Below, piece by piece: positions 1 to 64,000 of a stretch of DNA of 64,000 bases. The notes under the pieces were generated by a model. It searched no databases. It had not been told where the DNA came from and saw only the letters and a list, made by a program, of their open reading frames with translations. A program made the position numbers and the translations under genes. Source of the stretch: Aristaeella lactis (GTDB lineage Bacteria; Bacillota; Clostridia; Christensenellales; Aristaeellaceae); NCBI RefSeq assembly GCF_018118585.1, contig NZ_CP069421.1:2852001-2916000 (forward strand), in the 5' to 3' direction. How positions within the stretch are numbered: the stretch's first letter is position 1; every line of letters begins with the position of its first letter.

Positions 1-19
1 CCGGTCTCTGTTCGCTCAA
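1..19 (-). CDS. Start of a gene downstream of queA, possibly tgt (partial)
   Basis: A strong AAGGAGG ribosome binding site (minus strand, 29-35) is followed after nine bases by a TTG codon and six open codons (M S E Q R P) running off the window. The position directly after queA in the same direction fits tRNA-guanine transglycosylase, its usual neighbour. Six residues cannot identify a family, so the name rests on context only. Confidence 0.3.
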
Positions 20-39
20 TGGGCTGAACCTCCTTGCTT

Positions 40-1068
40 TTATTCTATGAACATAGCGTCGCCGAAGGAGAAGAAACGGTATCTTTCCTGAACGGCTTCG
101 CGGTAAACGCGCAGGGCTTCGTCCCGGCCTGTCAGCGCGCTGACAAGCATGAGCAGGGTGCTCTGCGGCAGGTGGAAATTCGTGATCAGGGCGTCCACCG
201 CTTTGATCTTTACACCGGGATAGATGAAGATAGCAGTATCCCGCGCGCCGGCGTGGACAATGCCGTCTTCCGTGGCCATGGTTTCCAGTGTCCGGACGGA
301 GGTGGTGCCGACGCAGACGATGCGGCCGCCGTCCCGGCGGATGCGGTTCAGCGTTTCGGCTGCCTCTTCGGTCACCTGGCAGAACTCACTGTGCATCACA
401 TGCTCTTCCGCGTTTTCCACCTTGACCGGGCGGAAGGTGCCGAGCCCCACATGCAGCAGGACCGGGACAACGGTGATGCCTTTGGCTTTGATCCGCTCCA
501 GCAGCTCCGGGGTGAAATGGAGGCCGGCGGTGGGAGCGGCGGCGGAACCTTCCTGCTTCGCGTATACGGTCTGGTAACGGTTCGCGTCGGCGAGCTTTTC
601 GTGGATATAGGGCGGCAGGGGCATTTCGCCCAGCCGGTCCAGCACTTCTTCAAAGACACCGTCGCAATGGAAACGGACGATCCGTCCGCCGATCTCCTCC
701 ACGTTATCCAGCACCTCACAGCGGAGCAGCCCGTCCCCGAAGGAACAGACGGTTCCGGGGCGGAGCCTGCGGCCGGGACGGACAAGCGCCTCCCAGTCCG
801 TGGCGCTGCGGCGGCGGAGCAGCAGTACCTCTACCGGCACGCCGGTATCCTCCTTGACGCCAAGCAGGCGGGCGGGGATTACCTTGGTCTCGTTGATGAC
901 CAGGGCATCGCCGGGGTTGAGGTAGTCGATGATATCGTAGAAGTGCTTATGTTCGATCTGCCCGCCGTTCCGGTGGTAAACCAGCAGGCGGCTGTGGTCC
1001 CGGGGTTCCACGGGGGTCTGGGCGATCAGCTCTTCGGGAAGGTCATAGTTGAAGTCGGAAGTTTTCAT
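40..1068 (-). CDS. queA: S-adenosylmethionine:tRNA ribosyltransferase-isomerase
   Basis: QueA transfers and isomerises the ribosyl part of S-adenosylmethionine onto the preQ1 base at the tRNA wobble position, giving epoxyqueuosine. The 342-residue product is full length for the family. It has the typical N-terminus [17 protein letters not shown] followed by [11 protein letters not shown], the central [11 protein letters not shown] segment and the C-terminal [16 protein letters not shown] segment. It starts five bases after ruvB ends and is therefore probably translated from a ruvC-ruvA-ruvB-queA transcript. A possible tgt start lies just beyond it. The assignment is secure from family motifs. 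Confidence 0.96.
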
Positions 1069-1073
1069 GGGGT

Positions 1074-2105
1074 TCAGATCTCCATCCTGATTTGGGCCTC
1101 TGCTGTGGCAGGCATGTTCTTTTTCAGGTGATTCCAGGCGGCGGGAGTGCAGACCCGGCCGCGGGGAGTGCGCATCAGGAAGCCCAGCTGCATCAGGTAG
1201 GGCTCGTATACGTCTTCGATGGTAACGGCGTCTTCGCCGGTGGTGGCGGCCAGCGTGTCCAGGCCAACCGGGCCGCCGGCAAACTTATCCATCATGCAGG
1301 TGAGGATATTCCGGTCCACCTTGTCCAGGCCGAGCTCATCCACGTCCAGCAGGGCGAGGGCTTCCCGGGCAATATCCCGGCTGATATGACCGCCGGCTTT
1401 GACCTCGGCATAGTCCCGTACCCGTTTGAGCATGCGGTTGGCGATACGGGGCGTACCGCGGCTGCGGCGCGCGATCTCCAGCAGGCCGTCCGTATCCGCG
1501 TTCACACCGAGGATCCCGGCACTGCGTTCCACGATCTGGCGGAGTTCTTCCGGGGTGTACATCTCCAGCCGGAACAGCATTCCGAACCGGTCCCGCAGGG
1601 GAGCGGACAGCTGGCCCGCGCGGGTCGTGGCACCGACCAGGGTGAACCTGGGCAGGTCCACCCGGATGCTCCGGGCGGTGGGGCCTTTGCCGATCATGAT
1701 ATCAATGGCGAAGTCTTCCATGGCGGGATAGAGCACCTCTTCCACCTGGCGGGAGAGGCGGTGGATCTCGTCGATAAACAGCACGTCCCCGGCGTTCAGG
1801 TTGCTGAGGATGGAGGCAAGGTCTCCGGGCCGCTCAATGGCGGGGCCGCTGGTCACGCGGATGTTCTGTCCCATTTCCGCGGCGACAATGCAGGCCAGGG
1901 TGGTCTTGCCCAGACCGGGCGGGCCGTAAAGCAGCATATGGTCCAGCGCGTCATGGCGGGAAAGGGCGGCCTTGATATAGATATCCAGGCTGCTCTTTAC
2001 GGCCTGCTGGCCCACATAGTCCCTGAGCGTATGGGGACGGAGGGTCTGCTCCACCGAGCTGTCCTCCGCCATATAGGACCCGGTCATTAATCTGTCATCC
2101 ATCAT
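1074..2105 (-). CDS. ruvB: Holliday junction branch migration ATPase RuvB
   Basis: RuvB is the hexameric AAA+ motor that, with RuvA, drives branch migration of Holliday junctions during recombinational repair. The 343-residue product has Walker [10 protein letters not shown] (61-69), Walker [10 protein letters not shown] (about 109-117), the sensor segment GATTRAG and the C-terminal winged helix that ends near FLMRTPRGR. An AGGAG sequence ten bases upstream supports the first ATG. It lies between ruvA (53-base gap) and queA. Length and motif order match the family throughout. Confidence 0.97.
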
Positions 2106-2158
2106 AGACTGTTACTCCTGTAATCATTCATAAACCATGCAGGGATACGGATGCTTCC

Positions 2159-2767
2159 TCAAAATCCTGCCATGGTGCGCAGGGCAAGGCGAATCAGTTC
2201 TTCCGGTTTGTCTGTCTGGTCCTTGATCTGGGAGATGGCGTTCCGCGCTTCCGTGGAGGAGTATCCCAGGGCGATCAGCGCCTCGATGGCTTCTGTAACG
2301 GCATCGGAGCTGAGGGAGGAAACGGCGGCGCCCTGCGACGGAGCGGCTGCAGCGGAGACATCCGCCTGGCTGATCTTGTCCTTCAGCTCCAGCGCGATCC
2401 GCTGGGCGGTTTTCTTGCCGATGCCGGGGGCACGGGACAGGGCGTTCACATCCCCAAGGAGGATCGCAAGGTTCAGGTCCCGCAGGGGCATGGCACCGAG
2501 GACACCCAGGGCGGTTTTCGGGCCGATCCCTGAAACGGCAGTCAGCTGAAGGAACATTTCCTTCTCTTCTTTTGTGGCGAAGCCGAAAAGCTCCATCGCA
2601 TCCTCCCGGACGGAGAGGTAGGTGTAGCAGCGCATCTTCTCTCCCACGGGCGGAGCAGCCTGCAGGGTGTTGTTGGAACAGTTCAGCTGCCAGCCGACAC
2701 CGGAAGCCAGAAGGACGAGACTGCCGTTCAGCTTTTCACAGACCTCGCCTTCGATAAACGCGTACAT
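2159..2767 (-). CDS. ruvA: Holliday junction DNA helicase subunit RuvA
   Basis: RuvA binds the four-way junction and loads RuvB. The 202-residue product has the N-terminal OB-fold domain, the two helix-hairpin-helix segments (LTAVSGIGPKTALGVLG and RAPGIGKKTAQRIALELKDK) and, after a linker rich in Ala and Ser, the C-terminal domain III that contacts RuvB (VTEAIEALIALGYSSTEA). The start is supported by TAAGGAGGAAATGAT in front of the ATG. It follows ruvC with an 88-base gap. Confidence 0.97.
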   Translation of the reverse strand: MYAFIEGEVCEKLNGSLVLLASGVGWQLNCSNNTLQAAPPVGEKMRCYTYLSVREDAMELFGFATKEEKEMFLQLTAVSGIGPKTALGVLGAMPLRDLNLAILLGDVNALSRAPGIGKKTAQRIALELKDKISQADVSAAAAPSQGAAVSSLSSDAVTEAIEALIALGYSSTEARNAISQIKDQTDKPEELIRLALRTMAGF

Positions 2768-2855
2768 ATCATTTCCTCCTTACCCTTTGCGATCGTCGTT
2801 AACCATCCTTGCTGCGCTGCGCTTGCAACGATGGACTCCTGCAGCAGAGGAGCTG

Positions 2856-3350
2856 TTACTTCATGAGGAACTGGGATTTGGCCACACCGGCCTGGCAGTG
2901 GGTAATGGCGCAGGCGATGGCATCGGCGGCGTCATCCGGCTTCGGGATCTCATCCAGTTTCAGCAGGAGCTTGACCATCTGCTGGATCTGCTTTTTATCC
3001 GCCTTGCCGTATCCGGTGATGGCCTGTTTGATCTGCATGGGGGTATATTCGTAAAGATTCTGGGTATATTCAGCGGCCGCGATGATCGCAGCGCCGCGGG
3101 CGGCCCCGACCATCAGGGCGGTGGTTACGTTCCGGGCGAAAAACAGCTCTTCAAAGGCCACGTCATCCGGATGATAGATGTTGAGCAGATCCCGGATGCC
3201 GAGCTGCAGCGTGCGGAGACGGTTCTGCATGGGGACGCCGGCTTTGGTTTCGATACAGCCGTAGTTGATCAGCTTCATGCGGCTGCCCTCAGATTCCACT
3301 ACGCCCCAGCCCATCAGGGCGTAGCCCGGATCGATGCCCAGAACGATCAA
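2856..3350 (-). CDS. ruvC: Holliday junction resolvase RuvC
   Basis: RuvC is the RNase H-fold endonuclease that cuts Holliday junctions symmetrically. The 164-residue product contains the four acidic positions expected for metal binding: D7 in GIDPGY, E67/E68 in VAFEELFF, and D140 and D143 in KPDDAADAIACA. The conserved GYGKADK segment is also present. It is the first gene of the minus-strand ruvCAB-queA run and has its own good promoter, which carries the shared TTTGTTCGCCTT element described separately. The ribosome binding site (AAAGAGGCGG) is only moderate. Confidence 0.96.
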   Translation of the reverse strand: MIVLGIDPGYALMGWGVVESEGSRMKLINYGCIETKAGVPMQNRLRTLQLGIRDLLNIYHPDDVAFEELFFARNVTTALMVGAARGAAIIAAAEYTQNLYEYTPMQIKQAITGYGKADKKQIQQMVKLLLKLDEIPKPDDAADAIACAITHCQAGVAKSQFLMK

Positions 3351-3383
3351 AAAACCGCCTCTTTCCTATATAAATACAAAACC

Positions 3384-3422
3384 ATGGTAAACGCTGCCAC
3401 CCGGAATGTCAAGGCGAACAAA
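3384..3422 (-). promoter_or_regulatory. ruvC promoter with TTTGTTCGCCTT element
   Basis: On the minus strand TTGACA (3412-3407) and TACCAT (3389-3384) are separated by 17 bases, a good housekeeping-type promoter for ruvC. The 12-mer TTTGTTCGCCTT begins at 3422, overlaps the -35 box and lies exactly 33 bases before the -10 box. The same element at the same distance occurs before mrfA and before an S51 peptidase gene. Confidence 0.65.
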
Positions 3423-3468
3423 CAACAATTGTAAAAAACGATCCTGCTGGTTTTTCCCTGCGTTTCTA

Positions 3469-3496
3469 TTGCGAAAACGGTGGTTTTGTGTACAAT
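3469..3496 (+). promoter_or_regulatory. argH promoter
   Basis: TTGCGA and TACAAT separated by 16 bases lie 37 bases before the argH start codon. The site is in the divergent ruvC/argH intergenic region and is independent of the ruvC promoter. No operator-like repeat is obvious next to it, apart from a short ACAATTGT palindrome about 40 bases upstream. Confidence 0.55.
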
Positions 3497-3532
3497 GTTG
3501 GTGTTATGTGAGAGTGTAAGGAGGCTTGTCGT

Positions 3533-4909
3533 ATGAAGCTTTGGGGAGGACGGTTCGAAAAAGCAACCGACGGACTGGTGGATGATTTCCATTCCAGCAT
3601 CTCTTTTGACAAGCGGCTTTTTGAACAGGATATTACCGGCTCCATCGCCCACGCGACCATGCTGGGTGAGGAAGGGATCATCCCCGCGGAGGACGCGGCG
3701 AAGATCGTGGAGGGCCTGAAGGGCATCCTGGAGGACGCGCGGGCCGGAAAGATCGAATGGATGGTGGACGCAGAGGATATTCATATGAACGTGGAAACCC
3801 TGCTGACGCAGCGCATCGGTGACGCCGGAAAGCGCCTGCATACCGGCCGGAGCCGGAATGACCAGGTGGCGCTGGATACGCGGATGTATGCCAAGGCTGC
3901 CTGCCGGGAAACGGAAGCGATGCTGGAGGAACTGCTGGGTGCGCTGCTGGATATCGCGCAGGACAACCTGCATACGATCATGCCGGGCTATACCCATATG
4001 CAGAAAGCCCAGCCCATTACCCTGGCCCATCATATGATGGCCTATGTACAGATGTTCCTGCGGGACCGGAACCGCTTCAGCAACGCATACAAGGCGGCGG
4101 ACGTGATGGTACTGGGTTCCGGCGCGCTGGCCGGCACCACCTATCCCCTGAACCGGGAACGGGTAGCGGATCTGCTCGGGTTCTCCAGGATCTCCGACAA
4201 CAGCCTGGACGGCGTAGCCGACCGGGATTATATGCTGGATTACCTTTCCGCGGCTTCCATCTGCATGATGCACCTGAGCCGCTTCTGCGAGGAACTGATC
4301 CTCTGGAACACCAATGAGTTCCGCTTTGTGGAAATGGACGATGCTTTTGCCACCGGTTCCAGCATCATGCCCCAGAAGAAGAATCCGGACGTGGCGGAGC
4401 TGATCCGCGGCAAGACCGGCCGGGTATACGGCCACCTGATGGGCCTGCTGACCGTGATGAAGGGCCTGCCGCTGGCCTACAACAAGGATATGCAGGAGGA
4501 CAAGGAAGCCTTCTTTGATACCCGGGACACCCTGGTGAAGGGCCTGACCGTGTTCACCGCGATGCTGAAAACTGTGACCTTCCGCAAGGACGTGATGGAG
4601 CGGGGTGCTTCCGGCGGCTTCACCAACGCCACGGACTGCGCAGACTACCTGGTGAAGAAGGGCGTTGCCTTCCGGGATGCCCACAAGGTGGTTGGCGAGC
4701 TGGTGGCACACTGCCTGAATGAAAACAAAGCCCTGCTGGATCTGACGCTGGAGGAGCTGAAACAGTTCCATCCCGCTTTCGAACAGGACGTGTTTGACGA
4801 CCTGAGCATGATTTCCTGCGTGGAGAAGCGGAAGATCCCCGGCGCTCCCGCTCCGGAAATGGTACAGCGTGCGATTGACGCCGCCAAGGCAGCACTGAAA
4901 AAAGATTAA
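3533..4909 (+). CDS. argH: Argininosuccinate lyase
   Basis: ArgH splits argininosuccinate into arginine and fumarate, the last step of arginine biosynthesis. The 458-residue product has the family length, the N-terminus KLWGGRFEKATDGLVDDF and the fumarase-superfamily signature GSSIMPQKKNPD, which carries the catalytic serine loop. A TAAGGAGG sequence precedes the ATG. The gene stands alone between its own promoter and a terminator; argG is not next to it. Arginine is also the substrate of the speA-type decarboxylase encoded 20 kb further on. Confidence 0.97.
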   Translation: MKLWGGRFEKATDGLVDDFHSSISFDKRLFEQDITGSIAHATMLGEEGIIPAEDAAKIVEGLKGILEDARAGKIEWMVDAEDIHMNVETLLTQRIGDAGKRLHTGRSRNDQVALDTRMYAKAACRETEAMLEELLGALLDIAQDNLHTIMPGYTHMQKAQPITLAHHMMAYVQMFLRDRNRFSNAYKAADVMVLGSGALAGTTYPLNRERVADLLGFSRISDNSLDGVADRDYMLDYLSAASICMMHLSRFCEELILWNTNEFRFVEMDDAFATGSSIMPQKKNPDVAELIRGKTGRVYGHLMGLLTVMKGLPLAYNKDMQEDKEAFFDTRDTLVKGLTVFTAMLKTVTFRKDVMERGASGGFTNATDCADYLVKKGVAFRDAHKVVGELVAHCLNENKALLDLTLEELKQFHPAFEQDVFDDLSMISCVEKRKIPGAPAPEMVQRAIDAAKAALKKD

Positions 4910-4918
4910 GCATCAATC

Positions 4919-4952
4919 AAAAAACTGATTCCGGAAAGGAATCAGTTTTTTA
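4919..4952. terminator. Bidirectional terminator between argH and HAD gene
   Basis: AAACTGATTCC and GGAATCAGTTT form an 11-bp stem with a five-base loop, flanked by A-run and T-run, so it can act on both strands. The last codons of the minus-strand HAD gene lie within it. Confidence 0.8.
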
Positions 4953-5760
4953 CAAGCATCATAATGGCTTCGGTACAGCCGCCGTGGTCCTGATCGGATA
5001 CGATCCGGTCCGCGGCGGTTTTGACATAATCCGGTGCGTTGCCCATGGCAATCCCGAGCCCGGCTGCGCGGAGCATGGGAATATCGTTGTCCGCGTCGCC
5101 GACGGCGATACAGGCTTCCAGGGGAATATCCAGCAGGCCGCACAGGCGCTCCAGTCCGGAGCCCTTGCTGACGCCGCGGGCGGAGCATTCCAGGGAGGAT
5201 ATTTCGGAGTAGACCAGTTCCAGATCCGGTGTTTCCAGCTGAGCCCGGGTACGGATCCGTTCAGCTACTTCCGCATGATACAGATTGATTTTCAGGTAAG
5301 GCTCCTTGCAGGATTCCGCGAAGGCATAGATATCCGGCACAAGCGTCATGGCCTTTTCGTACATGGGACGGTAGACGCCCATGTTGTAGTGTTCCAGCTG
5401 TTCCATATGCGAAGCCTGGATCACATCCCGGTCCGCCAGCACCAGCTGGGGCATGATGTCCTTTGTGCGGGAAACGGAAAGGATCCGCTCTGTCTGTGCG
5501 GCGGGGATGGGCTGCAGGCCGAAGGCTTTCTTTTCCCGGGTATCGTACAGGCCTGCGCCGCTGCAGAAGATCGCATACCGTACTTCCGGAAGCAGGGCAA
5601 TCTGTTCAGCCAGTTCCGGCACAGCCCGTCCGGTATCAAAGACCACGGTCTTTCCGGCAGCACAGACTTCCCTGATGGCCCGGACAGCGTCCTCCGGAAG
5701 TTCTTTCCGGCTGTTGAGCAGTGTTCCGTCCAGATCCAGGGCGATCAGCTGGTAGTTCAT
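4942..5760 (-). CDS. HAD-superfamily phosphatase of the Cof type
   Basis: This is a cytosolic haloacid-dehalogenase-fold hydrolase of the Cof/YidA type (IIB cap), which usually dephosphorylates sugar phosphates or similar small molecules. The start chosen here gives 272 residues beginning MNYQLIALDLDGTLLNSRKE. Motif I is DLDGT, with the nucleophile and acid aspartates at 9 and 11. The conserved lysine lies in SKGSGLERL, and motif IV is GDADNDIPMLRAAG. An in-frame ATG 14 codons upstream is rejected because GAAAGGA lies just before the chosen one. The exact substrate cannot be told. Confidence 0.88.
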   Translation of the reverse strand: MNYQLIALDLDGTLLNSRKELPEDAVRAIREVCAAGKTVVFDTGRAVPELAEQIALLPEVRYAIFCSGAGLYDTREKKAFGLQPIPAAQTERILSVSRTKDIMPQLVLADRDVIQASHMEQLEHYNMGVYRPMYEKAMTLVPDIYAFAESCKEPYLKINLYHAEVAERIRTRAQLETPDLELVYSEISSLECSARGVSKGSGLERLCGLLDIPLEACIAVGDADNDIPMLRAAGLGIAMGNAPDYVKTAADRIVSDQDHGGCTEAIMMLVKN

Positions 5761-5841
5761 GCGGGGCGTTCCTTTCATCGTTGTGCCGGAGCAGTTTACC
5801 ATACCCGTTCCTGCTTGTCCACAGGCGAAGAAAAATAGTGC

Positions 5842-5870
5842 TGGACAAACGTAAATCCCTTTGATATAAT
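5842..5870 (+). promoter_or_regulatory. Promoter of the tRNA pair
   Basis: TGGACA and a perfect TATAAT are separated by 17 bases, and the -10 box ends 16 bases before the first tRNA. This fits direct transcription of the tRNA-Thr/tRNA-Pro unit. Confidence 0.7.
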
Positions 5871-5886
5871 AGCCGTTGCTGATCGT

Positions 5887-5959
5887 GCCGATGTGGCTCA
5901 GTTGGTAGAGCAGCCGATTCGTAATCAGCAGGTCAGGGGTTCGAGTCCCCTCATCGGCT
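5887..5959 (+). tRNA. tRNA-Thr (anticodon CGT)
   Basis: A 73-base cloverleaf is visible. The acceptor arms GCCGATG and CATCGGC pair fully, the D arm is GCTC/GAGC, the T arm is AGGGG TTCGAGT CCCCT, and the anticodon loop TTCGTAA gives CGT. The CCA end is not encoded in full (TCA follows). The anticodon stem GCCGA/TCAGC has a C-A mismatch at its third pair, unusual for a functional tRNA. Confidence 0.93.
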
Positions 5960-5966
5960 CACGTAT

Positions 5967-6043
5967 CGAGGTGTAGCGCAGTTTGGTAGCGCGTTTGGTT
6001 CGGGACCAAAAGGCCGCGGGTTCGAATCCCGCCACTTCGACCA
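5967..6043 (+). tRNA. tRNA-Pro (anticodon CGG)
   Basis: A 77-base cloverleaf includes an encoded CCA end. The acceptor arms CGAGGTG and CACTTCG pair with one G-T wobble, the anticodon stem TTTGG/CCAAA encloses the loop TTCGGGA (CGG), and the T arm is GCGGG TTCGAAT CCCGC. It follows tRNA-Thr by seven bases and is cotranscribed with it. Fragments of its 3' part recur downstream. Confidence 0.95.
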
Positions 6044-6049
6044 CAGAAA

Positions 6050-6080
6050 ACGGACACCCTTAACGGGTGTCCATTTTTTG
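6050..6080 (+). terminator. Terminator of the tRNA unit
   Basis: GGACACCC and GGGTGTCC pair around a TTAAC loop and are followed by ATTTTTTG. A nearly identical hairpin with its flank recurs at about 14512-14545. Confidence 0.8.
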
Positions 6081-6085
6081 TGTTC

Positions 6086-6330
6086 TCGTGGCTGCGGGAT
6101 TCGATAACCCGCGGCCGCCGCGGCAAAGGAGGGAAGCGGTGCCCCAGTGGGGCATTTGCCGAAGGCAAAAGCGCCCCGAGTTTGTTAGCGCGAAACGAGC
6201 GGCGAGCGCGCTCCAAGCGCGAGCAGCGACGATTGAGCGAACGGTATCGAATCCCGCCACGAGACACTGTCCAAGGGAGCAGTGCGACGATTGAGATTGC
6301 GGCGCGGAGCGGAATCCCGTCACTTCGACA
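6086..6330. repeat. tRNA-Pro 3'-end relics and hairpin-rich spacer
   Basis: The stretch from 6081 to 6445 holds no convincing gene before the small ORF at 6446. Three degenerate pieces resemble the T arm and acceptor of the tRNA-Pro just upstream. One inverted copy lies at 6086-6116 (GCGGGATTCGATAACCCGC). Two direct copies lie at about 6243-6262 (TCGAATCCCGCCAC) and 6311-6330 (GAATCCCGTCACTTCGAC). Between them are short hairpins such as TGCCCCAGTGGGGCA and TTTGCCGAAGGCAAA. The direct copies look like attachment-site remnants left by elements that used the tRNA 3' end, but no integrase gene remains. Confidence 0.5.
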
Positions 6331-6445
6331 CGCCGAAGGCGTTTGCTCGCAAGCGAAGTGATTGCATATGTGTTTTTTCGCTGCAATGATTGAAAACATG
6401 AAAACGGAATGGTAAAATGAACAAAAACCCGAAGGAGGGGAAAAC

Positions 6446-6634
6446 ATGAAAAAGGTTTATGCGTTCCTGTTGGCTATGATCCTTCTTTTCTCGGCTCTGG
6501 CATCCGTGGCATGTGCCGGACCCGGCAAGGAATCGCCCAAGCCCGTTGCCTGTCTGGGAATAGACGGCGCAGGCGCCGGCAGCGGCAACTGCCCCCCTGT
6601 CTGGCTGCATAATCCCGCCCGGCTAAAAAAATGA
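6446..6634 (+). CDS. Small secreted peptide of unknown function
   Basis: This is a 62-residue product with an excellent ribosome binding site (GAAGGAGGGGAAAAC before the ATG). Residues 1-24 form a signal peptide: two lysines, a hydrophobic stretch AFLLAMILLFSALASVA, then C. The mature part is about 40 residues, rich in Gly, Pro and Ala, with further Cys residues and a basic end (HNPARLKK). The site before the first Cys is a poor lipobox, so lipoprotein processing is uncertain. A terminator follows directly, making a one-gene unit. I recognise no family; a secreted signal or antimicrobial-type peptide is possible, as is a decayed gene start. Confidence 0.5.
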   Translation: MKKVYAFLLAMILLFSALASVACAGPGKESPKPVACLGIDGAGAGSGNCPPVWLHNPARLKK

Positions 6635-6648
6635 TGATCAAAAACAAA

Positions 6649-6684
6649 AAAATCGGGCCGTCCGAAAGGATGGTCCGATTTTTG
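6649..6684 (+). terminator. Terminator after the small secreted peptide gene
   Basis: AATCGGGCCGTCC and GGATGGTCCGATT pair, with two wobble pairs, around GAAA and are followed by a T-run. The hairpin starts 16 bases after the stop codon. Confidence 0.75.
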
Positions 6685-6813
6685 CTGTTTTGGTGCTTTG
6701 TTCTGAAATCAGAGTCAGTGCATGACAGGGGTGAAAAGCCTTCTAACACATACCACCAGTATGGCCAATCACCCCAATAACTATAACAACAATCTCTTGT
6801 CCGTCCCATTCTT

Positions 6814-6906
6814 CTATCATATAATACTATAGTTAAGATTCTTGTCGCCGAGGATATTGAAATAGTCGAAATTGTCAAGGAGATCAATGCAAATATAAAA
6901 ATGGAG
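6814..6906 (+). pseudogene. Remnant C-terminus of an unidentified protein
   Basis: One frame reads plausible protein sequence (YNTIVKILVAEDIEIVEIV and on to INANIKME) up to a TAA at 6904-6906, directly before the hydrolase gene, but it has no start codon or ribosome binding site. It looks like the end of a deleted gene. The composition is A+T rich. The family is not recognised. The stretch between the terminator at 6684 and this point shows nothing else. Confidence 0.3.
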
Positions 6907-6912
6907 TAAACA

Positions 6913-8196
6913 ATGACAGAGGAACACGAAGTTCAGCAGCGCCTGGCTGCATTCATAGGGCAGGAGACAGAATACTGGGATTTTTGGGGCGCTATTCGTA
7001 TCATAAAGAACGGAAAGATCCTATGGGAGACCAGCAGAGGATACTCCTGTGCTGAGTTCGGCGTGAAGAACACCATGTCCACTCGCTTTACCATCGCATC
7101 GGTCACAAAGCAGTTTACTGCCTTTGCGGTGATGCTTCTGTATGACGGGGGCCTTATATCCCTGGACGCGGATGCGAATACATATCTTCCGGAAGACATG
7201 CAGATTCCTTCCGGGATTACTGTTCATGATCTTCTTGCCCATACCTCAGGACTGTATAACTTTTACAACTTCGAAGATGATTTCTATATTGGGGAGGACA
7301 GGCTGCCTTATGACCGGAAAGCATTCCTCAACAAATGGATTCTGAAGCAGCCGATGAGCGCCCCGGGCGAATCGTTCAATTACAACAATTCGAACTATAA
7401 CCTGCTGGCCTGGATCATTGAATATGTATCCAAACAGTCCTACGCAGGATTCCTGCATGAAAACATATTCCTTCCGCTGGGAATGACCAGCACCGTGTTT
7501 GACGACGGCCTGGCTGTTCACGAAAACAAGGCAGCCAATTATATGCATGATTACGGGAAGACGGTTCGTGTGCCGTATGTCAATAACCTGTTTCTGACGG
7601 GAGCCGGGGCATTGGTCTCGAACTGTGACGATCTGCAGAAGTGGTATGAGTGCCTGAAAGAGGGAAAGCTGCTGTCCGCAAAGGCGTATAAACGGTTTTT
7701 TGCAGAGAACATGAATCACTACTGTTACGGACTGAACCGGTATGACCGAAACGGCATAACGATGTATTCCCACGGAGGAGACGCTAACGGGATTGCCGCG
7801 TATACGCAGTATTTCTTTGAGGATGATCTCTGCATCATCATTCTGTCCAACAATGAATCGCTGAACCAGTACCGGCTTGGGGAAGGCATCGCCGATATCC
7901 TGTATGGGAAAGAACCGCAGCATGCGGTGAAGCCGGACGAGATACCGGTCTCGGAGGAAGACCTCCGGAAGTTCACAGGTACATATCTTCCCGGCAAAAT
8001 CCACATTGAAGTGAAGAACGGAAAACTGTATCTGGTGCGCGTCAACCAGAACATCCATATTGAACTGTATTGCATCGGCCCCAATACATTTATCCGCAGG
8101 CATGAGGAGCAGGGCTACACGCACAATCTGCTGCCGGAAGGTGCAGAAAAACCAACTGTATGGGGATATGAACTGATCAGTAAAGAATATATGTAA
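6913..8196 (+). CDS. Serine hydrolase of the beta-lactamase (class C) family
   Basis: This 427-residue protein belongs to the beta-lactamase/D-alanyl-D-alanine carboxypeptidase-like group (PF00144). Visible motifs are SVTK (S63 nucleophile, K66), the Y-x-N element in NYNNSNYNLL (Y157, N159) and SHGGDANG near residue 285, where the K-T/S-G triad of beta-lactamases normally lies. A C-terminal domain of about 100 residues follows. No signal peptide is visible, so it may be cytosolic. Members act as esterases, peptidases or lactamases; the substrate cannot be predicted. A GGAG lies nine bases upstream. Its base composition is more A+T rich than the core genes. Confidence 0.88.
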   Translation: MTEEHEVQQRLAAFIGQETEYWDFWGAIRIIKNGKILWETSRGYSCAEFGVKNTMSTRFTIASVTKQFTAFAVMLLYDGGLISLDADANTYLPEDMQIPSGITVHDLLAHTSGLYNFYNFEDDFYIGEDRLPYDRKAFLNKWILKQPMSAPGESFNYNNSNYNLLAWIIEYVSKQSYAGFLHENIFLPLGMTSTVFDDGLAVHENKAANYMHDYGKTVRVPYVNNLFLTGAGALVSNCDDLQKWYECLKEGKLLSAKAYKRFFAENMNHYCYGLNRYDRNGITMYSHGGDANGIAAYTQYFFEDDLCIIILSNNESLNQYRLGEGIADILYGKEPQHAVKPDEIPVSEEDLRKFTGTYLPGKIHIEVKNGKLYLVRVNQNIHIELYCIGPNTFIRRHEEQGYTHNLLPEGAEKPTVWGYELISKEYM

Positions 8197-8218
8197 ACCG
8201 GCATTTGAGGAGGGAATC

Positions 8219-8743
8219 ATGCTTCAGCTGATCAAACGATGTCCTGAATACGCGGAGGGATACAAATCATACTGCCAGGAAGCCTATGATCACAACATTG
8301 TATTCTTCAGGCCTTCAAATCCGAAGTACCTGGTGGATGACTGGTTTGAGCGTACAAAAGAATGGTATGATCAAAAGGAAAAGGGGCTTGTGGAAGGCCA
8401 GCCCGTCAGTTTTCATTACTGGGCGGTGGATGACGGCAGATTTATCGGAGAGTTCCAGCTGAGGACAGAGTTTCCCCCGAAGGTGATGCAGGATATTGGA
8501 AGCGTCGGCTACGCGGTCAGGGTATCGGAATGGAACAAGGGATACGGAACGCAGATCCTGCGCCGGGGCCTGGAAATTGCAAAAGAGCATGGCATGGAAA
8601 AGGTGCTGCTGACGATCAACGAAAAGAATGCGGCGTCCATTCATGTCTGCGAAAAGCTGGGTGGAAAGCTTTGGGATACCATTGAGAGGGATAACGAAGC
8701 AGAAGGCCATCATCTTGTCAGGCGATACTGGATCATGCTGTAA
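8219..8743 (+). CDS. GNAT acetyltransferase, RimJ/RimL-like
   Basis: A 174-residue N-acetyltransferase that would transfer the acetyl group of acetyl-CoA to an unknown amine. The acetyl-CoA binding part is visible as VGYAVRVSEWNKGYGTQILRR (about 100-120, a Q/R-x-x-G-x-G/A-like turn). Next come the beta-4/alpha-4 segment MEKVLLTINEKNAASIHVCEKLGG and the C-terminal RRYWI. GAGGAGGGAATC precedes the ATG. It lies 22 bases after the serine hydrolase, so the two may be cotranscribed. Confidence 0.85.
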   Translation: MLQLIKRCPEYAEGYKSYCQEAYDHNIVFFRPSNPKYLVDDWFERTKEWYDQKEKGLVEGQPVSFHYWAVDDGRFIGEFQLRTEFPPKVMQDIGSVGYAVRVSEWNKGYGTQILRRGLEIAKEHGMEKVLLTINEKNAASIHVCEKLGGKLWDTIERDNEAEGHHLVRRYWIML

Positions 8744-8787
8744 GCAGTAATAAAGGACATGACGAACAGGGAACGGAGGAAAAGACA

Positions 8788-8850
8788 ATGATACATACCA
8801 GGTGGGGGATATCGTTAGCCGCAGATGTTTCTGCTCCGCGCAAGGTCTGA
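8788..8850 (+). CDS. Putative 20-residue leader peptide of the MFS pump gene
   Basis: A very short ORF (MIHTRWGISLAADVSAPRKV) has a strong ribosome binding site, ACGGAGGAAAAGACA. It ends 92 bases before the efflux gene and lies within a set of mutually exclusive RNA stems. This is the arrangement of translational attenuators before macrolide-type resistance genes, where a ribosome stalled on the leader frees the downstream ribosome binding site. The peptide has no homologue that I recognise. The function is inferred from the arrangement only. Confidence 0.45.
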   Translation: MIHTRWGISLAADVSAPRKV

Positions 8851-8941
8851 TAAAGGACGAAACCTGCACGGAGCGATCGGGACCTTTTCGTCCGGTCAGG
8901 CTTTGCGCCGCATGAAAACAAAAACATGTAAGGAGCAAAGC
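8833..8941 (+). promoter_or_regulatory. Candidate attenuator stems before the MFS gene
   Basis: GGACGAAA (8855-8862) can pair with TTTCGTCC (8886-8893). AAGGTC (8843-8848) can instead pair with GACCTT (8881-8886). GCTTTGC (8900-8906) pairs with GCAAAGC (8935-8941), which overlaps the AGGAG of the pump gene. GCTCC (8833-8837), inside the leader ORF, is also complementary to GGAGC at that ribosome binding site. Competing structures that hide or expose the site are therefore possible. Confidence 0.45.
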
Positions 8942-8942
8942 C

Positions 8943-10283
8943 ATGAATAAACATTCTTTTAAACAACTTCACAGTTTTCTTTTGCTATGGGGATCACAAA
9001 CCGTATCCCAGCTTGGGACGGCCATGACGGATTATGTGGTGATTATCTGGGTATACAGCCAGAGAGGAACCGCGTCCAGCGTGACCCTGCTGACAGTATG
9101 CACTTTCCTGCCGACAATCTTTTTCCGCTTCCTGGCCGGAAGTATGGTGGACCGGCAGGACAAAAAGCGGATCATGCTGATCGCGGACCTGGTGGCAGCC
9201 TGCGGAACGCTGGCTGTGTTTGTGTTGCATTCCGCGGAGGTTCTGCAGATCTGGCACCTGTATGTGATCAATTTCCTGCTCAGCCTCATGAACGCTTTCC
9301 AGGAACCGGCATCCTTTGTTGCTGTCAGCATGCTGGTGCCGAAGGAACAATATGCCCGGGTCGGTGGCCTGCAGGGATTCAGCGGAGCCGCTGTATCCAT
9401 CCTGGCCCCTGCGCTGGGCGCGCTGTTGCTGGCTTCCGGCGGGCTGGACCTGGTGCTGATGATCGACCTGGCGACATTTGCCGTCGCTTTCCTGGTGCTG
9501 CTGTTCCTGATCCGGATTCCGGAGCCGGAACGTCAGGCAACGGAAGAGGAACCTTTTTCAGAAACCTGCCTGGCAGGGATCCGCTACCTGAAGGACCATA
9601 AAGCCATCCTGCGGATCACCCTGTTCCTGGCGGTGATTAACTTCCTGGCGAAACTGGGTAACGACGGAATGCTTTCTCCGTTTATCCTTGGCCGGACAGG
9701 CAATAGCCAGGCCGTGCTGGGCCTGGTGGAAAGCTTTACGGCCATGGGAGTGCTGGCCGGAAGCCTGCTGGCAACGCTGTTAAAACCGGCAAAGAAACGG
9801 ACCCGGTTAATCTTTATTGCCACAGGCCTGGTTTTTTCCGGAAACATTATCCAGGGGCTGACTTCCCGCCCGTGGCTGTGGTGCGCGGCGGCGTTCGGCA
9901 GCTATCTGATGGCAGCCGTAATGAACGTGAACATGGATATCCTGATGCGGGAGAAGGTTCCGGTGGAGATGCAGGGACGGGTGTTCTCCGCGAAGAGCAC
10001 CCTGCAGAATTTCACCATTCCGCCTGCGCTCCTGCTGGGCGGCTTGCTGGCGGATACGGTGTTTGAACCGTTTATGGCGGCAGGTTCCCCGGCGCAGCAG
10101 GCGCTGTACGGGTTTTTCGGGACAGGAAAAGGAGCCGGCATCGGACTGATGTTCTTTATCATCGGGATTGCCGGGATGCTGGTCAGTTTCACCCGGCTGC
10201 GGAAACCGGTCTACAGGGAACTGGACCGGACAGAAACAGATGCATTACAGAAAAAAGGGAACGGAGGAAACGATCATGAATAA
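8943..10283 (+). CDS. MFS efflux transporter, MefA-like
   Basis: A 446-residue major facilitator of the MefA/antibiotic-efflux type, predicted to export a hydrophobic compound by proton antiport at the cytoplasmic membrane. About 12 hydrophobic segments are visible. The loop between helices 2 and 3 carries the MFS signature as GSMVDRQDKKRIMLIADL. Central NAFQEPASFVAVSMLVPKEQ and late EKVPVEMQGRVFSAKSTLQN resemble MefA-type pumps. TAAGGAGCAAAGCC precedes the ATG. Its last eight bases overlap the following S51 peptidase gene. The leader upstream suggests inducible expression by a ribosome-acting drug, which would fit the MefA resemblance but is not proven. Confidence 0.85.
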   Translation: MNKHSFKQLHSFLLLWGSQTVSQLGTAMTDYVVIIWVYSQRGTASSVTLLTVCTFLPTIFFRFLAGSMVDRQDKKRIMLIADLVAACGTLAVFVLHSAEVLQIWHLYVINFLLSLMNAFQEPASFVAVSMLVPKEQYARVGGLQGFSGAAVSILAPALGALLLASGGLDLVLMIDLATFAVAFLVLLFLIRIPEPERQATEEEPFSETCLAGIRYLKDHKAILRITLFLAVINFLAKLGNDGMLSPFILGRTGNSQAVLGLVESFTAMGVLAGSLLATLLKPAKKRTRLIFIATGLVFSGNIIQGLTSRPWLWCAAAFGSYLMAAVMNVNMDILMREKVPVEMQGRVFSAKSTLQNFTIPPALLLGGLLADTVFEPFMAAGSPAQQALYGFFGTGKGAGIGLMFFIIGIAGMLVSFTRLRKPVYRELDRTETDALQKKGNGGNDHE

Positions 10284-10941
10284 TCATAAAGCAATCGCAT
10301 TTTTCAGCGGATTTCCGGACCGCAGGTTTACGGATGAAATTGCCGAACGCCTGGAAAAAGAACTGCCCGTGCGCCGGTGTATTGTGTTTATTACCGCCTG
10401 CCCGGTGGACTATCAGCAGAATGACGAGGACTCTGCCGGGATGCATAGGATGTTTGAGGAATACGGCATCGGCTTTGAACGCTTCTGTGTAGTCGATGCC
10501 AGGATGGAACATGCCGACGCGCAGAAGCGGGCCCGGGAAGCCGACTGCTTTTTCCTGATGGGCGGTGGTGTCTGCGCCGAGCAGATGCAGCTGATGCGTG
10601 ACAAAGGCATCTATGATATTGTCCGGGACGGCCCGGCAATGGTCCTGGGCGTCAGCGCCGGATCCATGAACATGGGAAAAACCACGGTGGATATCTGGGA
10701 ATCCCTGGTTCCGTATGAAGGGCTTGGGTTTGCTGATATCACGATGATCGGCCACTTCAGCTATGACGATACAGAACGGCTGCGTCTTATGAAAGCGGTT
10801 TCCATGGAAAGGCCTGTCTGCGCCATGGAGGATGAGAGCGCCATCTTTATCACAGACGGAAGAGTTGATATTATCGGCATTATTCACCGGATTGATAAGG
10901 GTGAAGTCGGGCTATTCACGGCAGAAGAAGTCAAATTTTGA
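10276..10941 (+). CDS. Peptidase S51 family protein
   Basis: A 221-residue cytosolic protein of the S51 group (dipeptidase E and cyanophycinase relatives). The nucleophilic serine lies in the family elbow VLGVSAGSMNMG, and FFLMGGG upstream is the typical oxyanion-side loop. ACGGAGGAAACGATC supports this ATG rather than a longer in-frame start. It overlaps the MFS gene by eight bases and is therefore likely cotranslated with the pump. Dipeptidase E prefers N-terminal Asp; the specificity here is unknown. Confidence 0.82.
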   Translation: MNNHKAIAFFSGFPDRRFTDEIAERLEKELPVRRCIVFITACPVDYQQNDEDSAGMHRMFEEYGIGFERFCVVDARMEHADAQKRAREADCFFLMGGGVCAEQMQLMRDKGIYDIVRDGPAMVLGVSAGSMNMGKTTVDIWESLVPYEGLGFADITMIGHFSYDDTERLRLMKAVSMERPVCAMEDESAIFITDGRVDIIGIIHRIDKGEVGLFTAEEVKF

Positions 10942-10993
10942 ATGAAAAACTTTGAATTTAATGAACTAAAACCGGAATTTGATGGAGGAAACT

Positions 10994-11566
10994 ATGTTAC
11001 AGGATTATCTGATCAATAAACCAATTCTTGAAACTGACAGATTGATTATTCGTACGCTTAACGAAAGCGATGTGGCTGATTTAAAAGAGTGGCTGGGAAG
11101 AGATGAAATCTATACATATTGGGGAAGAAAAGCAAACAGGAACGAGAAAAATCCTGAACTTATGTTTGGCCCTGATCCCCGCCCCTGGGTAAAAAGGAAA
11201 CCTTCTCCTGATTTTGACTGGGGAATTGTATTGAAAGAATCCAATAAAGTGGTAGGCATGATTGCGATATTTGATATCCAGAATGCCAGAATGGGTGATA
11301 TAGGATACAGAGTTAATCCGGAGTACTGGAATATGGGAATTACTACAGAAGCTTTAAAGGAAGTGATACGGTTTATATTTGAAAACACGGAAATAGAGCG
11401 ATTGAACGGGCGTGTGGATGTAAGAAACATTGGCTCAAATAAGGTTATGGAAAAATGTGGTCTTATAAAAGAAGGAACCGTTCGCCAGGGGAAAATGGTT
11501 TCTGTTTATTGCGATTATAATATTTATGGTATGCTCAGAGATGATTATATGGGCTTGCTAAAGTAG
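10994..11566 (+). CDS. GNAT acetyltransferase, RimJ/RimL-like
   Basis: A 190-residue acetyltransferase of the ribosomal-protein-alanine acetyltransferase type. It begins MLQDYLINKPILETDRLIIRTL and has the acetyl-CoA region IGYRVNPEYWNMGITTEALK and the segment NGRVDVRNIGSNKVMEKCG. The start is fixed by GGAGGAAACT before this ATG. The gene is distinctly A+T richer than its neighbours and uses A- and T-ending codons, which suggests recent acquisition. The natural substrate is not predictable; some relatives acetylate small molecules rather than ribosomal proteins. Confidence 0.83.
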   Translation: MLQDYLINKPILETDRLIIRTLNESDVADLKEWLGRDEIYTYWGRKANRNEKNPELMFGPDPRPWVKRKPSPDFDWGIVLKESNKVVGMIAIFDIQNARMGDIGYRVNPEYWNMGITTEALKEVIRFIFENTEIERLNGRVDVRNIGSNKVMEKCGLIKEGTVRQGKMVSVYCDYNIYGMLRDDYMGLLK

Positions 11567-11747
11567 AAGACGTCCGGCTCTGAGACGTACCCTTCCCGGA
11601 AAACAACGCAACCTGAAGTTGCGCAATTTCCTGAAACAGCGCCTGTAGGTTGGTGTGAAAGCTGCCTGCCCTGTGTTAATCTATCCTTGCGACGCGGAGC
11701 AAAGAACTGTCAGTAAAACAAATACAGCGTAAAAGGAGAAAAAAAAC

Positions 11748-12416
11748 ATGAGCTTTGGCAAAAACCTTCAGTATTTAAGGCAGCTGAGCGCGAATATGAC
11801 ACAGGAAGCGCTGGCAGAGAAGCTTAACGTAAGCCGCCAGACCATCTCAAAGAGGGAAATGGACGCGGCGAATCCGGAAATGGACAAGGCGATTGAAATC
11901 TGCAAAATCTTTAACTGCTCCCTGGATAATCTCTTCAGGGATGAAATGGACAAGCGCAGCGATGCCTATTCAAATCTCCGTACTGAGGAAGTCGAAGGAT
12001 TCCGCTATGTGGAGTACACAGTGATCAGCCGTGAGCCGGAAGCGGACGCCATAGGCAGGATGTACAAATGCGCGGAAGAGAACGGGATCGCGGATCCGAA
12101 AGTCATCGGCTGGGATTTCCCGAAGGTATCGCAGGAGCAGGTGAATGTGTTCAACATGCACGGATATACCGCGGCACTGATCCTGCCGAAGGGTGTCACG
12201 CCTGAAGGGTATGAAATCAAAGAACAGCCTGCGCATAAATACGCCGCGATCCATATTGACAGGCCGTTTGACAATCCCTTTGTAACGATACCCGGAGCCT
12301 ATCATACCCTGCAGGATTATATGAGGACGAACGGACTGATCCATGTGGAAAATGAAGTGATCCCCGGCTTTGAAACAGACGTCGAGGGCATGGATGTCTA
12401 TATTGCCTGCCAGTAA
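11748..12416 (+). CDS. XRE-type HTH regulator with effector-binding domain
   Basis: A 222-residue transcriptional regulator. Residues 5-65 form a lambda-repressor-like helix-turn-helix (MTQEALAEKLNVSRQTISK), but the usual W-E after the recognition helix is replaced by R-E. Residues of about 80-222 look like a GyrI/AraC-type effector-binding domain (HKYAAIHIDRPFDNPFVTIPGAY is typical), which binds small hydrophobic ligands in regulators such as Rob and BmrR. Such a fusion would be a ligand-responsive regulator. AAAAGGAGAAAAAAAAC precedes the ATG. The target may be the GNAT gene that follows. Confidence 0.8.
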   Translation: MSFGKNLQYLRQLSANMTQEALAEKLNVSRQTISKREMDAANPEMDKAIEICKIFNCSLDNLFRDEMDKRSDAYSNLRTEEVEGFRYVEYTVISREPEADAIGRMYKCAEENGIADPKVIGWDFPKVSQEQVNVFNMHGYTAALILPKGVTPEGYEIKEQPAHKYAAIHIDRPFDNPFVTIPGAYHTLQDYMRTNGLIHVENEVIPGFETDVEGMDVYIACQ

Positions 12417-12436
12417 AGGGACAGGGGGACAGATCT

Positions 12437-12886
12437 GTGAATGTACAGTTCATGAAAGCCGGGACTTCAGACGCCCTGGTGTTGAACAGCATCTCCAAAC
12501 AGGCTTTCGACAGCGATGTGGAGGTGGGAGCTGCTTCCCCGGGCGGTCCGCCCGGATATCAGTCCGTCCCGTTCCATCTCAAAATGGCCAGGACGGACCA
12601 TCTGTTCAAACTGGCTGATGAGAACGGCGTGATCCTTGGCGGCGCGATTCTGTTCCGCCAGGGGGACACGCTGAACGTCGGAAGGATATTCATTGATCCA
12701 AAGCACTTCCGGAAAGGGTACGGTATCTTCATGATGCAGGAAATCGAGACCCTGTTTCCGGAGGTAAAGGTTTTTACGCTTGACACTCCCGGCTGGAATA
12801 CCCGGACAAACGCTTTCTACACCAAACTGGGGTATTCGGAAGTGAAGCGTGACAGTGACTTTATTTACTATTCGAAAAACCGCTGA
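12437..12886 (+). CDS. GNAT acetyltransferase
   Basis: A 149-residue acetyltransferase with the beta-4 strand and pyrophosphate loop visible as VGRIFIDPKHFRKGYGIFMMQ and the C-terminal TPGWNTRTNAFYTKLGYSEV. It starts with GTG, 20 bases after the regulator stop, behind AGGGGGAC. It is probably cotranscribed with the XRE/effector-binding regulator and ends before a strong terminator. The substrate is unknown. Confidence 0.8.
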   Translation: MNVQFMKAGTSDALVLNSISKQAFDSDVEVGAASPGGPPGYQSVPFHLKMARTDHLFKLADENGVILGGAILFRQGDTLNVGRIFIDPKHFRKGYGIFMMQEIETLFPEVKVFTLDTPGWNTRTNAFYTKLGYSEVKRDSDFIYYSKNR

Positions 12887-12915
12887 CGGAAAACAAGTAT
12901 ACCAAACGGATTCGT

Positions 12916-12955
12916 GCCCGCAGAGCTTTGACATTCGGCTCTGCGGGCTTTTTTT
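12916..12955 (+). terminator. Intrinsic terminator
   Basis: GCCCGCAGAGC and GCTCTGCGGGC form a perfect 11-bp stem followed by seven T residues, closing the regulator-GNAT pair. Confidence 0.88.
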
Positions 12956-13070
12956 GTTTCCGGCGGTATGGTATCATCTGTGATGAAGAAACCGGACAAA
13001 ACAAAGCAATCCTGAACAGGATTAATCTCATAAACGGCCTTATGATCAATTGCGAAAGGAGGGAGACCGG

Positions 13071-13910
13071 ATGAACTGGGTCAAAACAATCAACGATGCC
13101 ATCGAGTACATGGAAGGTCACCTGACGGATGAGATCACGCTGGCGGATATCGCGAAGCACGTTAACCTTTCCGCGTTTCATTTCCAGAGGGCGTTTTCCC
13201 TGCTGACGGACATGACCCCGGCGGAATACCTGCGGAAACGGCGCCTTTCTCAGGCCGGTGCGGATCTGGCGGGCGGAGAGGAAAAAGTCATCGACGTGGC
13301 CATGAAGTACTGCTATGATTCGCCGGAAAGCTTTACCAAAGCGTTTACACGGTTCCATGGCATTTCACCGATGCAGGTGAAAAAGGGAAGCCCCATTCAG
13401 TTCATGAACCGGTTTACCGTCCACATGACAATTGAAGGAGGCAGTATCATGGAGTACACAATTGAAAAATGGGAAGCGATGGATCTTCTCATGCATGCTA
13501 AAACTTTCCATGCCGAGACAAGCGAAGAAGAGATCCCGAAGTTCTGGGATGAGTATTATGCCCATGAAGAATACCGGAAAATCCCGGGCTATCTCGGACT
13601 CTGCGCGCAGCAGAAGACGGACAGCGATGAGTTCCGGTACGGCATCGGCTGCAAAGCTTCCGATGTGGAAGGCATCCCGGAAGGGTTCGAGATCATCCAT
13701 ATTCCGGAATATACATGGGCGGTTTTCAAATGCGTCGGACCGACACCCAAGGCAATCCAGGCCATGTGGGAAAAGATCTACAAGGAATGGCTGCCGGTTT
13801 CCGATTATGAACTGATCCCCGATTATGACATTGAGAACTACCTGCCCGGAGATCCGTCTTCCCGGGATTATGTCAGCGAGATCTGCATTCCTGTCAGGAA
13901 AAGCAAGTGA
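13071..13910 (+). CDS. AraC-family regulator with effector-binding domain
   Basis: A 279-residue regulator. Residues 1-105 carry the two AraC helix-turn-helix motifs (LADIAKHVNLSAFHFQRAF and VIDVAMKYCYDSPESFTKAF, ending HGISPMQVKKG). Residues of about 125-279 form a GyrI-like effector-binding domain with the typical late segment ISEYTWAVFKCVGP-like IPEYTWAVFKCVGP. This is the Rob/TetD layout of multidrug-responsive activators. AAAGGAGGGAGACCGG before this ATG rules out an upstream in-frame start. The following cysteine-rich gene starts 17 bases later and is a likely operon partner. Confidence 0.87.
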   Translation: MNWVKTINDAIEYMEGHLTDEITLADIAKHVNLSAFHFQRAFSLLTDMTPAEYLRKRRLSQAGADLAGGEEKVIDVAMKYCYDSPESFTKAFTRFHGISPMQVKKGSPIQFMNRFTVHMTIEGGSIMEYTIEKWEAMDLLMHAKTFHAETSEEEIPKFWDEYYAHEEYRKIPGYLGLCAQQKTDSDEFRYGIGCKASDVEGIPEGFEIIHIPEYTWAVFKCVGPTPKAIQAMWEKIYKEWLPVSDYELIPDYDIENYLPGDPSSRDYVSEICIPVRKSK

Positions 13911-13927
13911 TGGGGAGGGAATGAACA

Positions 13928-14479
13928 ATGCCGAAGAATGATAATCCCCAGGTGCGCCGGTTTCTTGCCAGTATGGAAGAGCACGGTGAGCGGGAAGCCG
14001 GTATCCGGTTTTCCGAAGAGAATCCGCTGTCAAAATCCGCCAACGCGGACAAAAAGGTGAAATGGGCCAAAGAGCTTTGCGCTTTCCTGAACGATCACTA
14101 CGATGATGAGACGATCAAAGCGATCAGGATGGACTGCGCGTGCGGACCGAAATACGGATACGGCGGCAGCAAGCTCAAAGCGGTGTATGACAGGAACCGG
14201 GATCCGAAAACTTTTGTGGATCAGGCAAACGCGCTGGACCTTGGCTTTTCGCTGGAATATGACGGAACAGCCTATTACCTGATCTATCCGCAGTGCTACT
14301 GTTCATGCGTGAGCCGGACTGATGAAAAGCTGCCCAAGGCCTGGTGCTACTGCACGCTCGGGTATTCCAGGAGAATGTTTGGATATGTATTCGGAAAAGA
14401 AGTCGGGACGGAGCTGATCAGCAGCGTCAAACAGGGAGACGCTGTATGCAGGATCAAAATCACAGTTCAGGACGCATGA
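13928..14479 (+). CDS. Cysteine-rich protein of unknown function (DUF6144-like)
   Basis: A 183-residue soluble protein. Three Cys clusters stand out: DCACGPKYGYGG, YPQCYCSCVSR and AWCYCTLGYSRRMFGYVFG. Their spacing suggests binding of a metal or cluster. The C-terminal part (LGYSRRMFGYVFGKEVGTEL) resembles the end of small-molecule-binding V4R-like domains. I believe it belongs to the group called DUF6144, but cannot confirm this here. It follows the AraC/effector-binding regulator by 17 bases and ends before a terminator, so the two form a unit. The function is not known. Confidence 0.65.
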   Translation: MPKNDNPQVRRFLASMEEHGEREAGIRFSEENPLSKSANADKKVKWAKELCAFLNDHYDDETIKAIRMDCACGPKYGYGGSKLKAVYDRNRDPKTFVDQANALDLGFSLEYDGTAYYLIYPQCYCSCVSRTDEKLPKAWCYCTLGYSRRMFGYVFGKEVGTELISSVKQGDAVCRIKITVQDA

Positions 14480-14511
14480 CCGGTATTTGCAACTGGATTG
14501 CTTCGATTACT

Positions 14512-14545
14512 GAAAACGGACACCCTTCACGGGTGTCCGTTCTTG
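14512..14545 (+). terminator. Terminator; second copy of the tRNA-unit hairpin
   Basis: ACGGACACCC and GGGTGTCCGT pair around TTCAC, followed by TCTTGTG. The hairpin and its flanks (GAAAACGGACACCCTT at the left, TTGTGTTC at the right) match the terminator after tRNA-Pro at 6045-6085. Confidence 0.65.
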
Positions 14546-14567
14546 TGTTCCGAATGCATTGACATAA

Positions 14568-14714
14568 CTGTATCCCGATAATAGAATCGAAAACAGCGAT
14601 GCCAAGGGGTTTTATACATTTGCCGATCCAGGACAGCAGGAAGAGATTTACTCAGAACAAATCTATCGGTACTGCTTCGAAAGAAAACACAGTCCATTTT
14701 CGTTTGGTGTATAG
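14568..14714 (+). pseudogene. Remnant C-terminus of an unidentified protein
   Basis: A 48-codon open stretch without any start codon reads like real protein (AKGFYTFADPGQQEEIYS, then a tail ending HSPFSFGV) and stops at 14712-14714. It begins right after the repeated hairpin, which suggests that the hairpin-bearing sequence or a deletion replaced the 5' part of the gene. The family is not recognised. Confidence 0.35.
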
Positions 14715-14755
14715 AAGGATACAGGCGATTAAACTGAAAACAGGAGGAACTGCAG

Positions 14756-16504
14756 ATGCGGCGCAGACTGATAGCTTTTCTGATGATGCTGGTCATGATT
14801 ATTCCGGCCTGCGCGATTGTTTCGGGGGAGGAGACAGAATACACGGTCACGCTTCCGAAGACAGCAACGGATATGTATGACTATCAGGGAAATGTTAATA
14901 TTGCGGAAGCGACAGACATTTTTGTCGAGGAAGGCAATGAAACGTTTCGGTCAATAGACGGCGTGCTGTTTACCAGGGACGGTAAGACTATGTTGATGTA
15001 CCCCAAGGGACGAACGGAGGACCGATATGTCGTTCCGGAGGGAACCGAACGGATTGAGAGCAGTTTTGAATTCTTTGAAGAATCCTATGAAGATGATGAG
15101 GGCAACCAATACTATTATGAAGAGGGGTGCAGGATCAAAACGCTGGTGCTGCCCGCGTCATTCCGGTCATTTGAGCTCGAAGATAATTGCCTTTATTTTT
15201 CAAAAATAGAAAGGTTTGAGGTTGATCCGGGGAACCCTTTTTTCTGCGCGATTGACGGCGTTTTGTTTTCAAAGGACCGGAAGGTGCTGGCTGCGTATCC
15301 ACAGGGCAGGCCGGATAAAAGCTATACTGTTCCGGATGGCGTGCTTGAAATTGGTCCGTATGCGTTTTATACAAACCGGAATCTGACCAGTGTGTTTATT
15401 CCTGACAGTGTGCAGGTGATAGAGGATCATGCCTTTCAGGAATGTCGTTTACTTGAAACTGTCCGGCTGCCCGATCATATGGACAGGATCGGCTTTGGGG
15501 CTTTTTGCGCATGTCATGAGCTTTCCGGAATAAAGATTCCGGAGGGATTGACAGAAATGGAGGGTGAAATGCTGTGGGGAACCGCACAGCAGGGGGCGCT
15601 TCATATTCCGGAGGGGATCACTCAGATTGGCCAGGATGCGCTTCGCTTCCAGTATACTGTGACAGATATTTATTGGCCTGACAGCCTGGAATGCCTTGTA
15701 GATGATATAGATGATGGAGCCGTTAAGAAAGGATCAGATGCTCATTTATACATGGTCTTTGGATGGAATGATGTGCGCCTTGTGGACTTTGCCGTGGTGA
15801 TGCATGCGCATGAAGGGACACCGGCGGCAGAATGGGTAAAGCCTTATCCGCACGTGATCGCGCCCAGGGGAGTGGATACAATGGATGCGGATGGCTATGC
15901 GGAATTGTGTACCCGGCTGATGCGGGAGGCGGGCTATCCCGATGCTGTCATCTGTTATAATCCGGAGATGGAATTGATGGCTGTAAAACCGCTGGTTGCC
16001 TATAACCTGCATAAAGCCGTTGCGGTGTTTAAGGATCAGGGAAAACTCCTGTTATGCGGCTTTGATGATTCGGACGGAGAATGGGGACTCCGATGGGTGA
16101 ATGAGAACTTCCTTGATGACGGCAATTTGCCGGTTGGGATGTCATTCTACGGAGAGGAAATGCTGGAAATCATCCTGCCGGATGCAGGCAAGCCCCGGGA
16201 GGAGAACGCCTTTGCCTATTATTTTGATGCCCGGACGCTTATGCTGGGATCAGTCCATTATTATACGGATTATATGTTCTATGAATATAAAGAACTGTGG
16301 AAATGCGGTGTGCAGGATAATACGATCATATATGTTTCTCCGGATACATGGGCACTGAATGTAGAAGACGGAGAGGTTTGGTGGAGTCTTGCGGAAGACG
16401 GAGCAGTATTCGCGTCACGTTCCCTGGAACCGGGTATTGATAATCTGATGACCGCATCGAGGATGCCTTATCCGCCGGAAGAACCCGAAACAGAGGATCA
16501 GTAA
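14756..16504 (+). CDS. Secreted leucine-rich-repeat protein, BspA-like
   Basis: A 582-residue exported protein. Residues 1-24 form a signal peptide (RRRLIAFLMMLVMIIPACA). A Cys close to the cleavage point may be a lipid anchor, though IPAC is a weak lipobox. From about 50 to 320 it carries LRR_5/BspA-type repeats of roughly 23 residues, such as VPDGVLEIGPYAFYTNRNL and IPDSVQVIEDHAFQECRLL. The repeats are interrupted by FRSIDGVLFTRDGKTMLMYP-type beta units that occur twice. The C-terminal 260 residues have no recognised domain. BspA-like proteins in gut bacteria mediate binding to surfaces or host proteins. CAGGAGGAACTGCAG precedes the ATG. Confidence 0.8.
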   Translation: MRRRLIAFLMMLVMIIPACAIVSGEETEYTVTLPKTATDMYDYQGNVNIAEATDIFVEEGNETFRSIDGVLFTRDGKTMLMYPKGRTEDRYVVPEGTERIESSFEFFEESYEDDEGNQYYYEEGCRIKTLVLPASFRSFELEDNCLYFSKIERFEVDPGNPFFCAIDGVLFSKDRKVLAAYPQGRPDKSYTVPDGVLEIGPYAFYTNRNLTSVFIPDSVQVIEDHAFQECRLLETVRLPDHMDRIGFGAFCACHELSGIKIPEGLTEMEGEMLWGTAQQGALHIPEGITQIGQDALRFQYTVTDIYWPDSLECLVDDIDDGAVKKGSDAHLYMVFGWNDVRLVDFAVVMHAHEGTPAAEWVKPYPHVIAPRGVDTMDADGYAELCTRLMREAGYPDAVICYNPEMELMAVKPLVAYNLHKAVAVFKDQGKLLLCGFDDSDGEWGLRWVNENFLDDGNLPVGMSFYGEEMLEIILPDAGKPREENAFAYYFDARTLMLGSVHYYTDYMFYEYKELWKCGVQDNTIIYVSPDTWALNVEDGEVWWSLAEDGAVFASRSLEPGIDNLMTASRMPYPPEEPETEDQ

Positions 16505-16576
16505 ATAATCTGCAGCCGAACGAACTGCTTCCTGCGGTTACAAAACAGAAATACATCAAACAGATCGGAGAATGCT

Positions 16577-16897
16577 ATGAAAACAATCAAATATTACAAA
16601 CTTGTCCGGGATAAAATCCCCGAACTGATTGAAAAAGAAGGAAAACAAAGCGTCTGTTCTGTTCTTTCTGACGAAGAATACCTGGAATTCCTGGACCGGA
16701 AACTGTCAGAGGAACTGGAAGAATACCTGGAAGACAAGTCGATGGAAGAACTGGCGGATCTGCTGGAAGTGATGATGGCCGTGGCCAAAGCACGGGGCAG
16801 TTCCATCGAAGAAATTGAAAGAATCAGGCAGCAGAAGGCTGATAAGCGAGGCGGCTTTGAAAAGAAGATCCTTCTGGAGGAAGTGCGCATTGTATGA
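16577..16897 (+). CDS. MazG-like nucleotide pyrophosphohydrolase
   Basis: A 106-residue all-alpha NTP pyrophosphohydrolase of the HisE/MazG superfamily (COG4997 type). It begins YYKLVRDKIPELIEKEGK, typical for this group. The metal-binding acidic helix pairs are EELEEYLEDKSMEELADLLEV, with E-x-x-E and E-x-x-D spacing. The KRGGFEKKI segment near the end is also characteristic. It is probably a house-cleaning enzyme acting on non-canonical nucleotides. It is a single gene about 70 bases after the LRR gene. Confidence 0.85.
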   Translation: MKTIKYYKLVRDKIPELIEKEGKQSVCSVLSDEEYLEFLDRKLSEELEEYLEDKSMEELADLLEVMMAVAKARGSSIEEIERIRQQKADKRGGFEKKILLEEVRIV

Positions 16898-17129
16898 CGG
16901 GGATCCCTGTGCCTGTTTCTGACGGCTTCAGAACATTGATAACAAGGAAAAATTACGGTATAATACCTTTACTGCGGCGACCGGAAAGACAGTAAACAGG
17001 GCAGACTGTAAACCACCATTTTCTGTGATGGCCTGTTTTGTTTTATGCTGTCTGCGGCGCTCATACCGAAAAAAGACGGAATATACCCAGCCGGACAGGC
17101 AGAAGTACAACCGGAGGATGAGATCGACG

Positions 17130-17531
17130 ATGAGATTCAGGCATACGAACAGGCCGGGATTCCTGATCGGCCTTACCGATTTCATCACCGCCGGCTTTTT
17201 CTTTTTGTTTTATATGCCGCATGGCGGACTGCAGGACGAACTGGATGAGATCCTGCAGAAAAAGACGCAGCGGTATTGGAAAGCTTATCTGCTAGGGATT
17301 CCTACCCTGTTTATCTATACGCTGATCTGGATGGCACAGATCGCGGAAGAACTGAAAGCAAAAGCCGGGGAACTGGGGATAGAGGGCCCGCATACATCCC
17401 GGAGGCATATGGTTGGATGGTGTACGATCGGTTTTCCGTTCTTTGGTCCGATGATCGCCACACACCGGTTTTTCCGGACACTGAACAGGGTTGAAGCTGA
17501 ACTGAACCGCCGGAATACGGCAGCAGGATAA
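17130..17531 (+). CDS. Small membrane protein, DUF4234-like
   Basis: A 133-residue protein with two or three hydrophobic segments (FLIGLTDFITAGFFFLFYM, YLLGIPTLFIYTLIWMAQI and GWCTIGFPFFGPMIATHRFF). The C-terminal motif around THRFFRTLNRVEAELN resembles DUF4234-type proteins. Two ATG codons lie close together; the second (17130) is chosen because GGAGG directly abuts the first and lies 12 bases from this one. The function is not known. Confidence 0.6.
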   Translation: MRFRHTNRPGFLIGLTDFITAGFFFLFYMPHGGLQDELDEILQKKTQRYWKAYLLGIPTLFIYTLIWMAQIAEELKAKAGELGIEGPHTSRRHMVGWCTIGFPFFGPMIATHRFFRTLNRVEAELNRRNTAAG

Positions 17532-17605
17532 CCCTCCGGGCGCCCTGACAGGAAATTCCCCGCTTTATGTCGAAATAGAATAACAGGCAGAAAGCGGAGG
17601 AACAT

Positions 17606-17761
17606 ATGAACAACAAGTATGATCCTTTGTCGAAGGCGAAAAAGGGCGAACGCCCACAGGATCCCCCTCAGGAATCGCCCAAGGACTGTCCGGAAGCTAC
17701 AGTCCTGATTAGTGTTGATGATTTTTACGACCTGCTGATGGAACAACAGGAGCAAATGTAG
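17606..17761 (+). CDS. Small hydrophilic protein of unknown function
   Basis: A 51-residue acidic protein with a good ribosome binding site (AGCGGAGGAACAT) and a terminator ten bases after its stop. The N-terminal half is charged and Pro rich (KAKKGERPQDPPQESPKD). The C-terminal half is a predicted amphipathic segment, VLISVDDFYDLLMEQQEQM. The clean expression signals argue that it is a real gene. No family is recognised. Confidence 0.55.
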   Translation: MNNKYDPLSKAKKGERPQDPPQESPKDCPEATVLISVDDFYDLLMEQQEQM

Positions 17762-17769
17762 TATTGCCT

Positions 17770-17814
17770 GAAAAAGCCCGGGAGAGGGATTGATCCCCGT
17801 CCGGGCTTTTCTTC
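17770..17814 (+). terminator. Intrinsic terminator
   Basis: AAAAGCCCGG and CCGGGCTTTT pair around a GAGAGGGATTGATCCCCGT loop that can itself fold. It ends the 51-residue gene and faces the 3' end of the minus-strand HTH-TPR gene. Confidence 0.75.
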
Positions 17815-17829
17815 ATTTTGGTGTGCCGG

Positions 17830-18450
17830 TCATTCCCCTAACAGGATCGTCCGGATATGTTCATCGATCCGGGATGAGCTCAACCCCTGCTGAACCAGAG
17901 GCAGGATGACTTCACGGCTTTCCCGGGTGTGGGGCAGTTCGGAGGCAAGTCTGCCGGCTTTGTCCTCCCTGCCGGCTTTCAGGTACAGGAAGCACAGGGC
18001 TGCCCGCAGGGTTGCTTTCTGCTTTTCATTGGCGGAGAGCGGCAGTCCCCGCTCGATCAGCTCAATGGCTTCAGCTGTATCACCCTTCAGGGCCAGCGTG
18101 GCTGCCAGGCCCAGGATCATGCCCGGCATGTTCGGATAGATCAGCAGGGCTTCCCGGTAGGTCTTTTCAGCCTTGTCATACTCTCCGTTTTTCTGGTATT
18201 CCACCGCGGTCTTGTGAATGTTGTAACGGGTCTCTTCCGCCCGGATGGCATCCATGCCGATGAGCAGGTCAACGCTCGTCTCAAAGATATTGGCCAGTGC
18301 CGGGAGAAAGGCAATATCGGGATAGCTCTCACCGCGTTCCCACTTGGAAACGCTCTGCGCGGTGATCCCCAGGAACTCTGCCACTTCCTCCTGTGTCAGG
18401 TCTTTCGCGATCCGGTATTTCTTCAGGTTTGCCGGTAGATACATCATCAT
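17830..18450 (-). CDS. XRE-type HTH regulator with TPR-like repeats
   Basis: A 206-residue regulator. Residues 7-62 form a helix-turn-helix (LTQEEVAEFLGITAQSVSKWERG). Residues of about 75-170 are TPR-like helical repeats (GEYDKAEKTYREALLIYPN and GDTAEAIELIERGLPLS). Such HTH-TPR proteins often respond to peptides or protein partners. The start is placed at the second group of ATG codons because an upstream ATG lies inside the ribosome binding site (ATGGAGGAACAG). A perfect 12-base palindrome just upstream is a likely autoregulatory operator. Confidence 0.82.
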   Translation of the reverse strand: MMMYLPANLKKYRIAKDLTQEEVAEFLGITAQSVSKWERGESYPDIAFLPALANIFETSVDLLIGMDAIRAEETRYNIHKTAVEYQKNGEYDKAEKTYREALLIYPNMPGMILGLAATLALKGDTAEAIELIERGLPLSANEKQKATLRAALCFLYLKAGREDKAGRLASELPHTRESREVILPLVQQGLSSSRIDEHIRTILLGE

Positions 18451-18472
18451 CTGTTCCTCCATTGTGATATTT

Positions 18473-18484
18473 CAGAACGTTCTG
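18473..18484. promoter_or_regulatory. Palindrome CAGAACGTTCTG, possible HTH operator
   Basis: A perfect 12-base palindrome lies 23 bases before the start codon of the HTH-TPR gene, where a repressor would block the promoter. Autoregulation is inferred from position only. Confidence 0.4.
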
Positions 18485-18659
18485 TAAGCACATCATACCA
18501 CGGATCGGCAGAAATCCAATGGCGCAATAGTTGTGTTTTGTTCAACCGAGGTGAAGTGAGACGGACGGAACTGTCCCTGATGCCCCGGATTTGACGGTTT
18601 TCAATTGCCGGGATCCGGAGTATGATGAGGATACAGGAATGGCTGAAGGAGGAAAGGGA

Positions 18660-19565
18660 TTGACCATTTATTTCGCGCCGATGGAAGGCATGACGGACGG
18701 GATCCTGCGGCAGACCCATCACAGGATTTTCGGGGGAGTTGACGTCTACTGCCTGCCGTTTCACAAGCTGACCCAGTCCCTGTCCCTGCTGACCCGGGAG
18801 GAACGGGATATCGCTCCGGAGGAAAACGAGGGCCTGAATGTGCTGCCCCAGGCGCTGACACGGGATCCGGAACAGCTGTCCGCATGGCTGTATTATGTCA
18901 GTGAATGCGGTTATTCCTGCGCGGACCTGAATCTCGGATGCCCGTCCCCGACGGTGACCAAACGGGGCCGGGGAAGCGGCATGCTTCAGGACCCGGGTTA
19001 CCTGCGCACTTTCCTGGACCGCCTGTTCTCCAACACCCTTCCCGTATCACTTTCCGTCAAAACCCGGATTGGATATGAAAGCCCGGAGGAATGGCCGGAG
19101 CTGGCGGACCTGTTTGCTGACTATCCCTTTGCCCATGTGACCATCCACGCCCGGACCACAAGGGAACAATACACCGGCGCGGTTCATCCGGAAGCCTTTG
19201 AACTGGCACTGCGGAAGGGAATACCGCATCCGGTTTACAACGGAGACCTGCGGACGGTGGAAGACGTCCGGGCATTTGAGGAACGTTTTCCCGCGGCGGA
19301 AGCCGTGATGATCGGCCGCGGCCTGCTGGCCGATCCAGCCCTTGGCCGCCGGATCCGGGGCGGGAAAGAAGCAAGCGAAGAAGAACTGAGGAACTGGTAT
19401 ACGGCCCTTTATGAAGGATGGAGGGACCGGTTTGACAGAACGATTGCCCTTGGCAGGATCAAGAAGCTGATGGAATGGCCGAGTGAAGGGGATATCCGGC
19501 GGAAAAGGCTGCTGCGGAGGGCTGATAATATCGAAAGCTGCATCAGCGCGGTGCTTGGAGAGTGA
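18660..19565 (+). CDS. dus: tRNA-dihydrouridine synthase
   Basis: An FMN-dependent enzyme that reduces uridines in the tRNA D loop. The product begins MTIYFAPMEGMTDGILRQTHH; FAPMEGMTD is the flavin-binding Dus signature. DLNLGCPSPTVTKRGRGSG carries the catalytic Cys, followed by SVKTRIG, HVTIHARTTREQYTG and VMIGRGLLADP. The start is a TTG behind GGAGGAAAGGGA; an ATG 21 bases upstream lacks a usable site. With this start the product has about 301 residues, normal for the family. Which Dus subfamily it belongs to cannot be settled. Confidence 0.92.
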   Translation: MTIYFAPMEGMTDGILRQTHHRIFGGVDVYCLPFHKLTQSLSLLTREERDIAPEENEGLNVLPQALTRDPEQLSAWLYYVSECGYSCADLNLGCPSPTVTKRGRGSGMLQDPGYLRTFLDRLFSNTLPVSLSVKTRIGYESPEEWPELADLFADYPFAHVTIHARTTREQYTGAVHPEAFELALRKGIPHPVYNGDLRTVEDVRAFEERFPAAEAVMIGRGLLADPALGRRIRGGKEASEEELRNWYTALYEGWRDRFDRTIALGRIKKLMEWPSEGDIRRKRLLRRADNIESCISAVLGE

Positions 19566-19675
19566 AAAAGGTGCCGGATCCATAACCGGCATTTGTGTAA
19601 GGAACGGTTACAGGTAAACACGGTATAGAACCGCGGTCACAAATTCCCTACAATCATGCACGAAAGGAGGTGCGT

Positions 19676-20425
19676 ATGATGGCTTACAGAAACGCGCAGG
19701 AGATTTTTCCGGAAGGTCTCCTGAAGCAGATCCAGCGGTATGTCTCCGGCGAAACCATTTACATTCCGGCCGGGGAGGAAAGAAAAGCCTGGGGCGAGAC
19801 ATCCGGATACCAGCGCTATATCCGGGAGAGGAATGAAGAGATCCGTTCCGCTTTCGCAAAGGGTCTTTCCATTGAGGAACTGATGGACAAGTACGCGCTC
19901 TCCTATGATTCCATCAAACGAATCGTGTATAACAGGAGGGAGACCGCAATGCTGAAATACAGCGCAACATTATCATCCGCGAAGGCCTATGCCGACGCGG
20001 GCAAACTGGATGCATGGATCCATCTGTACCTGAATGAGGAAGGACGGAACATTCCTTTTTCCGACGGCCTGAAACTTTTTGACCGGTATTATTTCAGCCC
20101 GGCGGAGTTTCCGGTGAGCCTGTTCAAAAGATGCGCGGGCCCGGAACCGGAAATGAAATACCGGATAGACAAAGACTGGTGGGAACAGCGGGTCGCGGGG
20201 CTTGAAAAGTCTATCCAGTCCGATCCGGACATGCCGCCGCTGATCGTCCATTATACGGACGGGGAATTTGAACTGAATGACGGAAACCACCGCCTCCAGG
20301 CTTATGAGAACCTCGGGATCGAAAAGGCCTGGGTGATCATCTGGATCACGGAGGAAGCGGAACGGGACGACTTCATGAACAAGTACGGCGAATATGTGAA
20401 AAACTGCAAGGTTATCCGCCGGTAA
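19676..20425 (+). CDS. Fusion: CD3324-like HTH protein and ParB-like domain
   Basis: A 249-residue protein in two parts. Residues 1-90 match the CD3324-like (Mor-type) HTH family: YRNAQEIFPEGLLKQIQRYV, YIPAGEERKAWGE, then MDKYALSYDSIKRIVYNRR. CD3324-like proteins are normally about 90 residues and stop here. Instead the frame runs into a ParB/sulfiredoxin-like domain with PPLIVHYTDGEFELNDGNHR (the DGxHR-type motif) near residues 200-220. At the junction AGGAGGGAGACCGCA precedes an in-frame ATG (19949), a complete start for the second half. Either two genes fused, or two products are made. AAAGGAGGTGCGT precedes the first start. Confidence 0.7.
   Translation: MMAYRNAQEIFPEGLLKQIQRYVSGETIYIPAGEERKAWGETSGYQRYIRERNEEIRSAFAKGLSIEELMDKYALSYDSIKRIVYNRRETAMLKYSATLSSAKAYADAGKLDAWIHLYLNEEGRNIPFSDGLKLFDRYYFSPAEFPVSLFKRCAGPEPEMKYRIDKDWWEQRVAGLEKSIQSDPDMPPLIVHYTDGEFELNDGNHRLQAYENLGIEKAWVIIWITEEAERDDFMNKYGEYVKNCKVIRR
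19949..20425 (+). CDS. Internal in-frame start: ParB-like protein alone
   Basis: This is an alternative product of the preceding entry, 158 residues starting MLKYSATLSSAKAYADAG. Its Shine-Dalgarno sequence AGGAGGG is as strong as that of any gene nearby, with a spacing of about ten bases, and it lies exactly at the domain junction. It is listed because separate translation of the ParB-like part appears likely. The function of the domain here is unknown. Confidence 0.4.
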   Translation: MLKYSATLSSAKAYADAGKLDAWIHLYLNEEGRNIPFSDGLKLFDRYYFSPAEFPVSLFKRCAGPEPEMKYRIDKDWWEQRVAGLEKSIQSDPDMPPLIVHYTDGEFELNDGNHRLQAYENLGIEKAWVIIWITEEAERDDFMNKYGEYVKNCKVIRR

Positions 20426-20442
20426 GACAGGACGTGCATCCA

Positions 20443-20955
20443 ATGAGACTGATTGTGATTACAGGAACCTGCGGCGCGGGGAAATCCACGCTGCGGGACA
20501 GCCTGCCGGGAATGCTGGATCCGGAACGCTATGCCTGCGTTGATTCGGACGAAGTCGGGCTGAACTGGTGGGATTACGCCGGAACCGACCGGGAGGAAAA
20601 GTACGGAGAGGATACCCTGAAGCGGGCTGCCGGCATGGCGGCGGGGAAGGATCTGGTGTTTGTATCCTGCCTGAATCCGCAGGATTATTTCGCAAGGGCA
20701 GCTGCGCCGGAAGAGATTACAGCAACTTTTTTCATTGCCCTGTGCCCGCCGGATGAAGTGATCGAAAAGCGGCTGAAAGCCAGGCCTGAAGAGCGGGGAT
20801 TTACCTCGGATGAGATTATCCGGCCGCACCTGGAATATAACCGGTGGTTCCGGAAAAACCGGGGAAAGTTTTCACTTTTTCTTGATAACGGAAATGAAAC
20901 AGTGGAGGAAACCACCCGGAAAATCGCGGCGTTTATCCAAACTTTACCCGGATAA
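20443..20955 (+). CDS. P-loop kinase-like ATPase
   Basis: A 170-residue nucleotide-binding protein. Walker A is GTCGAGKST near the N-terminus (LIVITGTCGAGKSTLRDSL), and the short size with a C-terminal helix after LDNGNETVEETTRKI resembles small kinases or zeta-toxin/AAA_33-type ATPases. The segment CPPDEVIEKRLKARPEERG looks like the lid region. The ribosome binding site is weak, and a GTG nine bases upstream is an alternative start. The phosphoryl acceptor is unknown. It follows the fusion gene by 17 bases and ends before a terminator. Confidence 0.72.
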   Translation: MRLIVITGTCGAGKSTLRDSLPGMLDPERYACVDSDEVGLNWWDYAGTDREEKYGEDTLKRAAGMAAGKDLVFVSCLNPQDYFARAAAPEEITATFFIALCPPDEVIEKRLKARPEERGFTSDEIIRPHLEYNRWFRKNRGKFSLFLDNGNETVEETTRKIAAFIQTLPG

Positions 20956-20970
20956 GGACATCAAACAGAC

Positions 20971-21007
20971 CAGCCCGGCATCATGCTTCTGATGCCGGGC
21001 TTTCTCA
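20971..21007 (+). terminator. Intrinsic terminator
   Basis: AGCCCGGCATC and GATGCCGGGCT form an 11-bp stem with an eight-base loop, followed by TTCTC. The T-run is short. Confidence 0.7.
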
Positions 21008-21030
21008 TGAGATTTTCATCAGATTATTCA

Positions 21031-21069
21031 TTTGTTCGCCTTCCTATCAATGGGGCTGCATGATAAAAT
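21031..21069 (+). promoter_or_regulatory. Promoter of S51 peptidase gene with TTTGTTCGCCTT element
   Basis: TTTGTTCGCCTT begins 33 bases before a -10-like TAAAAT (21064-21069). The -35 hexamer itself (TTCCTA) is poor, unlike in ruvC and mrfA, so the shared element may be needed for activity or be a binding site for a regulator. Confidence 0.45.
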
Positions 21070-21111
21070 GATGACAGCAGTTTTGAATCGGGAATTCGGG
21101 AGGGAAGAACG

Positions 21112-21672
21112 ATGCGCGTTATGCTGACATCCTGCGGACTGGAGACTGAAAAGATAAAGAACCATTTTCTGGAAATGCTGGGCAAGGATCCGGCCGATGC
21201 CCTGGCCCTTTTTATTCCGACCGCAGCGATTGACGCGGATGCTGTGGCGGTGCTGCCCAAATGCATGGAGGACCTGCTGAAATGCGGCATTCCCAAAGAG
21301 AATATCAAGGTGTTTGACCTGCATGAGAGCATTCCGGAAGACGAACTGAAAGCTTTTGATGTGATCTATTTCTGCGGCGGACGGACTTCCTACCTGCTGA
21401 ACAGGATCAATGCCACCGGATTCCGTGATTCGCTTTTGTCCTACATTCGGGATAACGGTCTTGTGATCGGCGTCAGCGCGGGAAGCATCATTTTTGCGAA
21501 TAACCTGCCGGACAACCTTGGGCTGCTGGACACAAAGCTGGATGTTCACTGCGACAAGAGCAGCTTCAGCGGAAAAGTAAGCTTCCCGCCGGATGAGAAT
21601 ATCAGGCTGTCCAATAACGCCGCCATGCTGATCCGGAGCATTCCGGATGACGCGGAGATCATTGACGACTGA
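21112..21672 (+). CDS. Peptidase S51 family protein
   Basis: A 186-residue protein of the dipeptidase E group, shorter than the other S51 member in this window. The serine elbow is VIGVSAGSIIFA and the preceding loop is YFCGGRTSYLLN. FIPTAAIDADA is the usual early strand and loop. The start is the ATG after GGGAGGGAAGAACG. Its promoter carries the element also found before ruvC and mrfA. Substrate unknown; N-terminal Asp dipeptides are the classic substrate of the family. Confidence 0.82.
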   Translation: MRVMLTSCGLETEKIKNHFLEMLGKDPADALALFIPTAAIDADAVAVLPKCMEDLLKCGIPKENIKVFDLHESIPEDELKAFDVIYFCGGRTSYLLNRINATGFRDSLLSYIRDNGLVIGVSAGSIIFANNLPDNLGLLDTKLDVHCDKSSFSGKVSFPPDENIRLSNNAAMLIRSIPDDAEIIDD

Positions 21673-21704
21673 TCCTGACGCTGTCAGATGAACTGGGGAG
21701 AAAA

Positions 21705-22568
21705 ATGCTGTATCTGAGTACATTCACTTTTCCGGGTGAGGAAGCTGAAACCGACTTCATGTTTAACCTGAAGACCACTTATGATCAGTCGGTCTATCCC
21801 TACCGGATCCTGCCGAAGGCCGGCCTGGACGAGATCGTTTTCCGCCCGGTCACGATCCTGTACGGGGGAAACGGAAGCGGAAAGAGCACGGCGCTGAACG
21901 TAATAGCGGAAAAGCTGGGGCTGAAGCGGAACAGCGCATATAACCGGTCCCGGTTTTTTGAGAGCTTTGTGAACAGGTGCCAGGTGACCCTGGAGGAGGC
22001 GGTTCCCCCGGAAAGCCGGATCATTACCAGCGATGACGTGTTTGACATGATGCTGGATATCCGCTCCATCAATGAGGGGATCGACCGGAAACGGGAAAAA
22101 CTGGCGGAGGAGTATTATGAGCTGAAGCGGGAACGCTTCCGGATCAGTTCCCTGGATGACCTGGAGCATCTGCGCCGGATCACCGATGCCCGGAAGAAGA
22201 CCCGCAGCCGGTTTATCGAAGGAGAGTCCGGAAAGACCGTTCGGGAGCGTTCCAACGGAGAAAGCGCCCTCATGTTTTTCCAGACAAAGATTGAGCCGGA
22301 TACCCTGTGCCTGCTGGACGAACCGGAAAACAGCCTCAGCCCGGAAAACCAGATGATCCTGTCGGACTTTCTGACGGATTCCGTCCGGTACTGCGGGAAC
22401 CAGCTGGTGATCAGCACTCATTCACCTTTCCTGCTGGCTTTCCCGGGAGCGAAGATCATCAACCTGGATGACGGATCCCGGGTGGTGGACAGCTGGACGG
22501 AGCTGAAGAATCCCAGGGTATATTATGACTTTTTCAAAAAGCACGCTGATGAGTTTGAGGGAAACTGA
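21705..22568 (+). CDS. AAA family ATPase
   Basis: A 287-residue ABC/SMC-type ATPase. Walker A is YGGNGSGKSTALN (about 57-64), the signature-like RERSNGESALMFFQ comes near residue 185, Walker B is CLLDEPENSLSPE, and the switch His lies in LVISTHSPFLLA. A charged helical region (EKLAEEYYELKRERFR) separates the halves as a short coiled coil. Members of this group are often predicted ATP-binding proteins of unknown role. The next two genes follow closely (19-base gap, then an overlap), so a three-gene unit is likely. Confidence 0.8.
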   Translation: MLYLSTFTFPGEEAETDFMFNLKTTYDQSVYPYRILPKAGLDEIVFRPVTILYGGNGSGKSTALNVIAEKLGLKRNSAYNRSRFFESFVNRCQVTLEEAVPPESRIITSDDVFDMMLDIRSINEGIDRKREKLAEEYYELKRERFRISSLDDLEHLRRITDARKKTRSRFIEGESGKTVRERSNGESALMFFQTKIEPDTLCLLDEPENSLSPENQMILSDFLTDSVRYCGNQLVISTHSPFLLAFPGAKIINLDDGSRVVDSWTELKNPRVYYDFFKKHADEFEGN

Positions 22569-22586
22569 CGGAACGGAGGGACATCC

Positions 22587-22763
22587 GTGGAAGAAACGAA
22601 CGGGGAACCCAAAACCGCGGAGATGAAGAAGCGGGAACTGTATTTCCGGCAGAAGGAACTGCTGGATACATTCCTGGAAAACGGCGCGATCAGCCGCGCC
22701 CAGTATGACAAGTCCCTGGGGGATCTGACGGTGAAGATGGGAATTGACCCGGAGGAACGCTGA
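22587..22763 (+). CDS. Small protein preceding the radical SAM gene
   Basis: A 58-residue hydrophilic protein starting with GTG behind ACGGAGGGACATCC and overlapping the ATG of the radical SAM gene by one base (TGATG). It is mostly helical and charged (MKKRELYFRQKELLDTFLEN, ISRAQYDKSLGDLTVKMG). Similar short ORFs before SPL-like radical SAM genes are, to my knowledge, common in Clostridia. The tight coupling suggests a partner protein. No biochemical role is known to me. Confidence 0.7.
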   Translation: MEETNGEPKTAEMKKRELYFRQKELLDTFLENGAISRAQYDKSLGDLTVKMGIDPEER

Positions 22764-23635
22764 TGCATTTTGTGGACGCAAAGGGAATCCTGACCGGCGG
22801 CAAAGGCCGTTTCGGGATGAATATCTACCGCGGATGCTCCCACGGCTGTATTTACTGTGACAGCCGGAGCAAATGCTATCAGTTTACCCATGCGTTCGAA
22901 GACATTGAGGTGAAGCAGAACGCGCCGGAGCTGCTGGAGCAGGCCCTGAAGTCCAAACGGCAGAAGGCCATGATCGGAACCGGCTCGATGTCCGATCCGT
23001 ATATGCACTGTGAGGAACAGCTGGGCCTGACCCGGAAATGCCTGGAGATCATCTGCAAATACGGGTTCGGTGCGGCGATCCAGACCAAATCCGACCGCAT
23101 CCTGCGGGATATCGACCTGCTAGAGGAAATCAACAAAAGAGCCAAATGCGTTGTGCAGATGACCCTGACTACCTGGGACGAAAAACTGTGCGGGATCCTG
23201 GAACCCAGCGTCTGCAATACGCAGCGGCGGGTGGAGGTGCTGGAGGAAATGCGGAAACGGGGAATTCCCACGGTTGTGTGGCTGTCTCCGATCCTGCCCT
23301 TTATCAATGACACACCGGAAAACATCCGGGCGATCCTGGAAGCCTGCGCGCAGGTACAGGTGAAGGGAATCATCTGTTTCGGTATGGGGCTGACGCTGCG
23401 GGAAGGGGACCGGGAATACTATTACGCCGCCCTGGACAGGCACTTCCCGGGACTGAAGGAAAGATATATCCGGACCTATGGGAACGCCTATGAAGTTCCC
23501 AGTCCAAAAAGCCGGGAGCTGATGCATCTCTTCAGAACCTTCTGCCGGGACCACGGGATCATGAGCACGCCGGAGGAATGCTTCGGGTATATGAGTGAAC
23601 TCCCGGACAGGTTTGAGCAGATGACACTGTTTTAA
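22763..23635 (+). CDS. Radical SAM protein, spore photoproduct lyase-like
   Basis: A 290-residue radical SAM enzyme. The cluster motif is YRGCSHGCIYCDSRS (C-x3-C-x2-C, around residues 27-34), followed by the GTGSMSDPYMHCE segment and the late GMGLTLREGDREYYYAALDR that mark the SPL/Rv2578c group. Spore photoproduct lyase repairs thymine dimers, but this subgroup is broad and most members have unknown substrates. It is translationally coupled to the 58-residue protein upstream. It ends right next to a MITE-like repeat. Confidence 0.85.
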   Translation: MHFVDAKGILTGGKGRFGMNIYRGCSHGCIYCDSRSKCYQFTHAFEDIEVKQNAPELLEQALKSKRQKAMIGTGSMSDPYMHCEEQLGLTRKCLEIICKYGFGAAIQTKSDRILRDIDLLEEINKRAKCVVQMTLTTWDEKLCGILEPSVCNTQRRVEVLEEMRKRGIPTVVWLSPILPFINDTPENIRAILEACAQVQVKGIICFGMGLTLREGDREYYYAALDRHFPGLKERYIRTYGNAYEVPSPKSRELMHLFRTFCRDHGIMSTPEECFGYMSELPDRFEQMTLF

Positions 23636-23639
23636 GAAA

Positions 23640-23884
23640 TTCACAATTCATAATTCAGAATTCATAATGATAGTATGTGTGACAGGAAAACGAGGTTTCA
23701 TCACTCCTTTCAGTCGGTCGAAATGACATCAAAACGCTGTGAATAATCCAAAGAAGCGAACTTAATCTCCTCCCGAGGACTCTTTCCACCGGACCATATA
23801 TCACCCGACCTCAGGGAAGCCGGCAGCAAGAGATCTCCGTTCCTTTAATTATGAATTGTGAATTATGAATTCTGCATTATTTTC
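23640..23884. repeat. MITE-like element with inverted AT-rich ends
   Basis: About 245 bases with no gene. The left end TTCACAATTCATAATT (23640-23655) is repeated in inverse orientation as AATTATGAATTGTGAA at 23847-23862. Both ends are flanked by further AGAATTCATAATG / TTATGAATTCTGCATTAT copies. The interior lacks coding potential. Related AGAATTC-type strings occur between atpE and atpF and after atpG. Confidence 0.5.
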
Positions 23885-23893
23885 ATTTTCCCC

Positions 23894-23921
23894 TTGACGG
23901 ACAAGCTGAAAATGATAATAT
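23894..23921 (+). promoter_or_regulatory. Promoter of the polyamine operon
   Basis: TTGACG and TAATAT separated by 16 bases. No other promoter of this quality occurs before speA, so transcription would begin near 23928 and leave a leader of about 435 bases. Confidence 0.65.
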
Positions 23922-24364
23922 ATTCCCAGCGCTTTCCTGAGAGAGGCAGGGAAGAGGGAATATTAAGACAAGGTGATTTTGTCATCAGCGTCTTAAGCAA
24001 TTTACGGGACCACTCCGATACGGAGTCGAGGCCATACGGACAGCCGGGTCCACTGCCGATGGGCGGTTTCCGCCCCTATTGATTGAGTTAAAAGCTCAGT
24101 TTTATAAGTTGGTTACTTTATAACCGAAATGCGTAATACACGCAAACTTGTGAAATGGTCAATAAGAGTAGTAAAAGTAAGTATTGCTATATAGACTCTG
24201 TATGCCGAGCACCACAGATATTCCGTTCCAACCTCTTTGCCGTGCCTGAAACGGCGGGCGTAACTGCCTGTATGCCGTGAAGGACAGGGACAGGAACCTG
24301 ACTGCATGTGGATAATAACGCAAGTTGTGTGATTACAGCTTGCGTTTTTTGTTTGAGGTGGAGT
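23922..24364 (+). ncRNA. Structured leader RNA of the speA operon, candidate cis-regulator
   Basis: The region holds no gene but many perfect stems. ATATTCCC/GGGAATAT enclose TTTCCTG/CAGGGAA. TTAAGAC pairs with GTCTTAA, ACTCCG with CGGAGT around ATA, GGACC with GGTCC, GGGCGG with CCGCCC around TTT, and further stems follow (GCCGT/ACGGC). The last element is a strong intrinsic terminator 15 bases before speA. A riboswitch or other attenuator controlling polyamine synthesis is the natural reading. I could not match it to a known class. Confidence 0.5.
24318..24350 (+). terminator. Attenuator terminator before speA
   Basis: ACGCAAGTTGT and ACAGCTTGCGT form an 11-bp stem (one wobble) with loop GTGATT, directly followed by a six-base T-run, and lie 14 bases before the speA ATG. 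A near copy of the left arm, TAATACACGCAAACTTGTG, lies upstream at 24134-24152 and could compete for the right arm as an antiterminator. Confidence 0.8.
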
Positions 24365-25891
24365 ATGGGAAAGTACTTGTACGACCAGTCCAGGGCGCCG
24401 ATCTACGAGGCGCTGGAGCGCTTCCGCGAAATGCGGGTGGTGCCCTTTGACGTGCCGGGCCACAAGCACGGAAAGGGCAATCCGGAGCTGACGGCGTTCC
24501 TCGGGGAAAAATGCGTGGGTGTGGACGTGAACAGCATGAAGCCGCTGGACAACCTGTGTCATCCCGTGTCTGTGATCCGGGAAGCGGAGATCCTGGCCGC
24601 GGACGCTTTCGGCGCGGCCAACGCGTTCCTGATGGTGGGCGGGACCACAAGCTCTGTGCAGAGCATGGTGCTGTCCTGCTGCAAGCGGGGAGAGAAGATC
24701 ATCCTGCCACGGAATGTGCACAGGAGCGTGATCAACGCCCTGGTGCTCTGCGGCGCGGTGCCGGTTTACGTCAATCCGGACGTGGACCGGAAGCTGGGTA
24801 TCTCCCTGGGCATGAGTGTGGACCAGGTCCGCAAGGCTATCCAGGAAAACCCGGACGCGGTGGCTGTCCTGGTGAACAACCCCACCTATTACGGAGTCTG
24901 CAGCGACCTGCGCACCATCGTGAAGATGGCGCATGAAGCCGGCATGCTGTGCCTGGCGGATGAGGCCCACGGAACCCACTTCTACTTCGGCGACGGAATG
25001 CCGGTGACCGCCATGGAGGCGGGGGCGGATATGGCCGCGGTCTCCATGCACAAGAGCGGCGGCAGCCTGACCCAGTCCAGCCTGCTGCTGACCGGGGAAC
25101 GGGTGAATGCCGGCCATGTGCGTCAGATCATCAACCTGACCCAGACCACCTCTGGCAGCTATCTGCTGATGTCCAGCCTGGATATCAGCCGCCGGAACCT
25201 GGCCCAGCGCGGCAAGACCGTGTTCCGGAAGGTATCCGAGATGGCGGAATACGCCCGGGAGGAGATCAACGCGGTGGGCGGCTACTACGCCTATGGCCGG
25301 GAACTGATCAACGGCGATTCCATCTATGATTTTGACCCCACCAAGCTGAGCGTGCATACGCGGGACATCGGCCTGGCGGGCATTGAAGTTTATGACATCC
25401 TGCGGGATGAATATGATATCCAGATCGAGTTTGGCGACATCGGCAACATCCTGGCCTACCTGTCCATCGGTGACCGGATGCAGGAACTGGAACGGCTGGT
25501 GAGCGCGCTGGCGGAGATCAAGCGGCGGTATATGAAGGATCCCTACGGCCTGCTGAGCCAGGAGTACATTGCTCCTGAAGTGGTCTACAGCCCCCAGGAA
25601 GCCTTCTACGCCAACAAGAAGAGCGTGCCGCTGAGCGAAAGCGAGGGCTACATCTGCAGTGAGTTCGTGATGTGCTACCCGCCGGGAATCCCGATCCTGG
25701 CACCCGGTGAGCGTATCACGAAAGAGATCCTGGACTATATCGTCTATGCCAAGGCGAAGGGATGCTCCGTGACGGGCCCCGAGGATCCGATGATCGAGAA
25801 TATCAACATTATCAGGGAGGAGGAGAAGGTCTCATGGAACTCTGGTTCAGTGAATGCCATGCCCCGGATGTTAAGCACAGCCTGCGGGTAA
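24365..25891 (+). CDS. speA: Orn/Lys/Arg decarboxylase, probably arginine decarboxylase
   Basis: A PLP-dependent fold-I decarboxylase of the Bacillus SpeA type, 508 residues. FDVPGHKHGKGN near residue 28 is the N-terminal signature, LADEAHGTH (197-205) binds the cofactor, and K230 in SMHKSGGSLTQSS forms the Schiff base. Agmatinase further down the operon indicates that the product is agmatine, hence arginine as substrate. The start follows GAGGTGGAGT. A longer in-frame start would lie upstream of the terminator hairpin and is rejected. The last 58 bases overlap speE. Confidence 0.93.
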   Translation: MGKYLYDQSRAPIYEALERFREMRVVPFDVPGHKHGKGNPELTAFLGEKCVGVDVNSMKPLDNLCHPVSVIREAEILAADAFGAANAFLMVGGTTSSVQSMVLSCCKRGEKIILPRNVHRSVINALVLCGAVPVYVNPDVDRKLGISLGMSVDQVRKAIQENPDAVAVLVNNPTYYGVCSDLRTIVKMAHEAGMLCLADEAHGTHFYFGDGMPVTAMEAGADMAAVSMHKSGGSLTQSSLLLTGERVNAGHVRQIINLTQTTSGSYLLMSSLDISRRNLAQRGKTVFRKVSEMAEYAREEINAVGGYYAYGRELINGDSIYDFDPTKLSVHTRDIGLAGIEVYDILRDEYDIQIEFGDIGNILAYLSIGDRMQELERLVSALAEIKRRYMKDPYGLLSQEYIAPEVVYSPQEAFYANKKSVPLSESEGYICSEFVMCYPPGIPILAPGERITKEILDYIVYAKAKGCSVTGPEDPMIENINIIREEEKVSWNSGSVNAMPRMLSTACG

Positions 25892-26688
25892 ACCGGCACC
25901 TGTACTCCGGGAAAAGCGAGTACCAGCAGATCGACATCTTCGACACCCCTGAATTCGGCCGGGTGCTGGCCCTGGACGGAAACGTGATGCTGACGGAACG
26001 GGATGAATTCATTTACGACGAGATGATCACCCATATCCCCATGTCCGTTCACAAGAACGTGAAGGACATCCTGGTGATCGGCGCCGGGGACGGCGGGGTG
26101 GTGAAGGAACTGACCCGCTATGATACGGTGGAGCGCATTGACCTGGTGGAAATGGACGGACAGGTGATCGAGGCCTGCCGCACTTACCTGCCGGAGAATG
26201 CCTGCAAGCTGGATGACAGCCGCGTGCACATCTATTTTGACAACGCGCTGCGGTTTATCCGGCGGTGCACGGATGAATATGACCTGATCATCGTGGACTC
26301 CAACGATCCCTTCGGTCCTTCCGAAGGCTACTTTACCCGGGAGTTCTACGGCATCTGCTACAACGCCCTGCACGAGGACGGGATCATGGTGAACCAGCAG
26401 GGAAGCCCGTTTTACAAGCACGACGCAGAGGCCATGCAGCGGAGCCACAAGCGGATCGTGAACACCTTCCCGATCAGCCGGGTTTACCAGGCACATATCC
26501 CGACCTACGCGGCGGGATACTGGCTGTTCGGCTTTGCCAGCAAGAAATACCATCCCATTGAAGACTTTGATGAGGAACACTGGAAGAGCCTGCACCTGAG
26601 CACGAAGTACTATACGACCAAGCTGCACATCGGCTCTTTTTACCTGCCGGCTTACCTGGAGAAGATGCTTGAGGAGGTGGAAGCGTGA
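25834..26688 (+). CDS. speE: Spermidine synthase (aminopropyltransferase)
   Basis: SpeE transfers an aminopropyl group from decarboxylated AdoMet to putrescine. The 284-residue product has LVIGAGDGGVVKEL, the binding loop for decarboxylated AdoMet, VEMDGQVIEACR, and IIVDSNDPFGPSEG, where the catalytic Asp lies. The early YQQIDIFDTPEFGRVLALDG is also typical. GGGAGGAGGAGAAGGTCTC precedes the ATG, which lies inside the end of speA. No speD (AdoMet decarboxylase) is in the window, so the donor must come from elsewhere in the genome, or the enzyme has a different partner. Confidence 0.92.
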   Translation: MELWFSECHAPDVKHSLRVNRHLYSGKSEYQQIDIFDTPEFGRVLALDGNVMLTERDEFIYDEMITHIPMSVHKNVKDILVIGAGDGGVVKELTRYDTVERIDLVEMDGQVIEACRTYLPENACKLDDSRVHIYFDNALRFIRRCTDEYDLIIVDSNDPFGPSEGYFTREFYGICYNALHEDGIMVNQQGSPFYKHDAEAMQRSHKRIVNTFPISRVYQAHIPTYAAGYWLFGFASKKYHPIEDFDEEHWKSLHLSTKYYTTKLHIGSFYLPAYLEKMLEEVEA

Positions 26689-27539
26689 ACCGGAATGTTG
26701 AGACCTTTATCGGCTGCGACAGCGCCTATGAAGACGCGGGGATCGTGCTGTTCGGCGCTCCTTTTGACTCCACAACAAGCTTCCGGCCCGGCGCCCGGTT
26801 CGGCTCCGCCGCCATCCGCCATGAAAGCTTCGGCCTGGAAACCTACAGCCCCTACCAGGACAGGGACCTGGCTGACATCAGCGTGTTTGACTGCGGGGAC
26901 CTGGAGCTGTGCTTCGGTTCCGCGGAAGCGGCGCTGAAGGATATTGAAGAGAAGGCGGGAGAGATCCTGCAGGACGGAAAAATGCCTTTCCTGGTCGGCG
27001 GCGAGCACCTGGTGACGCTGGGGGCTGTGCGGGCGGTCATTGAAAAGTATCCGGACCTGCATATCATCCACTTCGATGCCCACGCGGACCTGCGGGATGA
27101 TTACCTGGGCGCGAAGCTGAGCCATGCCTGCGTGATCCGGCGCTGCCAGGAACTGACCGGCGACGGCCGGATCCACCAGTTCTGCATCCGCAGCGGGGAA
27201 AAGGCGGAGTTTGAATTCGCCAAAGCCCATACGGACATGCACAAGTTCAGCTTTGAAGGCCTGGAGGATCTGACGGAAAAGCTGGCCCGGGAGCAGGTGC
27301 CCGTTTACCTGACGGTGGACCTGGACTGCCTGGATCCGGCCCTCTTCTGCGGAACGGGGACGCCGGAAGCAGGCGGGGTGAGCTTCACGGAACTGCTGAA
27401 TGCGATCCTGACGGTGAGTAAGCTGAACATTGTCGGAGCCGACGTCAATGAACTGGCTCCCATGCTGGACGCAAGCGGCGCGTCCACGGCCGCGGCCTGC
27501 AAGATCGTGCGGGAAATGCTGCTGGCCCTTTATCAATAA
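26685..27539 (+). CDS. speB: Agmatinase
   Basis: A ureohydrolase that splits agmatine into putrescine and urea with a binuclear manganese centre. The 284-residue product has the metal motifs GGEHLVTLG, HFDAHADLRDDY and VDLDCLDPALFCGTGTPEAGG, in the normal order. The GTG start overlaps the speE stop by four bases, giving translational coupling. Together with speA it forms the arginine-agmatine-putrescine route. Confidence 0.95.
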   Translation: MNRNVETFIGCDSAYEDAGIVLFGAPFDSTTSFRPGARFGSAAIRHESFGLETYSPYQDRDLADISVFDCGDLELCFGSAEAALKDIEEKAGEILQDGKMPFLVGGEHLVTLGAVRAVIEKYPDLHIIHFDAHADLRDDYLGAKLSHACVIRRCQELTGDGRIHQFCIRSGEKAEFEFAKAHTDMHKFSFEGLEDLTEKLAREQVPVYLTVDLDCLDPALFCGTGTPEAGGVSFTELLNAILTVSKLNIVGADVNELAPMLDASGASTAAACKIVREMLLALYQ

Positions 27540-27563
27540 GACAGAAACAGGAGGAAGAATCAT

Positions 27564-28823
27564 ATGAGCAAAGTATTGGTAATCGGCTGCGGCGGCGTGG
27601 CCAACGTGGCGATCCGGAAGTGCTGCCAGGCGGACGACGTGTTTACGGAAATGTGCATCGCCAGCCGGACAAAGTCCAAGTGCGATGAACTGGCCAAAGC
27701 GCTGGAAGGAAAAACAAAAACGAAGATCACCACCGCACAGGTGGACGCGGACGACGTGGAACAGCTGAAGAAGCTGATCAATGACTACAAGCCGGAGCTG
27801 GTGATGAACATCGCCCTGCCTTACCAGGACCTGACCATCATGGACGCGTGCCTGGCCTGCGGCGTGAACTATATGGATACAGCGAACTACGAGCCCGAGG
27901 ATACGGACGATCCGGAATGGCGGGCCATCTACGAGAAGCGGTGCAAAGAGCAGGGCTTCTCCGCCTATTTCGATTACAGCTGGCAGTGGGCCTACCGCGA
28001 AAAGTTCGAGCAGGCCGGCCTGACCGCCCTGCTGGGCTGCGGCTTTGACCCCGGCGTGACCCAGGCTTACTGCGCCTACGCGAAGAAGCATGAATTCGAC
28101 ATCATCGACACCATCGATATCCTGGACTGCAACGGCGGCGACCATGGCTATCCCTTTGCCACCAACTTCAACCCGGAGGTCAACCTGCGGGAGGTTTCCG
28201 CGCCCGGAAGCTATATGGAGAACGGTAAATGGGTGGAGATCCCCGCGATGAGCATTAAGCGGGAGTACAATTTCGAGGACGTGGGACAGAAGGATATGTA
28301 CCTGCTGCACCATGAGGAGATCGAGTCCCTGGCGGTGAACATTCCGGAAGTGAAACGGATCCGCTTCTTCATGACCTTCGGCCAGAGCTACCTGACCCAT
28401 ATGCGCTGCCTGGAGAACGTGGGCATGCTGTCCACCACCCCGGTGATGTTCGAGGGACATGAGATCGTGCCGATCAAGTTCCTGAAGGCACTGCTGCCGG
28501 ATCCGGCAAGCCTGGGCCCGCGGACCCACGGCAAGACCAATATCGGCTGCATCTTTACCGGTAAAAAGGACGGCAGGGAAAAGACCTACTATATCTACAA
28601 CGTGTGCGATCACCAGGAGTGCTACCGGGAGGTGGAAAGCCAGGCGATCAGCTATACCACGGGTGTTCCGGCTATGTGCGGCGCCATGATGCTGCTGACC
28701 GGCAAGTGGAACAAGCCCGGTGTATACACGGTGGAAGAATTTGATCCGGATCCCTTCCTGGACGCGCTGGACCGTTACGGCCTGCCCCGCAGGGAGAACC
28801 ACAATCCGGTACTGGTGGACTGA
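27564..28823 (+). CDS. Carboxynorspermidine dehydrogenase (saccharopine dehydrogenase family)
   Basis: A 419-residue NAD(P)-dependent enzyme that condenses a diamine with aspartate semialdehyde and reduces the product to carboxy(nor)spermidine. The Rossmann motif is VLVIGCGGVANVAIRKCC at the N-terminus. ALPYQDLTIMDACLACGVNY and GCGFDPGVTQAYCAYA are conserved in this branch of the saccharopine dehydrogenase family. The gene overlaps nspC by one base, and this pairing is the best evidence for carboxynorspermidine or carboxyspermidine dehydrogenase rather than lysine metabolism. CAGGAGGAAGAATCAT precedes the ATG. Confidence 0.9.
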   Translation: MSKVLVIGCGGVANVAIRKCCQADDVFTEMCIASRTKSKCDELAKALEGKTKTKITTAQVDADDVEQLKKLINDYKPELVMNIALPYQDLTIMDACLACGVNYMDTANYEPEDTDDPEWRAIYEKRCKEQGFSAYFDYSWQWAYREKFEQAGLTALLGCGFDPGVTQAYCAYAKKHEFDIIDTIDILDCNGGDHGYPFATNFNPEVNLREVSAPGSYMENGKWVEIPAMSIKREYNFEDVGQKDMYLLHHEEIESLAVNIPEVKRIRFFMTFGQSYLTHMRCLENVGMLSTTPVMFEGHEIVPIKFLKALLPDPASLGPRTHGKTNIGCIFTGKKDGREKTYYIYNVCDHQECYREVESQAISYTTGVPAMCGAMMLLTGKWNKPGVYTVEEFDPDPFLDALDRYGLPRRENHNPVLVD

Positions 28824-30025
28824 TGGACAGGCAGGAAGTATTCAGGGGTCTTTCCGGCCGGAACGCGCCGGCATGCTTTGCCCCGCTCCGGACACCGTGC
28901 TATGTGGTGGATGAGAAACGGCTGGAGGAAAACGGGCGGATCCTGGCTTCGGTGGCGGAGCACACCGGATGCCGGATCCTGCTGGCCCAGAAAGCTTTCT
29001 CCAACTATGATTTCTATCCGCTGCTGGCCCCTTACCTCGCGGGAACCGAGGCCAGCGGCCTGTATGAAGCCAGGCTGGGTGCGGAGGAAATGCCGGGGAA
29101 AGAGGTGCATGTTTTCTGCGCCGCTTACCGGGAGGATGAGTTCGGGGAGCTGCTGCGGTACGCGGACCATATTGTGTTCAATTCCGTGAGGCAGCTGAAG
29201 CAGTTCGGGACGGCTGCGAAGGAAAGCGGGAAAAGCATCGGCCTGCGGATCAACCCGGAATGCTCCACCCAGGAAGGGCATGACATCTATGATCCCTGCG
29301 CGAAGGGAAGCCGCCTGGGCGTGACGCGGGAAGCATGGAACCGGGAAATGACGGAAGAGCTGGCCGGCCTGCTGGACGGACTCCATTTCCACACCTTGTG
29401 TGAGCAGGGCGCCGACGCGCTGGAGACAACCCTGGCCGCCGTGGAAAAGGGCTTCGGGGATATCCTGCCCCGGATGAAGTGGCTCAACATGGGCGGAGGG
29501 CACCATATCACCCGGGAGGATTATGACCGGACGCTGCTGGAAAAGCTGATCCGCCGGGCACAGGAACAGTGGAACCTGCAGGTGTACCTGGAACCGGGGG
29601 AAGCTGTGGCACTGAACGCCGGCTACCTGGTGACCACGGTGCTGGACGTGACGGAAAACGGCGGCATCCGGACGGCTGTGCTGGACACCAGCGCCGCCTG
29701 CCATATGCCGGACGTGATCGAGATGCCCTATATCCCGCCGCTGCTGAACGGGGAGCCCGGAAACGCCGGGGAAAACGTCTTCCGGCTGGCGGGACCCACC
29801 TGCCTGGCAGGCGATGTGACCGGTGAATACAGCCTGGACAGCGAACCGGAACCGGGCGACCGCCTGGTATTCGGCGACATGGCCATCTATACCACCTGCA
29901 AAAACAACACGTTCAACGGTATGCCGCTGCCGGACATCTATGGAATGGACCGGAATGGACAATTCAGGAAACTGACGGGCTTCGGCTACGCGGATTTTAA
30001 AGGCCGTCTCGGGAAAAAAGCCTGA
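28823..30025 (+). CDS. nspC: Carboxynorspermidine decarboxylase
   Basis: A PLP-dependent fold-III (alanine-racemase-like) decarboxylase that removes the carboxyl group of carboxyspermidine or carboxynorspermidine. The 400-residue product has K57 in LLAQKAFSNYDFYPLL as the cofactor lysine, the HFHTLCEQ and GGGHHIT segments for phosphate and substrate binding, and GPTCLAGDV with the catalytic Cys. It is the last gene of the operon and overlaps the dehydrogenase by one base. With its partner it offers a second route to spermidine beside SpeE. Confidence 0.93.
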   Translation: MDRQEVFRGLSGRNAPACFAPLRTPCYVVDEKRLEENGRILASVAEHTGCRILLAQKAFSNYDFYPLLAPYLAGTEASGLYEARLGAEEMPGKEVHVFCAAYREDEFGELLRYADHIVFNSVRQLKQFGTAAKESGKSIGLRINPECSTQEGHDIYDPCAKGSRLGVTREAWNREMTEELAGLLDGLHFHTLCEQGADALETTLAAVEKGFGDILPRMKWLNMGGGHHITREDYDRTLLEKLIRRAQEQWNLQVYLEPGEAVALNAGYLVTTVLDVTENGGIRTAVLDTSAACHMPDVIEMPYIPPLLNGEPGNAGENVFRLAGPTCLAGDVTGEYSLDSEPEPGDRLVFGDMAIYTTCKNNTFNGMPLPDIYGMDRNGQFRKLTGFGYADFKGRLGKKA

Positions 30026-30062
30026 AAATGACGGATTCTCTGTATACAATCGCATAAACGAA

Positions 30063-30090
30063 TTACAGATCATGGTTTTTATGATACAAT
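30063..30090 (+). promoter_or_regulatory. pepF promoter
   Basis: TTACAG and TACAAT separated by 16 bases lie 46 bases before the pepF start codon. No terminator was found between nspC and this site. Confidence 0.4.
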
Positions 30091-30135
30091 CCGGGAGGAT
30101 TCCCAAATCCTCTACAGAGTGAAGGAGTAAAAACC

Positions 30136-31842
30136 ATGATTACTTTTCCTGAAATGCCCTATGAACGCCCGGATCCTGAAGAACTCAAGGCAAAGCTGAA
30201 AGCCCTGACGGAACGCCTGCAGGGCGCGAAGAGCTATGAGGAAGCAAAGGCAGTTTTCCTGGAGAAGGAAAAGGAAGCGCGCCATGTGGATACGCTGGCA
30301 ACACTGGCCAGTGTCCGCCATTCCATCGATACCCGGGATACTTTCTACGATGAAGAAAACAAATTCTGGAACCAGACCGGTCCGGAACTGCAGGAGTTTG
30401 AACAGGCCTGGACCGCAGCGATGCTGGCCTCACCCTTCCGCGCGGATTTTGAGGCGGAGTACGGCAACCTGATGTTCATCAACGCGGAGATCGACCTGAA
30501 GACCTTCTCCCCGGACATCATTCCCGAACTGCAGCAGGAAAACGACCTGCGCAATGAATACCAGAAGCTGATCGCTTCCGCCCAGATCCCCTTTGAAGGC
30601 GGCGTGTACACGCTTTCCCAGCTGACTCCCTTCAAGACCTGCGCGGATGACGCGAAGCGCCTGGCTGCCTGGAAAGCCGAAGGACAGTGGTACAAGGATA
30701 ACCAGGACAAGCTGGATGAGATCTATGACAAGCTGGTGAAGCTGCGGGACACCATGGGCAGGAAACTGGGGTATGAAGGCTATACCACCCTGGGATACTA
30801 CCGCATGGGCCGGAACTGCTACACCAAGGAAGACGTGGAGAAGTTCCGCGCGGCAGTGCGGACCTACCTGGTACCCGTGGCGGACAGCATCTACCGGGAG
30901 CAGGCGAAGCGCCTTGGCAAGGAATACCCCATGAGCTTTGCCGACAACGCGCTGGAATTCCGTTCCGGCAATCCCCGGCCCCAGGGAACGGCTGACGATA
31001 TCCTGGCTGCCGGCAAAAAGTTCTATGACGAGCTTTCCCCGGAGACCAGCGAGTTCTTCAACATGATGCTGGACAGGAAACTGATGGACGTGCTCTCCAC
31101 CGAGGGCAAGGAAGGCGGCGGCTACTGCACCGGCCTGATGGATTACGGCGTACCGTTCATCTTCGCCAATTTCAACGGCACCCAGGGAGACGTGGAGGTC
31201 GTAACCCATGAGGCGGGACACGCCTTTGAAGCCTGGATGAACCGGGATCGGATCCCCTCCAGCTATGTATGGCCCAGCATGGAAGCCTGCGAAGTGCACT
31301 CCATGTCCATGGAGTTTATGGCCTGGCCCTGGGCGGAGAACTTCTTCGGACCGGATACCCGGAAGTTCCTCTACAGCCACCTGTCCGCGGCGCTCACCTT
31401 TATTCCCTACGGAACGATGGTGGACCATTTCCAGCACCTGGTGTATGAGAATCCCGGCTGGACGCCCCGTGAAAGGCATGACGCCTGGAAGAAACTGCTG
31501 GGAGTCTATATGCCCTGGATGAAGCTGGACGGCGAGATCCCCTTCTACAGTGAGGGTGAAGGCTGGCAGCGGCAGAGTCATATCTACGCCAGCCCGTTCT
31601 ACTATATCGATTACTGCCTGGCGCAGACCGTTTCGCTGGAGATCTGGTCCATGCTCCAGGAAAGCCGGGAGAAAGCCTGGAAGTATTACATGGCTTACAC
31701 GAAGCAGGGCGGAAGCCGGACCTTCACCGATCTGCTGGCAAACGCCGGACTGGTCAGCCCCTTCGACGAAAAGTGCCTGAAGACCGTCTGCGCTACAGCG
31801 AAGAACTGGCTGGAAAACTACGACATGACCGGCATCGAGTGA
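30136..31842 (+). CDS. pepF: Oligoendopeptidase F-type M3 metallopeptidase
   Basis: A 568-residue cytosolic zinc peptidase that degrades oligopeptides. The zinc motif is VTHEAGHAFEAW (H358, E359, H362), with the downstream acidic ligand in MEACEVHSMSMEFMAW. The whole is helical and matches the shorter clostridial M3 oligoendopeptidases. GTGAAGGAGTAAAAACC precedes the ATG. It has its own promoter after the polyamine operon. The NUDIX gene follows 31 bases later. Confidence 0.93.
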   Translation: MITFPEMPYERPDPEELKAKLKALTERLQGAKSYEEAKAVFLEKEKEARHVDTLATLASVRHSIDTRDTFYDEENKFWNQTGPELQEFEQAWTAAMLASPFRADFEAEYGNLMFINAEIDLKTFSPDIIPELQQENDLRNEYQKLIASAQIPFEGGVYTLSQLTPFKTCADDAKRLAAWKAEGQWYKDNQDKLDEIYDKLVKLRDTMGRKLGYEGYTTLGYYRMGRNCYTKEDVEKFRAAVRTYLVPVADSIYREQAKRLGKEYPMSFADNALEFRSGNPRPQGTADDILAAGKKFYDELSPETSEFFNMMLDRKLMDVLSTEGKEGGGYCTGLMDYGVPFIFANFNGTQGDVEVVTHEAGHAFEAWMNRDRIPSSYVWPSMEACEVHSMSMEFMAWPWAENFFGPDTRKFLYSHLSAALTFIPYGTMVDHFQHLVYENPGWTPRERHDAWKKLLGVYMPWMKLDGEIPFYSEGEGWQRQSHIYASPFYYIDYCLAQTVSLEIWSMLQESREKAWKYYMAYTKQGGSRTFTDLLANAGLVSPFDEKCLKTVCATAKNWLENYDMTGIE

Positions 31843-31873
31843 GAAGAAACAACCTGAAAGGCAGGACGCTGGA

Positions 31874-32269
31874 ATGAAAACCATCCGGGTAGTCGCGGCC
31901 CTCATCTTTCATGGGGGAAAGCTTTTCGCGACACAGCGGGGATACGGGGACTGGCGGGACTACTGGGAGTTTCCCGGCGGAAAGATCGAGCCGGGGGAAA
32001 CCCCGGAGGAAGCGCTGGTCCGGGAAATCCGGGAGGAACTGGATACCGGCATCACCGTGATTTCCCATATCTGCGACGTGGAGTACGACTATCCGGAATT
32101 CCACCTGTCCATGCAGTGCTTCCGGTGCGAAATCACCTCCGGCGAGCCGAAACTGCTGGAACATGAAGCGGCGAGATGGCTGGGCCGGGAGGAACTGGGT
32201 ACTGTGAACTGGCTGCCGGCAGACCGGAACATCCTGCCGGATATTGAGAAAAACTGGCCGGCTGAATAA
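31874..32269 (+). CDS. NUDIX hydrolase, MutT/NudG-like
   Basis: A 131-residue NUDIX pyrophosphohydrolase. The Nudix box is complete: GGKIEPGETPEEALVREI followed by REELDTGI. The early VAALIFHGGKLFATQRGYG and late EHEAARWLGREEL are typical of the MutT/NudG branch that hydrolyses oxidised or modified nucleoside triphosphates. It ends 25 bases before the Eis-like gene. Exact substrate not assignable. Confidence 0.88.
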   Translation: MKTIRVVAALIFHGGKLFATQRGYGDWRDYWEFPGGKIEPGETPEEALVREIREELDTGITVISHICDVEYDYPEFHLSMQCFRCEITSGEPKLLEHEAARWLGREELGTVNWLPADRNILPDIEKNWPAE

Positions 32270-32294
32270 GAAACAAACAACGGGAGTCAATCGT

Positions 32295-33467
32295 ATGGAA
32301 GTACGTCAACTGAAACCGGAAGAACATTTTGAGGCGAACCTGATCTCCACCGTGGCTTTTCATATGAAAATGGAAGATCCGGAAAAGAACCGGGAAGAGA
32401 GCCTGAAGTCCACCGATGAGGACTGGGGTGCTTTCTCGGAAGACGGAAAGATCATGGCCCGGATCATCAACAACCACTTTGAAAGCCGCCTGGACGGACA
32501 GCGGGTCATGAACGGCGGGATCGGCGCGGTATCCACCCTGCCGGAATACCGGAACACCGGTGCTGTGAAGGCCATCTTTGAAAAGCTGATCCCGGAAGCT
32601 TACCGCCGGGGAGAGATCATCTCCACCCTGTATCCCTTCAACCACGCGTTTTACCGCAAGTTCGGCTATGAAACCGTCCGGTGGCGGGACCACTATGAGT
32701 TTGCGCCGGCCGTGCTGAGCGGTTACCGCTTTTCCGGGGACGCGGAGCTATGGAAACCCGGGGATCCGGTGAGCGAGTATACGACGCTGTATAACCGGTT
32801 CGCTGATCATTTCAACCTGGCCATGTACCGGGATGACAAGAGGATGCTGGACCGCATCAAGGGTGAGTACTACAAGGACCGGAAGTTCTGCTACCTGTTC
32901 CGTGAAAACGGGAAGGCCGTGGCCTACCTGATCTTCCAGGACGTCCGGAACGATCCGGCGGCGATCCTGAACGTGCAGGACCTGGCCTGGGACGGCCGGG
33001 ACGGCTTCTGCGCGATCCTGGGCTTCCTGGCCCGTTTCAGCGCGGACTACGGCACCATCCGCCTGTTCCTGCCATCCTGCCTGGAACTGCTGTCTGTGAT
33101 CCAGACGCCCCGGGCTTACGACATCCAGCAGACAGCCTCCCAGAGCTATATGATCCGGGCGGTCAACGCGAAGCGGCTGCTGGAGATCATCAAAAAACCG
33201 GACAACAGCCGATTTGTCATCCGGGTGGAAGGCGATATGCAGATCCCTGAGAATAACGGCACCTGGGCGGTACACGGAGAAAGCGCCGAACTGACTGATG
33301 AAAAGCCGGACCTGACGGTTTCCATCCAGGCCCTGGGCCAGATGGCGTCAGGCGCGGTAAGCCTGGCAGAAGCCATGTACCGGCCGGACGTGACCGTATC
33401 CGGCAACGAAGCCGTGCTTGAAAAAGTGTTTGTGCGCAAGCCTATCCTGGTGGAGGATCATTTCTGA
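32295..33467 (+). CDS. Eis-like GNAT acetyltransferase
   Basis: A 390-residue acetyltransferase of the Eis family, which has two GNAT-fold domains and a C-terminal SCP2-like domain. N-terminal segments are typical: GIGAVSTLPEYRNTGAVKAI (acetyl-CoA loop) and STLYPFNHAFYRKFGYE. The last 100 residues (ELTDEKPDLTVSIQALGQMA) fit the SCP2-like part. Family members acetylate aminoglycosides, polyamines or proteins; which applies here is unknown. The start follows ACGGGAGTCAATCGT. Its 3' end overlaps the convergent glycosylase gene by ten bases. Confidence 0.87.
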   Translation: MEVRQLKPEEHFEANLISTVAFHMKMEDPEKNREESLKSTDEDWGAFSEDGKIMARIINNHFESRLDGQRVMNGGIGAVSTLPEYRNTGAVKAIFEKLIPEAYRRGEIISTLYPFNHAFYRKFGYETVRWRDHYEFAPAVLSGYRFSGDAELWKPGDPVSEYTTLYNRFADHFNLAMYRDDKRMLDRIKGEYYKDRKFCYLFRENGKAVAYLIFQDVRNDPAAILNVQDLAWDGRDGFCAILGFLARFSADYGTIRLFLPSCLELLSVIQTPRAYDIQQTASQSYMIRAVNAKRLLEIIKKPDNSRFVIRVEGDMQIPENNGTWAVHGESAELTDEKPDLTVSIQALGQMASGAVSLAEAMYRPDVTVSGNEAVLEKVFVRKPILVEDHF

Positions 33468-33967
33468 TCCAGGTCCTCCCTGATCACGGCCCAGGCAGCG
33501 GTCAGCTTTTCCAGTGACCACTGGGCGTTGGCAGGGCTGGTGGAGGGCAGGCAGGAAGCCTCGCGCCACAGCACCGGCAGAATATATCTGTTATACATTT
33601 CATGGGATTTCTGTCCGTTGCAGTAAATCTTTTCAATCGGACTGGAATCCAGGATGATCCTGAGATCATTGGCCCGGACCTCCCGGATGCTGGCATCCGA
33701 GGAACCGGTGATGACGCAGCTGGCGATGGAATCCCAGAGCGCCAGGCCATGACTCAGGATCAGTTCTTTTTTGGCGGGAATATCTGCAGGCACCGGCTGG
33801 TCAAACAGGGCCGCAATGACCTTCCAGAACCGGTTCTGCGGGTGACCGTAAAAGAAGTTCTGCTCCCGGGATTTCACAGAGGGAAAGGATCCCAGGATCA
33901 GGATCCGGCTTTCCGGCCCGAACAGCGGCCCGAAAGGATGAAGGATTCTTTGTTCCTGTGAACTCAT
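33458..33967 (-). CDS. Hypoxanthine/uracil-type DNA glycosylase (Mug/UDG superfamily)
   Basis: A 169-residue member of the uracil-DNA glycosylase superfamily, probably the DNA-deoxyinosine glycosylase group. The catalytic-side motif is LILGSFPSVKSREQNFFYGHPQNRFWKV-like, seen here as LGSFPSVKSREQ and FFYGHPQNRFW. The second motif is LPSTSPANAQWS. It removes deaminated bases from DNA for base-excision repair. The gene lies tail to tail with the Eis-like gene and overlaps it by ten bases. AAAGGAGGCCCGGT precedes the ATG. Confidence 0.86.
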   Translation of the reverse strand: MSSQEQRILHPFGPLFGPESRILILGSFPSVKSREQNFFYGHPQNRFWKVIAALFDQPVPADIPAKKELILSHGLALWDSIASCVITGSSDASIREVRANDLRIILDSSPIEKIYCNGQKSHEMYNRYILPVLWREASCLPSTSPANAQWSLEKLTAAWAVIREDLDQK

Positions 33968-34073
33968 ACCGGGCCTCCTTTATATGGAAATATGAATGCT
34001 GCTTTTCCTGCCCCAAAGTATAGCACAGGGGCGGCAGGCCAACAAGCGGGAACGGGCGGGACAGAATCATTCC

Positions 34074-34102
34074 TTGTGTTTTGGGGAATTGTTCTATATA
34101 AT
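34074..34102 (+). promoter_or_regulatory. Promoter of the DUF6273 gene
   Basis: TTGTGT and a perfect TATAAT separated by 17 bases. The leader of about 80 bases up to the start codon is A-rich and shows no clear hairpin. Confidence 0.6.
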
Positions 34103-34188
34103 GGCGGTAATCAGCAGCTCATAACACAACGCGCACAAATAAAGAGGCTGAAGACCAAAAAACAACCTGAACAAAGGGAGGAACGACA

Positions 34189-34881
34189 ATGAAACGTGCA
34201 ACTGCCCTGATCCTGGCTGTGGTAATGATCCTTGGACTCAGCTCCGCGTTCGCGGAATCCACGTTCATTTGGCCCGGTGAGTATGTGAATTTCGGGCACT
34301 ATGAGCAGGACGGCAACAAAGGAAACGGCGACGAACCGATCCGGTGGGTGGTCCTGGATGTGGATTTCACCAACGGAAGCATTTTCCTGCTTAGTGAGAA
34401 AGCGCTGGAGAAACTGCCTTTCAACAAATCATCCAACGGAGCGGCCTGGGGAGACAGCTCCCTGCGGAAATGGCTGAATGATGATTTCATCCGGGCTGCC
34501 TTTACCGACGAGGAAGCCGCAGCGATCCAGGTGACCCAGGTGGAGGACACCCTGGAACAAAGCTATGCCGATGCCAATACGTCCAACCGTTTCTCCGGCG
34601 TGACGGAGGACAAGGTTTTCTGCATAAGTTACTATGAACTCCTTACCAAGGTGGGAGGACAGTATGCTTTCTGTGAACCGACCGTTGCCCTGAGCAAAAA
34701 GAATGTAAAACTGGAAAAGGTTGACGGGGTGAATTACTGCTGGTGGTGGCTTCGTACAAGCGCATTCAAGAACAACGCGCTGTGCATGGCCGGAAGCGGC
34801 TTCACCAGTGCCTACGAGCATTTTGACCAGGGTACTGTCCGCCCTGCCCTTTGGGTAAAAACGTCCGCGGTGACAAGATAA
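34189..34881 (+). CDS. Secreted DUF6273-domain protein
   Basis: A 230-residue exported protein. Residues 1-22 are a signal peptide cleaved after SSAFA. The rest is one DUF6273-like domain with the hallmark phrases EPIRWVVLDVD, SLRKWLNDDFIRAAFTDEE, CWWWLRTSA and GTVRPALWVK. Such domains are frequent in secreted proteins of gut Clostridia and are thought to be lectin-like or formylglycine-related folds; no activity is established. GGGAGGAACGACA precedes the ATG. It has its own promoter. Confidence 0.82.
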   Translation: MKRATALILAVVMILGLSSAFAESTFIWPGEYVNFGHYEQDGNKGNGDEPIRWVVLDVDFTNGSIFLLSEKALEKLPFNKSSNGAAWGDSSLRKWLNDDFIRAAFTDEEAAAIQVTQVEDTLEQSYADANTSNRFSGVTEDKVFCISYYELLTKVGGQYAFCEPTVALSKKNVKLEKVDGVNYCWWWLRTSAFKNNALCMAGSGFTSAYEHFDQGTVRPALWVKTSAVTR

Positions 34882-34925
34882 AAAGACAGGCAGCCGGAAA
34901 AGCATGAACGGAGGAGGTGGGGACT

Positions 34926-35516
34926 GTGGAGGAGATCACCTGGGAACTGTTTGACAGGCAGGTGGCGGAATGCAGGCTCTGCCCGCTCTGCCAGCATATA
35001 CAAAACAAGGTTCCCGGACAGGGAGACCGGCAGTCCCCGCTGATGTTCATCGGCGAGGGTCCCGGGCAGACAGAGGATGAGCAGGGTCTCGCTTTTGTCG
35101 GCGCGGCAGGACAGCTGCTGACCAGGATGCTGGAGGCGATCCGGCTTCCGCGGGACCGGGTGTATATCTGCAATATCGTGAAGTGCCGGCCGCCGCACAA
35201 CCGGGTACCGACGCCGGAAGAGGCGGAAGCCTGCCGGATCCACCTGCGGATGCAGACCTGGCTGATCCGGCCGAAGGTTATTGTCCTGCTGGGAGGTACC
35301 GCGGCGAAGAATATCCTGGACCCGGAGATCCGGATCACCCGGGAGAGGGGCCGGTGGACGGAACGGAAAGGCGTGTGGATCATGCCCACCTATCATCCTT
35401 CGGCGCTGCTCCGGGATCCGGACAAGAAACGGGAAGCCTGGGAGGATATGAAAAGCCTCCGGAACAAGCTGATCGAGCTGGGACTCTATCAGGACATCTA
35501 TTCCGGAGGAGAATAA
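34926..35516 (+). CDS. Uracil-DNA glycosylase, type 4 (iron-sulfur)
   Basis: A 196-residue family 4/5 uracil-DNA glycosylase that excises uracil from DNA. C16 and C19 in ECRLCPLC begin the iron-sulfur cluster; more cluster cysteines lie in ICNIVKCRPPHNR and EACRIH. The catalytic motif is GEGPGQTEDEQG and the second active-site motif is PTYHPSALLRD. Two GTG codons are possible starts; the second is chosen because GGAGGAGG lies eight bases before it and overlaps the first. The preceding DUF6273 gene ends 44 bases upstream. Confidence 0.92.
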   Translation: MEEITWELFDRQVAECRLCPLCQHIQNKVPGQGDRQSPLMFIGEGPGQTEDEQGLAFVGAAGQLLTRMLEAIRLPRDRVYICNIVKCRPPHNRVPTPEEAEACRIHLRMQTWLIRPKVIVLLGGTAAKNILDPEIRITRERGRWTERKGVWIMPTYHPSALLRDPDKKREAWEDMKSLRNKLIELGLYQDIYSGGE

Positions 35517-35528
35517 ACAGTTTTTACA

Positions 35529-35563
35529 GGATATCCGGTAAGCAATTACCGGATATCTTTTTG
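35529..35563. terminator. Bidirectional terminator
   Basis: GATATCCGGTAA and TTACCGGATATC form a perfect 12-bp stem around GCAA with A/T runs on both sides. The 3' end of the minus-strand permease gene overlaps it. Confidence 0.85.
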
Positions 35564-36331
35564 ATTGTATTTCCAGTAGGCCAGCGCAACGCCAACGGCG
35601 GTGAACGCCAGGCCGACCAGCAGTTTGCAGGTATCCAGCGCGCCTTTGCTGAAGATTTCAGACCCGTCGGCATAGCCGAAGGGGGTGATGTATTTCAGCA
35701 CATCCGCCTTGCTGGTCAGGTTCGCGATGATGTTCATGAAATACAGGGCGATGGCCAGACCGAGACCGATCCCGATCCCGCCCTTCCACAGGAAGGCGGA
35801 GATGCCGAAGCAGATGCAGGCCAGTTCCACCTGCAGCAGGAAATAGGCTGTGTGAAGCAGCGTCACTTCCTTCCACGGAACGGGTTCACCGATGGCGGCG
35901 ATGGAACCAACGGCCATGAGCCAGACGGAGACGTTCAGGATCAGTACCTGGATCAGGACAGAGACCAGCTTGGCGGTGACGATCCCGGAACGGCTCAGAG
36001 GATGGGTCAGCAGGAATTCGGCGGTGCCGTTTTTCTCTTCATTGGCCAGGGCACCGATGCCGATCAGGGCAGCGAACAGCGCGCCGCCGATGCCGAGAAT
36101 ATTGCCGCACTCAATGCCGTAAAAGCCCTTGAGGGATCCGAAATCCAGGGTGTCCAGCCCAAAGGCGGAGGAAAACGCGCCCATGGAGGCAAAGATGGAG
36201 CTGATGCTGTTCATCTGGCTCTTCATCTCGGGATACATAAACAGGCAGATGATGATAAAGGCTCCGATGGAAAGGGTCCAGATCAGGAGGGCTTTCCAGG
36301 ACTGCTTCAGTTCATGACGGACCAGGGTCAT
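35546..36331 (-). CDS. ABC transporter permease (ABC-2 type)
   Basis: A 261-residue membrane protein with six hydrophobic segments, the first at LLIWTLSIGAFIIICLFMY. GTAEFLLTHPLSRSGIVTAKL is the cytoplasmic loop typical of ABC-2 exporters. The gene begins four bases inside the end of the ATPase gene, so the two are translationally coupled and form one exporter. Cargo is unknown; the BcrAB-like organisation suggests export of a peptide or drug. The TetR gene upstream is the likely regulator. Confidence 0.85.
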   Translation of the reverse strand: MTLVRHELKQSWKALLIWTLSIGAFIIICLFMYPEMKSQMNSISSIFASMGAFSSAFGLDTLDFGSLKGFYGIECGNILGIGGALFAALIGIGALANEEKNGTAEFLLTHPLSRSGIVTAKLVSVLIQVLILNVSVWLMAVGSIAAIGEPVPWKEVTLLHTAYFLLQVELACICFGISAFLWKGGIGIGLGLAIALYFMNIIANLTSKADVLKYITPFGYADGSEIFSKGALDTCKLLVGLAFTAVGVALAYWKYNQKDIR

Positions 36332-37215
36332 GCCTGCTCACCGCCTTTCTGATAAAAGTGAATGACGATCTCTTCCAGGTCGGGTTCCGCGATGGTCAGC
36401 TCGTGAACGTCCAGGCCGGCGAGCGTCCGGACCAGCCGGTTCGTTTCGCCGTTGTACAGGAAACTGACGGTACCGTCCGTTTCTGTCCAGTCCCGGACAT
36501 CGGGCAGGGCATCCGGCTGCAGGGTTCCCCGGAAGGTGACGCGGCGGGCTCCGGTTTTCGCCAGCCTGTCCACACTGTCACAGGCAATGATCTTTCCCTC
36601 CCGGATCACAGCAGCCCGGCTGCAGTAACGCTGGATCTCGGAAAGGATATGGCTGGAAAGGAAGACGGTTGTCCCTTTCTGGTTCCTTTCCTGCAGGATG
36701 CTGAAAAACTCATGCTGCATCAGGGGATCCAGGCCGCCTGTGGGCTCATCCAGGATCAGCAGTTCCGGATCGTGCTGCAGGGCACAGACGATACCGACTT
36801 TCTTTCGGTTGCCGAAGGAAAGATCCTCCACCTTCCTGCTCCGGTCCAGCTGGAGCCGCTCGCACAGTTCCGCGGCGGCAGCGTCGCAGTTTTTCCGGCG
36901 GAGGTCGGCGGACAGCTTCAGGATATCCCGGACCCGCATCCCGTTATAGAAGGACGAGCCGGAGGGAAGGTATCCCACGCGCCGCAGGATCTCCCTGCTG
37001 TTTTTTTCAATATCCAGGTCCAGAACCTGTGCCTTGCCGGAGGTGGGTGAGATCAGCCCCAGCAGGGTCCGGATGGTGGTGGACTTTCCGGCTCCGTTGG
37101 GTCCGATGAACCCGAAGAAATCGCCCGGGGCAACTTCCAGGTCCAGGCCGTCAATGCCCCTGGCCTTGCCGTAGAACTTGGTCAGGTTTTCGGCGATGAT
37201 TGCTTTGCTTTCCAA
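36328..37215 (-). CDS. ABC transporter ATP-binding protein
   Basis: A 295-residue ATPase subunit of the BcrA/CcmA drug-exporter type. Walker A is GPNGAGKST, the signature is an altered LSFGNRKK, Walker B is LLILDEPTGGLDP, and the switch His follows in FLSSHILSE. The C-terminal 80 residues form the accessory domain common to this type. It lies 24 bases after the TetR gene on the same strand and overlaps the permease gene by four bases. Confidence 0.9.
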   Translation of the reverse strand: MESKAIIAENLTKFYGKARGIDGLDLEVAPGDFFGFIGPNGAGKSTTIRTLLGLISPTSGKAQVLDLDIEKNSREILRRVGYLPSGSSFYNGMRVRDILKLSADLRRKNCDAAAAELCERLQLDRSRKVEDLSFGNRKKVGIVCALQHDPELLILDEPTGGLDPLMQHEFFSILQERNQKGTTVFLSSHILSEIQRYCSRAAVIREGKIIACDSVDRLAKTGARRVTFRGTLQPDALPDVRDWTETDGTVSFLYNGETNRLVRTLAGLDVHELTIAEPDLEEIVIHFYQKGGEQA

Positions 37216-37239
37216 ATGACTCCCTCTTTTCCTTTTTTG

Positions 37240-37851
37240 TTATTCCTTACGCTGATAAATGCTTTTCCAGAAAACGATCAGCTTTTTGAAATCCTTTTCC
37301 ACCTTGTCAATATCCAGGTCGCCCTGCAGCAGCATCTCCCAGAGGTATCCTTCCGCCGCCCAGTACATCTCCCGGTACATCATGGGGATATCCAGGCCGG
37401 GAACGAACTGGTCCGGATCCAGGTTCAGCCGTGTTTTGTCGGCCTTCAGGTTAAAGTACCTGTGGTAGCTCTCCTGGATCGTGGCGCAGATTTCCTCGTC
37501 CTTCTCGTAGAAGGCCTTTACGGTAAAGATACTCATGTCCGGATACAGGCGCATGATCTCCAGCTTGGCGATGGTTCCGAGCTCCATGGCATCGAACAGG
37601 TTGGTCCGGTCATAGCAGCCAAACCGGGTCATGACTTCGATGCTGATCTCCGCGCTTTTGTTCCAGAGATAAAGGTACAGTTCCTTTTTGTTATGGAAGT
37701 AATGGAACAGCAGGGATTTGCTGATGCCTGCCGCTTCGGCGATCTCGCTCATGGGGCTGTTTTTGTAGGAATTCCGGGAGAAAACCCGGTATCCCGCGTT
37801 GAGGATGGCCTGCTGCTTTTCAGCGGGCAGGGAAAAGAACTTTTCGTTCAT
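37240..37851 (-). CDS. TetR-family transcriptional regulator
   Basis: A 203-residue repressor-type protein. Residues 8-55 form the TetR helix-turn-helix (AILNAGYRVFSRNSYKNSP, then AEAAGISKSLLFHYFHNKKELY). The rest is a helical ligand-binding domain. The start is set by AACGGAGGTGCACCC rather than a longer in-frame ATG. It is the first gene of the TetR-ABC exporter operon, and an exact inverted repeat lies just upstream, so it probably represses its own operon until a ligand binds. Confidence 0.87.
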   Translation of the reverse strand: MNEKFFSLPAEKQQAILNAGYRVFSRNSYKNSPMSEIAEAAGISKSLLFHYFHNKKELYLYLWNKSAEISIEVMTRFGCYDRTNLFDAMELGTIAKLEIMRLYPDMSIFTVKAFYEKDEEICATIQESYHRYFNLKADKTRLNLDPDQFVPGLDIPMMYREMYWAAEGYLWEMLLQGDLDIDKVEKDFKKLIVFWKSIYQRKE

Positions 37852-37864
37852 GGGTGCACCTCCG

Positions 37865-37904
37865 TTGACCGCTCCGGTCAATGGCATCATAAATCCATTG
37901 ACCG
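37865..37904. promoter_or_regulatory. Operator of the TetR-ABC exporter operon
   Basis: TTGACCG CTC CGGTCAA is a perfect inverted repeat (37865-37881), and a further TTGACCG half-site lies at 37898-37904. On the minus strand a TATGAT -10 box lies between them. Binding here would block RNA polymerase. Confidence 0.65.
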
Positions 37905-37993
37905 ATTTTGAGAAGACCCCTCACATCCTTTTCATGATATTCACCACAACATTGATTTTACTGATGCCGCGGGCAGGATACAGAGCCGGTGTG

Positions 37994-38040
37994 AAAAGAA
38001 AAACCGTTCTATTTTGCCAAATCAGGCGAAATAGAACGGC
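37994..38040 (-). terminator. Terminator of the NUDIX gene
   Basis: On the minus strand CCGTTCTATTTCGC and GCAAAATAGAACGG pair around CTGATTTG and are followed by TTTTTC. It lies 30 bases after the NUDIX stop codon. Confidence 0.75.
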
Positions 38041-38070
38041 TGACAGATATACAGGTCAGGATGCTGCGCG

Positions 38071-38640
38071 TTACACAGGAGACTGCTGTTTTGCCAGCAG
38101 CCAGGCCAGAGCATGGACGGCCTGGGGGAATTCCCCGCCGGCGAGAAGGGTGTCAATCTCTTCCGCAGTATGCGTCAGGACGCCGATGCGCTCCATCTCA
38201 TCCAGTTCCTGGCCGGAGGTCTTCCGGCAGTTTTCGGCCGCGAAGAGCCAGACATAGTTATCGGAGATGGTGGCGTTGGAGGGAATGGTCAGCAGGTGAC
38301 GCCAGCAGGCGGATTCACAGCCGGTCTCTTCCCGCAGCTCCCGCTTGGCGGCACGCAGGGCGGCTTCCTCCGGGTTTTCCCCGTCCTTCTGCTCAATGGC
38401 GCCGGCCGGGAATTCGGTGGTCACCTGACCAATGCCGTGGCGGAACTGGCGTACGCACAGGAAACGGCCGTTCTCATCCGAGGCGACAACGACCACATAA
38501 TTCCGGCGTGTAAAGCTGTAATAGGGCTGGAAGATCCGGCCGTCCGGGGAACGGTAGGCGGATCTCCGGAAGTCGATCCATTCGTCCTGCACAATATGTT
38601 CTGTGGAGACTTCCTCCCAGTTCAGGTTTTCTTCTTTCAT
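38071..38640 (-). CDS. NUDIX hydrolase, ADP-ribose pyrophosphatase-like
   Basis: A 189-residue NUDIX protein of the ADP-ribose/ADP-sugar pyrophosphatase branch. The box is preceded by TTEFPAGAIEQKDGENPEEA and continues RAAKRELREETGCES. The preceding YSFTRRNYVVVVASDENGRF is typical. The true start (MKEENLNWEEV) is set by AAAGGAACCCCTGT. A very long upstream extension of this frame is an artefact on the complement of the esterase gene. Its own terminator closes the gene. Confidence 0.86.
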   Translation of the reverse strand: MKEENLNWEEVSTEHIVQDEWIDFRRSAYRSPDGRIFQPYYSFTRRNYVVVVASDENGRFLCVRQFRHGIGQVTTEFPAGAIEQKDGENPEEAALRAAKRELREETGCESACWRHLLTIPSNATISDNYVWLFAAENCRKTSGQELDEMERIGVLTHTAEEIDTLLAGGEFPQAVHALAWLLAKQQSPV

Positions 38641-38734
38641 ACAGGGGTTCCTTTCTGCGGCGCGGCCTTGTGAAGCGCCGGAGATTATTGTAACGGTATT
38701 GCCCGGAAACTTCAAGCCGGAGACGAGCTGGTAC

Positions 38735-38763
38735 TTGACGCGCCCGGCCGGCGCGGGTATGCT
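38735..38763 (+). promoter_or_regulatory. Promoter of the esterase-arabinofuranosidase pair, with spacer palindrome
   Basis: TTGACG and TATGCT are separated by 17 bases. The spacer contains CGCGCC CGGCC GGCGCG (38739-38755), an inverted repeat in the classic position of a repressor site. Confidence 0.55.
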
Positions 38764-38805
38764 AAAACAAAATATCCGGAAAACGGAAAACCGGGAGAAA
38801 CAGCT

Positions 38806-40032
38806 ATGAAAAAATGGGTATCCGTGCTGATGATCCTGATGCTGCTCTGCGTCAGTACCGCATGGGGAGAGGAAAAGAAAACAATGTTTGATGAAGAATG
38901 GTACCGGCAGGCTCTCCGGGATTCCGTCATGAGCGTGGGAAACAACGCAAGGCTGAAAAAGGTGATCGAGCGGGCCCAAAGCGGTGAAGTGATCACCCTG
39001 GCCACCATCGGCGGGTCCATCACGGAAGGCGCGGGAGCCTCCAGCTACAAGGAATGCTGGGCTTCCAGGTTCCATATCCGGTTCCGGACGGAGTATGGTG
39101 CGGCCAATGGCAGCAACGTGTGTTTTGTGAACGCCGGCGTGGGCGGTACGCCGTCGCCTTTCGGCTATATGCGGTATCAGCGGGAGGTCGTGAACCGGGT
39201 GCCGGCTGCGGATACGGACGGCCTGCCGGACGTGGTGGTGATCGAATTTTCGGTGAACGACTGGGAGGAACCCACAAAGCACCGCTGCTTTGAGTCCATG
39301 GTGAAGGAGATCCTGGACGCGCCGAACGAGCCGGCGGTGATCCTGCTGTTCGCGGTATTCCGGAACGGCTTTAACCTGCAGAACGACCTGAGAAGGATCG
39401 GAAAGAACTATGACCTGATGATGGTCTCCATCAAGGACGGCTTCTACGGCCATTTCGGAAAGGAACTGAAAAAGGAAGGCTTCTTCTCCGATGAATACCA
39501 TCCCACTTCCCTGGGACACCGGATCATGACGGACTGCCTGATGCAGGCGGTCACGGAAGCGGCGGAGGCTGAGACCGACGCGGCGCCGGACCTGGATGTG
39601 AAGCCGGTATACGGCACCGATTTCATGGGGCTGAAAACCATCTTCGGCGATACGGAAACAGAAGAGTTTACGGTGGACCGGGGCGGGTTCCCCGGATCGG
39701 ACAGCGGCAGCTACCACAACCAGCCGGTGGGCTGGGTCTGCGGGAAAAACTTCTATCATAATGTGAAGGATCCGATGGATCCCCTGACTGTCAGGGGCAT
39801 TTTCCGGAAGTGTCTGGTGGCCTGGAAGGCGACCAACAGCGCTTCCTTCGGCGCGGCGGAGATCCTGATCGACGGCCGTGTGGTGAAGACAGTCAAAGGC
39901 GGCAAGGATAAATGGGGGCAGAGCGAGGTCGTGCTGGTCCTGGATGAAAAGGAAGCCGCGGAGCATACGCTGGAGATCCGGGTGACGGAGGAGGGCAAAG
40001 CCTTTACCGTGACCGCGATCGGACTGCAATAA
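38806..40032 (+). CDS. Secreted SGNH/GDSL hydrolase, probable carbohydrate esterase
   Basis: A 408-residue exported esterase. Residues 1-20 form a signal peptide (VSVLMILMLLCVSTAWG). The nucleophile S71 lies in TIGGSITEGAG (block I), VNAGVGGTPSPFGYMR is block II, VVIEFSVNDWEE is block III with its Asn, and DEYHPTSLGH is the catalytic His block. The C-terminal 130 residues look like a beta-rich domain. The partner gene encodes a GH51 arabinofuranosidase, so deacetylation of xylan or a similar polysaccharide is likely, though not shown. It is the first gene of a two-gene operon. Confidence 0.85.
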   Translation: MKKWVSVLMILMLLCVSTAWGEEKKTMFDEEWYRQALRDSVMSVGNNARLKKVIERAQSGEVITLATIGGSITEGAGASSYKECWASRFHIRFRTEYGAANGSNVCFVNAGVGGTPSPFGYMRYQREVVNRVPAADTDGLPDVVVIEFSVNDWEEPTKHRCFESMVKEILDAPNEPAVILLFAVFRNGFNLQNDLRRIGKNYDLMMVSIKDGFYGHFGKELKKEGFFSDEYHPTSLGHRIMTDCLMQAVTEAAEAETDAAPDLDVKPVYGTDFMGLKTIFGDTETEEFTVDRGGFPGSDSGSYHNQPVGWVCGKNFYHNVKDPMDPLTVRGIFRKCLVAWKATNSASFGAAEILIDGRVVKTVKGGKDKWGQSEVVLVLDEKEAAEHTLEIRVTEEGKAFTVTAIGLQ

Positions 40033-40051
40033 AAACACAGGAGAAAAAACG

Positions 40052-41653
40052 ATGAAAAAAGCAAAAATGACTCTCCATCCGGATTTCAGGATCGGGGAGA
40101 TCTCGGGACGGCTCTTCGGCGCGTTCCTGGAGCCGATCGGCTCCATGGTCAACGGAACCATGTACAACCCGAAACATCCGTCCGCGGATGAACAGGGCTT
40201 GCGGAAAGATTTCTATGAAGCCCTGAAGGAAACCGGGCTGCCGGCGGTCCGCCTGCCGGGCGGAAACTTTGTCTCCGGCTGGCAGTGGAAGGATTCCATC
40301 GGTCCGAAGGAGCAGCGGAAGACGCACCTGGATATGGCCTGGTTCCAGTATATCCCGAACGACGTGGGTCATGATGAATACCTGCAGTGGGCGGAAAAGG
40401 CAGGCACGGAAGCGATCTATACGGTGAACCTGGGGACGGGTACGCTGCAGGACGCGGCAGACTGCGTGGAATACACCAACTTTGAGGGCGGCACCTGGTG
40501 GTCGGACCTGCGGAAGAAGAACGGGCATGAGAAGCCCTACGGTGTGAAGACCTGGTGCCTCGGCAATGAAATGGACGGACCGTGGCAGATCGCTTCATGG
40601 GAAAAGGATCCCCGGGGCTACGGCGTACTGGCGCATGAGACCAGCAAGGCCATGAAATGGGTGGACCCGTCCATTGAAACGATCGCCTGCGTATCCAGTT
40701 CTCCCTTCCTGAACCATTATCCGGACTGGGACCTGCAGGTGCTGCAGGAATGCTACGCGGCGGTGGATTATATTTCCCTGCATCATTATCATCCGGCGCC
40801 TCCGGAAATGCCCGAGGCCCTGCTGGCGGGATACCAGGCGTTTGAGGATTATATCCGGACGGAGATCGCCCTGTGTGACTTTGTCAAAACCAAGCTTCGC
40901 TCCCCGAAGAAGATGATGCTGGCATTGGATGAATACGGCAGTATGATCCGGCCGAAGGGCGAGATGCACCTGGGCCTGGCGGGACGGCAGAACGCGGATA
41001 TGTTCGGCGTCTTTGTGCCCGGCCGGAAGTATGTCCGCCATGATCCGGATGACTGGTCCACCCTGCGCAACCCGCCGCGGGACCATGAGATGCTGCAGAC
41101 CCTGGGAATGGCCAGCACGATGCTGGTGATGCTTCGCCACGCGGACCGGATCAAAATCGGCTGCGCCACCGGCGGTCTCGGCGCGCTGTGCGCCACGGAC
41201 CGGGAGCATGTATGGAAAGGCGCGGCTCACTATCCCTTTACCCAGATGATCCGCTGGGCAAAGGGCGTTTCCCTGGAATGCGAGGTCAGCTGCGATACCT
41301 ACGACGTTCCGGGTTATGCCATTGATGACATGAACCAGTACGGCGGGTTTACCGGCGTGCAGACGGTACAGGCGGCTACGGCCCTGAACGAGGAAGCCGG
41401 GGAGATGACGGTGTTTGTGATCAACGGGGATCCGGCGGAGGACCAGGAACTGAAGCTGGATGTCCGCGGCTTTGAGGGCTGGAAGTTCACGGAGCATATC
41501 GAAATGTTCACGGAGGACGCGCACGCGGCGAACAGCTGGGAGCATCCTGACCGTATCCTGCCCCGGGTGAACACGGAAACCCGGGCGGAGAAAGGAATCC
41601 TGACAGCCCGGCTGAGGAAGGAATCCTGGAACGTGCTGCGCTTCAGCAAGTGA
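40052..41653 (+). CDS. Alpha-L-arabinofuranosidase, glycoside hydrolase family 51
   Basis: A 533-residue GH51 enzyme that removes arabinofuranosyl side chains from arabinoxylan or arabinan oligosaccharides. The acid/base is E173 in CLGNEMDGPWQ and the nucleophile is E294 in LALDEYGSM. The N-terminus RISGRLFGAFLEP-like (here GEISGRLFGAFLEPIG) and PGGNFVSGWQWKD are typical. It has no signal peptide, so it works on imported oligosaccharides in the cytosol. It follows the secreted esterase by 19 bases and ends at a terminator. Confidence 0.92.
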   Translation: MKKAKMTLHPDFRIGEISGRLFGAFLEPIGSMVNGTMYNPKHPSADEQGLRKDFYEALKETGLPAVRLPGGNFVSGWQWKDSIGPKEQRKTHLDMAWFQYIPNDVGHDEYLQWAEKAGTEAIYTVNLGTGTLQDAADCVEYTNFEGGTWWSDLRKKNGHEKPYGVKTWCLGNEMDGPWQIASWEKDPRGYGVLAHETSKAMKWVDPSIETIACVSSSPFLNHYPDWDLQVLQECYAAVDYISLHHYHPAPPEMPEALLAGYQAFEDYIRTEIALCDFVKTKLRSPKKMMLALDEYGSMIRPKGEMHLGLAGRQNADMFGVFVPGRKYVRHDPDDWSTLRNPPRDHEMLQTLGMASTMLVMLRHADRIKIGCATGGLGALCATDREHVWKGAAHYPFTQMIRWAKGVSLECEVSCDTYDVPGYAIDDMNQYGGFTGVQTVQAATALNEEAGEMTVFVINGDPAEDQELKLDVRGFEGWKFTEHIEMFTEDAHAANSWEHPDRILPRVNTETRAEKGILTARLRKESWNVLRFSK

Positions 41654-41671
41654 CGGATGGACCATTAAGCA

Positions 41672-41704
41672 ATAATCCGGAAAGATTTTTCCGGATTTTT
41701 TATT
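41672..41704 (+). terminator. Intrinsic terminator
   Basis: AATCCGGAAA and TTTCCGGATT pair around GATT-type loop sequence and are followed by TTTTTATTTT, ending the esterase-GH51 operon. Confidence 0.8.
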
Positions 41705-41750
41705 TTGGGTATTGACATATGAAAGACGATGTGGTAAGTATTAGCCAACA

Positions 41751-41773
41751 GATATTATTTCAGAAATAATATC
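41751..41773. promoter_or_regulatory. Perfect inverted repeat before the GGDEF gene
   Basis: GATATTATTT CAG AAATAATATC is a perfect 10-bp inverted repeat 24 bases before the start codon. There is no T-run, so it is more likely an operator than a terminator. A TTGACA lies 33 bases upstream of it. Because the downstream protein ends in a ribbon-helix-helix-like tail, autoregulation is a possibility. Confidence 0.45.
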
Positions 41774-41797
41774 AGGATATATAACCGAAAGGAGAAC

Positions 41798-42511
41798 ATG
41801 AAAATGAAGAAGCAGGAAGAAATGCATCCGATCACTGTGGAAGATCATAAAGGCCTGGGAAAGATCCATGCGGAGAAGAAGATCACCGCTGTGAACGACG
41901 CACTGAAGTTCCCGACCGGAGATGCCTTTGAGGAAGAGGTCAACAGCATCCTGAATTCCGACGCGGAAGCGAACGGCGAGGTGGTTGCCATTGCCCTGAC
42001 AGACTGTGACAAGTTCGATCACATCAACAAGGACTTCGGCCGGGAAGAGGGGGACCGTGTCCTGATCGAAGCCGGGAAGTATATCCGGGCGAGCCTGCCG
42101 GAAGACGTGAAGGTTTTCCGGATCGGCGGGGACGAGTTCGGGATCATCTTCCGGGGAACCATGGAGCGGGAGGATATCTTCCTGCTGCTGAACGATATGA
42201 GGAAAAACTACAATGTGAAGACGCCGGACGGCGTACAGCAGACCATCACGGTGGGTATGGCAACGGCTTTTGAGGACGCGAACCGCTGCGCGGAACTGAT
42301 CCGGAAGGCGGACGGCGCGCTGTACCGGGCCAAGGTCGCGGGCGGCAACAAGGTGGCCATGGCCAAGGAAGAGAAAATGGTTCCCAAGACCAGCCATTTC
42401 ACCCAGGACCAGTTGCAGCGGCTGGCGAAGCTGTCCAAGCGGGAAGGTGTCGGAGAGGCGATCCTTCTGCGGGAAGGCCTGGACCTGCTGCTGAAGAAGT
42501 ATGATATCTGA
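41798..42511 (+). CDS. GGDEF (diguanylate cyclase) protein with RHH-like tail
   Basis: A 237-residue cytosolic protein. Residues of about 40-190 form a GGDEF domain with an intact FRIGGDEFGI (GGDEF at 110-114) and DCDKFDHINKDFG, so cyclic di-GMP synthesis is possible. The RxxD inhibitory site five residues before the motif is absent. No sensory or membrane segment exists. Residues 197-235 (KTSHFTQDQLQRLAKLSKRE, then GVGEAILLREGLDLLLKKY) resemble a CopG-type ribbon-helix-helix, a DNA-binding and dimerisation fold. The tail could simply dimerise the cyclase, or tie it to DNA. AAAGGAGAACATGAAA precedes the start. Confidence 0.8.
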   Translation: MKMKKQEEMHPITVEDHKGLGKIHAEKKITAVNDALKFPTGDAFEEEVNSILNSDAEANGEVVAIALTDCDKFDHINKDFGREEGDRVLIEAGKYIRASLPEDVKVFRIGGDEFGIIFRGTMEREDIFLLLNDMRKNYNVKTPDGVQQTITVGMATAFEDANRCAELIRKADGALYRAKVAGGNKVAMAKEEKMVPKTSHFTQDQLQRLAKLSKREGVGEAILLREGLDLLLKKYDI

Positions 42512-42534
42512 AGCAAACTGAGGGCTCACTGATA

Positions 42535-42568
42535 TCCCGGAACTCAAATGAGTTCCGGGGTTTTTTGT
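42535..42568 (+). terminator. Intrinsic terminator
   Basis: CCCGGAACTC and GAGTTCCGGG pair around AAAT and are followed by GTTTTTTG. Confidence 0.88.
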
Positions 42569-42687
42569 ATGGCATTGTATCTATTCCGGGAAAAACAGGA
42601 AAAGGACAAAAAAGGTGCTATATTTTGATTTGCAAATCGTCATAATAAGATGAAATCAATTGTTTGATCTTTACAGGAGAGACAATT

Positions 42688-43455
42688 ATGATCTGGACAA
42701 AAACATGCTCGGTTTGCGGTGGCTCCGTCCGCTCTGACGAACCGGTCTGCCCGCAGTGCGGCGCTCCCAATGAAGTTCCCCAGACCATTGAGGAACTGAA
42801 GTCATACTGCAGAAAGCGGGGAATGCCCCTTCAGCGGATGCGGTTCTTTATTGGGGAGAACTACCAGGAACCGAAGGCCTTCGGTATCTATGAGCAGAAC
42901 GGCCGGTATATTGTTTACAAGAACAAGGCAAACGGAACCCGGGCGGTCCGGTATGACGGGCCGGACGAGGGAAACGCGGTGAAGGAACTGTTCCTGAAGC
43001 TGCTGGATGAATGCCATAACAGGGGCATCTATCCGGACGGAGAACCAAAACAGATGGTTCAACCTCAACAGAAGCATAAGAGGTTCAGAAGCAGATATAC
43101 CTCATCGAATATTATATTGTATTTATTTATTCTGTTTGTCGCCCTTTTTTTATTGATAGGATATCTCGACTATAGACGGAACGGGTATTACAGAAGCGGT
43201 GATGACACGCTATATTATAGATACAACTCCGTATGGTATGTATCCGATGATGATACTGACTGGCATAAAACAGATTATCCGGGAGAAACCATCGAAGAGT
43301 ATTATTCGGGCAGAAACTATGATCCCGATTGGGGGCAAAGCAATTTCACAGAATCAAGGATATGGGAAGATCTCCAGGAGTCATCCAGTTCGAGCAGTTC
43401 CTCGGATTACGATAGTTGGGATTCCAGTGATACAAACTGGGATTCAGACTGGTGA
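42688..43455 (+). CDS. Zinc-ribbon protein with one membrane segment
   Basis: A 255-residue protein. Residues 5-27 form a zinc ribbon with two C-x2-C knuckles (CSVCGG and CPQCGA). About 100 residues of unknown fold follow, then one membrane helix (IILYLFILFVALFLLIGYL). The outer tail is rich in Tyr, Asp and Ser and ends in a serine run and an Asp/Trp-rich stretch. The start is the ATG after CAGGAGAGACAATT. No function is known; zinc ribbons at the N-terminus of membrane proteins are frequent in Clostridia. A similar layout occurs in the protein at 57.5-58.6 kb. Confidence 0.65.
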   Translation: MIWTKTCSVCGGSVRSDEPVCPQCGAPNEVPQTIEELKSYCRKRGMPLQRMRFFIGENYQEPKAFGIYEQNGRYIVYKNKANGTRAVRYDGPDEGNAVKELFLKLLDECHNRGIYPDGEPKQMVQPQQKHKRFRSRYTSSNIILYLFILFVALFLLIGYLDYRRNGYYRSGDDTLYYRYNSVWYVSDDDTDWHKTDYPGETIEEYYSGRNYDPDWGQSNFTESRIWEDLQESSSSSSSSDYDSWDSSDTNWDSDW

Positions 43456-43493
43456 TGTTTTCAAAAAACAGAGGACGGTATTTCGTCTGTGCG

Positions 43494-43528
43494 TAAAAAG
43501 GATCAGGCTTACAGCCTGATCCCTTTTT
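43494..43528. terminator. Bidirectional terminator
   Basis: GGATCAGGC and GCCTGATCC pair around TTACA with A-run and T-run on the flanks, between two convergent genes. Confidence 0.85.
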
Positions 43529-43531
43529 GCG

Positions 43532-44533
43532 TCAAATGGAAAACGGGGGAAGGGATTCATCGTATTTCCGGGAAGAATTGTATTTGTCATCATTTTCCGG
43601 GAACTCGATCGCCGGCATATTCTCTTCCATGGCGGAGATGATGGCGTCCCTTTCCAGGCTTGCCACAAGCTCCCGGTTGAGCCGGGCTTCATCACCGGCA
43701 GGCGCAGAGGCTGCCTTTGTTTTGCCGGCTTTCTGTACAGGAAGGGGAATGCCGTATTCCAGCCCTGTTTTGATTTCTTTTGCGTCCTGAACATAGTCCG
43801 GGACGGCGGGCGCAGGTACATGGAACTCAAACTCTCCGTCAGCATTCCACTCGACACGGTCGGCTTTACGGAGAACGATCCGGTCGCGGGAGGGTTCCGG
43901 CTGGGGATCGGATCTTTCCTGTGACTCCGGGCTGAGGGGTGTGACAGTTTTTACTTTCCCGCGGACCGGTTTGGAGTCTTCACCGATCTTTTTGAGGGTA
44001 TCCGAGAGGATCTCTTTCCGCAGGTTCATCAGCCAGTCCGAAAATACCACCGTGTCAAAGGCGTAGGTTTTGTTCATTTCATATTCATTGTCCGACCAGG
44101 TGTTTAAGGGAGATTCATTGTGCTGGATCACGGCTTCCAGTTTATCCAAGGCTTTGTAGACTTTGGCTTCCATAGTCTCCTGCGCGTCCATCTCCCGGTA
44201 CAGGGCCGCCAGGTCGGCGGATACTTCCGGCGGCAGGGACTTCACCCACTGGTCCAGCAGGGTATCTTCCGTATCCCTGTCCGAATCGGTTTTCAGGAAG
44301 GTGGGGATATCCCCGGTGAAGCATTCGCCCAGGTCGTGGATCAGGCACATGTCCACCACCTTGTCCATATCGAGCTCAGGGAATTCGTGCCGCAGGAGAA
44401 ATGCCATGAGGGAGATCCTCCAGCTGTGCTCGGCAACGCTTTCCGTTCTTCCCTTTGACGTGGTGCAGTGCCGCGGGGTATCCTTCAGCCTTTCGGCCAC
44501 ATGCAGAATATCCAGGAATTCTCTTGCGTTCAT
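43532..44533 (-). CDS. HD-domain phosphohydrolase, YfbR-like, with long tail
   Basis: A 333-residue protein. Residues 1-185 form an HD domain of the 5'-deoxynucleotidase YfbR type: SVAEHSWRISLMAFLL with the first His, then CLIHDLGECFTGDIP with the HD pair, and a late D in YKALDKLEAVIQH. This part would remove phosphate from deoxynucleoside monophosphates. The C-terminal 150 residues are charged, Pro-rich and of low complexity, with no recognised domain; usual family members are about 200 residues. The start follows CAGGAGAGAAACG. Confidence 0.82.
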   Translation of the reverse strand: MNAREFLDILHVAERLKDTPRHCTTSKGRTESVAEHSWRISLMAFLLRHEFPELDMDKVVDMCLIHDLGECFTGDIPTFLKTDSDRDTEDTLLDQWVKSLPPEVSADLAALYREMDAQETMEAKVYKALDKLEAVIQHNESPLNTWSDNEYEMNKTYAFDTVVFSDWLMNLRKEILSDTLKKIGEDSKPVRGKVKTVTPLSPESQERSDPQPEPSRDRIVLRKADRVEWNADGEFEFHVPAPAVPDYVQDAKEIKTGLEYGIPLPVQKAGKTKAASAPAGDEARLNRELVASLERDAIISAMEENMPAIEFPENDDKYNSSRKYDESLPPFSI

Positions 44534-44707
44534 CGTTTCTCTCCTGCCGGGTTTTGTACGTTTGTAAGCTGACGACATTATACGACAGAACAGGATAAAC
44601 TGCCACAGTATTTTTCAGGGTAAAAGGGAAACAGGAAAAGGGCTGGAAACCGGACACGGTTCTGTAGTATGCTGTACACAAACGGATCGGATAAAGGAGA
44701 GAAAACC

Positions 44708-45139
44708 ATGGACCGGACCGAACTGAAACGCACCATCAAGTTTGTGCTGTTCTCCATTTCCGCGGGCGTGATAGAATTCGGGACATTCACCCTGCTCGAC
44801 AGCGTGACGGAATGGAGTTACTGGGCATGCTACCTGCCCGCGCTGATCCTGTCTGTACTTTGGAATTTTACGCTGAACCGGGAATTCACCTTCCGCTCAG
44901 CCAACAATATCCCTGTCGCCATGATGAAGGTGGCCGCCTATTACGCGGTATTCACACCGGTTACAACGATCCTGGGCAATTACCTGGCAGAGACCTGCGG
45001 ATGGAACGAATATGTTGTTACGATCCTGAATATGGTGCTGAATTTTGTGACCGAATACCTGTATGACCGGTTTGTGGTGTTCGGAAAGAGCATTGATACA
45101 AACAGCCGGGCACAGGCGGACAAACAGGAAAACGAATAA
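44708..45139 (+). CDS. GtrA-family membrane protein
   Basis: A 143-residue protein with four membrane helices of the GtrA type, which flip or help transfer lipid-linked sugars across the membrane. The typical pattern is FVLFSISAGVIEFGTFTLLD, then SVLWNFTLNREFTF (conserved NF-x-x-N/K-x-F-x-F), and NFVTEYLYDRFVVF at the end. The start follows ATAAAGGAGAGAAAACC. It is a single gene ended by a terminator; no glycosyltransferase lies next to it. Confidence 0.85.
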   Translation: MDRTELKRTIKFVLFSISAGVIEFGTFTLLDSVTEWSYWACYLPALILSVLWNFTLNREFTFRSANNIPVAMMKVAAYYAVFTPVTTILGNYLAETCGWNEYVVTILNMVLNFVTEYLYDRFVVFGKSIDTNSRAQADKQENE

Positions 45140-45155
45140 TCTTCGGCTGAAGATA

Positions 45156-45195
45156 TAAAAAAGGATCAGGACAAACTGTCCCGATCCTTTTTTTC
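45156..45195. terminator. Bidirectional terminator
   Basis: AAAAAGGATC, GGACA, TGTCC and GATCCTTTTT build a stem with one A-C bulge pair around AAC-type loop sequence, between gtrA-like and arsR-like genes. Confidence 0.8.
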
Positions 45196-45203
45196 GTATG
45201 AAG

Positions 45204-45563
45204 TTATTCCGGGCAGGCGATCTCGGCCACATGCTCAATGACGTGGTGCAGGGCCGATGCCTGTTCATTGTCCGCGGCACGGTAATAGACTTCCTTGCCC
45301 TCCCGGCGGCTGACGATGAGCCCGCAGGCTTTCAGCAGCTTCAGGTGGTGGGAAAGGGCAGGGCTGGACATGTTCATCATCACAGAGAGGTTCAGCACGC
45401 ACTCTTCGCAGTGGCACAAAAGCCAGAAGAGCCGGACCCGGGTCGGATCGCCCAGGAGCTTGAACAGTTCCGCTGTGGCTCCGAAAGCTTCCGGGGCAGG
45501 CATATGGTCAAACTGCTGTTCCATGGCGGAATGATGGTCGTGTGGCAGTTTTATGTTTTCCAT
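45204..45563 (-). CDS. ArsR/SmtB-family metal-responsive repressor
   Basis: A 119-residue winged-helix repressor. The core is LFKLLGDPTRVRLFWLL, then MMNMSSPALSHHLKLLKACGLI as recognition helix, then RREGKEVYYRA. CHCEEC near residue 55 corresponds to the ELCVCDL-type metal site, and the last helix LHHVIEHVAE has His and Glu spaced as in zinc sensors of the CzrA/SmtB kind. The N-terminal HDHH adds ligands. It is the last gene of the efflux operon, 19 bases after the ATPase gene. Zinc or cadmium is the likely inducer. Confidence 0.88.
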   Translation of the reverse strand: MENIKLPHDHHSAMEQQFDHMPAPEAFGATAELFKLLGDPTRVRLFWLLCHCEECVLNLSVMMNMSSPALSHHLKLLKACGLIVSRREGKEVYYRAADNEQASALHHVIEHVAEIACPE

Positions 45564-45582
45564 TCTGCGTTCCCTCCCTTTA

Positions 45583-47469
45583 TTACAGTTTCCGGACAAA
45601 CAGGGCCCGGATGGCGTTGAGCACGGCGAGGATCATGACGCCCACATCGGCAAAGACTGCCAGCCACATGTTGGCAATGCCCAGCGCGCCGAGCACGAGA
45701 CATGCGAGCTTGATCCCAAGGGCGAAGATGATGTTTTCCCGCACAATGCCCATGCATTTGCGGGCGATGCGGATGGCTTTGGAAACCTTCAGGGGATCAT
45801 CGTCCATCAGGACCACGTCCGCGGCCTCGATGGCGGCATCCGATCCCATGGCGCCCATGGCGATGCCCAGATCCGCGCGGCTGAGCACCGGCGCGTCGTT
45901 AATCCCGTCGCCCACAAAAGCCAGGGTTTCCTTCGGCTTCTTCTGGCTGAGGAGTTCCTCCACTTTTTCAACCTTGTCTGCCGGCAGCAGCTCGCTGTGA
46001 ACCCGGTCGATCCCCAGGGCTTCCGCAACCTGGGCTGCGGCGGAGGGTCCGTCGCCGGTCAGCATGACCGTGGACCGGACGCCCGCTGCCTTCAGGGCGG
46101 CGATGGCTTCCGCGGCATCGGGTTTGATCACATCGGAAATGACGATATGGCCCGCGTATTCATGTCCGATTGCCATATGGACGATAGTGCCGGCACTGTG
46201 GCATTCGATGGGGATGATGCCCAGGCGGTTCATGAGACGGCTGTTTCCGGCGGCTACCTGTTTTCCGTCAATCTCCACAATGACACCGTTGCCGCCGATC
46301 TCCTCGACTTTTCCGACGCGGGAAAGATCGATGGGTTTGCCCCAGGCTTTGCGGATGCTGACGGCTATGGGGTGGGAGGAGGCACTTTCGGCCAGGGCGG
46401 CGTATTCCAGCATGGTTTCCCGGTCCAGCTCGCTGTGATGGATATCCACCACATCGAAGACACCCATGGTCAGGGTACCGGTTTTGTCAAACACAACCGT
46501 ACCGGTATCCGCCAGCGCCTCCAGGTAGTTGGAACCCTTGATGAGGATGCCGGCCTTGCCCGCACCGCCGATACCTGCGAAGAAGCTGAGCGGGATACTG
46601 ATGACCAGCGCGCAGGGGCAGCTGATGACCAGGAAGGTGAGGGCCCGGTAAATCCAGTCACCCCAGTCGGCAGGCTGGCCGATGATCAGGCGGACCAGCG
46701 GGGGCAGGAGCGCCAGCGCGACGGCGCTGAAGACCACTACGGGCGTATAGTACCGGGCAAAACGGGCAATGAAGTTTTCGGAGCGGGACTTGCGGGAGGA
46801 GGCGTTTTCCACCAGGTCCAGCACTTTGCTGACGGTGGATTCGCCGAAAACCTTTGTGGTCCGGACGGTCAGCAAACCGCTCATGTTGATGCAGCCGCTG
46901 ATAACCTCGTCTCCCTTTTTCACATCCCGGGGAATGCTTTCACCGGTCAGGGCACTGGTGTTCAGGCTGGATTCCCCGTCTTCCACAATGCCGTCGATCG
47001 GGATCTTCTCACCGGGCTTTACGGTAATGACGGTGCCGATTTCCACTTCATCCGGATCCACACGCACCAGTTCCCCGTCCTGCTCCACATTGGCGTAGTC
47101 CGGACGGATATCCATCAGTTCACTGATGTTCCGGCGGCTTTTGCCGACGGCGTAACTCTGGAACAGTTCGCCGATCTGGTAGAACAGCATGACGGCAACT
47201 GCCTCGTCGTAGTCCCCGGTTTTCAGGAGACCGATGGCCAGGGCACCGAGGGTGGCAACCGCCATCAGGAAGTTTTCATCAAACACCTGGCGGTTCAGGA
47301 TGCCTTTCCACGCTTTCCGCAGGATGTCATGCCCGATAATGAGGTAGGGAACCAGCCAAAGCAGGAACATCGGGAATCCGGAAAGGGGCAGCGGAACAAA
47401 CCGCAGGATCAGCACCAGGGCCGCGGCAACCAGGATCCGGATCAGCATTTTCTTCTGCTTCTTTGTCAT
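45583..47469 (-). CDS. Heavy-metal translocating P1B-type ATPase
   Basis: A 628-residue metal-exporting ATPase of the CadA/ZntA type. The membrane metal site is SCPCALVIS, the phosphorylated Asp is D328 in VFDKTGTLTMG, the actuator motif is NTSALTGESIP, and GDGINDAPVL is the hinge motif. No N-terminal metal-binding domain is present; it is encoded separately by the gene just upstream. CPC with the ArsR partner suggests zinc, cadmium or lead export. A copper role is less likely because of the regulator. Confidence 0.93.
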   Translation of the reverse strand: MTKKQKKMLIRILVAAALVLILRFVPLPLSGFPMFLLWLVPYLIIGHDILRKAWKGILNRQVFDENFLMAVATLGALAIGLLKTGDYDEAVAVMLFYQIGELFQSYAVGKSRRNISELMDIRPDYANVEQDGELVRVDPDEVEIGTVITVKPGEKIPIDGIVEDGESSLNTSALTGESIPRDVKKGDEVISGCINMSGLLTVRTTKVFGESTVSKVLDLVENASSRKSRSENFIARFARYYTPVVVFSAVALALLPPLVRLIIGQPADWGDWIYRALTFLVISCPCALVISIPLSFFAGIGGAGKAGILIKGSNYLEALADTGTVVFDKTGTLTMGVFDVVDIHHSELDRETMLEYAALAESASSHPIAVSIRKAWGKPIDLSRVGKVEEIGGNGVIVEIDGKQVAAGNSRLMNRLGIIPIECHSAGTIVHMAIGHEYAGHIVISDVIKPDAAEAIAALKAAGVRSTVMLTGDGPSAAAQVAEALGIDRVHSELLPADKVEKVEELLSQKKPKETLAFVGDGINDAPVLSRADLGIAMGAMGSDAAIEAADVVLMDDDPLKVSKAIRIARKCMGIVRENIIFALGIKLACLVLGALGIANMWLAVFADVGVMILAVLNAIRALFVRKL

Positions 47470-47511
47470 AAGCCCGCTCCTTTGCCCGGACGGTCTACCG
47501 GGCGGTATTGA

Positions 47512-47730
47512 TTAAAGGTAGATCTCGCAGTCCTCTTCCACCTTTTTGCAGGCGGAAAGCACATCCTTCATGACGGCGGCGGGATCGGTTCCTTCATTAA
47601 AATCAACAATCATTTTCTGGGTCATGAAATTGACGGTGACTTCCTTCACGCCGGCGGTGTTCCGGGCGGCGTCTTCCATCTTATTGGCGCAGTTCGCGCA
47701 ATCCACTTCGATCTTGTAGGTCTTCTTCAT
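47512..47730 (-). CDS. Detached heavy-metal-associated (HMA) domain protein
   Basis: A 72-residue ferredoxin-like metal chaperone with the CANC motif (C11, C14) in EVDCANCANKMEDAA. Two more Cys near the end (ACKKVEEDC) may add to binding. In most P1B ATPases this domain is fused to the N-terminus; here it is the first gene of the operon, 42 bases before the ATPase gene. It likely hands metal to the pump. Confidence 0.9.
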   Translation of the reverse strand: MKKTYKIEVDCANCANKMEDAARNTAGVKEVTVNFMTQKMIVDFNEGTDPAAVMKDVLSACKKVEEDCEIYL

Positions 47731-47754
47731 TGAAACAGCACCTCTCTTTCATTA

Positions 47755-47776
47755 CGATTAAACAATCGTTTAATCG
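47755..47776. promoter_or_regulatory. Operator of the metal-efflux operon
   Basis: CGATTAAAC AATC GTTTAATCG is a perfect 9-bp inverted repeat placed immediately after the -10 box, as expected for an ArsR/SmtB repressor. A further GTTTAA half-site overlaps its right side. Confidence 0.7.
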
Positions 47777-47785
47777 TTTAACTGA

Positions 47786-47814
47786 ATATTACCAGAAGAA
47801 AAAGAGAATGTCAA
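47786..47814 (-). promoter_or_regulatory. Promoter of the metal-efflux operon
   Basis: On the minus strand TTGACA and TAATAT are separated by 17 bases. The start of transcription would fall within or just before the palindromic operator. Confidence 0.7.
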
Positions 47815-48048
47815 CCGGATGACGGAAACAGGTTAAAAATGGGCAAGGGAAACAAAAATCCCCACAAAAACGCATAATAAATGGCGACATGTGGCATGGA
47901 CGTGACACAATTCAGCAGCAAATTGCCACTGAAAGCACACATTATTACACTTAGTCCCCACTTTACAGAACAACAGACAGGAGGAACAACGGATTGTATA
48001 CAGTATGAATAATAGATTCAGTCTATAATACCTTATTGTTTTCAGGTA
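47815..48048. other. Gene-free stretch before the met leader
   Basis: These bases lie between the divergent metal-efflux and methionine promoters. I see no ORF with a ribosome binding site, no recognised riboswitch and only one weak hairpin (TTCAG with CTGAA near 47910-47935). Confidence 0.6.
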
Positions 48049-48078
48049 TTGGACAGGGAAAAAAGCGGCGGCTATAAT
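48049..48078 (+). promoter_or_regulatory. metQ promoter
   Basis: TTGGAC and a perfect TATAAT separated by 18 bases. It would give a leader of about 148 bases that includes the 24-codon ORF. Confidence 0.65.
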
Positions 48079-48111
48079 ACGTACCATCAACGAACGAAGG
48101 AGGGAGACGCC

Positions 48112-48186
48112 ATGAAGGGGAAAACAACCTGGCGGGACGATCGAATGTGCCGATGTTGCGTAAACCGAATGCGTCGTCCCATATGA
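48112..48186 (+). CDS. Cys/Met/Arg-rich leader peptide before metQ
   Basis: A 24-codon ORF with a very strong site (GAAGGAGGGAGACGCC). It contains the run RMCRCCVNRM, so three Cys codons and two Met codons lie within ten residues, plus several Arg codons. GGGACGA (48134-48140) pairs with TCGTCCC (48174-48180), so the RNA of the ORF folds on itself. Placement 45 bases before a methionine-type binding protein gene suggests that ribosome stalling at Cys or Met codons regulates metQ. No poly-T terminator follows, so control would be translational or through another factor. Confidence 0.55.
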   Translation: MKGKTTWRDDRMCRCCVNRMRRPI

Positions 48187-48231
48187 AACTGAAATAAAAC
48201 TTTGTTTTGTAAATATGAAAGGAGTATTCCC

Positions 48232-49065
48232 ATGAAAAAGATTATCGCTCTGCTGGCTGCCCTGGTTCTGACCCTGTCCCTGACCGCCGCTTTCGCGGAC
48301 GGTATCAAGATCGCTGTTCCCAATGACGCCACCAACGAAGGCCGCGCTCTGCTGCTGCTCCAGGCCTACGGACTGCTGAAGGTTGATGAGGCCGCCGGTA
48401 TTACCGCGACGGTTAAGGATATCACCGAGAATCCCCTGAACATTGAGTTCGTTGAAGTGGAAGCCGCGCTGGTTCCCAACGCCCTGCCGGATGTGGACTA
48501 CGCCATCATCAACGGCAACTACGCGCTGGCCGCTGAACTGCCTGCCGCCCTGCTGTACGAAAATGCTGAATCCCCCTACGTGAACGTGATCAGCGTGAAC
48601 GAAGCGGACAAGGACAGCGACAAAGCCAAGGCCCTGGCTGCCGCGGCGCTGAGCCAGAAGGTTGTGGACTACTTCGCCAGCTATGAAGGACAGGCCATCT
48701 CCGTGGTCGAGAATCCCACCGACGGTTATGACGCCACCGTGGATTACGATGCCCTGAACGGCGAGACCATCAAGGTGGTTGCCACGCTGGATCCCCACTC
48801 CTTCGTGCTGGAGATCGTCAAGGATATCCTGGCTGAAAAGGGAATCAACCTGGAAGTGACCGTTGTGGATGACTATGTGACTCCCAACACCGCCGTGAAC
48901 GACGGAGACGCCTTCGCGAACTTCTTCGCCCACCAGCCCTATCAGGATGACTTCAATGCCAACAACGGCACCAACCTGGTGACCATTGCCGGTGTGCATG
49001 TTGAGCCCATGGGCCTCTACGCCGGACAGCAGGCTGACCTGGCCGCGCTGGGACTGGCTGAATAA
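48232..49065 (+). CDS. MetQ-type substrate-binding protein, circularly permuted
   Basis: The 277-residue extracellular binding protein of the neighbouring MetNI transporter. Residues 1-22 are a signal peptide ending AAFA, without a lipobox Cys. Residues 24-160 match the C-terminal part of normal MetQ (IKIAVPNDATNEGRALLLLQ, TVKDITENPLN, SPYVNVI). Residues 178-264 match the N-terminal part (IKVVATLDPHS, DDYVTPNTAVNDGD, HVEPMGLYAG). In ordinary MetQ the second block precedes the first, so the chain is circularly permuted at the hinge. AAAGGAGTATTCCC precedes the ATG. Without lipidation, retention at the cell surface is unclear. Confidence 0.9.
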   Translation: MKKIIALLAALVLTLSLTAAFADGIKIAVPNDATNEGRALLLLQAYGLLKVDEAAGITATVKDITENPLNIEFVEVEAALVPNALPDVDYAIINGNYALAAELPAALLYENAESPYVNVISVNEADKDSDKAKALAAAALSQKVVDYFASYEGQAISVVENPTDGYDATVDYDALNGETIKVVATLDPHSFVLEIVKDILAEKGINLEVTVVDDYVTPNTAVNDGDAFANFFAHQPYQDDFNANNGTNLVTIAGVHVEPMGLYAGQQADLAALGLAE

Positions 49066-49082
49066 TCTTCAGACACTGAAGA

Positions 49083-49115
49083 CAAAGGCATCCGGGAAAT
49101 CCCCGGATGCCTTTT
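49083..49115 (+). terminator. Terminator between metQ and metN
   Basis: AAGGCATCCGGG and CCCGGATGCCTT form a 12-bp stem with a short loop, followed by TT. It separates the abundant binding protein from the transporter genes, which have another promoter. Confidence 0.75.
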
Positions 49116-49131
49116 CCATCGGAAAAGGGGA

Positions 49132-49161
49132 TTGCGCTTTGAAGCGGTTTCTTACTATAAT
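49132..49161 (+). promoter_or_regulatory. metNI promoter
   Basis: TTGCGC and a perfect TATAAT separated by 18 bases, 33 bases before the metN start codon. Confidence 0.5.
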
Positions 49162-49193
49162 AGGTTGTATTTCGGGAAGACGGAGGCTTTGAC

Positions 49194-50222
49194 ATGATTG
49201 AGCTGAAGAATCTGTCCAAGCAGTTTGAGACGGCAGACGGGTCGGTGGACGCGCTGCGTCATATCAACCTGACCATCCGGGACGGGGATATTTACGGGAT
49301 CATAGGCATGAGCGGCGCGGGCAAGAGTACCCTGGTGCGCTGTATCAACATGCTGGAGAGGCCCACGGAAGGTTCGGTGCTGGTAAACGGCAAGGATATC
49401 GGCGCGCTGAAACAGAAGGAACTGCGCGCTATGCGCCGGAAGATCACCATGATCTTCCAGGGTTTCAACCTGCTGATGCAGCGGACCTGCCTGAAGAACG
49501 TGACGCTTCCCCTGCGGCTCAGCGGAATTGATCGGAAGACGGCTGAAGCCAAAGCCCGTGAACTGCTGGCGCTTGTTGATCTTCCGGACAAGGCCAACAG
49601 CTATCCGGCCCAGCTGTCCGGCGGCCAGCAGCAGCGTGTGGCGATCGCCCGCGCGCTGGCAACAGAACCGGATGTGCTTCTGTGCGATGAGGCTACTTCC
49701 GCGCTGGACCCGAAAACAACGCATTCCATCCTGGAACTGATCCGGGATATCAATAAAAAACTGGGGATCACCGTGATCGTGATCACCCACCAGATGAGCG
49801 TGGTTCAGGAAGTCTGCAACCGAGTGGCCATTCTGGAAAACGGTGAAGTGGTGGAAGAAGGCGGCGTAGCCGAGGTCTTCTCGAACCCCCGTGCCAACGC
49901 GACCCGGAACCTGATCTATCCGGAAAGCGCGGACGGCGGTTCCGTTTTCCCGGAGGGCGGCCAGCGGGTCCGTGTGATTTTCAACGGCGCTGTGGCATCC
50001 CGGGAGCCCCTGATCGCAAAGATGGCTGTGGACTGCGGGATCATGGCAAGTATCCTGGGTGCGTCCACCCGTTCCGTGGGAGACCGGGCCTACGGCTATA
50101 TGCTGCTGGATATTCCCGGCTCACCGGAAAACCTGGCGAAGGCAGTTTCCTACCTGAGCGCCACACCGGATATTACCGTACAGGTTGAGGCGGAATACGC
50201 CGCTAAGGAGGTGGAAGCATGA
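49194..50222 (+). CDS. metN: Methionine ABC transporter ATP-binding protein
   Basis: The 342-residue ATPase of the methionine importer. Walker A is GMSGAGKSTLVRC, the signature is LSGGQQQRV, Walker B is LLCDEATSALDP and the switch is VVITHQMSV. Residues of about 255-342 form the NIL domain (VRVIFNGAVASREPLIAKMA), which binds methionine and inhibits transport when the cell is replete. It overlaps metI by four bases. Confidence 0.95.
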   Translation: MIELKNLSKQFETADGSVDALRHINLTIRDGDIYGIIGMSGAGKSTLVRCINMLERPTEGSVLVNGKDIGALKQKELRAMRRKITMIFQGFNLLMQRTCLKNVTLPLRLSGIDRKTAEAKARELLALVDLPDKANSYPAQLSGGQQQRVAIARALATEPDVLLCDEATSALDPKTTHSILELIRDINKKLGITVIVITHQMSVVQEVCNRVAILENGEVVEEGGVAEVFSNPRANATRNLIYPESADGGSVFPEGGQRVRVIFNGAVASREPLIAKMAVDCGIMASILGASTRSVGDRAYGYMLLDIPGSPENLAKAVSYLSATPDITVQVEAEYAAKEVEA

Positions 50223-50932
50223 ATAACTTTGCCAATGCTTTTACCCCGGAACGCCTGCAGGAAGCCTGGGAATGCCTGCAGAACGAATTCCCCTTTGCCA
50301 TCTGGGAGACTCTTTATTCCACTTTACTGGCTACCCTGTTCGCTGTGATCATCGGCCTGCCCCTGGGCGTGCTGCTTGTGACAGGCGAGAAAAAGGGCAT
50401 CCGGCCCCTGCCGTCTTCCCTGATGGGTTTCCTGAACGTGCTGATCAACCTGCTCCGTTCCATTCCGTTCATCATCCTGATGGTGATGATTATTCCACTG
50501 ACAAGGCTGATCGTTGGTACCTCCCTGGGAACAGTGGCCTCCATTGTTCCGCTGACTATCGCGGCATTTCCGTTCATCGCCCGGCTGGTGGAAAGCAGCC
50601 TGCGGGAAGTGAACCCGAATATCATCGAAACAGCCCAGTCCATGGGCGCGTCTCCGATGCAGATCGTGCTGCATGTGATGCTGCCGGAAAGCGTTCCGAG
50701 CCTGGTGACCAACATTACGCTGGCGATCACGACCATCATGGGATATACTGCCATGTCCGGCGCGGTCGGCGGCGGCGGCCTGGGTAAGCTGGCGCTGGCT
50801 TACGGTTACCAGCGGTACCGCTACGCGGTGCTGTACCTGGCGGTGATTGTGCTGGTGGTGATTACCCAGATCATCCAGTCCTTCGGCACCTGGCTGGCGG
50901 CAAAACTGGACAAGCGGCTGAAGAACAAATAA
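50219..50932 (+). CDS. metI: Methionine ABC transporter permease
   Basis: The 237-residue membrane subunit with five hydrophobic segments. The family signature is GASPMQIVLHVMLPESVPSL (EAA loop contacting MetN), and TAMSGAVGGGGLGKLAL is the conserved late segment. The ATG overlaps the metN stop (ATGA). The operon ends at a strong terminator. Confidence 0.94.
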   Translation: MNNFANAFTPERLQEAWECLQNEFPFAIWETLYSTLLATLFAVIIGLPLGVLLVTGEKKGIRPLPSSLMGFLNVLINLLRSIPFIILMVMIIPLTRLIVGTSLGTVASIVPLTIAAFPFIARLVESSLREVNPNIIETAQSMGASPMQIVLHVMLPESVPSLVTNITLAITTIMGYTAMSGAVGGGGLGKLALAYGYQRYRYAVLYLAVIVLVVITQIIQSFGTWLAAKLDKRLKNK

Positions 50933-50943
50933 CAAAAGAACAA

Positions 50944-50978
50944 CAAAACCGGCAGGCGGATGCCTGCCGGTTTTTTGT
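50944..50978. terminator. Bidirectional terminator
   Basis: AAAACCGGCAGGC and GCCTGCCGGTTTT form a 13-bp perfect stem around GGAT, followed by T residues on both strands, between metI and the convergent reductase gene. Confidence 0.9.
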
Positions 50979-50998
50979 GTCTTTCGGATTCTGGTGGA

Positions 50999-52018
50999 TC
51001 AGGGATTCGGGCAGAGTTCCAGCTCCTTCAGGTTTTCCCTGGAGGGCTTTCTTTTTCCTTCCTGGATCTCATGGATGATCTTCACGATCCGGTCATTGAG
51101 CGGGGTGGGGATGCCTTCCCGTGCGCCTCTCTCACAGACTACGCCGTTGATGGCGTCGATCTCACAGGGCTTATGCTTTTTCAGGTCCTGCAGCATGGAG
51201 GGCTCGATGGCGGCGTGCTTTTTCATGGCGATGGGCATGATCAGCTTCGCGATCGCTTTCTTTACCGGATTGGACCAGTAGAAGAGACTGACCAGGTCCT
51301 TGCCCTGCACGGGGGCGAAGGTAACGCCGGCGGCACGGCCCACGTCAATGACTTCCTTCATACAGGAAGCGGCGAGGTTGCGGGCCTCCGGATCATGCGC
51401 CACATCCCCGAAGGTACCGCCCATGACGGTGCCGAGACCGGAAAAGGTGGCGTTGATCAGCAGTTTGGACCAGCGGGCTCCGGGCAAGTTGTTTTCAATG
51501 ACCACGGGACACATTTTTTCCAGAAGTTCCTTGACTTCTTCGATCTTGTTTTCTGAGATACCGGGCATGGAGCCCATATGGAAGGAAAGGCTGTCCGGAT
51601 CGGAGGTCAGGACGCTCTTTCCGGGAGCTGTCATGGTGGCACCCCATTCGACCGTGACGCCGATGGTATGTTCCGGTCCGATGATCTCCGCGACGCTGTC
51701 CTCCGGAATGCCGTTCTGGAGGGTTACGATCACGCCGTCCTCGGCCAGGTAGTTTTTCAGGAAGGAAACGGTTTCCCGGTTGTTCAGCTGTTTGGTCATC
51801 AGGAAAATAATATCATAGCGGCCAGTCATATCCTCAGGAAGAAGGGCGCTGACCGGAACGGTCATCTCCACGGTTCCGGAGATATGGGCTCCGCTTTTTT
51901 TCAGGGCATCCACATGGGCATGGTTCCGGTTGATCAGGTCGATCTGAACCCCTTCGCGGGACAGGTAGGCACCCATCACCGTTCCCAGGGAACCGGCTCC
52001 GTAAATAGCACTGCGCAT
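50999..52018 (-). CDS. panE: 2-dehydropantoate 2-reductase (ketopantoate reductase)
   Basis: An NADPH-dependent reductase giving pantoate for coenzyme A synthesis. The 339-residue product begins with the Rossmann motif AIYGAGSLGTVMGAYL. It has DIIFLMTKQLNNRETV, TLQNGIPEDSV (the catalytic-region Gln/Asn) and ARWSKLLINATFSGLG with the catalytic Lys. It is slightly longer than usual at the C-terminus. The start is uncertain by five codons: GTG 15 bases upstream touches the AAGGAG, so the ATG is preferred. Paralogs of this family can act on other 2-ketoacids. Confidence 0.85.
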   Translation of the reverse strand: MRSAIYGAGSLGTVMGAYLSREGVQIDLINRNHAHVDALKKSGAHISGTVEMTVPVSALLPEDMTGRYDIIFLMTKQLNNRETVSFLKNYLAEDGVIVTLQNGIPEDSVAEIIGPEHTIGVTVEWGATMTAPGKSVLTSDPDSLSFHMGSMPGISENKIEEVKELLEKMCPVVIENNLPGARWSKLLINATFSGLGTVMGGTFGDVAHDPEARNLAASCMKEVIDVGRAAGVTFAPVQGKDLVSLFYWSNPVKKAIAKLIMPIAMKKHAAIEPSMLQDLKKHKPCEIDAINGVVCERGAREGIPTPLNDRIVKIIHEIQEGKRKPSRENLKELELCPNP

Positions 52019-52179
52019 AGGTTTTCTGTTCACTCCTTACCTGCGTGTTTTTTGCACGCACGGGTGCCATTATAGCACAAAACAGGAGCCGGGCAAGAAC
52101 GAAAAATGTTTTGTATTTGTCACTGTCAAAACAGCCCGGTGCCCCTGACGGCTGCGGATCAAAGATTCAGACAAATCCG

Positions 52180-52218
52180 TTTGTTCGCCTTGCAATGGCC
52201 GGGGGATGATTTTATAAT
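52180..52218 (+). promoter_or_regulatory. mrfA promoter with TTTGTTCGCCTT element
   Basis: TTGCAA (52190-52195) and a perfect TATAAT (52213-52218) are separated by 17 bases. TTTGTTCGCCTT starts at 52180, exactly 33 bases before the -10 box, as before ruvC and an S51 peptidase gene. Confidence 0.65.
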
Positions 52219-52266
52219 GAAGGAAATCAAAAGGAAGAAAAAGCGAAGGAAAAGGGGGCCGGGAAG

Positions 52267-54537
52267 ATGAACGTCGCGCAGCTTGCGGAACAGCTCAGAC
52301 GGGACAATTTTTTCATGAAGGACGTTACCCGGTGGGAGGTCATTCCTGCCCGTCCGGCGCAGACAGTTCCCTTTCCGGACAGCCTGGATCCCCGGCTGAT
52401 CCCTGTGCTTGCTGAGCGGGGGATCCACAGCCTCTACACCCACCAGGCGAAGAGCCTGGAAGCCATTGCCCGCGGGGAAGACGTGACCGTGGTCACGCCC
52501 ACCGCCTCCGGCAAAACCATGTGCTACAACCTGCCGGTGCTTTCCGCCATCCTGCAGAATGAAGATACCCGCGCGCTTTACCTTTTCCCGACCAAAGCCC
52601 TTTCCGCCGACCAGGTCAGCGAACTGTATGACATGATCGAGGGAATGGGTGTCGATATCAAAACCTACACTTACGACGGGGACACCCCCGCCGCTGCCCG
52701 CCGGGCTGTGCGGCAGGCCGGCCACATTGTGGTCACCAATCCGGATATGCTGCATTCCGGCATCCTGCCCCATCACACCAAGTGGGTTAAGCTGTTTGAA
52801 AACCTGCGCTATATCGTGATCGACGAGATCCATACCTACCGCGGTGTTTTCGGCAGCAACCTGGCCAATGTGCTCCGCCGCCTGATGCGCCTGTGTGAAT
52901 TCTACGGCAGCCATCCCCAGTTTATCCTGTGCAGCGCTACCATCGCCAATCCGCAGGAGCTGGCTGAAACGCTGATCGGCCGGCATGTTACGCTGGTGGA
53001 CGAGAACGGCGCGCCGATGGGAGAGCGGCATTTCGTGTTCTACAATCCCCCGGTGGTGAACCGCCAGCTGGGGATCCGCGAAGGCGCGGTCCCGGTGACC
53101 CGGTCCATCAGCGGCATGCTGCTGAAGAACGGGATCCAGGCCATCACCTTTGCCCGGTCCAGGCTGACCGTGGAGGTCCTGACCAGATACCTGAAGGACA
53201 TGGTGCGGGATCCGCTGGGCAATGCGGGTAGGGTCCGGGGCTACAGGGGCGGCTATCTGCCCGGGGAACGCCGGGAAATTGAACGGGGACTGCGGAACGG
53301 CCAGGTGGACGCGGTGGTTTCCACCAACGCGCTGGAGCTGGGAATCGATATCGGCGCACTGGATGCCTGCGTGATGTGCGGTTATCCCGGAACGATCGCC
53401 AGCGCCTGGCAGCAGGCGGGACGCGCCGGACGCCGGAAGGGTACCAGCATTGTGTTTTTCATCGCCTCTTCCGCGGCGATCGACCAGTATATCGTGAACC
53501 ATCCGGATTACCTGCTGACAAAGAGCCCGGAGAATGCCCTGCTGAATCCGGATAACCTGTATATTCTGCTGAGCCACTTCAAGTGCGCCGCCTTTGAGCT
53601 GCCCTTTGCGGACGGGGACAAGTTCGGCAACACATCCTCCACCCAGGAGCTGCTGGACTTCCTGGATGAACAGGGGATTGTTCACCATGTGGAGGGCAAA
53701 TACCACTGGTCCGCGGAGGATTTCCCGGCCAGCGAGATCTCCCTGCGCTCCGCGGCGGCGGAAAACTTCATTATCGTTGATATCACGGATCCCGCACACC
53801 ACCGGGTGGTGGGCGAGATGGACCGGTTTACCGCGCCTATGCTCCTGCATGAAAACGCCATTTACATGCATGAAGGCCGCCAGTTCCAGGTGGAAAAGCT
53901 GGACTTTGACGCCTGCAAGGCTTTCATCCGCAGCGTGGATGTGGGATATTACACAGACGCGGACCTGAACATCAACCTGAGCCTGCTGGACATTGAAAAG
54001 GAAGAGCAGACCCCGCAGGGCGGCATCGCCGGGCTGGGCGAGATCAAAGTCACGGCCCTGGTGACCATGTTCAAGAAGATCAAATTCGACACCCATGAAA
54101 CCCTGGGCTTCGGTCATGTGCAGCTTCCGGAAACGGATATGCATACCACCTCCATGTGGTGGACGCTGCCCGAAAAGCTGGCGGCGAAGTTCTCCAGCGA
54201 CCAGCTGAAGAACGGTATGATGGGCATTGCCAACCTGCTGCGCATCGTGTGCCCGCTGTACCTGATGTGCGCGCCGCAGGATATTGCCGTGGTCTACCAG
54301 GTCAAGAGCCCGATCACCAACGAGCCTACCATCCTGCTGTATGACAACACACCCGGCGGCATCGGCCTGAGCCATAAGGCTTATGGCATGAAGGAACTGC
54401 TCCTGTCCAAGGCGCTGCAGGTGGCGGAAGACTGCCACTGCTCCTATGGATGCCCCTCCTGTGTGGGACCGGTGGGTGAGATCGGGGAGGACGGCAAGCG
54501 TACGGCGATCCGCCTGCTGAAGGAGCTGACAAAATGA
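52267..54537 (+). CDS. mrfA: DEAD/DEAH-box helicase MrfA (YprA type) with DUF1998
   Basis: A 756-residue superfamily 2 helicase. Walker A is TPTASGKT (77-84), motif II is VIDEIHTYRG, and motif VI is QQAGRAGRRKGTSIV. The C-terminal DUF1998-type domain holds a zinc site with four Cys from residue 723 (CHCSYGCPSCVGP). In Bacillus subtilis MrfA and MrfB repair mitomycin C damage independently of UvrABC. Here the mrfB homologue follows with a four-base overlap. The promoter shares its upstream element with ruvC, in keeping with a DNA-repair role. Confidence 0.92.
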   Translation: MNVAQLAEQLRRDNFFMKDVTRWEVIPARPAQTVPFPDSLDPRLIPVLAERGIHSLYTHQAKSLEAIARGEDVTVVTPTASGKTMCYNLPVLSAILQNEDTRALYLFPTKALSADQVSELYDMIEGMGVDIKTYTYDGDTPAAARRAVRQAGHIVVTNPDMLHSGILPHHTKWVKLFENLRYIVIDEIHTYRGVFGSNLANVLRRLMRLCEFYGSHPQFILCSATIANPQELAETLIGRHVTLVDENGAPMGERHFVFYNPPVVNRQLGIREGAVPVTRSISGMLLKNGIQAITFARSRLTVEVLTRYLKDMVRDPLGNAGRVRGYRGGYLPGERREIERGLRNGQVDAVVSTNALELGIDIGALDACVMCGYPGTIASAWQQAGRAGRRKGTSIVFFIASSAAIDQYIVNHPDYLLTKSPENALLNPDNLYILLSHFKCAAFELPFADGDKFGNTSSTQELLDFLDEQGIVHHVEGKYHWSAEDFPASEISLRSAAAENFIIVDITDPAHHRVVGEMDRFTAPMLLHENAIYMHEGRQFQVEKLDFDACKAFIRSVDVGYYTDADLNINLSLLDIEKEEQTPQGGIAGLGEIKVTALVTMFKKIKFDTHETLGFGHVQLPETDMHTTSMWWTLPEKLAAKFSSDQLKNGMMGIANLLRIVCPLYLMCAPQDIAVVYQVKSPITNEPTILLYDNTPGGIGLSHKAYGMKELLLSKALQVAEDCHCSYGCPSCVGPVGEIGEDGKRTAIRLLKELTK

Positions 54538-55679
54538 ACCTCCGGGATAAGCTGAGGGCAGTTGGCGGAACCGGGACAAACCGTCCGGGGGACCGCCCGG
54601 AGCAGGAGACACGGGACTGCCGCCATTTTGCTGTATACCGGCCGCCGGAGGAGTTCCCCGGTGCCCTGGAGCTGACAAGGGATACCCTTTCCCTGATGAG
54701 TGAAAAAGAAATGCCGGAGGTGTTTGATCCCCGGCGAATCCTGTATATGGATACGGAAACCACCGGCCTCGGCGGAAGCGGCACGGTGGCTTTTCTGGTT
54801 GGCCTGGGCTGGCTGACGGACAACGGGTTTGAGGTGCATCAGTTCCTGATGCGGGATTACCCGGAGGAACCTTACCTGCTGAAGCATGTGGCAGCCGGCC
54901 TGGACCGGTTTGACGTGCTGTGTACCTTTAACGGAACGACTTTTGACGTGCCGCTGCTGGAAAGCCGGTTCCTGATGAACCGGATGGACCGGTCCTGCCT
55001 GGACCTGCCACACCTGGACCTGCTGCATATGTGCCGCCGCCTCTGGAAGCTCCGGCTGGGCCGGTGCAACCTGGGCCGGCTGGAGGAAGTGATCCTTGGC
55101 AAACCGCGGACGGATGACATTCCCGGAAGTGAAGTACCCCAGCGGTACTTTACCTATCTGAAAACAAAACAGCTTTCCCTGCTGGATGATATCCTGAAGC
55201 ATAATGCGCAGGATATTGCCAGCCTGTGCGTACTGCTGAACCATATGGCGGATCTGTATGAGCATCCGGAAAAGATCCGGTTCAGCGAGGACGTCTATTC
55301 CATGGGACGGGCGCTGGAGAGGGTGAACCAGACCGAACACGCACGGAGGTGCTACCGGCTGGCAGGCCGGGGAAGGATGGGAGACCTTGCTTCTTCGGCA
55401 CTGGCGGTCAGCTACCGGCGGAGCGGACAGCGGGAGGAAGCCGCGGAGATCTGGCGCGGAATGATCCGGGAAGGCCGGGGTGGAGTGGACCCTTATGTGG
55501 AACTGGCCAAGTATGAAGAGCATATCCGCCGTGACATCCCGGAAGCACTCCGCCTGACAGAACAGGCGATCATCCGCCTCAGCGAACCCGGATTCGGCGG
55601 GGACGATGCTGTACAAGAGCTTAAAAATGAGTTACAATACCGCTGGCAAAGACTGAAACGGAAACTGAAGGAGCAATAA
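54534..55679 (+). CDS. mrfB: Exonuclease-like MrfB (YprB type) with C-terminal TPR region
   Basis: A 381-residue RNase H-like 3'-5' exonuclease, the partner of MrfA. The DEDD residues are visible: D73 and E75 in MDTETTGLG, D in CTFNGTTFDVPLLESR, and D in HNAQDIASL. The last 130 residues are helical repeats (ALERVNQTEHARRCYRL, SGQREEAAEIWRGM). The ATG overlaps mrfA (ATGA), so the two are coupled. It acts in excision after helicase unwinding, by analogy with Bacillus. Confidence 0.9.
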   Translation: MNLRDKLRAVGGTGTNRPGDRPEQETRDCRHFAVYRPPEEFPGALELTRDTLSLMSEKEMPEVFDPRRILYMDTETTGLGGSGTVAFLVGLGWLTDNGFEVHQFLMRDYPEEPYLLKHVAAGLDRFDVLCTFNGTTFDVPLLESRFLMNRMDRSCLDLPHLDLLHMCRRLWKLRLGRCNLGRLEEVILGKPRTDDIPGSEVPQRYFTYLKTKQLSLLDDILKHNAQDIASLCVLLNHMADLYEHPEKIRFSEDVYSMGRALERVNQTEHARRCYRLAGRGRMGDLASSALAVSYRRSGQREEAAEIWRGMIREGRGGVDPYVELAKYEEHIRRDIPEALRLTEQAIIRLSEPGFGGDDAVQELKNELQYRWQRLKRKLKEQ

Positions 55680-55682
55680 AAC

Positions 55683-56510
55683 ATGGGTTTTCTTACAACG
55701 ATCAAAGCCGCAAGGGCATACAGGCTTCAGCAGAAAGGACAGAAGGATGAAGCGAAAAAACTGTATGAAGAGGCTTTTGCAGAAGGGCTGAACGATCCCC
55801 GGTACAACCTGGCATATGCCCTGATGATCATCCGGAACGGTGAATACCAGAAGGCAAAGGAATTCCTGGTGAAACACCAGAAGGCGCCGGGTATGACCCA
55901 GAGCCAGCGGGTAACGCTGCTGGTGGATTACGCGGCATGCTGCTTCCGGCTGGGAAACCTGGACAAGGGAATCGATACCCTGGAACAGCAGTTCCGTAAG
56001 ACCGAGACCAGCCTGCTGTACCAGACGCTCGGTTACCTGTACGTGGAAAAATACGCGGCTGAAAACAAGCCGGATTTTGAACAGCAGGCGGAAGCCGTTG
56101 AGGAACCTGCCGCACAGGAAACTGAAAACGGGGAAGGAACCGAAAGCGAGAAGAAGCTTTCTCCGCAGGAAGAGTGGGAAGCCGGCCTGGCAAAGGCGGA
56201 GGAATTCCTGAACAAGTCCCTGGAATATGATGATGAGGATCCGATCTGCCTGGACAATATGGGTCAGTTTGTGTACCGTGTAAAGGAAGACAAAGCCGGT
56301 GCGAAAACGTGGTTCGAAAAAGCGATCGCCATCAAGGACAGCCAGATCGACACCCTGTATTTCCTGAGCCGGTATGACCTGGAGAACGGCGATAAGGAAG
56401 CGGCACTGGAAAAGCTGGAAAAGGCGGCTGCCGGCCGTTTCTCCCCGCTGAACTACTGCAATAAGGAAACCGTTGAAAAAGAAATAGCCACACTGAAGGG
56501 AGCAAACTGA
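55683..56510 (+). CDS. Tetratricopeptide-repeat protein
   Basis: A 275-residue protein of TPR-type helix pairs (AYRLQQKGQKDEAKKLYEEA, MIIRNGEYQKAKEFLVKH, VKEDKAGAKTWFEKAIAIK). An acidic linker of about 40 residues (EEPAAQETENGEGTESEKK) sits in the middle. No signal peptide or enzyme domain is seen. It lies between mrfB (three-base gap) and lepB (two-base gap), which suggests one transcript. Its partner is unknown. Confidence 0.78.
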   Translation: MGFLTTIKAARAYRLQQKGQKDEAKKLYEEAFAEGLNDPRYNLAYALMIIRNGEYQKAKEFLVKHQKAPGMTQSQRVTLLVDYAACCFRLGNLDKGIDTLEQQFRKTETSLLYQTLGYLYVEKYAAENKPDFEQQAEAVEEPAAQETENGEGTESEKKLSPQEEWEAGLAKAEEFLNKSLEYDDEDPICLDNMGQFVYRVKEDKAGAKTWFEKAIAIKDSQIDTLYFLSRYDLENGDKEAALEKLEKAAAGRFSPLNYCNKETVEKEIATLKGAN

Positions 56511-56512
56511 CC

Positions 56513-57217
56513 ATGAGCGAGATCAAGCAGGCCGCTGAAAAAACAGCTGAGGAGACCATTCAGAAAAAAGGAAAGAAACAGAAGGAAAAGAAGACAGTGG
56601 GACAGGAAATTCTCAGCTGGATACTGACCATCCTGGTCGCGGTTGTCGCCGCGCTGGTGATCCGCTCCGTGATCTTTGAGCCCGTACGCGTTGACGGAAC
56701 GTCCATGGATGACACCCTGGCGGACGGGGAAATCATGTTTGTTTCCAAGTTTGATTATTCCAGCACCTGGTTCTGCCTTCCCTGGCAGGATGAAAAGACC
56801 AAGGAAAACGCTCCCCGGATCACCATCGGCGGAGATCCGAAACGGTTTGACGTGGTGATCTGCCGGTATCCCGGACGGGGAGACACCAACTTTGTGAAGC
56901 GGGTGATCGGTCTTCCCGGAGATACGCTCCGGCTTGAGGACGGATACCTGTACATTAAGGAAAAGGGCCAGGAAGAAGAAGTTAAGTACGAAGAGCCCTA
57001 CATCAGTGAAGCATACCGCGGAGGTTCCCTTAACAACTTCGGCCCTTTCACCGTGCCGGAGGGAGAGTTCTTCGTGATGGGTGACCACCGGAACAATTCC
57101 AACGACAGCCGCAGCGTTGGCCCGATCGAGCGGAGCATGATCGTCGGTCATGTCCGCCAGGTGGTTTACCCCTTTGGACAGTGGCGTACTGTCAAGAATG
57201 GTTTGGATGTCGAATAA
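56513..57217 (+). CDS. lepB: Signal peptidase I
   Basis: A type I signal peptidase that cleaves signal peptides at the outer face of the membrane. The 234-residue product has a charged cytoplasmic start of about 30 residues, one membrane helix (ILSWILTILVAVVAALVI), S64 in DGTSMDDTLADGE and K129 in NFVKRVIGLPGD. MGDHRNNSNDSRSVG is the family box E. The last 16 codons (PFGQWRTVKNGLDVE) are repeated downstream as PFGQWRAVQNGLDVKAD, so an element appears to have inserted near the 3' end. Confidence 0.95.
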   Translation: MSEIKQAAEKTAEETIQKKGKKQKEKKTVGQEILSWILTILVAVVAALVIRSVIFEPVRVDGTSMDDTLADGEIMFVSKFDYSSTWFCLPWQDEKTKENAPRITIGGDPKRFDVVICRYPGRGDTNFVKRVIGLPGDTLRLEDGYLYIKEKGQEEEVKYEEPYISEAYRGGSLNNFGPFTVPEGEFFVMGDHRNNSNDSRSVGPIERSMIVGHVRQVVYPFGQWRTVKNGLDVE

Positions 57218-57220
57218 ATC

Positions 57221-57346
57221 AGGGAACGCATAGCGTTCCCTGTACCCGCAACCTCAGTCGGCGCGACTGTCCCCCGGACAGCTCGCTTGCTTCGGTTGAC
57301 CTCAGCTCTGACGAGATTTCTGCCACCGGCAATCGTCAGAGCTTCG
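57221..57346 (+). repeat. Hairpin-rich insert after lepB
   Basis: About 126 bases containing three perfect stems. GGGAACGC pairs with GCGTTCCC around ATA, CTGTCC with GGACAG around CCC, and AGCTCTGACGA with TCGTCAGAGCT. It lies between the lepB stop and a duplicate of the lepB tail. No gene is present. Confidence 0.55.
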
Positions 57347-57401
57347 CCCCTTTGGACAGTGGCGCGCTGTCCAGAACGGTCTGGACGTCAAGGCGGACTG
57401 A
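57347..57401 (+). pseudogene. Duplicate of the lepB 3' end
   Basis: Bases 57347-57401 read PFGQWRAVQNGLDVKAD and stop, paralleling the lepB C-terminus at 57170-57217 with several silent and four amino acid changes. It has no start codon. It is probably the original lepB end, displaced by the hairpin-rich insert. Confidence 0.6.
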
Positions 57402-57418
57402 TCTTGCCTGATGATGCA

Positions 57419-57452
57419 AAAATCCCCGGAACAGAGTGTTCCGGGGATTTCA
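57419..57452. terminator. Bidirectional terminator
   Basis: AATCCCCGGAAC and GTTCCGGGGATT form a 12-bp stem around AGAGT, with an A-run on the left serving the minus-strand gene. Confidence 0.85.
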
Positions 57453-57466
57453 TTATCTATCGGGAA

Positions 57467-58600
57467 TTATTTGATACGGATCAGGTCCGCGATCTTGTTG
57501 CCCTTTTCATCTGAAATATAGGGTGCGGCGCCGGTGCGTTTGGCGGTGATGAACAGGTTGTCGTTGACATTGATGTTCATCCAGTCGCTTTCGGCAAGGC
57601 GGTAGGTTTCGGGAGCGCCTTTGTTTTTCCGGTGTTCAACGGTGAAAGTGTAAGCCTCGGTCCGCTGGCCTTCGCGCTCGTTTTCCCCGAGTTCCACCTC
57701 GGGCCAGAAGGTGTTGTGATCCTCGCCGGAGGCGGTCACGTCCCGGGACGGAGTCCAGCGCCAGATGTTGTAATAGTACTTTGTCTGGTAGCGGGGGATC
57801 TGCTGATAGACCGGCTGCTGGACGGTTTCAGTATAGTATTCGGTGGTGTAGACCGGACGCTCGTGAGGTACTTCGGTGAAGGTTCCGTTTCCGTTGTCCG
57901 TGTAAGTGTAATAGGTTTCATAGTGATCCACTACCTGGCGGGAACGCTGAACCTCAACGCTTTCGTAGTGAGACAGTACACTGTCATAGTGGTGCAGTTC
58001 GCTCCGCGCGTCAGTCTGTTCGGCACCGGCGGGCAGCTCCCAGCCGGACTCCTGATACATGCGGTTTTCTTCAATATTGATATTGCGGGCCCACTGCAGG
58101 CTGGTAACAGTCAGGTCTCCGGAGGTCTTGTTTCCGTTCAGCCACATGAAGAGGGCGATGATCGCCAGAAGGACAACCAGGAGAACCTTCATCGGGCTGC
58201 GGGACGGTTTCTGCTGTGAAGAGGAAACCTGCGGCTGGGCGGCGGTCTCAGCGGCTTCCCGCTCCTTTTTCTTCTGGAGCATCTCGAAATAGTTGGCTTC
58301 AGAATCAGCGCGGCTGGAACCGCAGTTGCTGCAGAATTCGGCGTTGTCGCTGTTCAGGGAGTTGCAGAAGGAACAGTACCAGTCCGGATTCTTGCTGACG
58401 TATTTCGCCTGCTCCTCATCCAGGTACTCCACATCGGACCGTTCGTTTTCCTCCCGGGTTTCGCCTTCGGTATACCCTTTCATATAGAACTGGACTTCCC
58501 CGCGGGCACGTCCGCAGGAGGGACAGTTTGTCACGTCTCCGCGGATCCCTTTGTTTCCGCAGACAGGACAGTCCCAGTATGCCATAACGAGCTTGGACAT
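57467..58600 (-). CDS. Zinc-ribbon protein with one membrane segment
   Basis: A 377-residue protein. Two zinc ribbons lie at the N-terminus: CPVCGNKG...CPSCGRARG (11-35) and the RanBP2-like WYCSFCNSLN...FCSNCGSSR (about 75-97). A membrane helix follows near 137-155 (MKVLLVVLLAIIALFMWL). The outer part, about 220 residues, is rich in Tyr and Thr with repeated HYE/HYDS phrases and no known domain. It is a single gene with its own terminator. Similar proteins occur in Clostridia without known function. Confidence 0.68.
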   Translation of the reverse strand: MSKLVMAYWDCPVCGNKGIRGDVTNCPSCGRARGEVQFYMKGYTEGETREENERSDVEYLDEEQAKYVSKNPDWYCSFCNSLNSDNAEFCSNCGSSRADSEANYFEMLQKKKEREAAETAAQPQVSSSQQKPSRSPMKVLLVVLLAIIALFMWLNGNKTSGDLTVTSLQWARNINIEENRMYQESGWELPAGAEQTDARSELHHYDSVLSHYESVEVQRSRQVVDHYETYYTYTDNGNGTFTEVPHERPVYTTEYYTETVQQPVYQQIPRYQTKYYYNIWRWTPSRDVTASGEDHNTFWPEVELGENEREGQRTEAYTFTVEHRKNKGAPETYRLAESDWMNINVNDNLFITAKRTGAAPYISDEKGNKIADLIRIK

Positions 58601-58746
58601 GTTTTGCGCTCCTTTATCAGACCCTGTACAGATGAAAAAATCCTGTATTCATTCCCTGTCATTGTACATTGGAAACGGGTTTTCCGTCAACGATTCTTTG
58701 TCCTGCAAGATTCATTTTTTCGTAACTTTTGAAGGGTTTGTCCATA

Positions 58747-58775
58747 TTGCAAAAAACAATTTCATTTGATAGAAT
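58747..58775 (+). promoter_or_regulatory. atp operon promoter
   Basis: TTGCAA and TAGAAT separated by 17 bases, 37 bases before the atpI-like start codon. A perfect TATAAT closer to the gene (58791) would start transcription inside the ribosome binding site and is less likely. Confidence 0.5.
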
Positions 58776-58812
58776 ATTCGGTGGTTTGTTTATAATTTCG
58801 GAGGGGAGGCCG

Positions 58813-59244
58813 ATGCCGGGCATGGATCCTGCTGTTAAAAAGGAAACCGGGTACATCGCCGTATGGGTGGTGCTGCTCAGCCTGGTCATGGAGGCCGTTT
58901 TTTTGCTTATCCGGAAATGGGATCTTTCGGTGCTTTTCGGCAACCTGGGCGGAGCGGTGATCGCGATCGGAAACTTTTTTCTGATGGCGGTTACGGTGAG
59001 CAAGGCGATTGAAAAGGGAAAACCGGAAGAGGCGGCCACACGGGTGAAGGCCACCGCAACGTTCCGGCTGGCAGGCTGCGCCCTGCTCTGCGTACTCCTC
59101 ATTGCCGTTTTTAAAACCAATTTATACGCAACGGTGATCCCGCTGCTCTTTCCCCGGATCGGAATCGCTTTCCGGCCTTTGATCGACCGGAAACGCGGAG
59201 TGCAGCCGTCGGGGACGGAAGAAGGAAGTGATCTGATTGACTGA
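58813..59244 (+). CDS. atpI: ATP synthase subunit I-like protein
   Basis: A 143-residue membrane protein at the head of the atp operon, with four hydrophobic segments (IAVWVVLLSLVMEAVFLL, LFGNLGGAVIAIGNFFLMAV, LAGCALLCVLLIAVF, VIPLLFPRIGIAF). AtpI helps to assemble the c ring or handles magnesium. Sequence conservation in this family is low, and the call rests largely on position and topology. CGGAGGGGAGGCCG precedes the ATG. It overlaps atpB by eight bases. Confidence 0.72.
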   Translation: MPGMDPAVKKETGYIAVWVVLLSLVMEAVFLLIRKWDLSVLFGNLGGAVIAIGNFFLMAVTVSKAIEKGKPEEAATRVKATATFRLAGCALLCVLLIAVFKTNLYATVIPLLFPRIGIAFRPLIDRKRGVQPSGTEEGSDLID

Positions 59245-60154
59245 AGAAAGGGTGCCTGACGTTAAAAGCACCCGGTTCCGGATGATCGACTATGCCCTGA
59301 TCGCGATGATGGTCCTGCCCATCCTGGCGTGTATTGTGCTGAAGGTGCTGTACACTCCGGCATCTGAAGGGGTGCATATCTCCGGCGCAATGGTATTCGC
59401 TGAGTTCGAAGCTCCGCTGATGAACGCGTATATCTCCGAAAGCCAGGTGAACAGCTGGGCGGTCATGATCTCCATTCTCGGCCTGTGCCTGTACCTGACA
59501 CACGGGCTGACAACGAAGGCAGTGTGCAAACGCCAGCTGATCGCTGAATGGATCGTGGAGAAGTGCGAAAAGCTTGTCAAGGACAACATGGGCGGCTTTT
59601 TCGCGGAGTGGGGACCTTTCATCGCGGCCATCATGGGACTGAGCGCGTTCTCCTCGCTGATCTGCCTGCTGGGCCTGTTCAGCCCGACGGGAGACGTGAA
59701 CGTCACATTCGGCTGGGCGATCCTGGTCTTTATCCTGATCATGCACTTCAAGTTCCGCGGCGGACTGTGGAATTACTTTATCGGGCTGTTCAAGCCCATT
59801 CCCGTGTTTGCTCCGATGAACCTGATCGGCGAATTCGCGACACCGGTGTCCATGGCTTTCCGTCATTACGGCAACATCCTGTCCGGCGCGGTTATTTCCG
59901 CCCTGATCGGATCGGCTCTGACGGGACTGAGCAATTCGCTGCTGGGCTGGCTGCCCGGCGTGCTGGGTGACATGCCGCTCCTGCGGGTAGGTCTCCCGGC
60001 GGTCCTGAGCATCTACTTCGACGTGTTCAGCGGATTGATGCAGGCTTTCATCTTCGCCATGCTGACCATGCTGAATATCTCCGGAGCGGTGCCGTGGGAT
60101 GACTGGAACAAGAAACGTGAGCGCCGCGGGAAAAAGGCACTCGCACCGAACTAA
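59237..60154 (+). CDS. atpB: ATP synthase F0 subunit a
   Basis: The stator subunit that forms the ion half-channels against the c ring. The 305-residue product starts with TTG behind GAAGGAAGTGATC. The essential Arg is R209 in VSMAFRHYGNILSGAV, and NLIGEFATP just before it is typical of clostridial forms. It is longer at the N-terminus than in Escherichia coli, with about six membrane helices. It overlaps atpI by eight bases. Confidence 0.93.
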   Translation: MTEERVPDVKSTRFRMIDYALIAMMVLPILACIVLKVLYTPASEGVHISGAMVFAEFEAPLMNAYISESQVNSWAVMISILGLCLYLTHGLTTKAVCKRQLIAEWIVEKCEKLVKDNMGGFFAEWGPFIAAIMGLSAFSSLICLLGLFSPTGDVNVTFGWAILVFILIMHFKFRGGLWNYFIGLFKPIPVFAPMNLIGEFATPVSMAFRHYGNILSGAVISALIGSALTGLSNSLLGWLPGVLGDMPLLRVGLPAVLSIYFDVFSGLMQAFIFAMLTMLNISGAVPWDDWNKKRERRGKKALAPN

Positions 60155-60484
<330 letters not shown>

Positions 60485-60518
60485 TTTAGAATTAAGAATT
60501 CAGAATTCAGAATTATCC
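60485..60518. repeat. AGAATTC-type short repeat between atpE and atpF
   Basis: Directly after the atpE stop, AGAATTAAGAATTCAGAATTC-like units are repeated about four times. The same kind of string lies at the MITE-like element (23640-23884) and after atpG. Confidence 0.5.
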
Positions 60519-60582
60519 GCTGCGGCGGGGAGATCCACGATCGGAAGCAGGATGATTTCATGAATGAACTGAGAGGGAAAAC

Positions 60583-61077
60583 ATGCAGTTTTTAGATGTT
60601 ATTTCCGTCAACATCTGGGCGATCCTGGCTTCGCTGGCGAATCTGCTCGTGCTGACGTGGATCATCAAGCGGTTCCTCTTTAAGCCGGTTAAGAAGATGC
60701 TGGACGCACGGCGCCAGACCATCGATGATTACTATGCCCAGGCCCAGGCGGCCCGGGATGAGGCTGAAGAGAACCGGCTGAATTATGAAGCCGCTATGGC
60801 CGCGGCAAAGCAGACGGGCGATCAGATCATTGCTGACGCAAGCCGTACCGCGGAATACCGTCACAATGAGATTGTGGCGGAAGCCCGTGAAAAAGCTTCT
60901 GAGATCCGCCGCCAGGCGGAGGCGGATGCCCTGCTGGAACGCAAGAAGGCAGAGGACGAGATGAAGCACGAGATTGCCAACGTGTCCGCGCAGCTGACCG
61001 GAAAACTGCTGCAGCGTGAGATCAACGAGGAGGATCATCGCAACCTGATCGATTCCTTCCTGAACGATCTGGACTGA
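60583..61077 (+). CDS. atpF: ATP synthase F0 subunit b
   Basis: The peripheral stalk subunit. The 164-residue product has one N-terminal membrane helix (IWAILASLANLLVLTWIIKRFLF) and a long charged coiled coil (EAEENRLNYEAAMAAAKQ, then a run of Lys/Glu/Ala). It starts after GAGAGGGAAAAC. A 98-base gap with short repeats separates it from atpE, longer than elsewhere in the operon. Confidence 0.93.
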   Translation: MQFLDVISVNIWAILASLANLLVLTWIIKRFLFKPVKKMLDARRQTIDDYYAQAQAARDEAEENRLNYEAAMAAAKQTGDQIIADASRTAEYRHNEIVAEAREKASEIRRQAEADALLERKKAEDEMKHEIANVSAQLTGKLLQREINEEDHRNLIDSFLNDLD

Positions 61078-61099
61078 CCGGCAGTACGGGGGACAGATA

Positions 61100-61630
61100 A
61101 TGACAACGACGAGTAGGGAATATGCTGAGGCGCTGTTTGAGCTGGCGGTTCAGGGCAATGAGACGAAGGAAACGTCCGAAGGCCTGGAAACGGTTGTCAG
61201 CGCGCTCCTGCAGACCCCGGATTACCGGGCGATGCTGGCGAGCCCCGCTATCAGCAAGGAAGAGCGGCTGAACGCACTGGACAGCGCTTTCCGCGGGAAG
61301 ATCCCGGATATCCTGCTGGCCATTCTGCGCATGATGATCTCCAGGGGTCATGTTTCGGCGCTGAACGGCATGGCAAGGGATTATGAGGAACTTGCCAGGG
61401 GATACCGCGGTGAGTCCGTGGCTGTTGTGACGTCCGCCGTGCCGCTGAAAGAGGCGGAGACGGTGGCGCTCCGCGCGAAGCTCGAGAAGAAACTGTCAAA
61501 GACAGTGATCATGCAGTTCCGGGTTGATCCGGAGCTGATCGGTGGTATTCGCGTGGAAGTGGACGGCCGGGTTATTGACGGCAGTATCCGGAATAAGCTT
61601 GATGAGATCAAGGAAGTGATGAACGCATGA
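61100..61630 (+). CDS. atpH: ATP synthase F1 subunit delta
   Basis: The 176-residue subunit that joins the b stalk to the F1 head. The N-terminal helical domain begins [16 protein letters not shown]. The conserved C-terminal part reads [20 protein letters not shown], then [12 protein letters not shown], which is the delta/OSCP signature. It overlaps atpA by four bases. Confidence 0.92.
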
Positions 61631-63120
61631 GCTCCAAGGCGGGAGAAATCAGCAGTATCATAAAAGAACAAATTAAACAGTACGAAACCAAAATTGAAAT
61701 GAAGGAGAACGGAACGGTCATCACCGTCGGCGATGGTATCGCTACGGTGTACGGCCTCCGTTCCTGCATGGCCAACGAACTGCTGCGGTTTGAGGACGGC
61801 AGCTTTGGCGTGGCCCAGAACCTGGAGGAGGAGACGGTTTCCGTCGCTATCCTGTCCGACAAGGACACCATCCAGGAAGGCAGCTCCGTGTTCCGCACCG
61901 GTGAAGCCCTCTCCGTTCCGGTAGGTGAAGACCTGCTGGGCCGCGTGGTGAACGCCCTGGGCGCTCCCATTGACGGCAAGGGCCCGGTGGAAACCAAGGA
62001 GACCCGTCCTGTGGAAGCGATCGCCCTGGGCATCATCCAGCGCCAGAGCGTCAGTGTTCCGCTGCAGACCGGTATCAAGGCTATCGACAGTATGATCCCG
62101 ATTGGCCGCGGCCAGCGCGAACTGATCATCGGTGACCGCCAGACCGGTAAGACCACGATCGCGATCGATACGATCATCAACCAGAAGGATACAGGCGTGC
62201 TCTGTATCTACGTGGCCATCGGCCAGAAGCGCTCCAGCGTGGTGCAGATCGCCCAGGAACTGGAGAAGGCCGGCGCCCTGCCTTACACGATCATCGTCAG
62301 CGCGTCCGCGGCTGAAAGCGCTCCGCTACAGTACATCGCTCCCTATGCCGGCTGCGCCATGGCGGAGTATTTCCGGGAAAAGGGACAGGATGTCCTGATC
62401 GTTTACGATGATCTTTCCAAGCACGCGGTGGCCTACCGTGCCCTGAGCCTGCTGATCCGCCGGCCTCCGGGACGTGAAGCTTACCCCGGCGACGTTTTCT
62501 ACCTGCATTCCCGCCTGCTTGAGCGCGCGGTGTGCGTGGCGCCGGAATACGGCGGAGGTTCCATCACCGCCCTGCCGATCATTGAAACCCAGGCGGGTGA
62601 CGTTTCCGCCTACATCCCGACCAACGTGATTTCCATCACGGACGGCCAGATCTTCCTGGAAACCGAACTGTTCCACAGCGGTATCCGTCCGGCTATCAAC
62701 CCCGGTATCTCCGTCAGCCGTGTCGGCGGCGCTGCCCAGATCAAAGGCATGAAGAAGGTTGCCGGTGAACTGAAACTGCTGTACGCCCAGTACCGCGAAC
62801 TGCAGGCATTTGCCCAGTTCGGCAGCGACCTGGACGCGGACACCAAGTCCCGTCTGGCCCTGGGCGAACGCATCGTGGAAGTGCTGAAGCAGAAGCGCTC
62901 CGCTCCTGTGGACGTCGGCTGCCAGGTGGCGATCGTTTACGCTGTTATCAACGGCTACCTCAATGACGTGGAGCCGAAGGACGTGGCGGCGTACGAGCAG
63001 AAACTGTATGAATATCTCCAGTCCCGCTACAGCAGCCTGCTGGAACGCATTGAGCTGGGCAAGTGGGATAACGAAGAAATCGAAGAGATGAAGCAGGCCC
63101 TGGCAGGCTTCAGGGGGTAA
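61627..63120 (+). CDS. atpA: ATP synthase F1 subunit alpha
   Basis: The non-catalytic nucleotide-binding subunit of F1. The 497-residue product has Walker A GDRQTGKT (169-176), the phrase [10 protein letters not shown] before it, and [14 protein letters not shown], the alpha/beta signature with the arginine finger region. Length and motif order are normal. The ATG overlaps the atpH stop. Confidence 0.97.
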
Positions 63121-63123
63121 CGG

Positions 63124-63933
63124 ATGGGCGCTGATATTAAATCATTGCGGAGCCGCATCCGCAGCGTGGACTCCACCCTGCACCTGACCAAGGCGATGGG
63201 CCTGGTGGCGGCTTCCAAGATCCGCCGTGCCACGCGGACCATGAGCCAGAGCAGGGAATACGCTTCCGCGATGGATGACGTGGTTTCCGTGCTGAGCTCA
63301 TCGCCGGAATGCGCGCGGACGCCGTATATGCAGCCCAAGGGCGAAGGCACGCGGCTGATCGTGATCGCCGGTGACCGGGGCCTTGCGGGCGGCTATAACG
63401 CCAACGTGTTCCGCCTGGCATCAACGGTGGAAAACGCGGAAGTCATTCCGATTGGCAAGCGGGCGTGCGAACGCTGGGGCAAGCCGGTGATTTCCTCGGA
63501 AAAGTATCCGGCAACAGAAGCCGCCAAGCTGGCTGAAGAGCTGTGCCGGGACTTCCAGGATGGCAAATTCGGCAAACTGGGAATCCTGTACACCCGTTAC
63601 CGCTCCATGATGAGCCAGGAGGCAACCCTGCTGTGGGTGCTGCCGCTGGAGAAGAAGGAGAAGGAAACAGAGACCGCTGAGGCGGCGCCGGTTTTCGAGC
63701 CGAACGAGCAGACCGTGCTGAATGCCGCGGTGCCTACCTACATCAGCGGCCTGCTGACGGCCTGCATCCGCGAAAGCTACGCCTGTGAAGTGGCGGCACG
63801 CCGTATGGCCATGGATTCCGCCGGCAAGAATGCCCAGGAAATGATCGACAAGCTGCAGCTGCAGTACAACCGGGCACGCCAGAACTCCATTACCCAGGAG
63901 ATCACAGAGATCGTGGCCGGATCGGGAATGTAA
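63124..63933 (+). CDS. atpG: ATP synthase F1 subunit gamma
   Basis: The central shaft of F1. The 269-residue product has the N-terminal helix SLRSRIRSVDSTLHLTKAMG and the C-terminal helix MIDKLQLQYNRARQNSITQE, then ITEIVAGSG, both conserved in gamma. GDRGLAGGYN is the usual early phosphate-loop-like segment. It is three bases after atpA. The atpD start must lie beyond the window. Confidence 0.95.
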   Translation: MGADIKSLRSRIRSVDSTLHLTKAMGLVAASKIRRATRTMSQSREYASAMDDVVSVLSSSPECARTPYMQPKGEGTRLIVIAGDRGLAGGYNANVFRLASTVENAEVIPIGKRACERWGKPVISSEKYPATEAAKLAEELCRDFQDGKFGKLGILYTRYRSMMSQEATLLWVLPLEKKEKETETAEAAPVFEPNEQTVLNAAVPTYISGLLTACIRESYACEVAARRMAMDSAGKNAQEMIDKLQLQYNRARQNSITQEITEIVAGSGM

Positions 63934-63935
63934 AA

Positions 63936-63966
63936 ATCAATGCAGAATGCAGAATGCAGAATTAAT
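63936..63966. repeat. GCAGAAT short tandem repeat after atpG
   Basis: ATGCAGAATGCAGAATGCAGAATT repeats a seven-base unit about three times in the gap before atpD. It is related to the AGAATTC strings elsewhere in the window. Confidence 0.5.
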
Positions 63967-64000
63967 ACTGAAGCCGGAGAAAAAGCCTCCGCTTCGGTCA

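Follow-up and report, generated by a model that had tools for sequence, protein, structure and literature searches.

Circular permutations that arise in nature are usually met between distant homologues. Among MetQ structures, 4YAH is that of E. coli, and 6CVA and 3IR1 are those of N. meningitidis. Type II binding proteins possess a long hinge of two strands (PMC9732360). Methionine is contacted in N. meningitidis MetQ by R156, N213, and N238 in one domain and by Y81, F98, H100, and Y103 in the other (PMC6739813); the lipid of this protein is required for full stimulation of the transporter, and a secreted unlipidated form hardly stimulates (PMC8416018). TpMglB-2 (Tp0684), termed 'Type Ic', is a natural permuted binding protein of an ABC importer, occurs clade-wide, and is encoded beside transporter genes (PMC4990184), features which it shares with the protein described here.

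The window, a stretch of 64,000 nucleotides from Aristaeella lactis (contig NZ_CP069421.1), contains a metQ gene (product P0001, 277 aa plus stop) in which the two MetQ segments stand in exchanged order (Table 1). This order, and a cut at the SLDEL-DG hinge, had been proposed by a sequence-only reading; the profile of PF03180 bears it out, positions 94-225 preceding 1-94 within one frame, the proposed block limits agree with the limits of the profile matches, and a true circular permutation of MetQ is supported. A chance match is excluded by the E-values of the two segments. As a whole, P0001 matches PF03180 at E 2.4e-62 with 210.7 bits, above the Pfam cut-off of 27, and it is a member of the family, yet it lacks the single collinear N-then-C match; against TIGR00363 it scores 136.6 bits, below the cut-off of 228.85. 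P0001 is a permuted branch of the MetQ/NlpA family rather than a standard member. PF03180 is the only Pfam match at E up to 0.001, and the permuted type I glucose/galactose-binding fold of TpMglB-2-like 'Type Ic' proteins was not found by Pfam. Each of the 22 PDB sequences that phmmer found aligns to P0001 as two stretches; the two alignments inspected (4k3f and 4ib2) have the opposite segment order. The gene is the sole PF03180 gene in a 3.45-Mb, 98.8% complete genome.

Table 1. Coordinates of the permuted metQ operon and its elements in the window
Feature	Coordinates	Strand	Basis or remark
Promoter-like site, TGGACA, 17 nt, TATAAT	48050..48078	+	Upstream of metQ; consensus match only
Ribosome-binding-like AAAGGAG, 7 bases before ATG of metQ	48218..48224	+	Read from sequence
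Circularly permuted metQ (P0001)	48232..49065	+	PF03180 profile 94-225 then 1-94, single open frame
Signal peptide, residues 1-22, ...LTAAFA-D, signal-peptidase-I-like	48232..48297	+	Putative, read from sequence
C-segment of MetQ, now first	48292..48678	+	Residues 21-149 = PF03180 94-225, E 3.0e-38
New linker, old C-terminus to old N-terminus, ...ENPTDGYDATVDYDALNG...	48679..48765	+	Conserved in clostridial permutants
N-segment of MetQ, now last	48769..49050	+	Residues 180-273 = PF03180 1-94, E 5.2e-23
13-bp hairpin between metQ and metN	49084..49114	+	-28.3 kcal/mol, z -6.26
metN, ATP-binding subunit with NIL domain	49194..50222	+	PF00005, PF09383; TIGR02314 best
metI, permease	50219..50932	+	PF00528; MetI model best

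The lobes of P0001 are predicted to close into one MetQ fold. The proposal that the binding fold is kept stands as regards the ligand residues, which are present in both lobes, while closure of the lobes depends on the confidence of an AlphaFold model built from 32 permutants (pLDDT 89.9, pTM 0.78); judged by that confidence, the structure prediction named as a possible refutation in the original proposal did not refute it. In Foldseek comparisons with MetQ structures barely more than one segment is covered (best 142 columns, TMq 0.42), and full-length matches in chain order are poor (OpuAC, TMq 0.48, 7.2 A); Foldseek is bound to chain order and so unable to superpose a whole permutant, hence the partial matches of a permuted protein. 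Since both termini of P0001 lie at the first crossing (SLDEL-DG), one inter-lobe strand would be left; the hinge is thus pictured as a single strand with both chain ends beside it, the conserved linker closing the old ends. Blocks of the linker within residues 161-180 are modeled at mean pLDDT of 96 and 98.

Permuted metQ genes are common in some groups of this class and rare beyond it. A first survey covered 61 related genomes, 37 of the same genus and 24 from other families of the order. PF03180 genes of C-then-N order are present in 34 of the 37 genus genomes (37 genes in total), of which G022 and G035 are single-contig; seven of the 37 additionally carry N-then-C genes (nine genes), and the three without any match (G013, G032, and G034) are 54-77% complete. 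Among the 24 other-family genomes of the order, a swapped gene occurs in none and an ordinary one in seven, and 17 have no match. Within the class sample (391 genomes, 180 with a match), G000, the genome of the window, and at least 17 further species of nine other families feature a single full-length collinear match to P0001 among matches listed down to about E 7e-26, with a diverged collinear match in G318 also among those listed. With the re-permuted protein described below as query, 219 of 398 genomes sampled across the phylum matched; among the matches listed the swapped order appears in G000, G061, and G555 only, and no further re-permuted gene is among those listed. The swapped order is an old inherited form common to many gut and rumen bacteria, and the premise that MetQ lobe order is fixed fails across this class. 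Four proteins from MAGs titled Anaerolineaceae, Chloroflexi, or Flexilinea (L035, L040, L041, and L042) sit within the permuted clade of the genus, as either mislabelled MAGs or transfers.

As to whether proteins of this block order make up a clade, a question raised with the original proposal, the clostridial permutants form one clade when long-branched rows are excluded. For the MetQ trees the two core segments were placed in one common order and the linker was left out; with rows removed for long branches or thinning, all clostridial permuted rows fall together to one side of a branch in the trees of 89 of 103 rows (47/47), 74 of 97 rows (46/46), and 70 rows (31/31), with support from 100/99.9 to 100/100. 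Where long branches are kept, one tree does not have the permutants on a single branch, with three changes at a weak 60/75 split, and the 97-row tree (duplicates and a hand-picked list of rows removed) groups 45 rows, 44 CN plus the NCN, at 82/80 with L060 outside. MetN and MetI offer a quick tree from independent genes, for 63 of 84 loci possessing both; those of 26 main-type permuted loci form one clade (SH-aLRT 99), and their nearest ordinary-order relatives are from Oscillospiraceae (L084, L090, L097, and L107). Of 63 distinct main-type proteins, 61 have a linker (...NPTDGYDxTVDYxALxG...) that fits a motif, and the remaining two carry near-variants.

Two members of this clade, L069 and L070, have been permuted a second time. 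Their PF03180 order is profile 45-234 followed by 1-45; they are 99% identical, stem from two MAGs that were sequenced in separate runs, and are each the sole PF03180 gene detected in the respective genome. Both retain the main-type linker and have a lipobox. In the 97- and 70-row trees they form a pair with L065 within the permuted clade, and their MetNI likewise pairs with that of L065 (SH-aLRT 90). From this nesting and the retained linker it follows that the chain was cut anew in the N-lobe and rejoined at the hinge junction; the re-permuted protein would again have two inter-lobe strands. Its AlphaFold model (pLDDT 89.3, pTM 0.80) aligns with 4k3f, 4ib2, 3tqw, and 6cva over about 186-190 columns at 2.1-2.6 A by chain-order Foldseek, which is applicable because most of its order is ordinary; all seven ligand residues are present.

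Two further permuted groups bear on the number of origins. Type B comprises nine distinct proteins, seven of the genus, one from G453, and L161 (G318, of another family); the cut site is that of the main type, however the linker is longer and unrelated, with the main motif in 0/9. A Neisseriaceae-labelled pair, L071 (identical to L194) and L193, accounts for two of 61 relatives and has a third linker (main motif 0/2) and the gene order metN-metI-metQ. In the MetNI tree the transporters of the main, type B, and Neisseriaceae-labelled groups fall in three separate places, L178 (a duplicate of G448) grouping with L071 and L194. The different linkers and transporter lineages suggest, short of proof, repeated permutation at one hinge, and the Neisseriaceae-labelled permutants may be independently derived. 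A tentative reading, given nearly an even chance, is that MetQ topology evolves freely, the hinge having been permuted at least two to three times (main, type B, and Neisseriaceae-labelled) and the L069/L070 permutant re-permuted by a cut in the N-lobe with the hinge rejoined. It is a substantial possibility, somewhat short of even, that all permuted MetQs instead descend from one permutation and that binding proteins were later exchanged between transporters: the cut site is identical in all groups, and a single permuted clade is not rejected by the AU test when it includes L071 (p 0.51, 74-row tree) or L193 and L194 (p 0.524, 70-row tree). Against a single event stand the three unrelated linkers (61/63, 0/9, and 0/2 for the main motif), the scattered transporters, and the deviating operon order of the Neisseriaceae-labelled pair. 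Repeated origin is limited as a reading because the AU test does not reject one clade and binding proteins can switch partners.

Tandem duplication and trimming, as in the initial proposal, with a fusion step, is a plausible route to the permuted gene. An N-C-N-C intermediate was not found; four long candidate frames from the class sample were examined and none fitted. In L182 and L183 an ordinary-order MetQ is fused to SBP_bac_3; L184 (G404) is similar to L183, and in L185 an unrelated frame precedes an ordinary MetQ. The first two (L182:949-2604, from G140; L183:1370-3031, from G193) combine an SBP_bac_3 domain with a complete MetQ in a lipoprotein-like chain of about 550 residues. In G009, G012, and G020 a type B permuted gene stands next to an ordinary one, the array being metN-metI-Q(ordinary)-Q(permuted)-metN-metI (L162, L165, and L166); both of its binding proteins are diverged and lack a lipobox, and the adjacent Q pair recurs in L163 and L164. 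The idea that permutation also brought about a change of gene order, from metN-metI-metQ to metQ-metN-metI, was dropped, because metQ-first loci of ordinary order exist (L009, L010, L072, L073, L075, L087, and L102).

The metNI genes lie directly downstream of the permuted metQ on the same strand; the sequence-only reading had noted a neighboring metNI. MetN scores 352 bits against TIGR02314 (cut-off 499.7) and MetI 202.9 bits against the MetI model (cut-off 212). The promoter-like site matches 11 of 12 consensus positions; five such sites occur in 3.6 kb compared to 2.0 (sd 1.4) in shuffled sequence. None of 200 shuffles is as stable as the hairpin between metQ and metN, which is absent from the terminator-scan output; it is possibly an attenuator favoring MetQ over MetNI. 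Neither a methionine riboswitch nor any other Rfam family exceeds its gathering score in the 16 kb surrounding the operon or at 16 related loci.

P0001 very probably works as the binding protein of the MetNI methionine importer next to it, in a permuted form inherited from a clostridial ancestor. The seven methionine contacts of N. meningitidis MetQ, mapped by motif and spacing through 4k3f as a bridge rather than by direct alignment, correspond to R38, N96, and N118 in the C-segment and to Y215, F232, H234, and Y237 in the N-segment; 7/7 are present, and none of the seven columns varies in the alignment of 32 permutants, so that methionine binding is likely on the basis of these residues. P0001 would be exported by Sec and then probably cleaved by signal peptidase I; the old C-segment would fold first and the old N-segment second, giving the usual two-lobed cleft, in which methionine would be held by the three residues of one lobe and the four of the other before delivery to MetNI. 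That the permuted protein serves another ligand, with MetNI merely an ancestral partner, is unlikely: retention of the complete ligand site and the adjoining metI and NIL-domain metN oppose it, although metNI does not adjoin in some members, no methionine riboswitch was found in the regions searched, the NCBIfam scores of P0001, MetN, and MetI are all under cut-off, and the genus carries FFAH at a site that reads FxQH in most MetQs. In the members in question, L052, L053, and L057, the main-type permuted metQ has neither metN nor metI to a distance of about 5 kb.

P0001 contains no cysteine at all and its signal peptide ends ...LTAAFA-D, which confirms the reported lack of a lipobox; a connection of the missing anchor with the permutation is contradicted. 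By regular expression and a check by eye, a lipobox is present in the permutants of 17/17 other-family genomes (L144-L160) and in L059-L068, but in 0/24 genus permuted genes with the N-terminus seen (of 37) and 0/9 ordinary-order MetQs of the genus. Hits to the expression in L022 and L029 of the genus were rejected for a badly placed Cys (a non-canonical TATC followed by AMA-D, and a membrane anchor with the Cys at residue 11, respectively). These patterns indicate that loss of the Cys is a lineage habit which arose after the permutation and independently of it. A loss of the lipoprotein machinery is rejected, Lgt being present in 61/61 and LspA in 54/61 genomes, that of the window included. 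It is very unlikely that the permutation re-sited the tether at the hinge or freed the anchor, as one joint adaptation with lipobox loss. P0001 does combine both traits, and the authors who described TpMglB-2, the relatives of which are probably tethered, raised the idea (PMC4990184); however, permuted proteins with a lipobox (those of the 17 other-family genomes, L059-L068, and both re-permuted proteins) and the nine unpermuted genus genes without one dissociate the two, and most SBP_bac_1 proteins of this genome likewise have no lipobox: of 24 matches, 22 have a visible N-terminus, with four lipoboxes, two unclear, and 16 without, judged by eye. The result on unlipidated N. meningitidis MetQ counts against efficient coupling of unlipidated P0001, unless this MetNI differs. 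By eye, the permuted MetQs of L029, L031, L047, L048, and L050 seem to be anchored by an uncleaved N-terminal helix. PF01790 (Lgt-like) matches number 2-8 per genus genome, with seven in G000, versus 1-3 in the 24 other-family genomes of the order; the extra matches occur in a lineage whose binding proteins are mostly without lipobox.

A sequence or assembly artefact, or a gene decaying in one genome, has practically negligible probability; many relatives are fragmented metagenome assemblies, though no support for this was found, while recurrence of the permuted gene in 34 of 37 genus genomes (two single-contig) and in 17 species of nine other families rules out misassembly, the alternative the sequence-only reading had flagged, and the linker is conserved and the ligand residues are invariant in 32 sequences.

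Ordinary, once-permuted, and twice-permuted MetQs of about 50% identity occur beside the same transporter, and would permit binding-protein folding, hinge motion, and docking to be compared with chain order as the sole change. They offer a test of whether both hinge strands are needed in a type II binding protein, and of whether lipid anchoring and tether position matter for MetNI. If repeated and serial permutation is true, serial circular permutation occurs naturally in a single orthologous importer, and the venus-flytrap hinge can do without one of its two strands. For annotation, the locus is a warning that collinear family models under-score permuted proteins.

A literature search, with most subscription papers outside its reach, found no report of a permuted MetQ/NlpA protein; on that search, permuted binding proteins are already known, and permuted MetQ and serial permutation are new, the latter within MetQ being the most novel part of the finding. 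P0001 resembles MetQ/NlpA (PF03180) in both segments exceeding the Pfam cut-off, in its ligand residues, and in its metNI partner, and differs by C-N order, a new linker, ends at the hinge, and, in this genus, the lack of a lipobox. Binding proteins designed as permutants or as halves, an example being the permuted ribose-binding protein halves (PMC9815098), demonstrate that new ends, as in P0001, are tolerated by the fold; these were engineered and are not natural. OpuAC versus ProX (glycine-betaine) and the molybdate binders are permutants identified by CPSARST and are type II like P0001 (PMC2395249), and OpuAC is among the better, though poor, full-length chain-order matches of the P0001 model; those cases are structural, with under 24% identity between families (PMC2395249), whereas P0001 and its order-swapped relatives belong to one sequence family, at about 50% identity. 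TpMglB-2 is a type I sugar binder outside PF03180, the permuted part of which has only 13% identity to E. coli MglB, for which reason its acquisition from another gene was considered (PMC4990184), whereas both segments of P0001 are plain MetQ; the permutation of TpMglB-2 adds a fourth cross-over (PMC4990184), while the cut in P0001 removes one.
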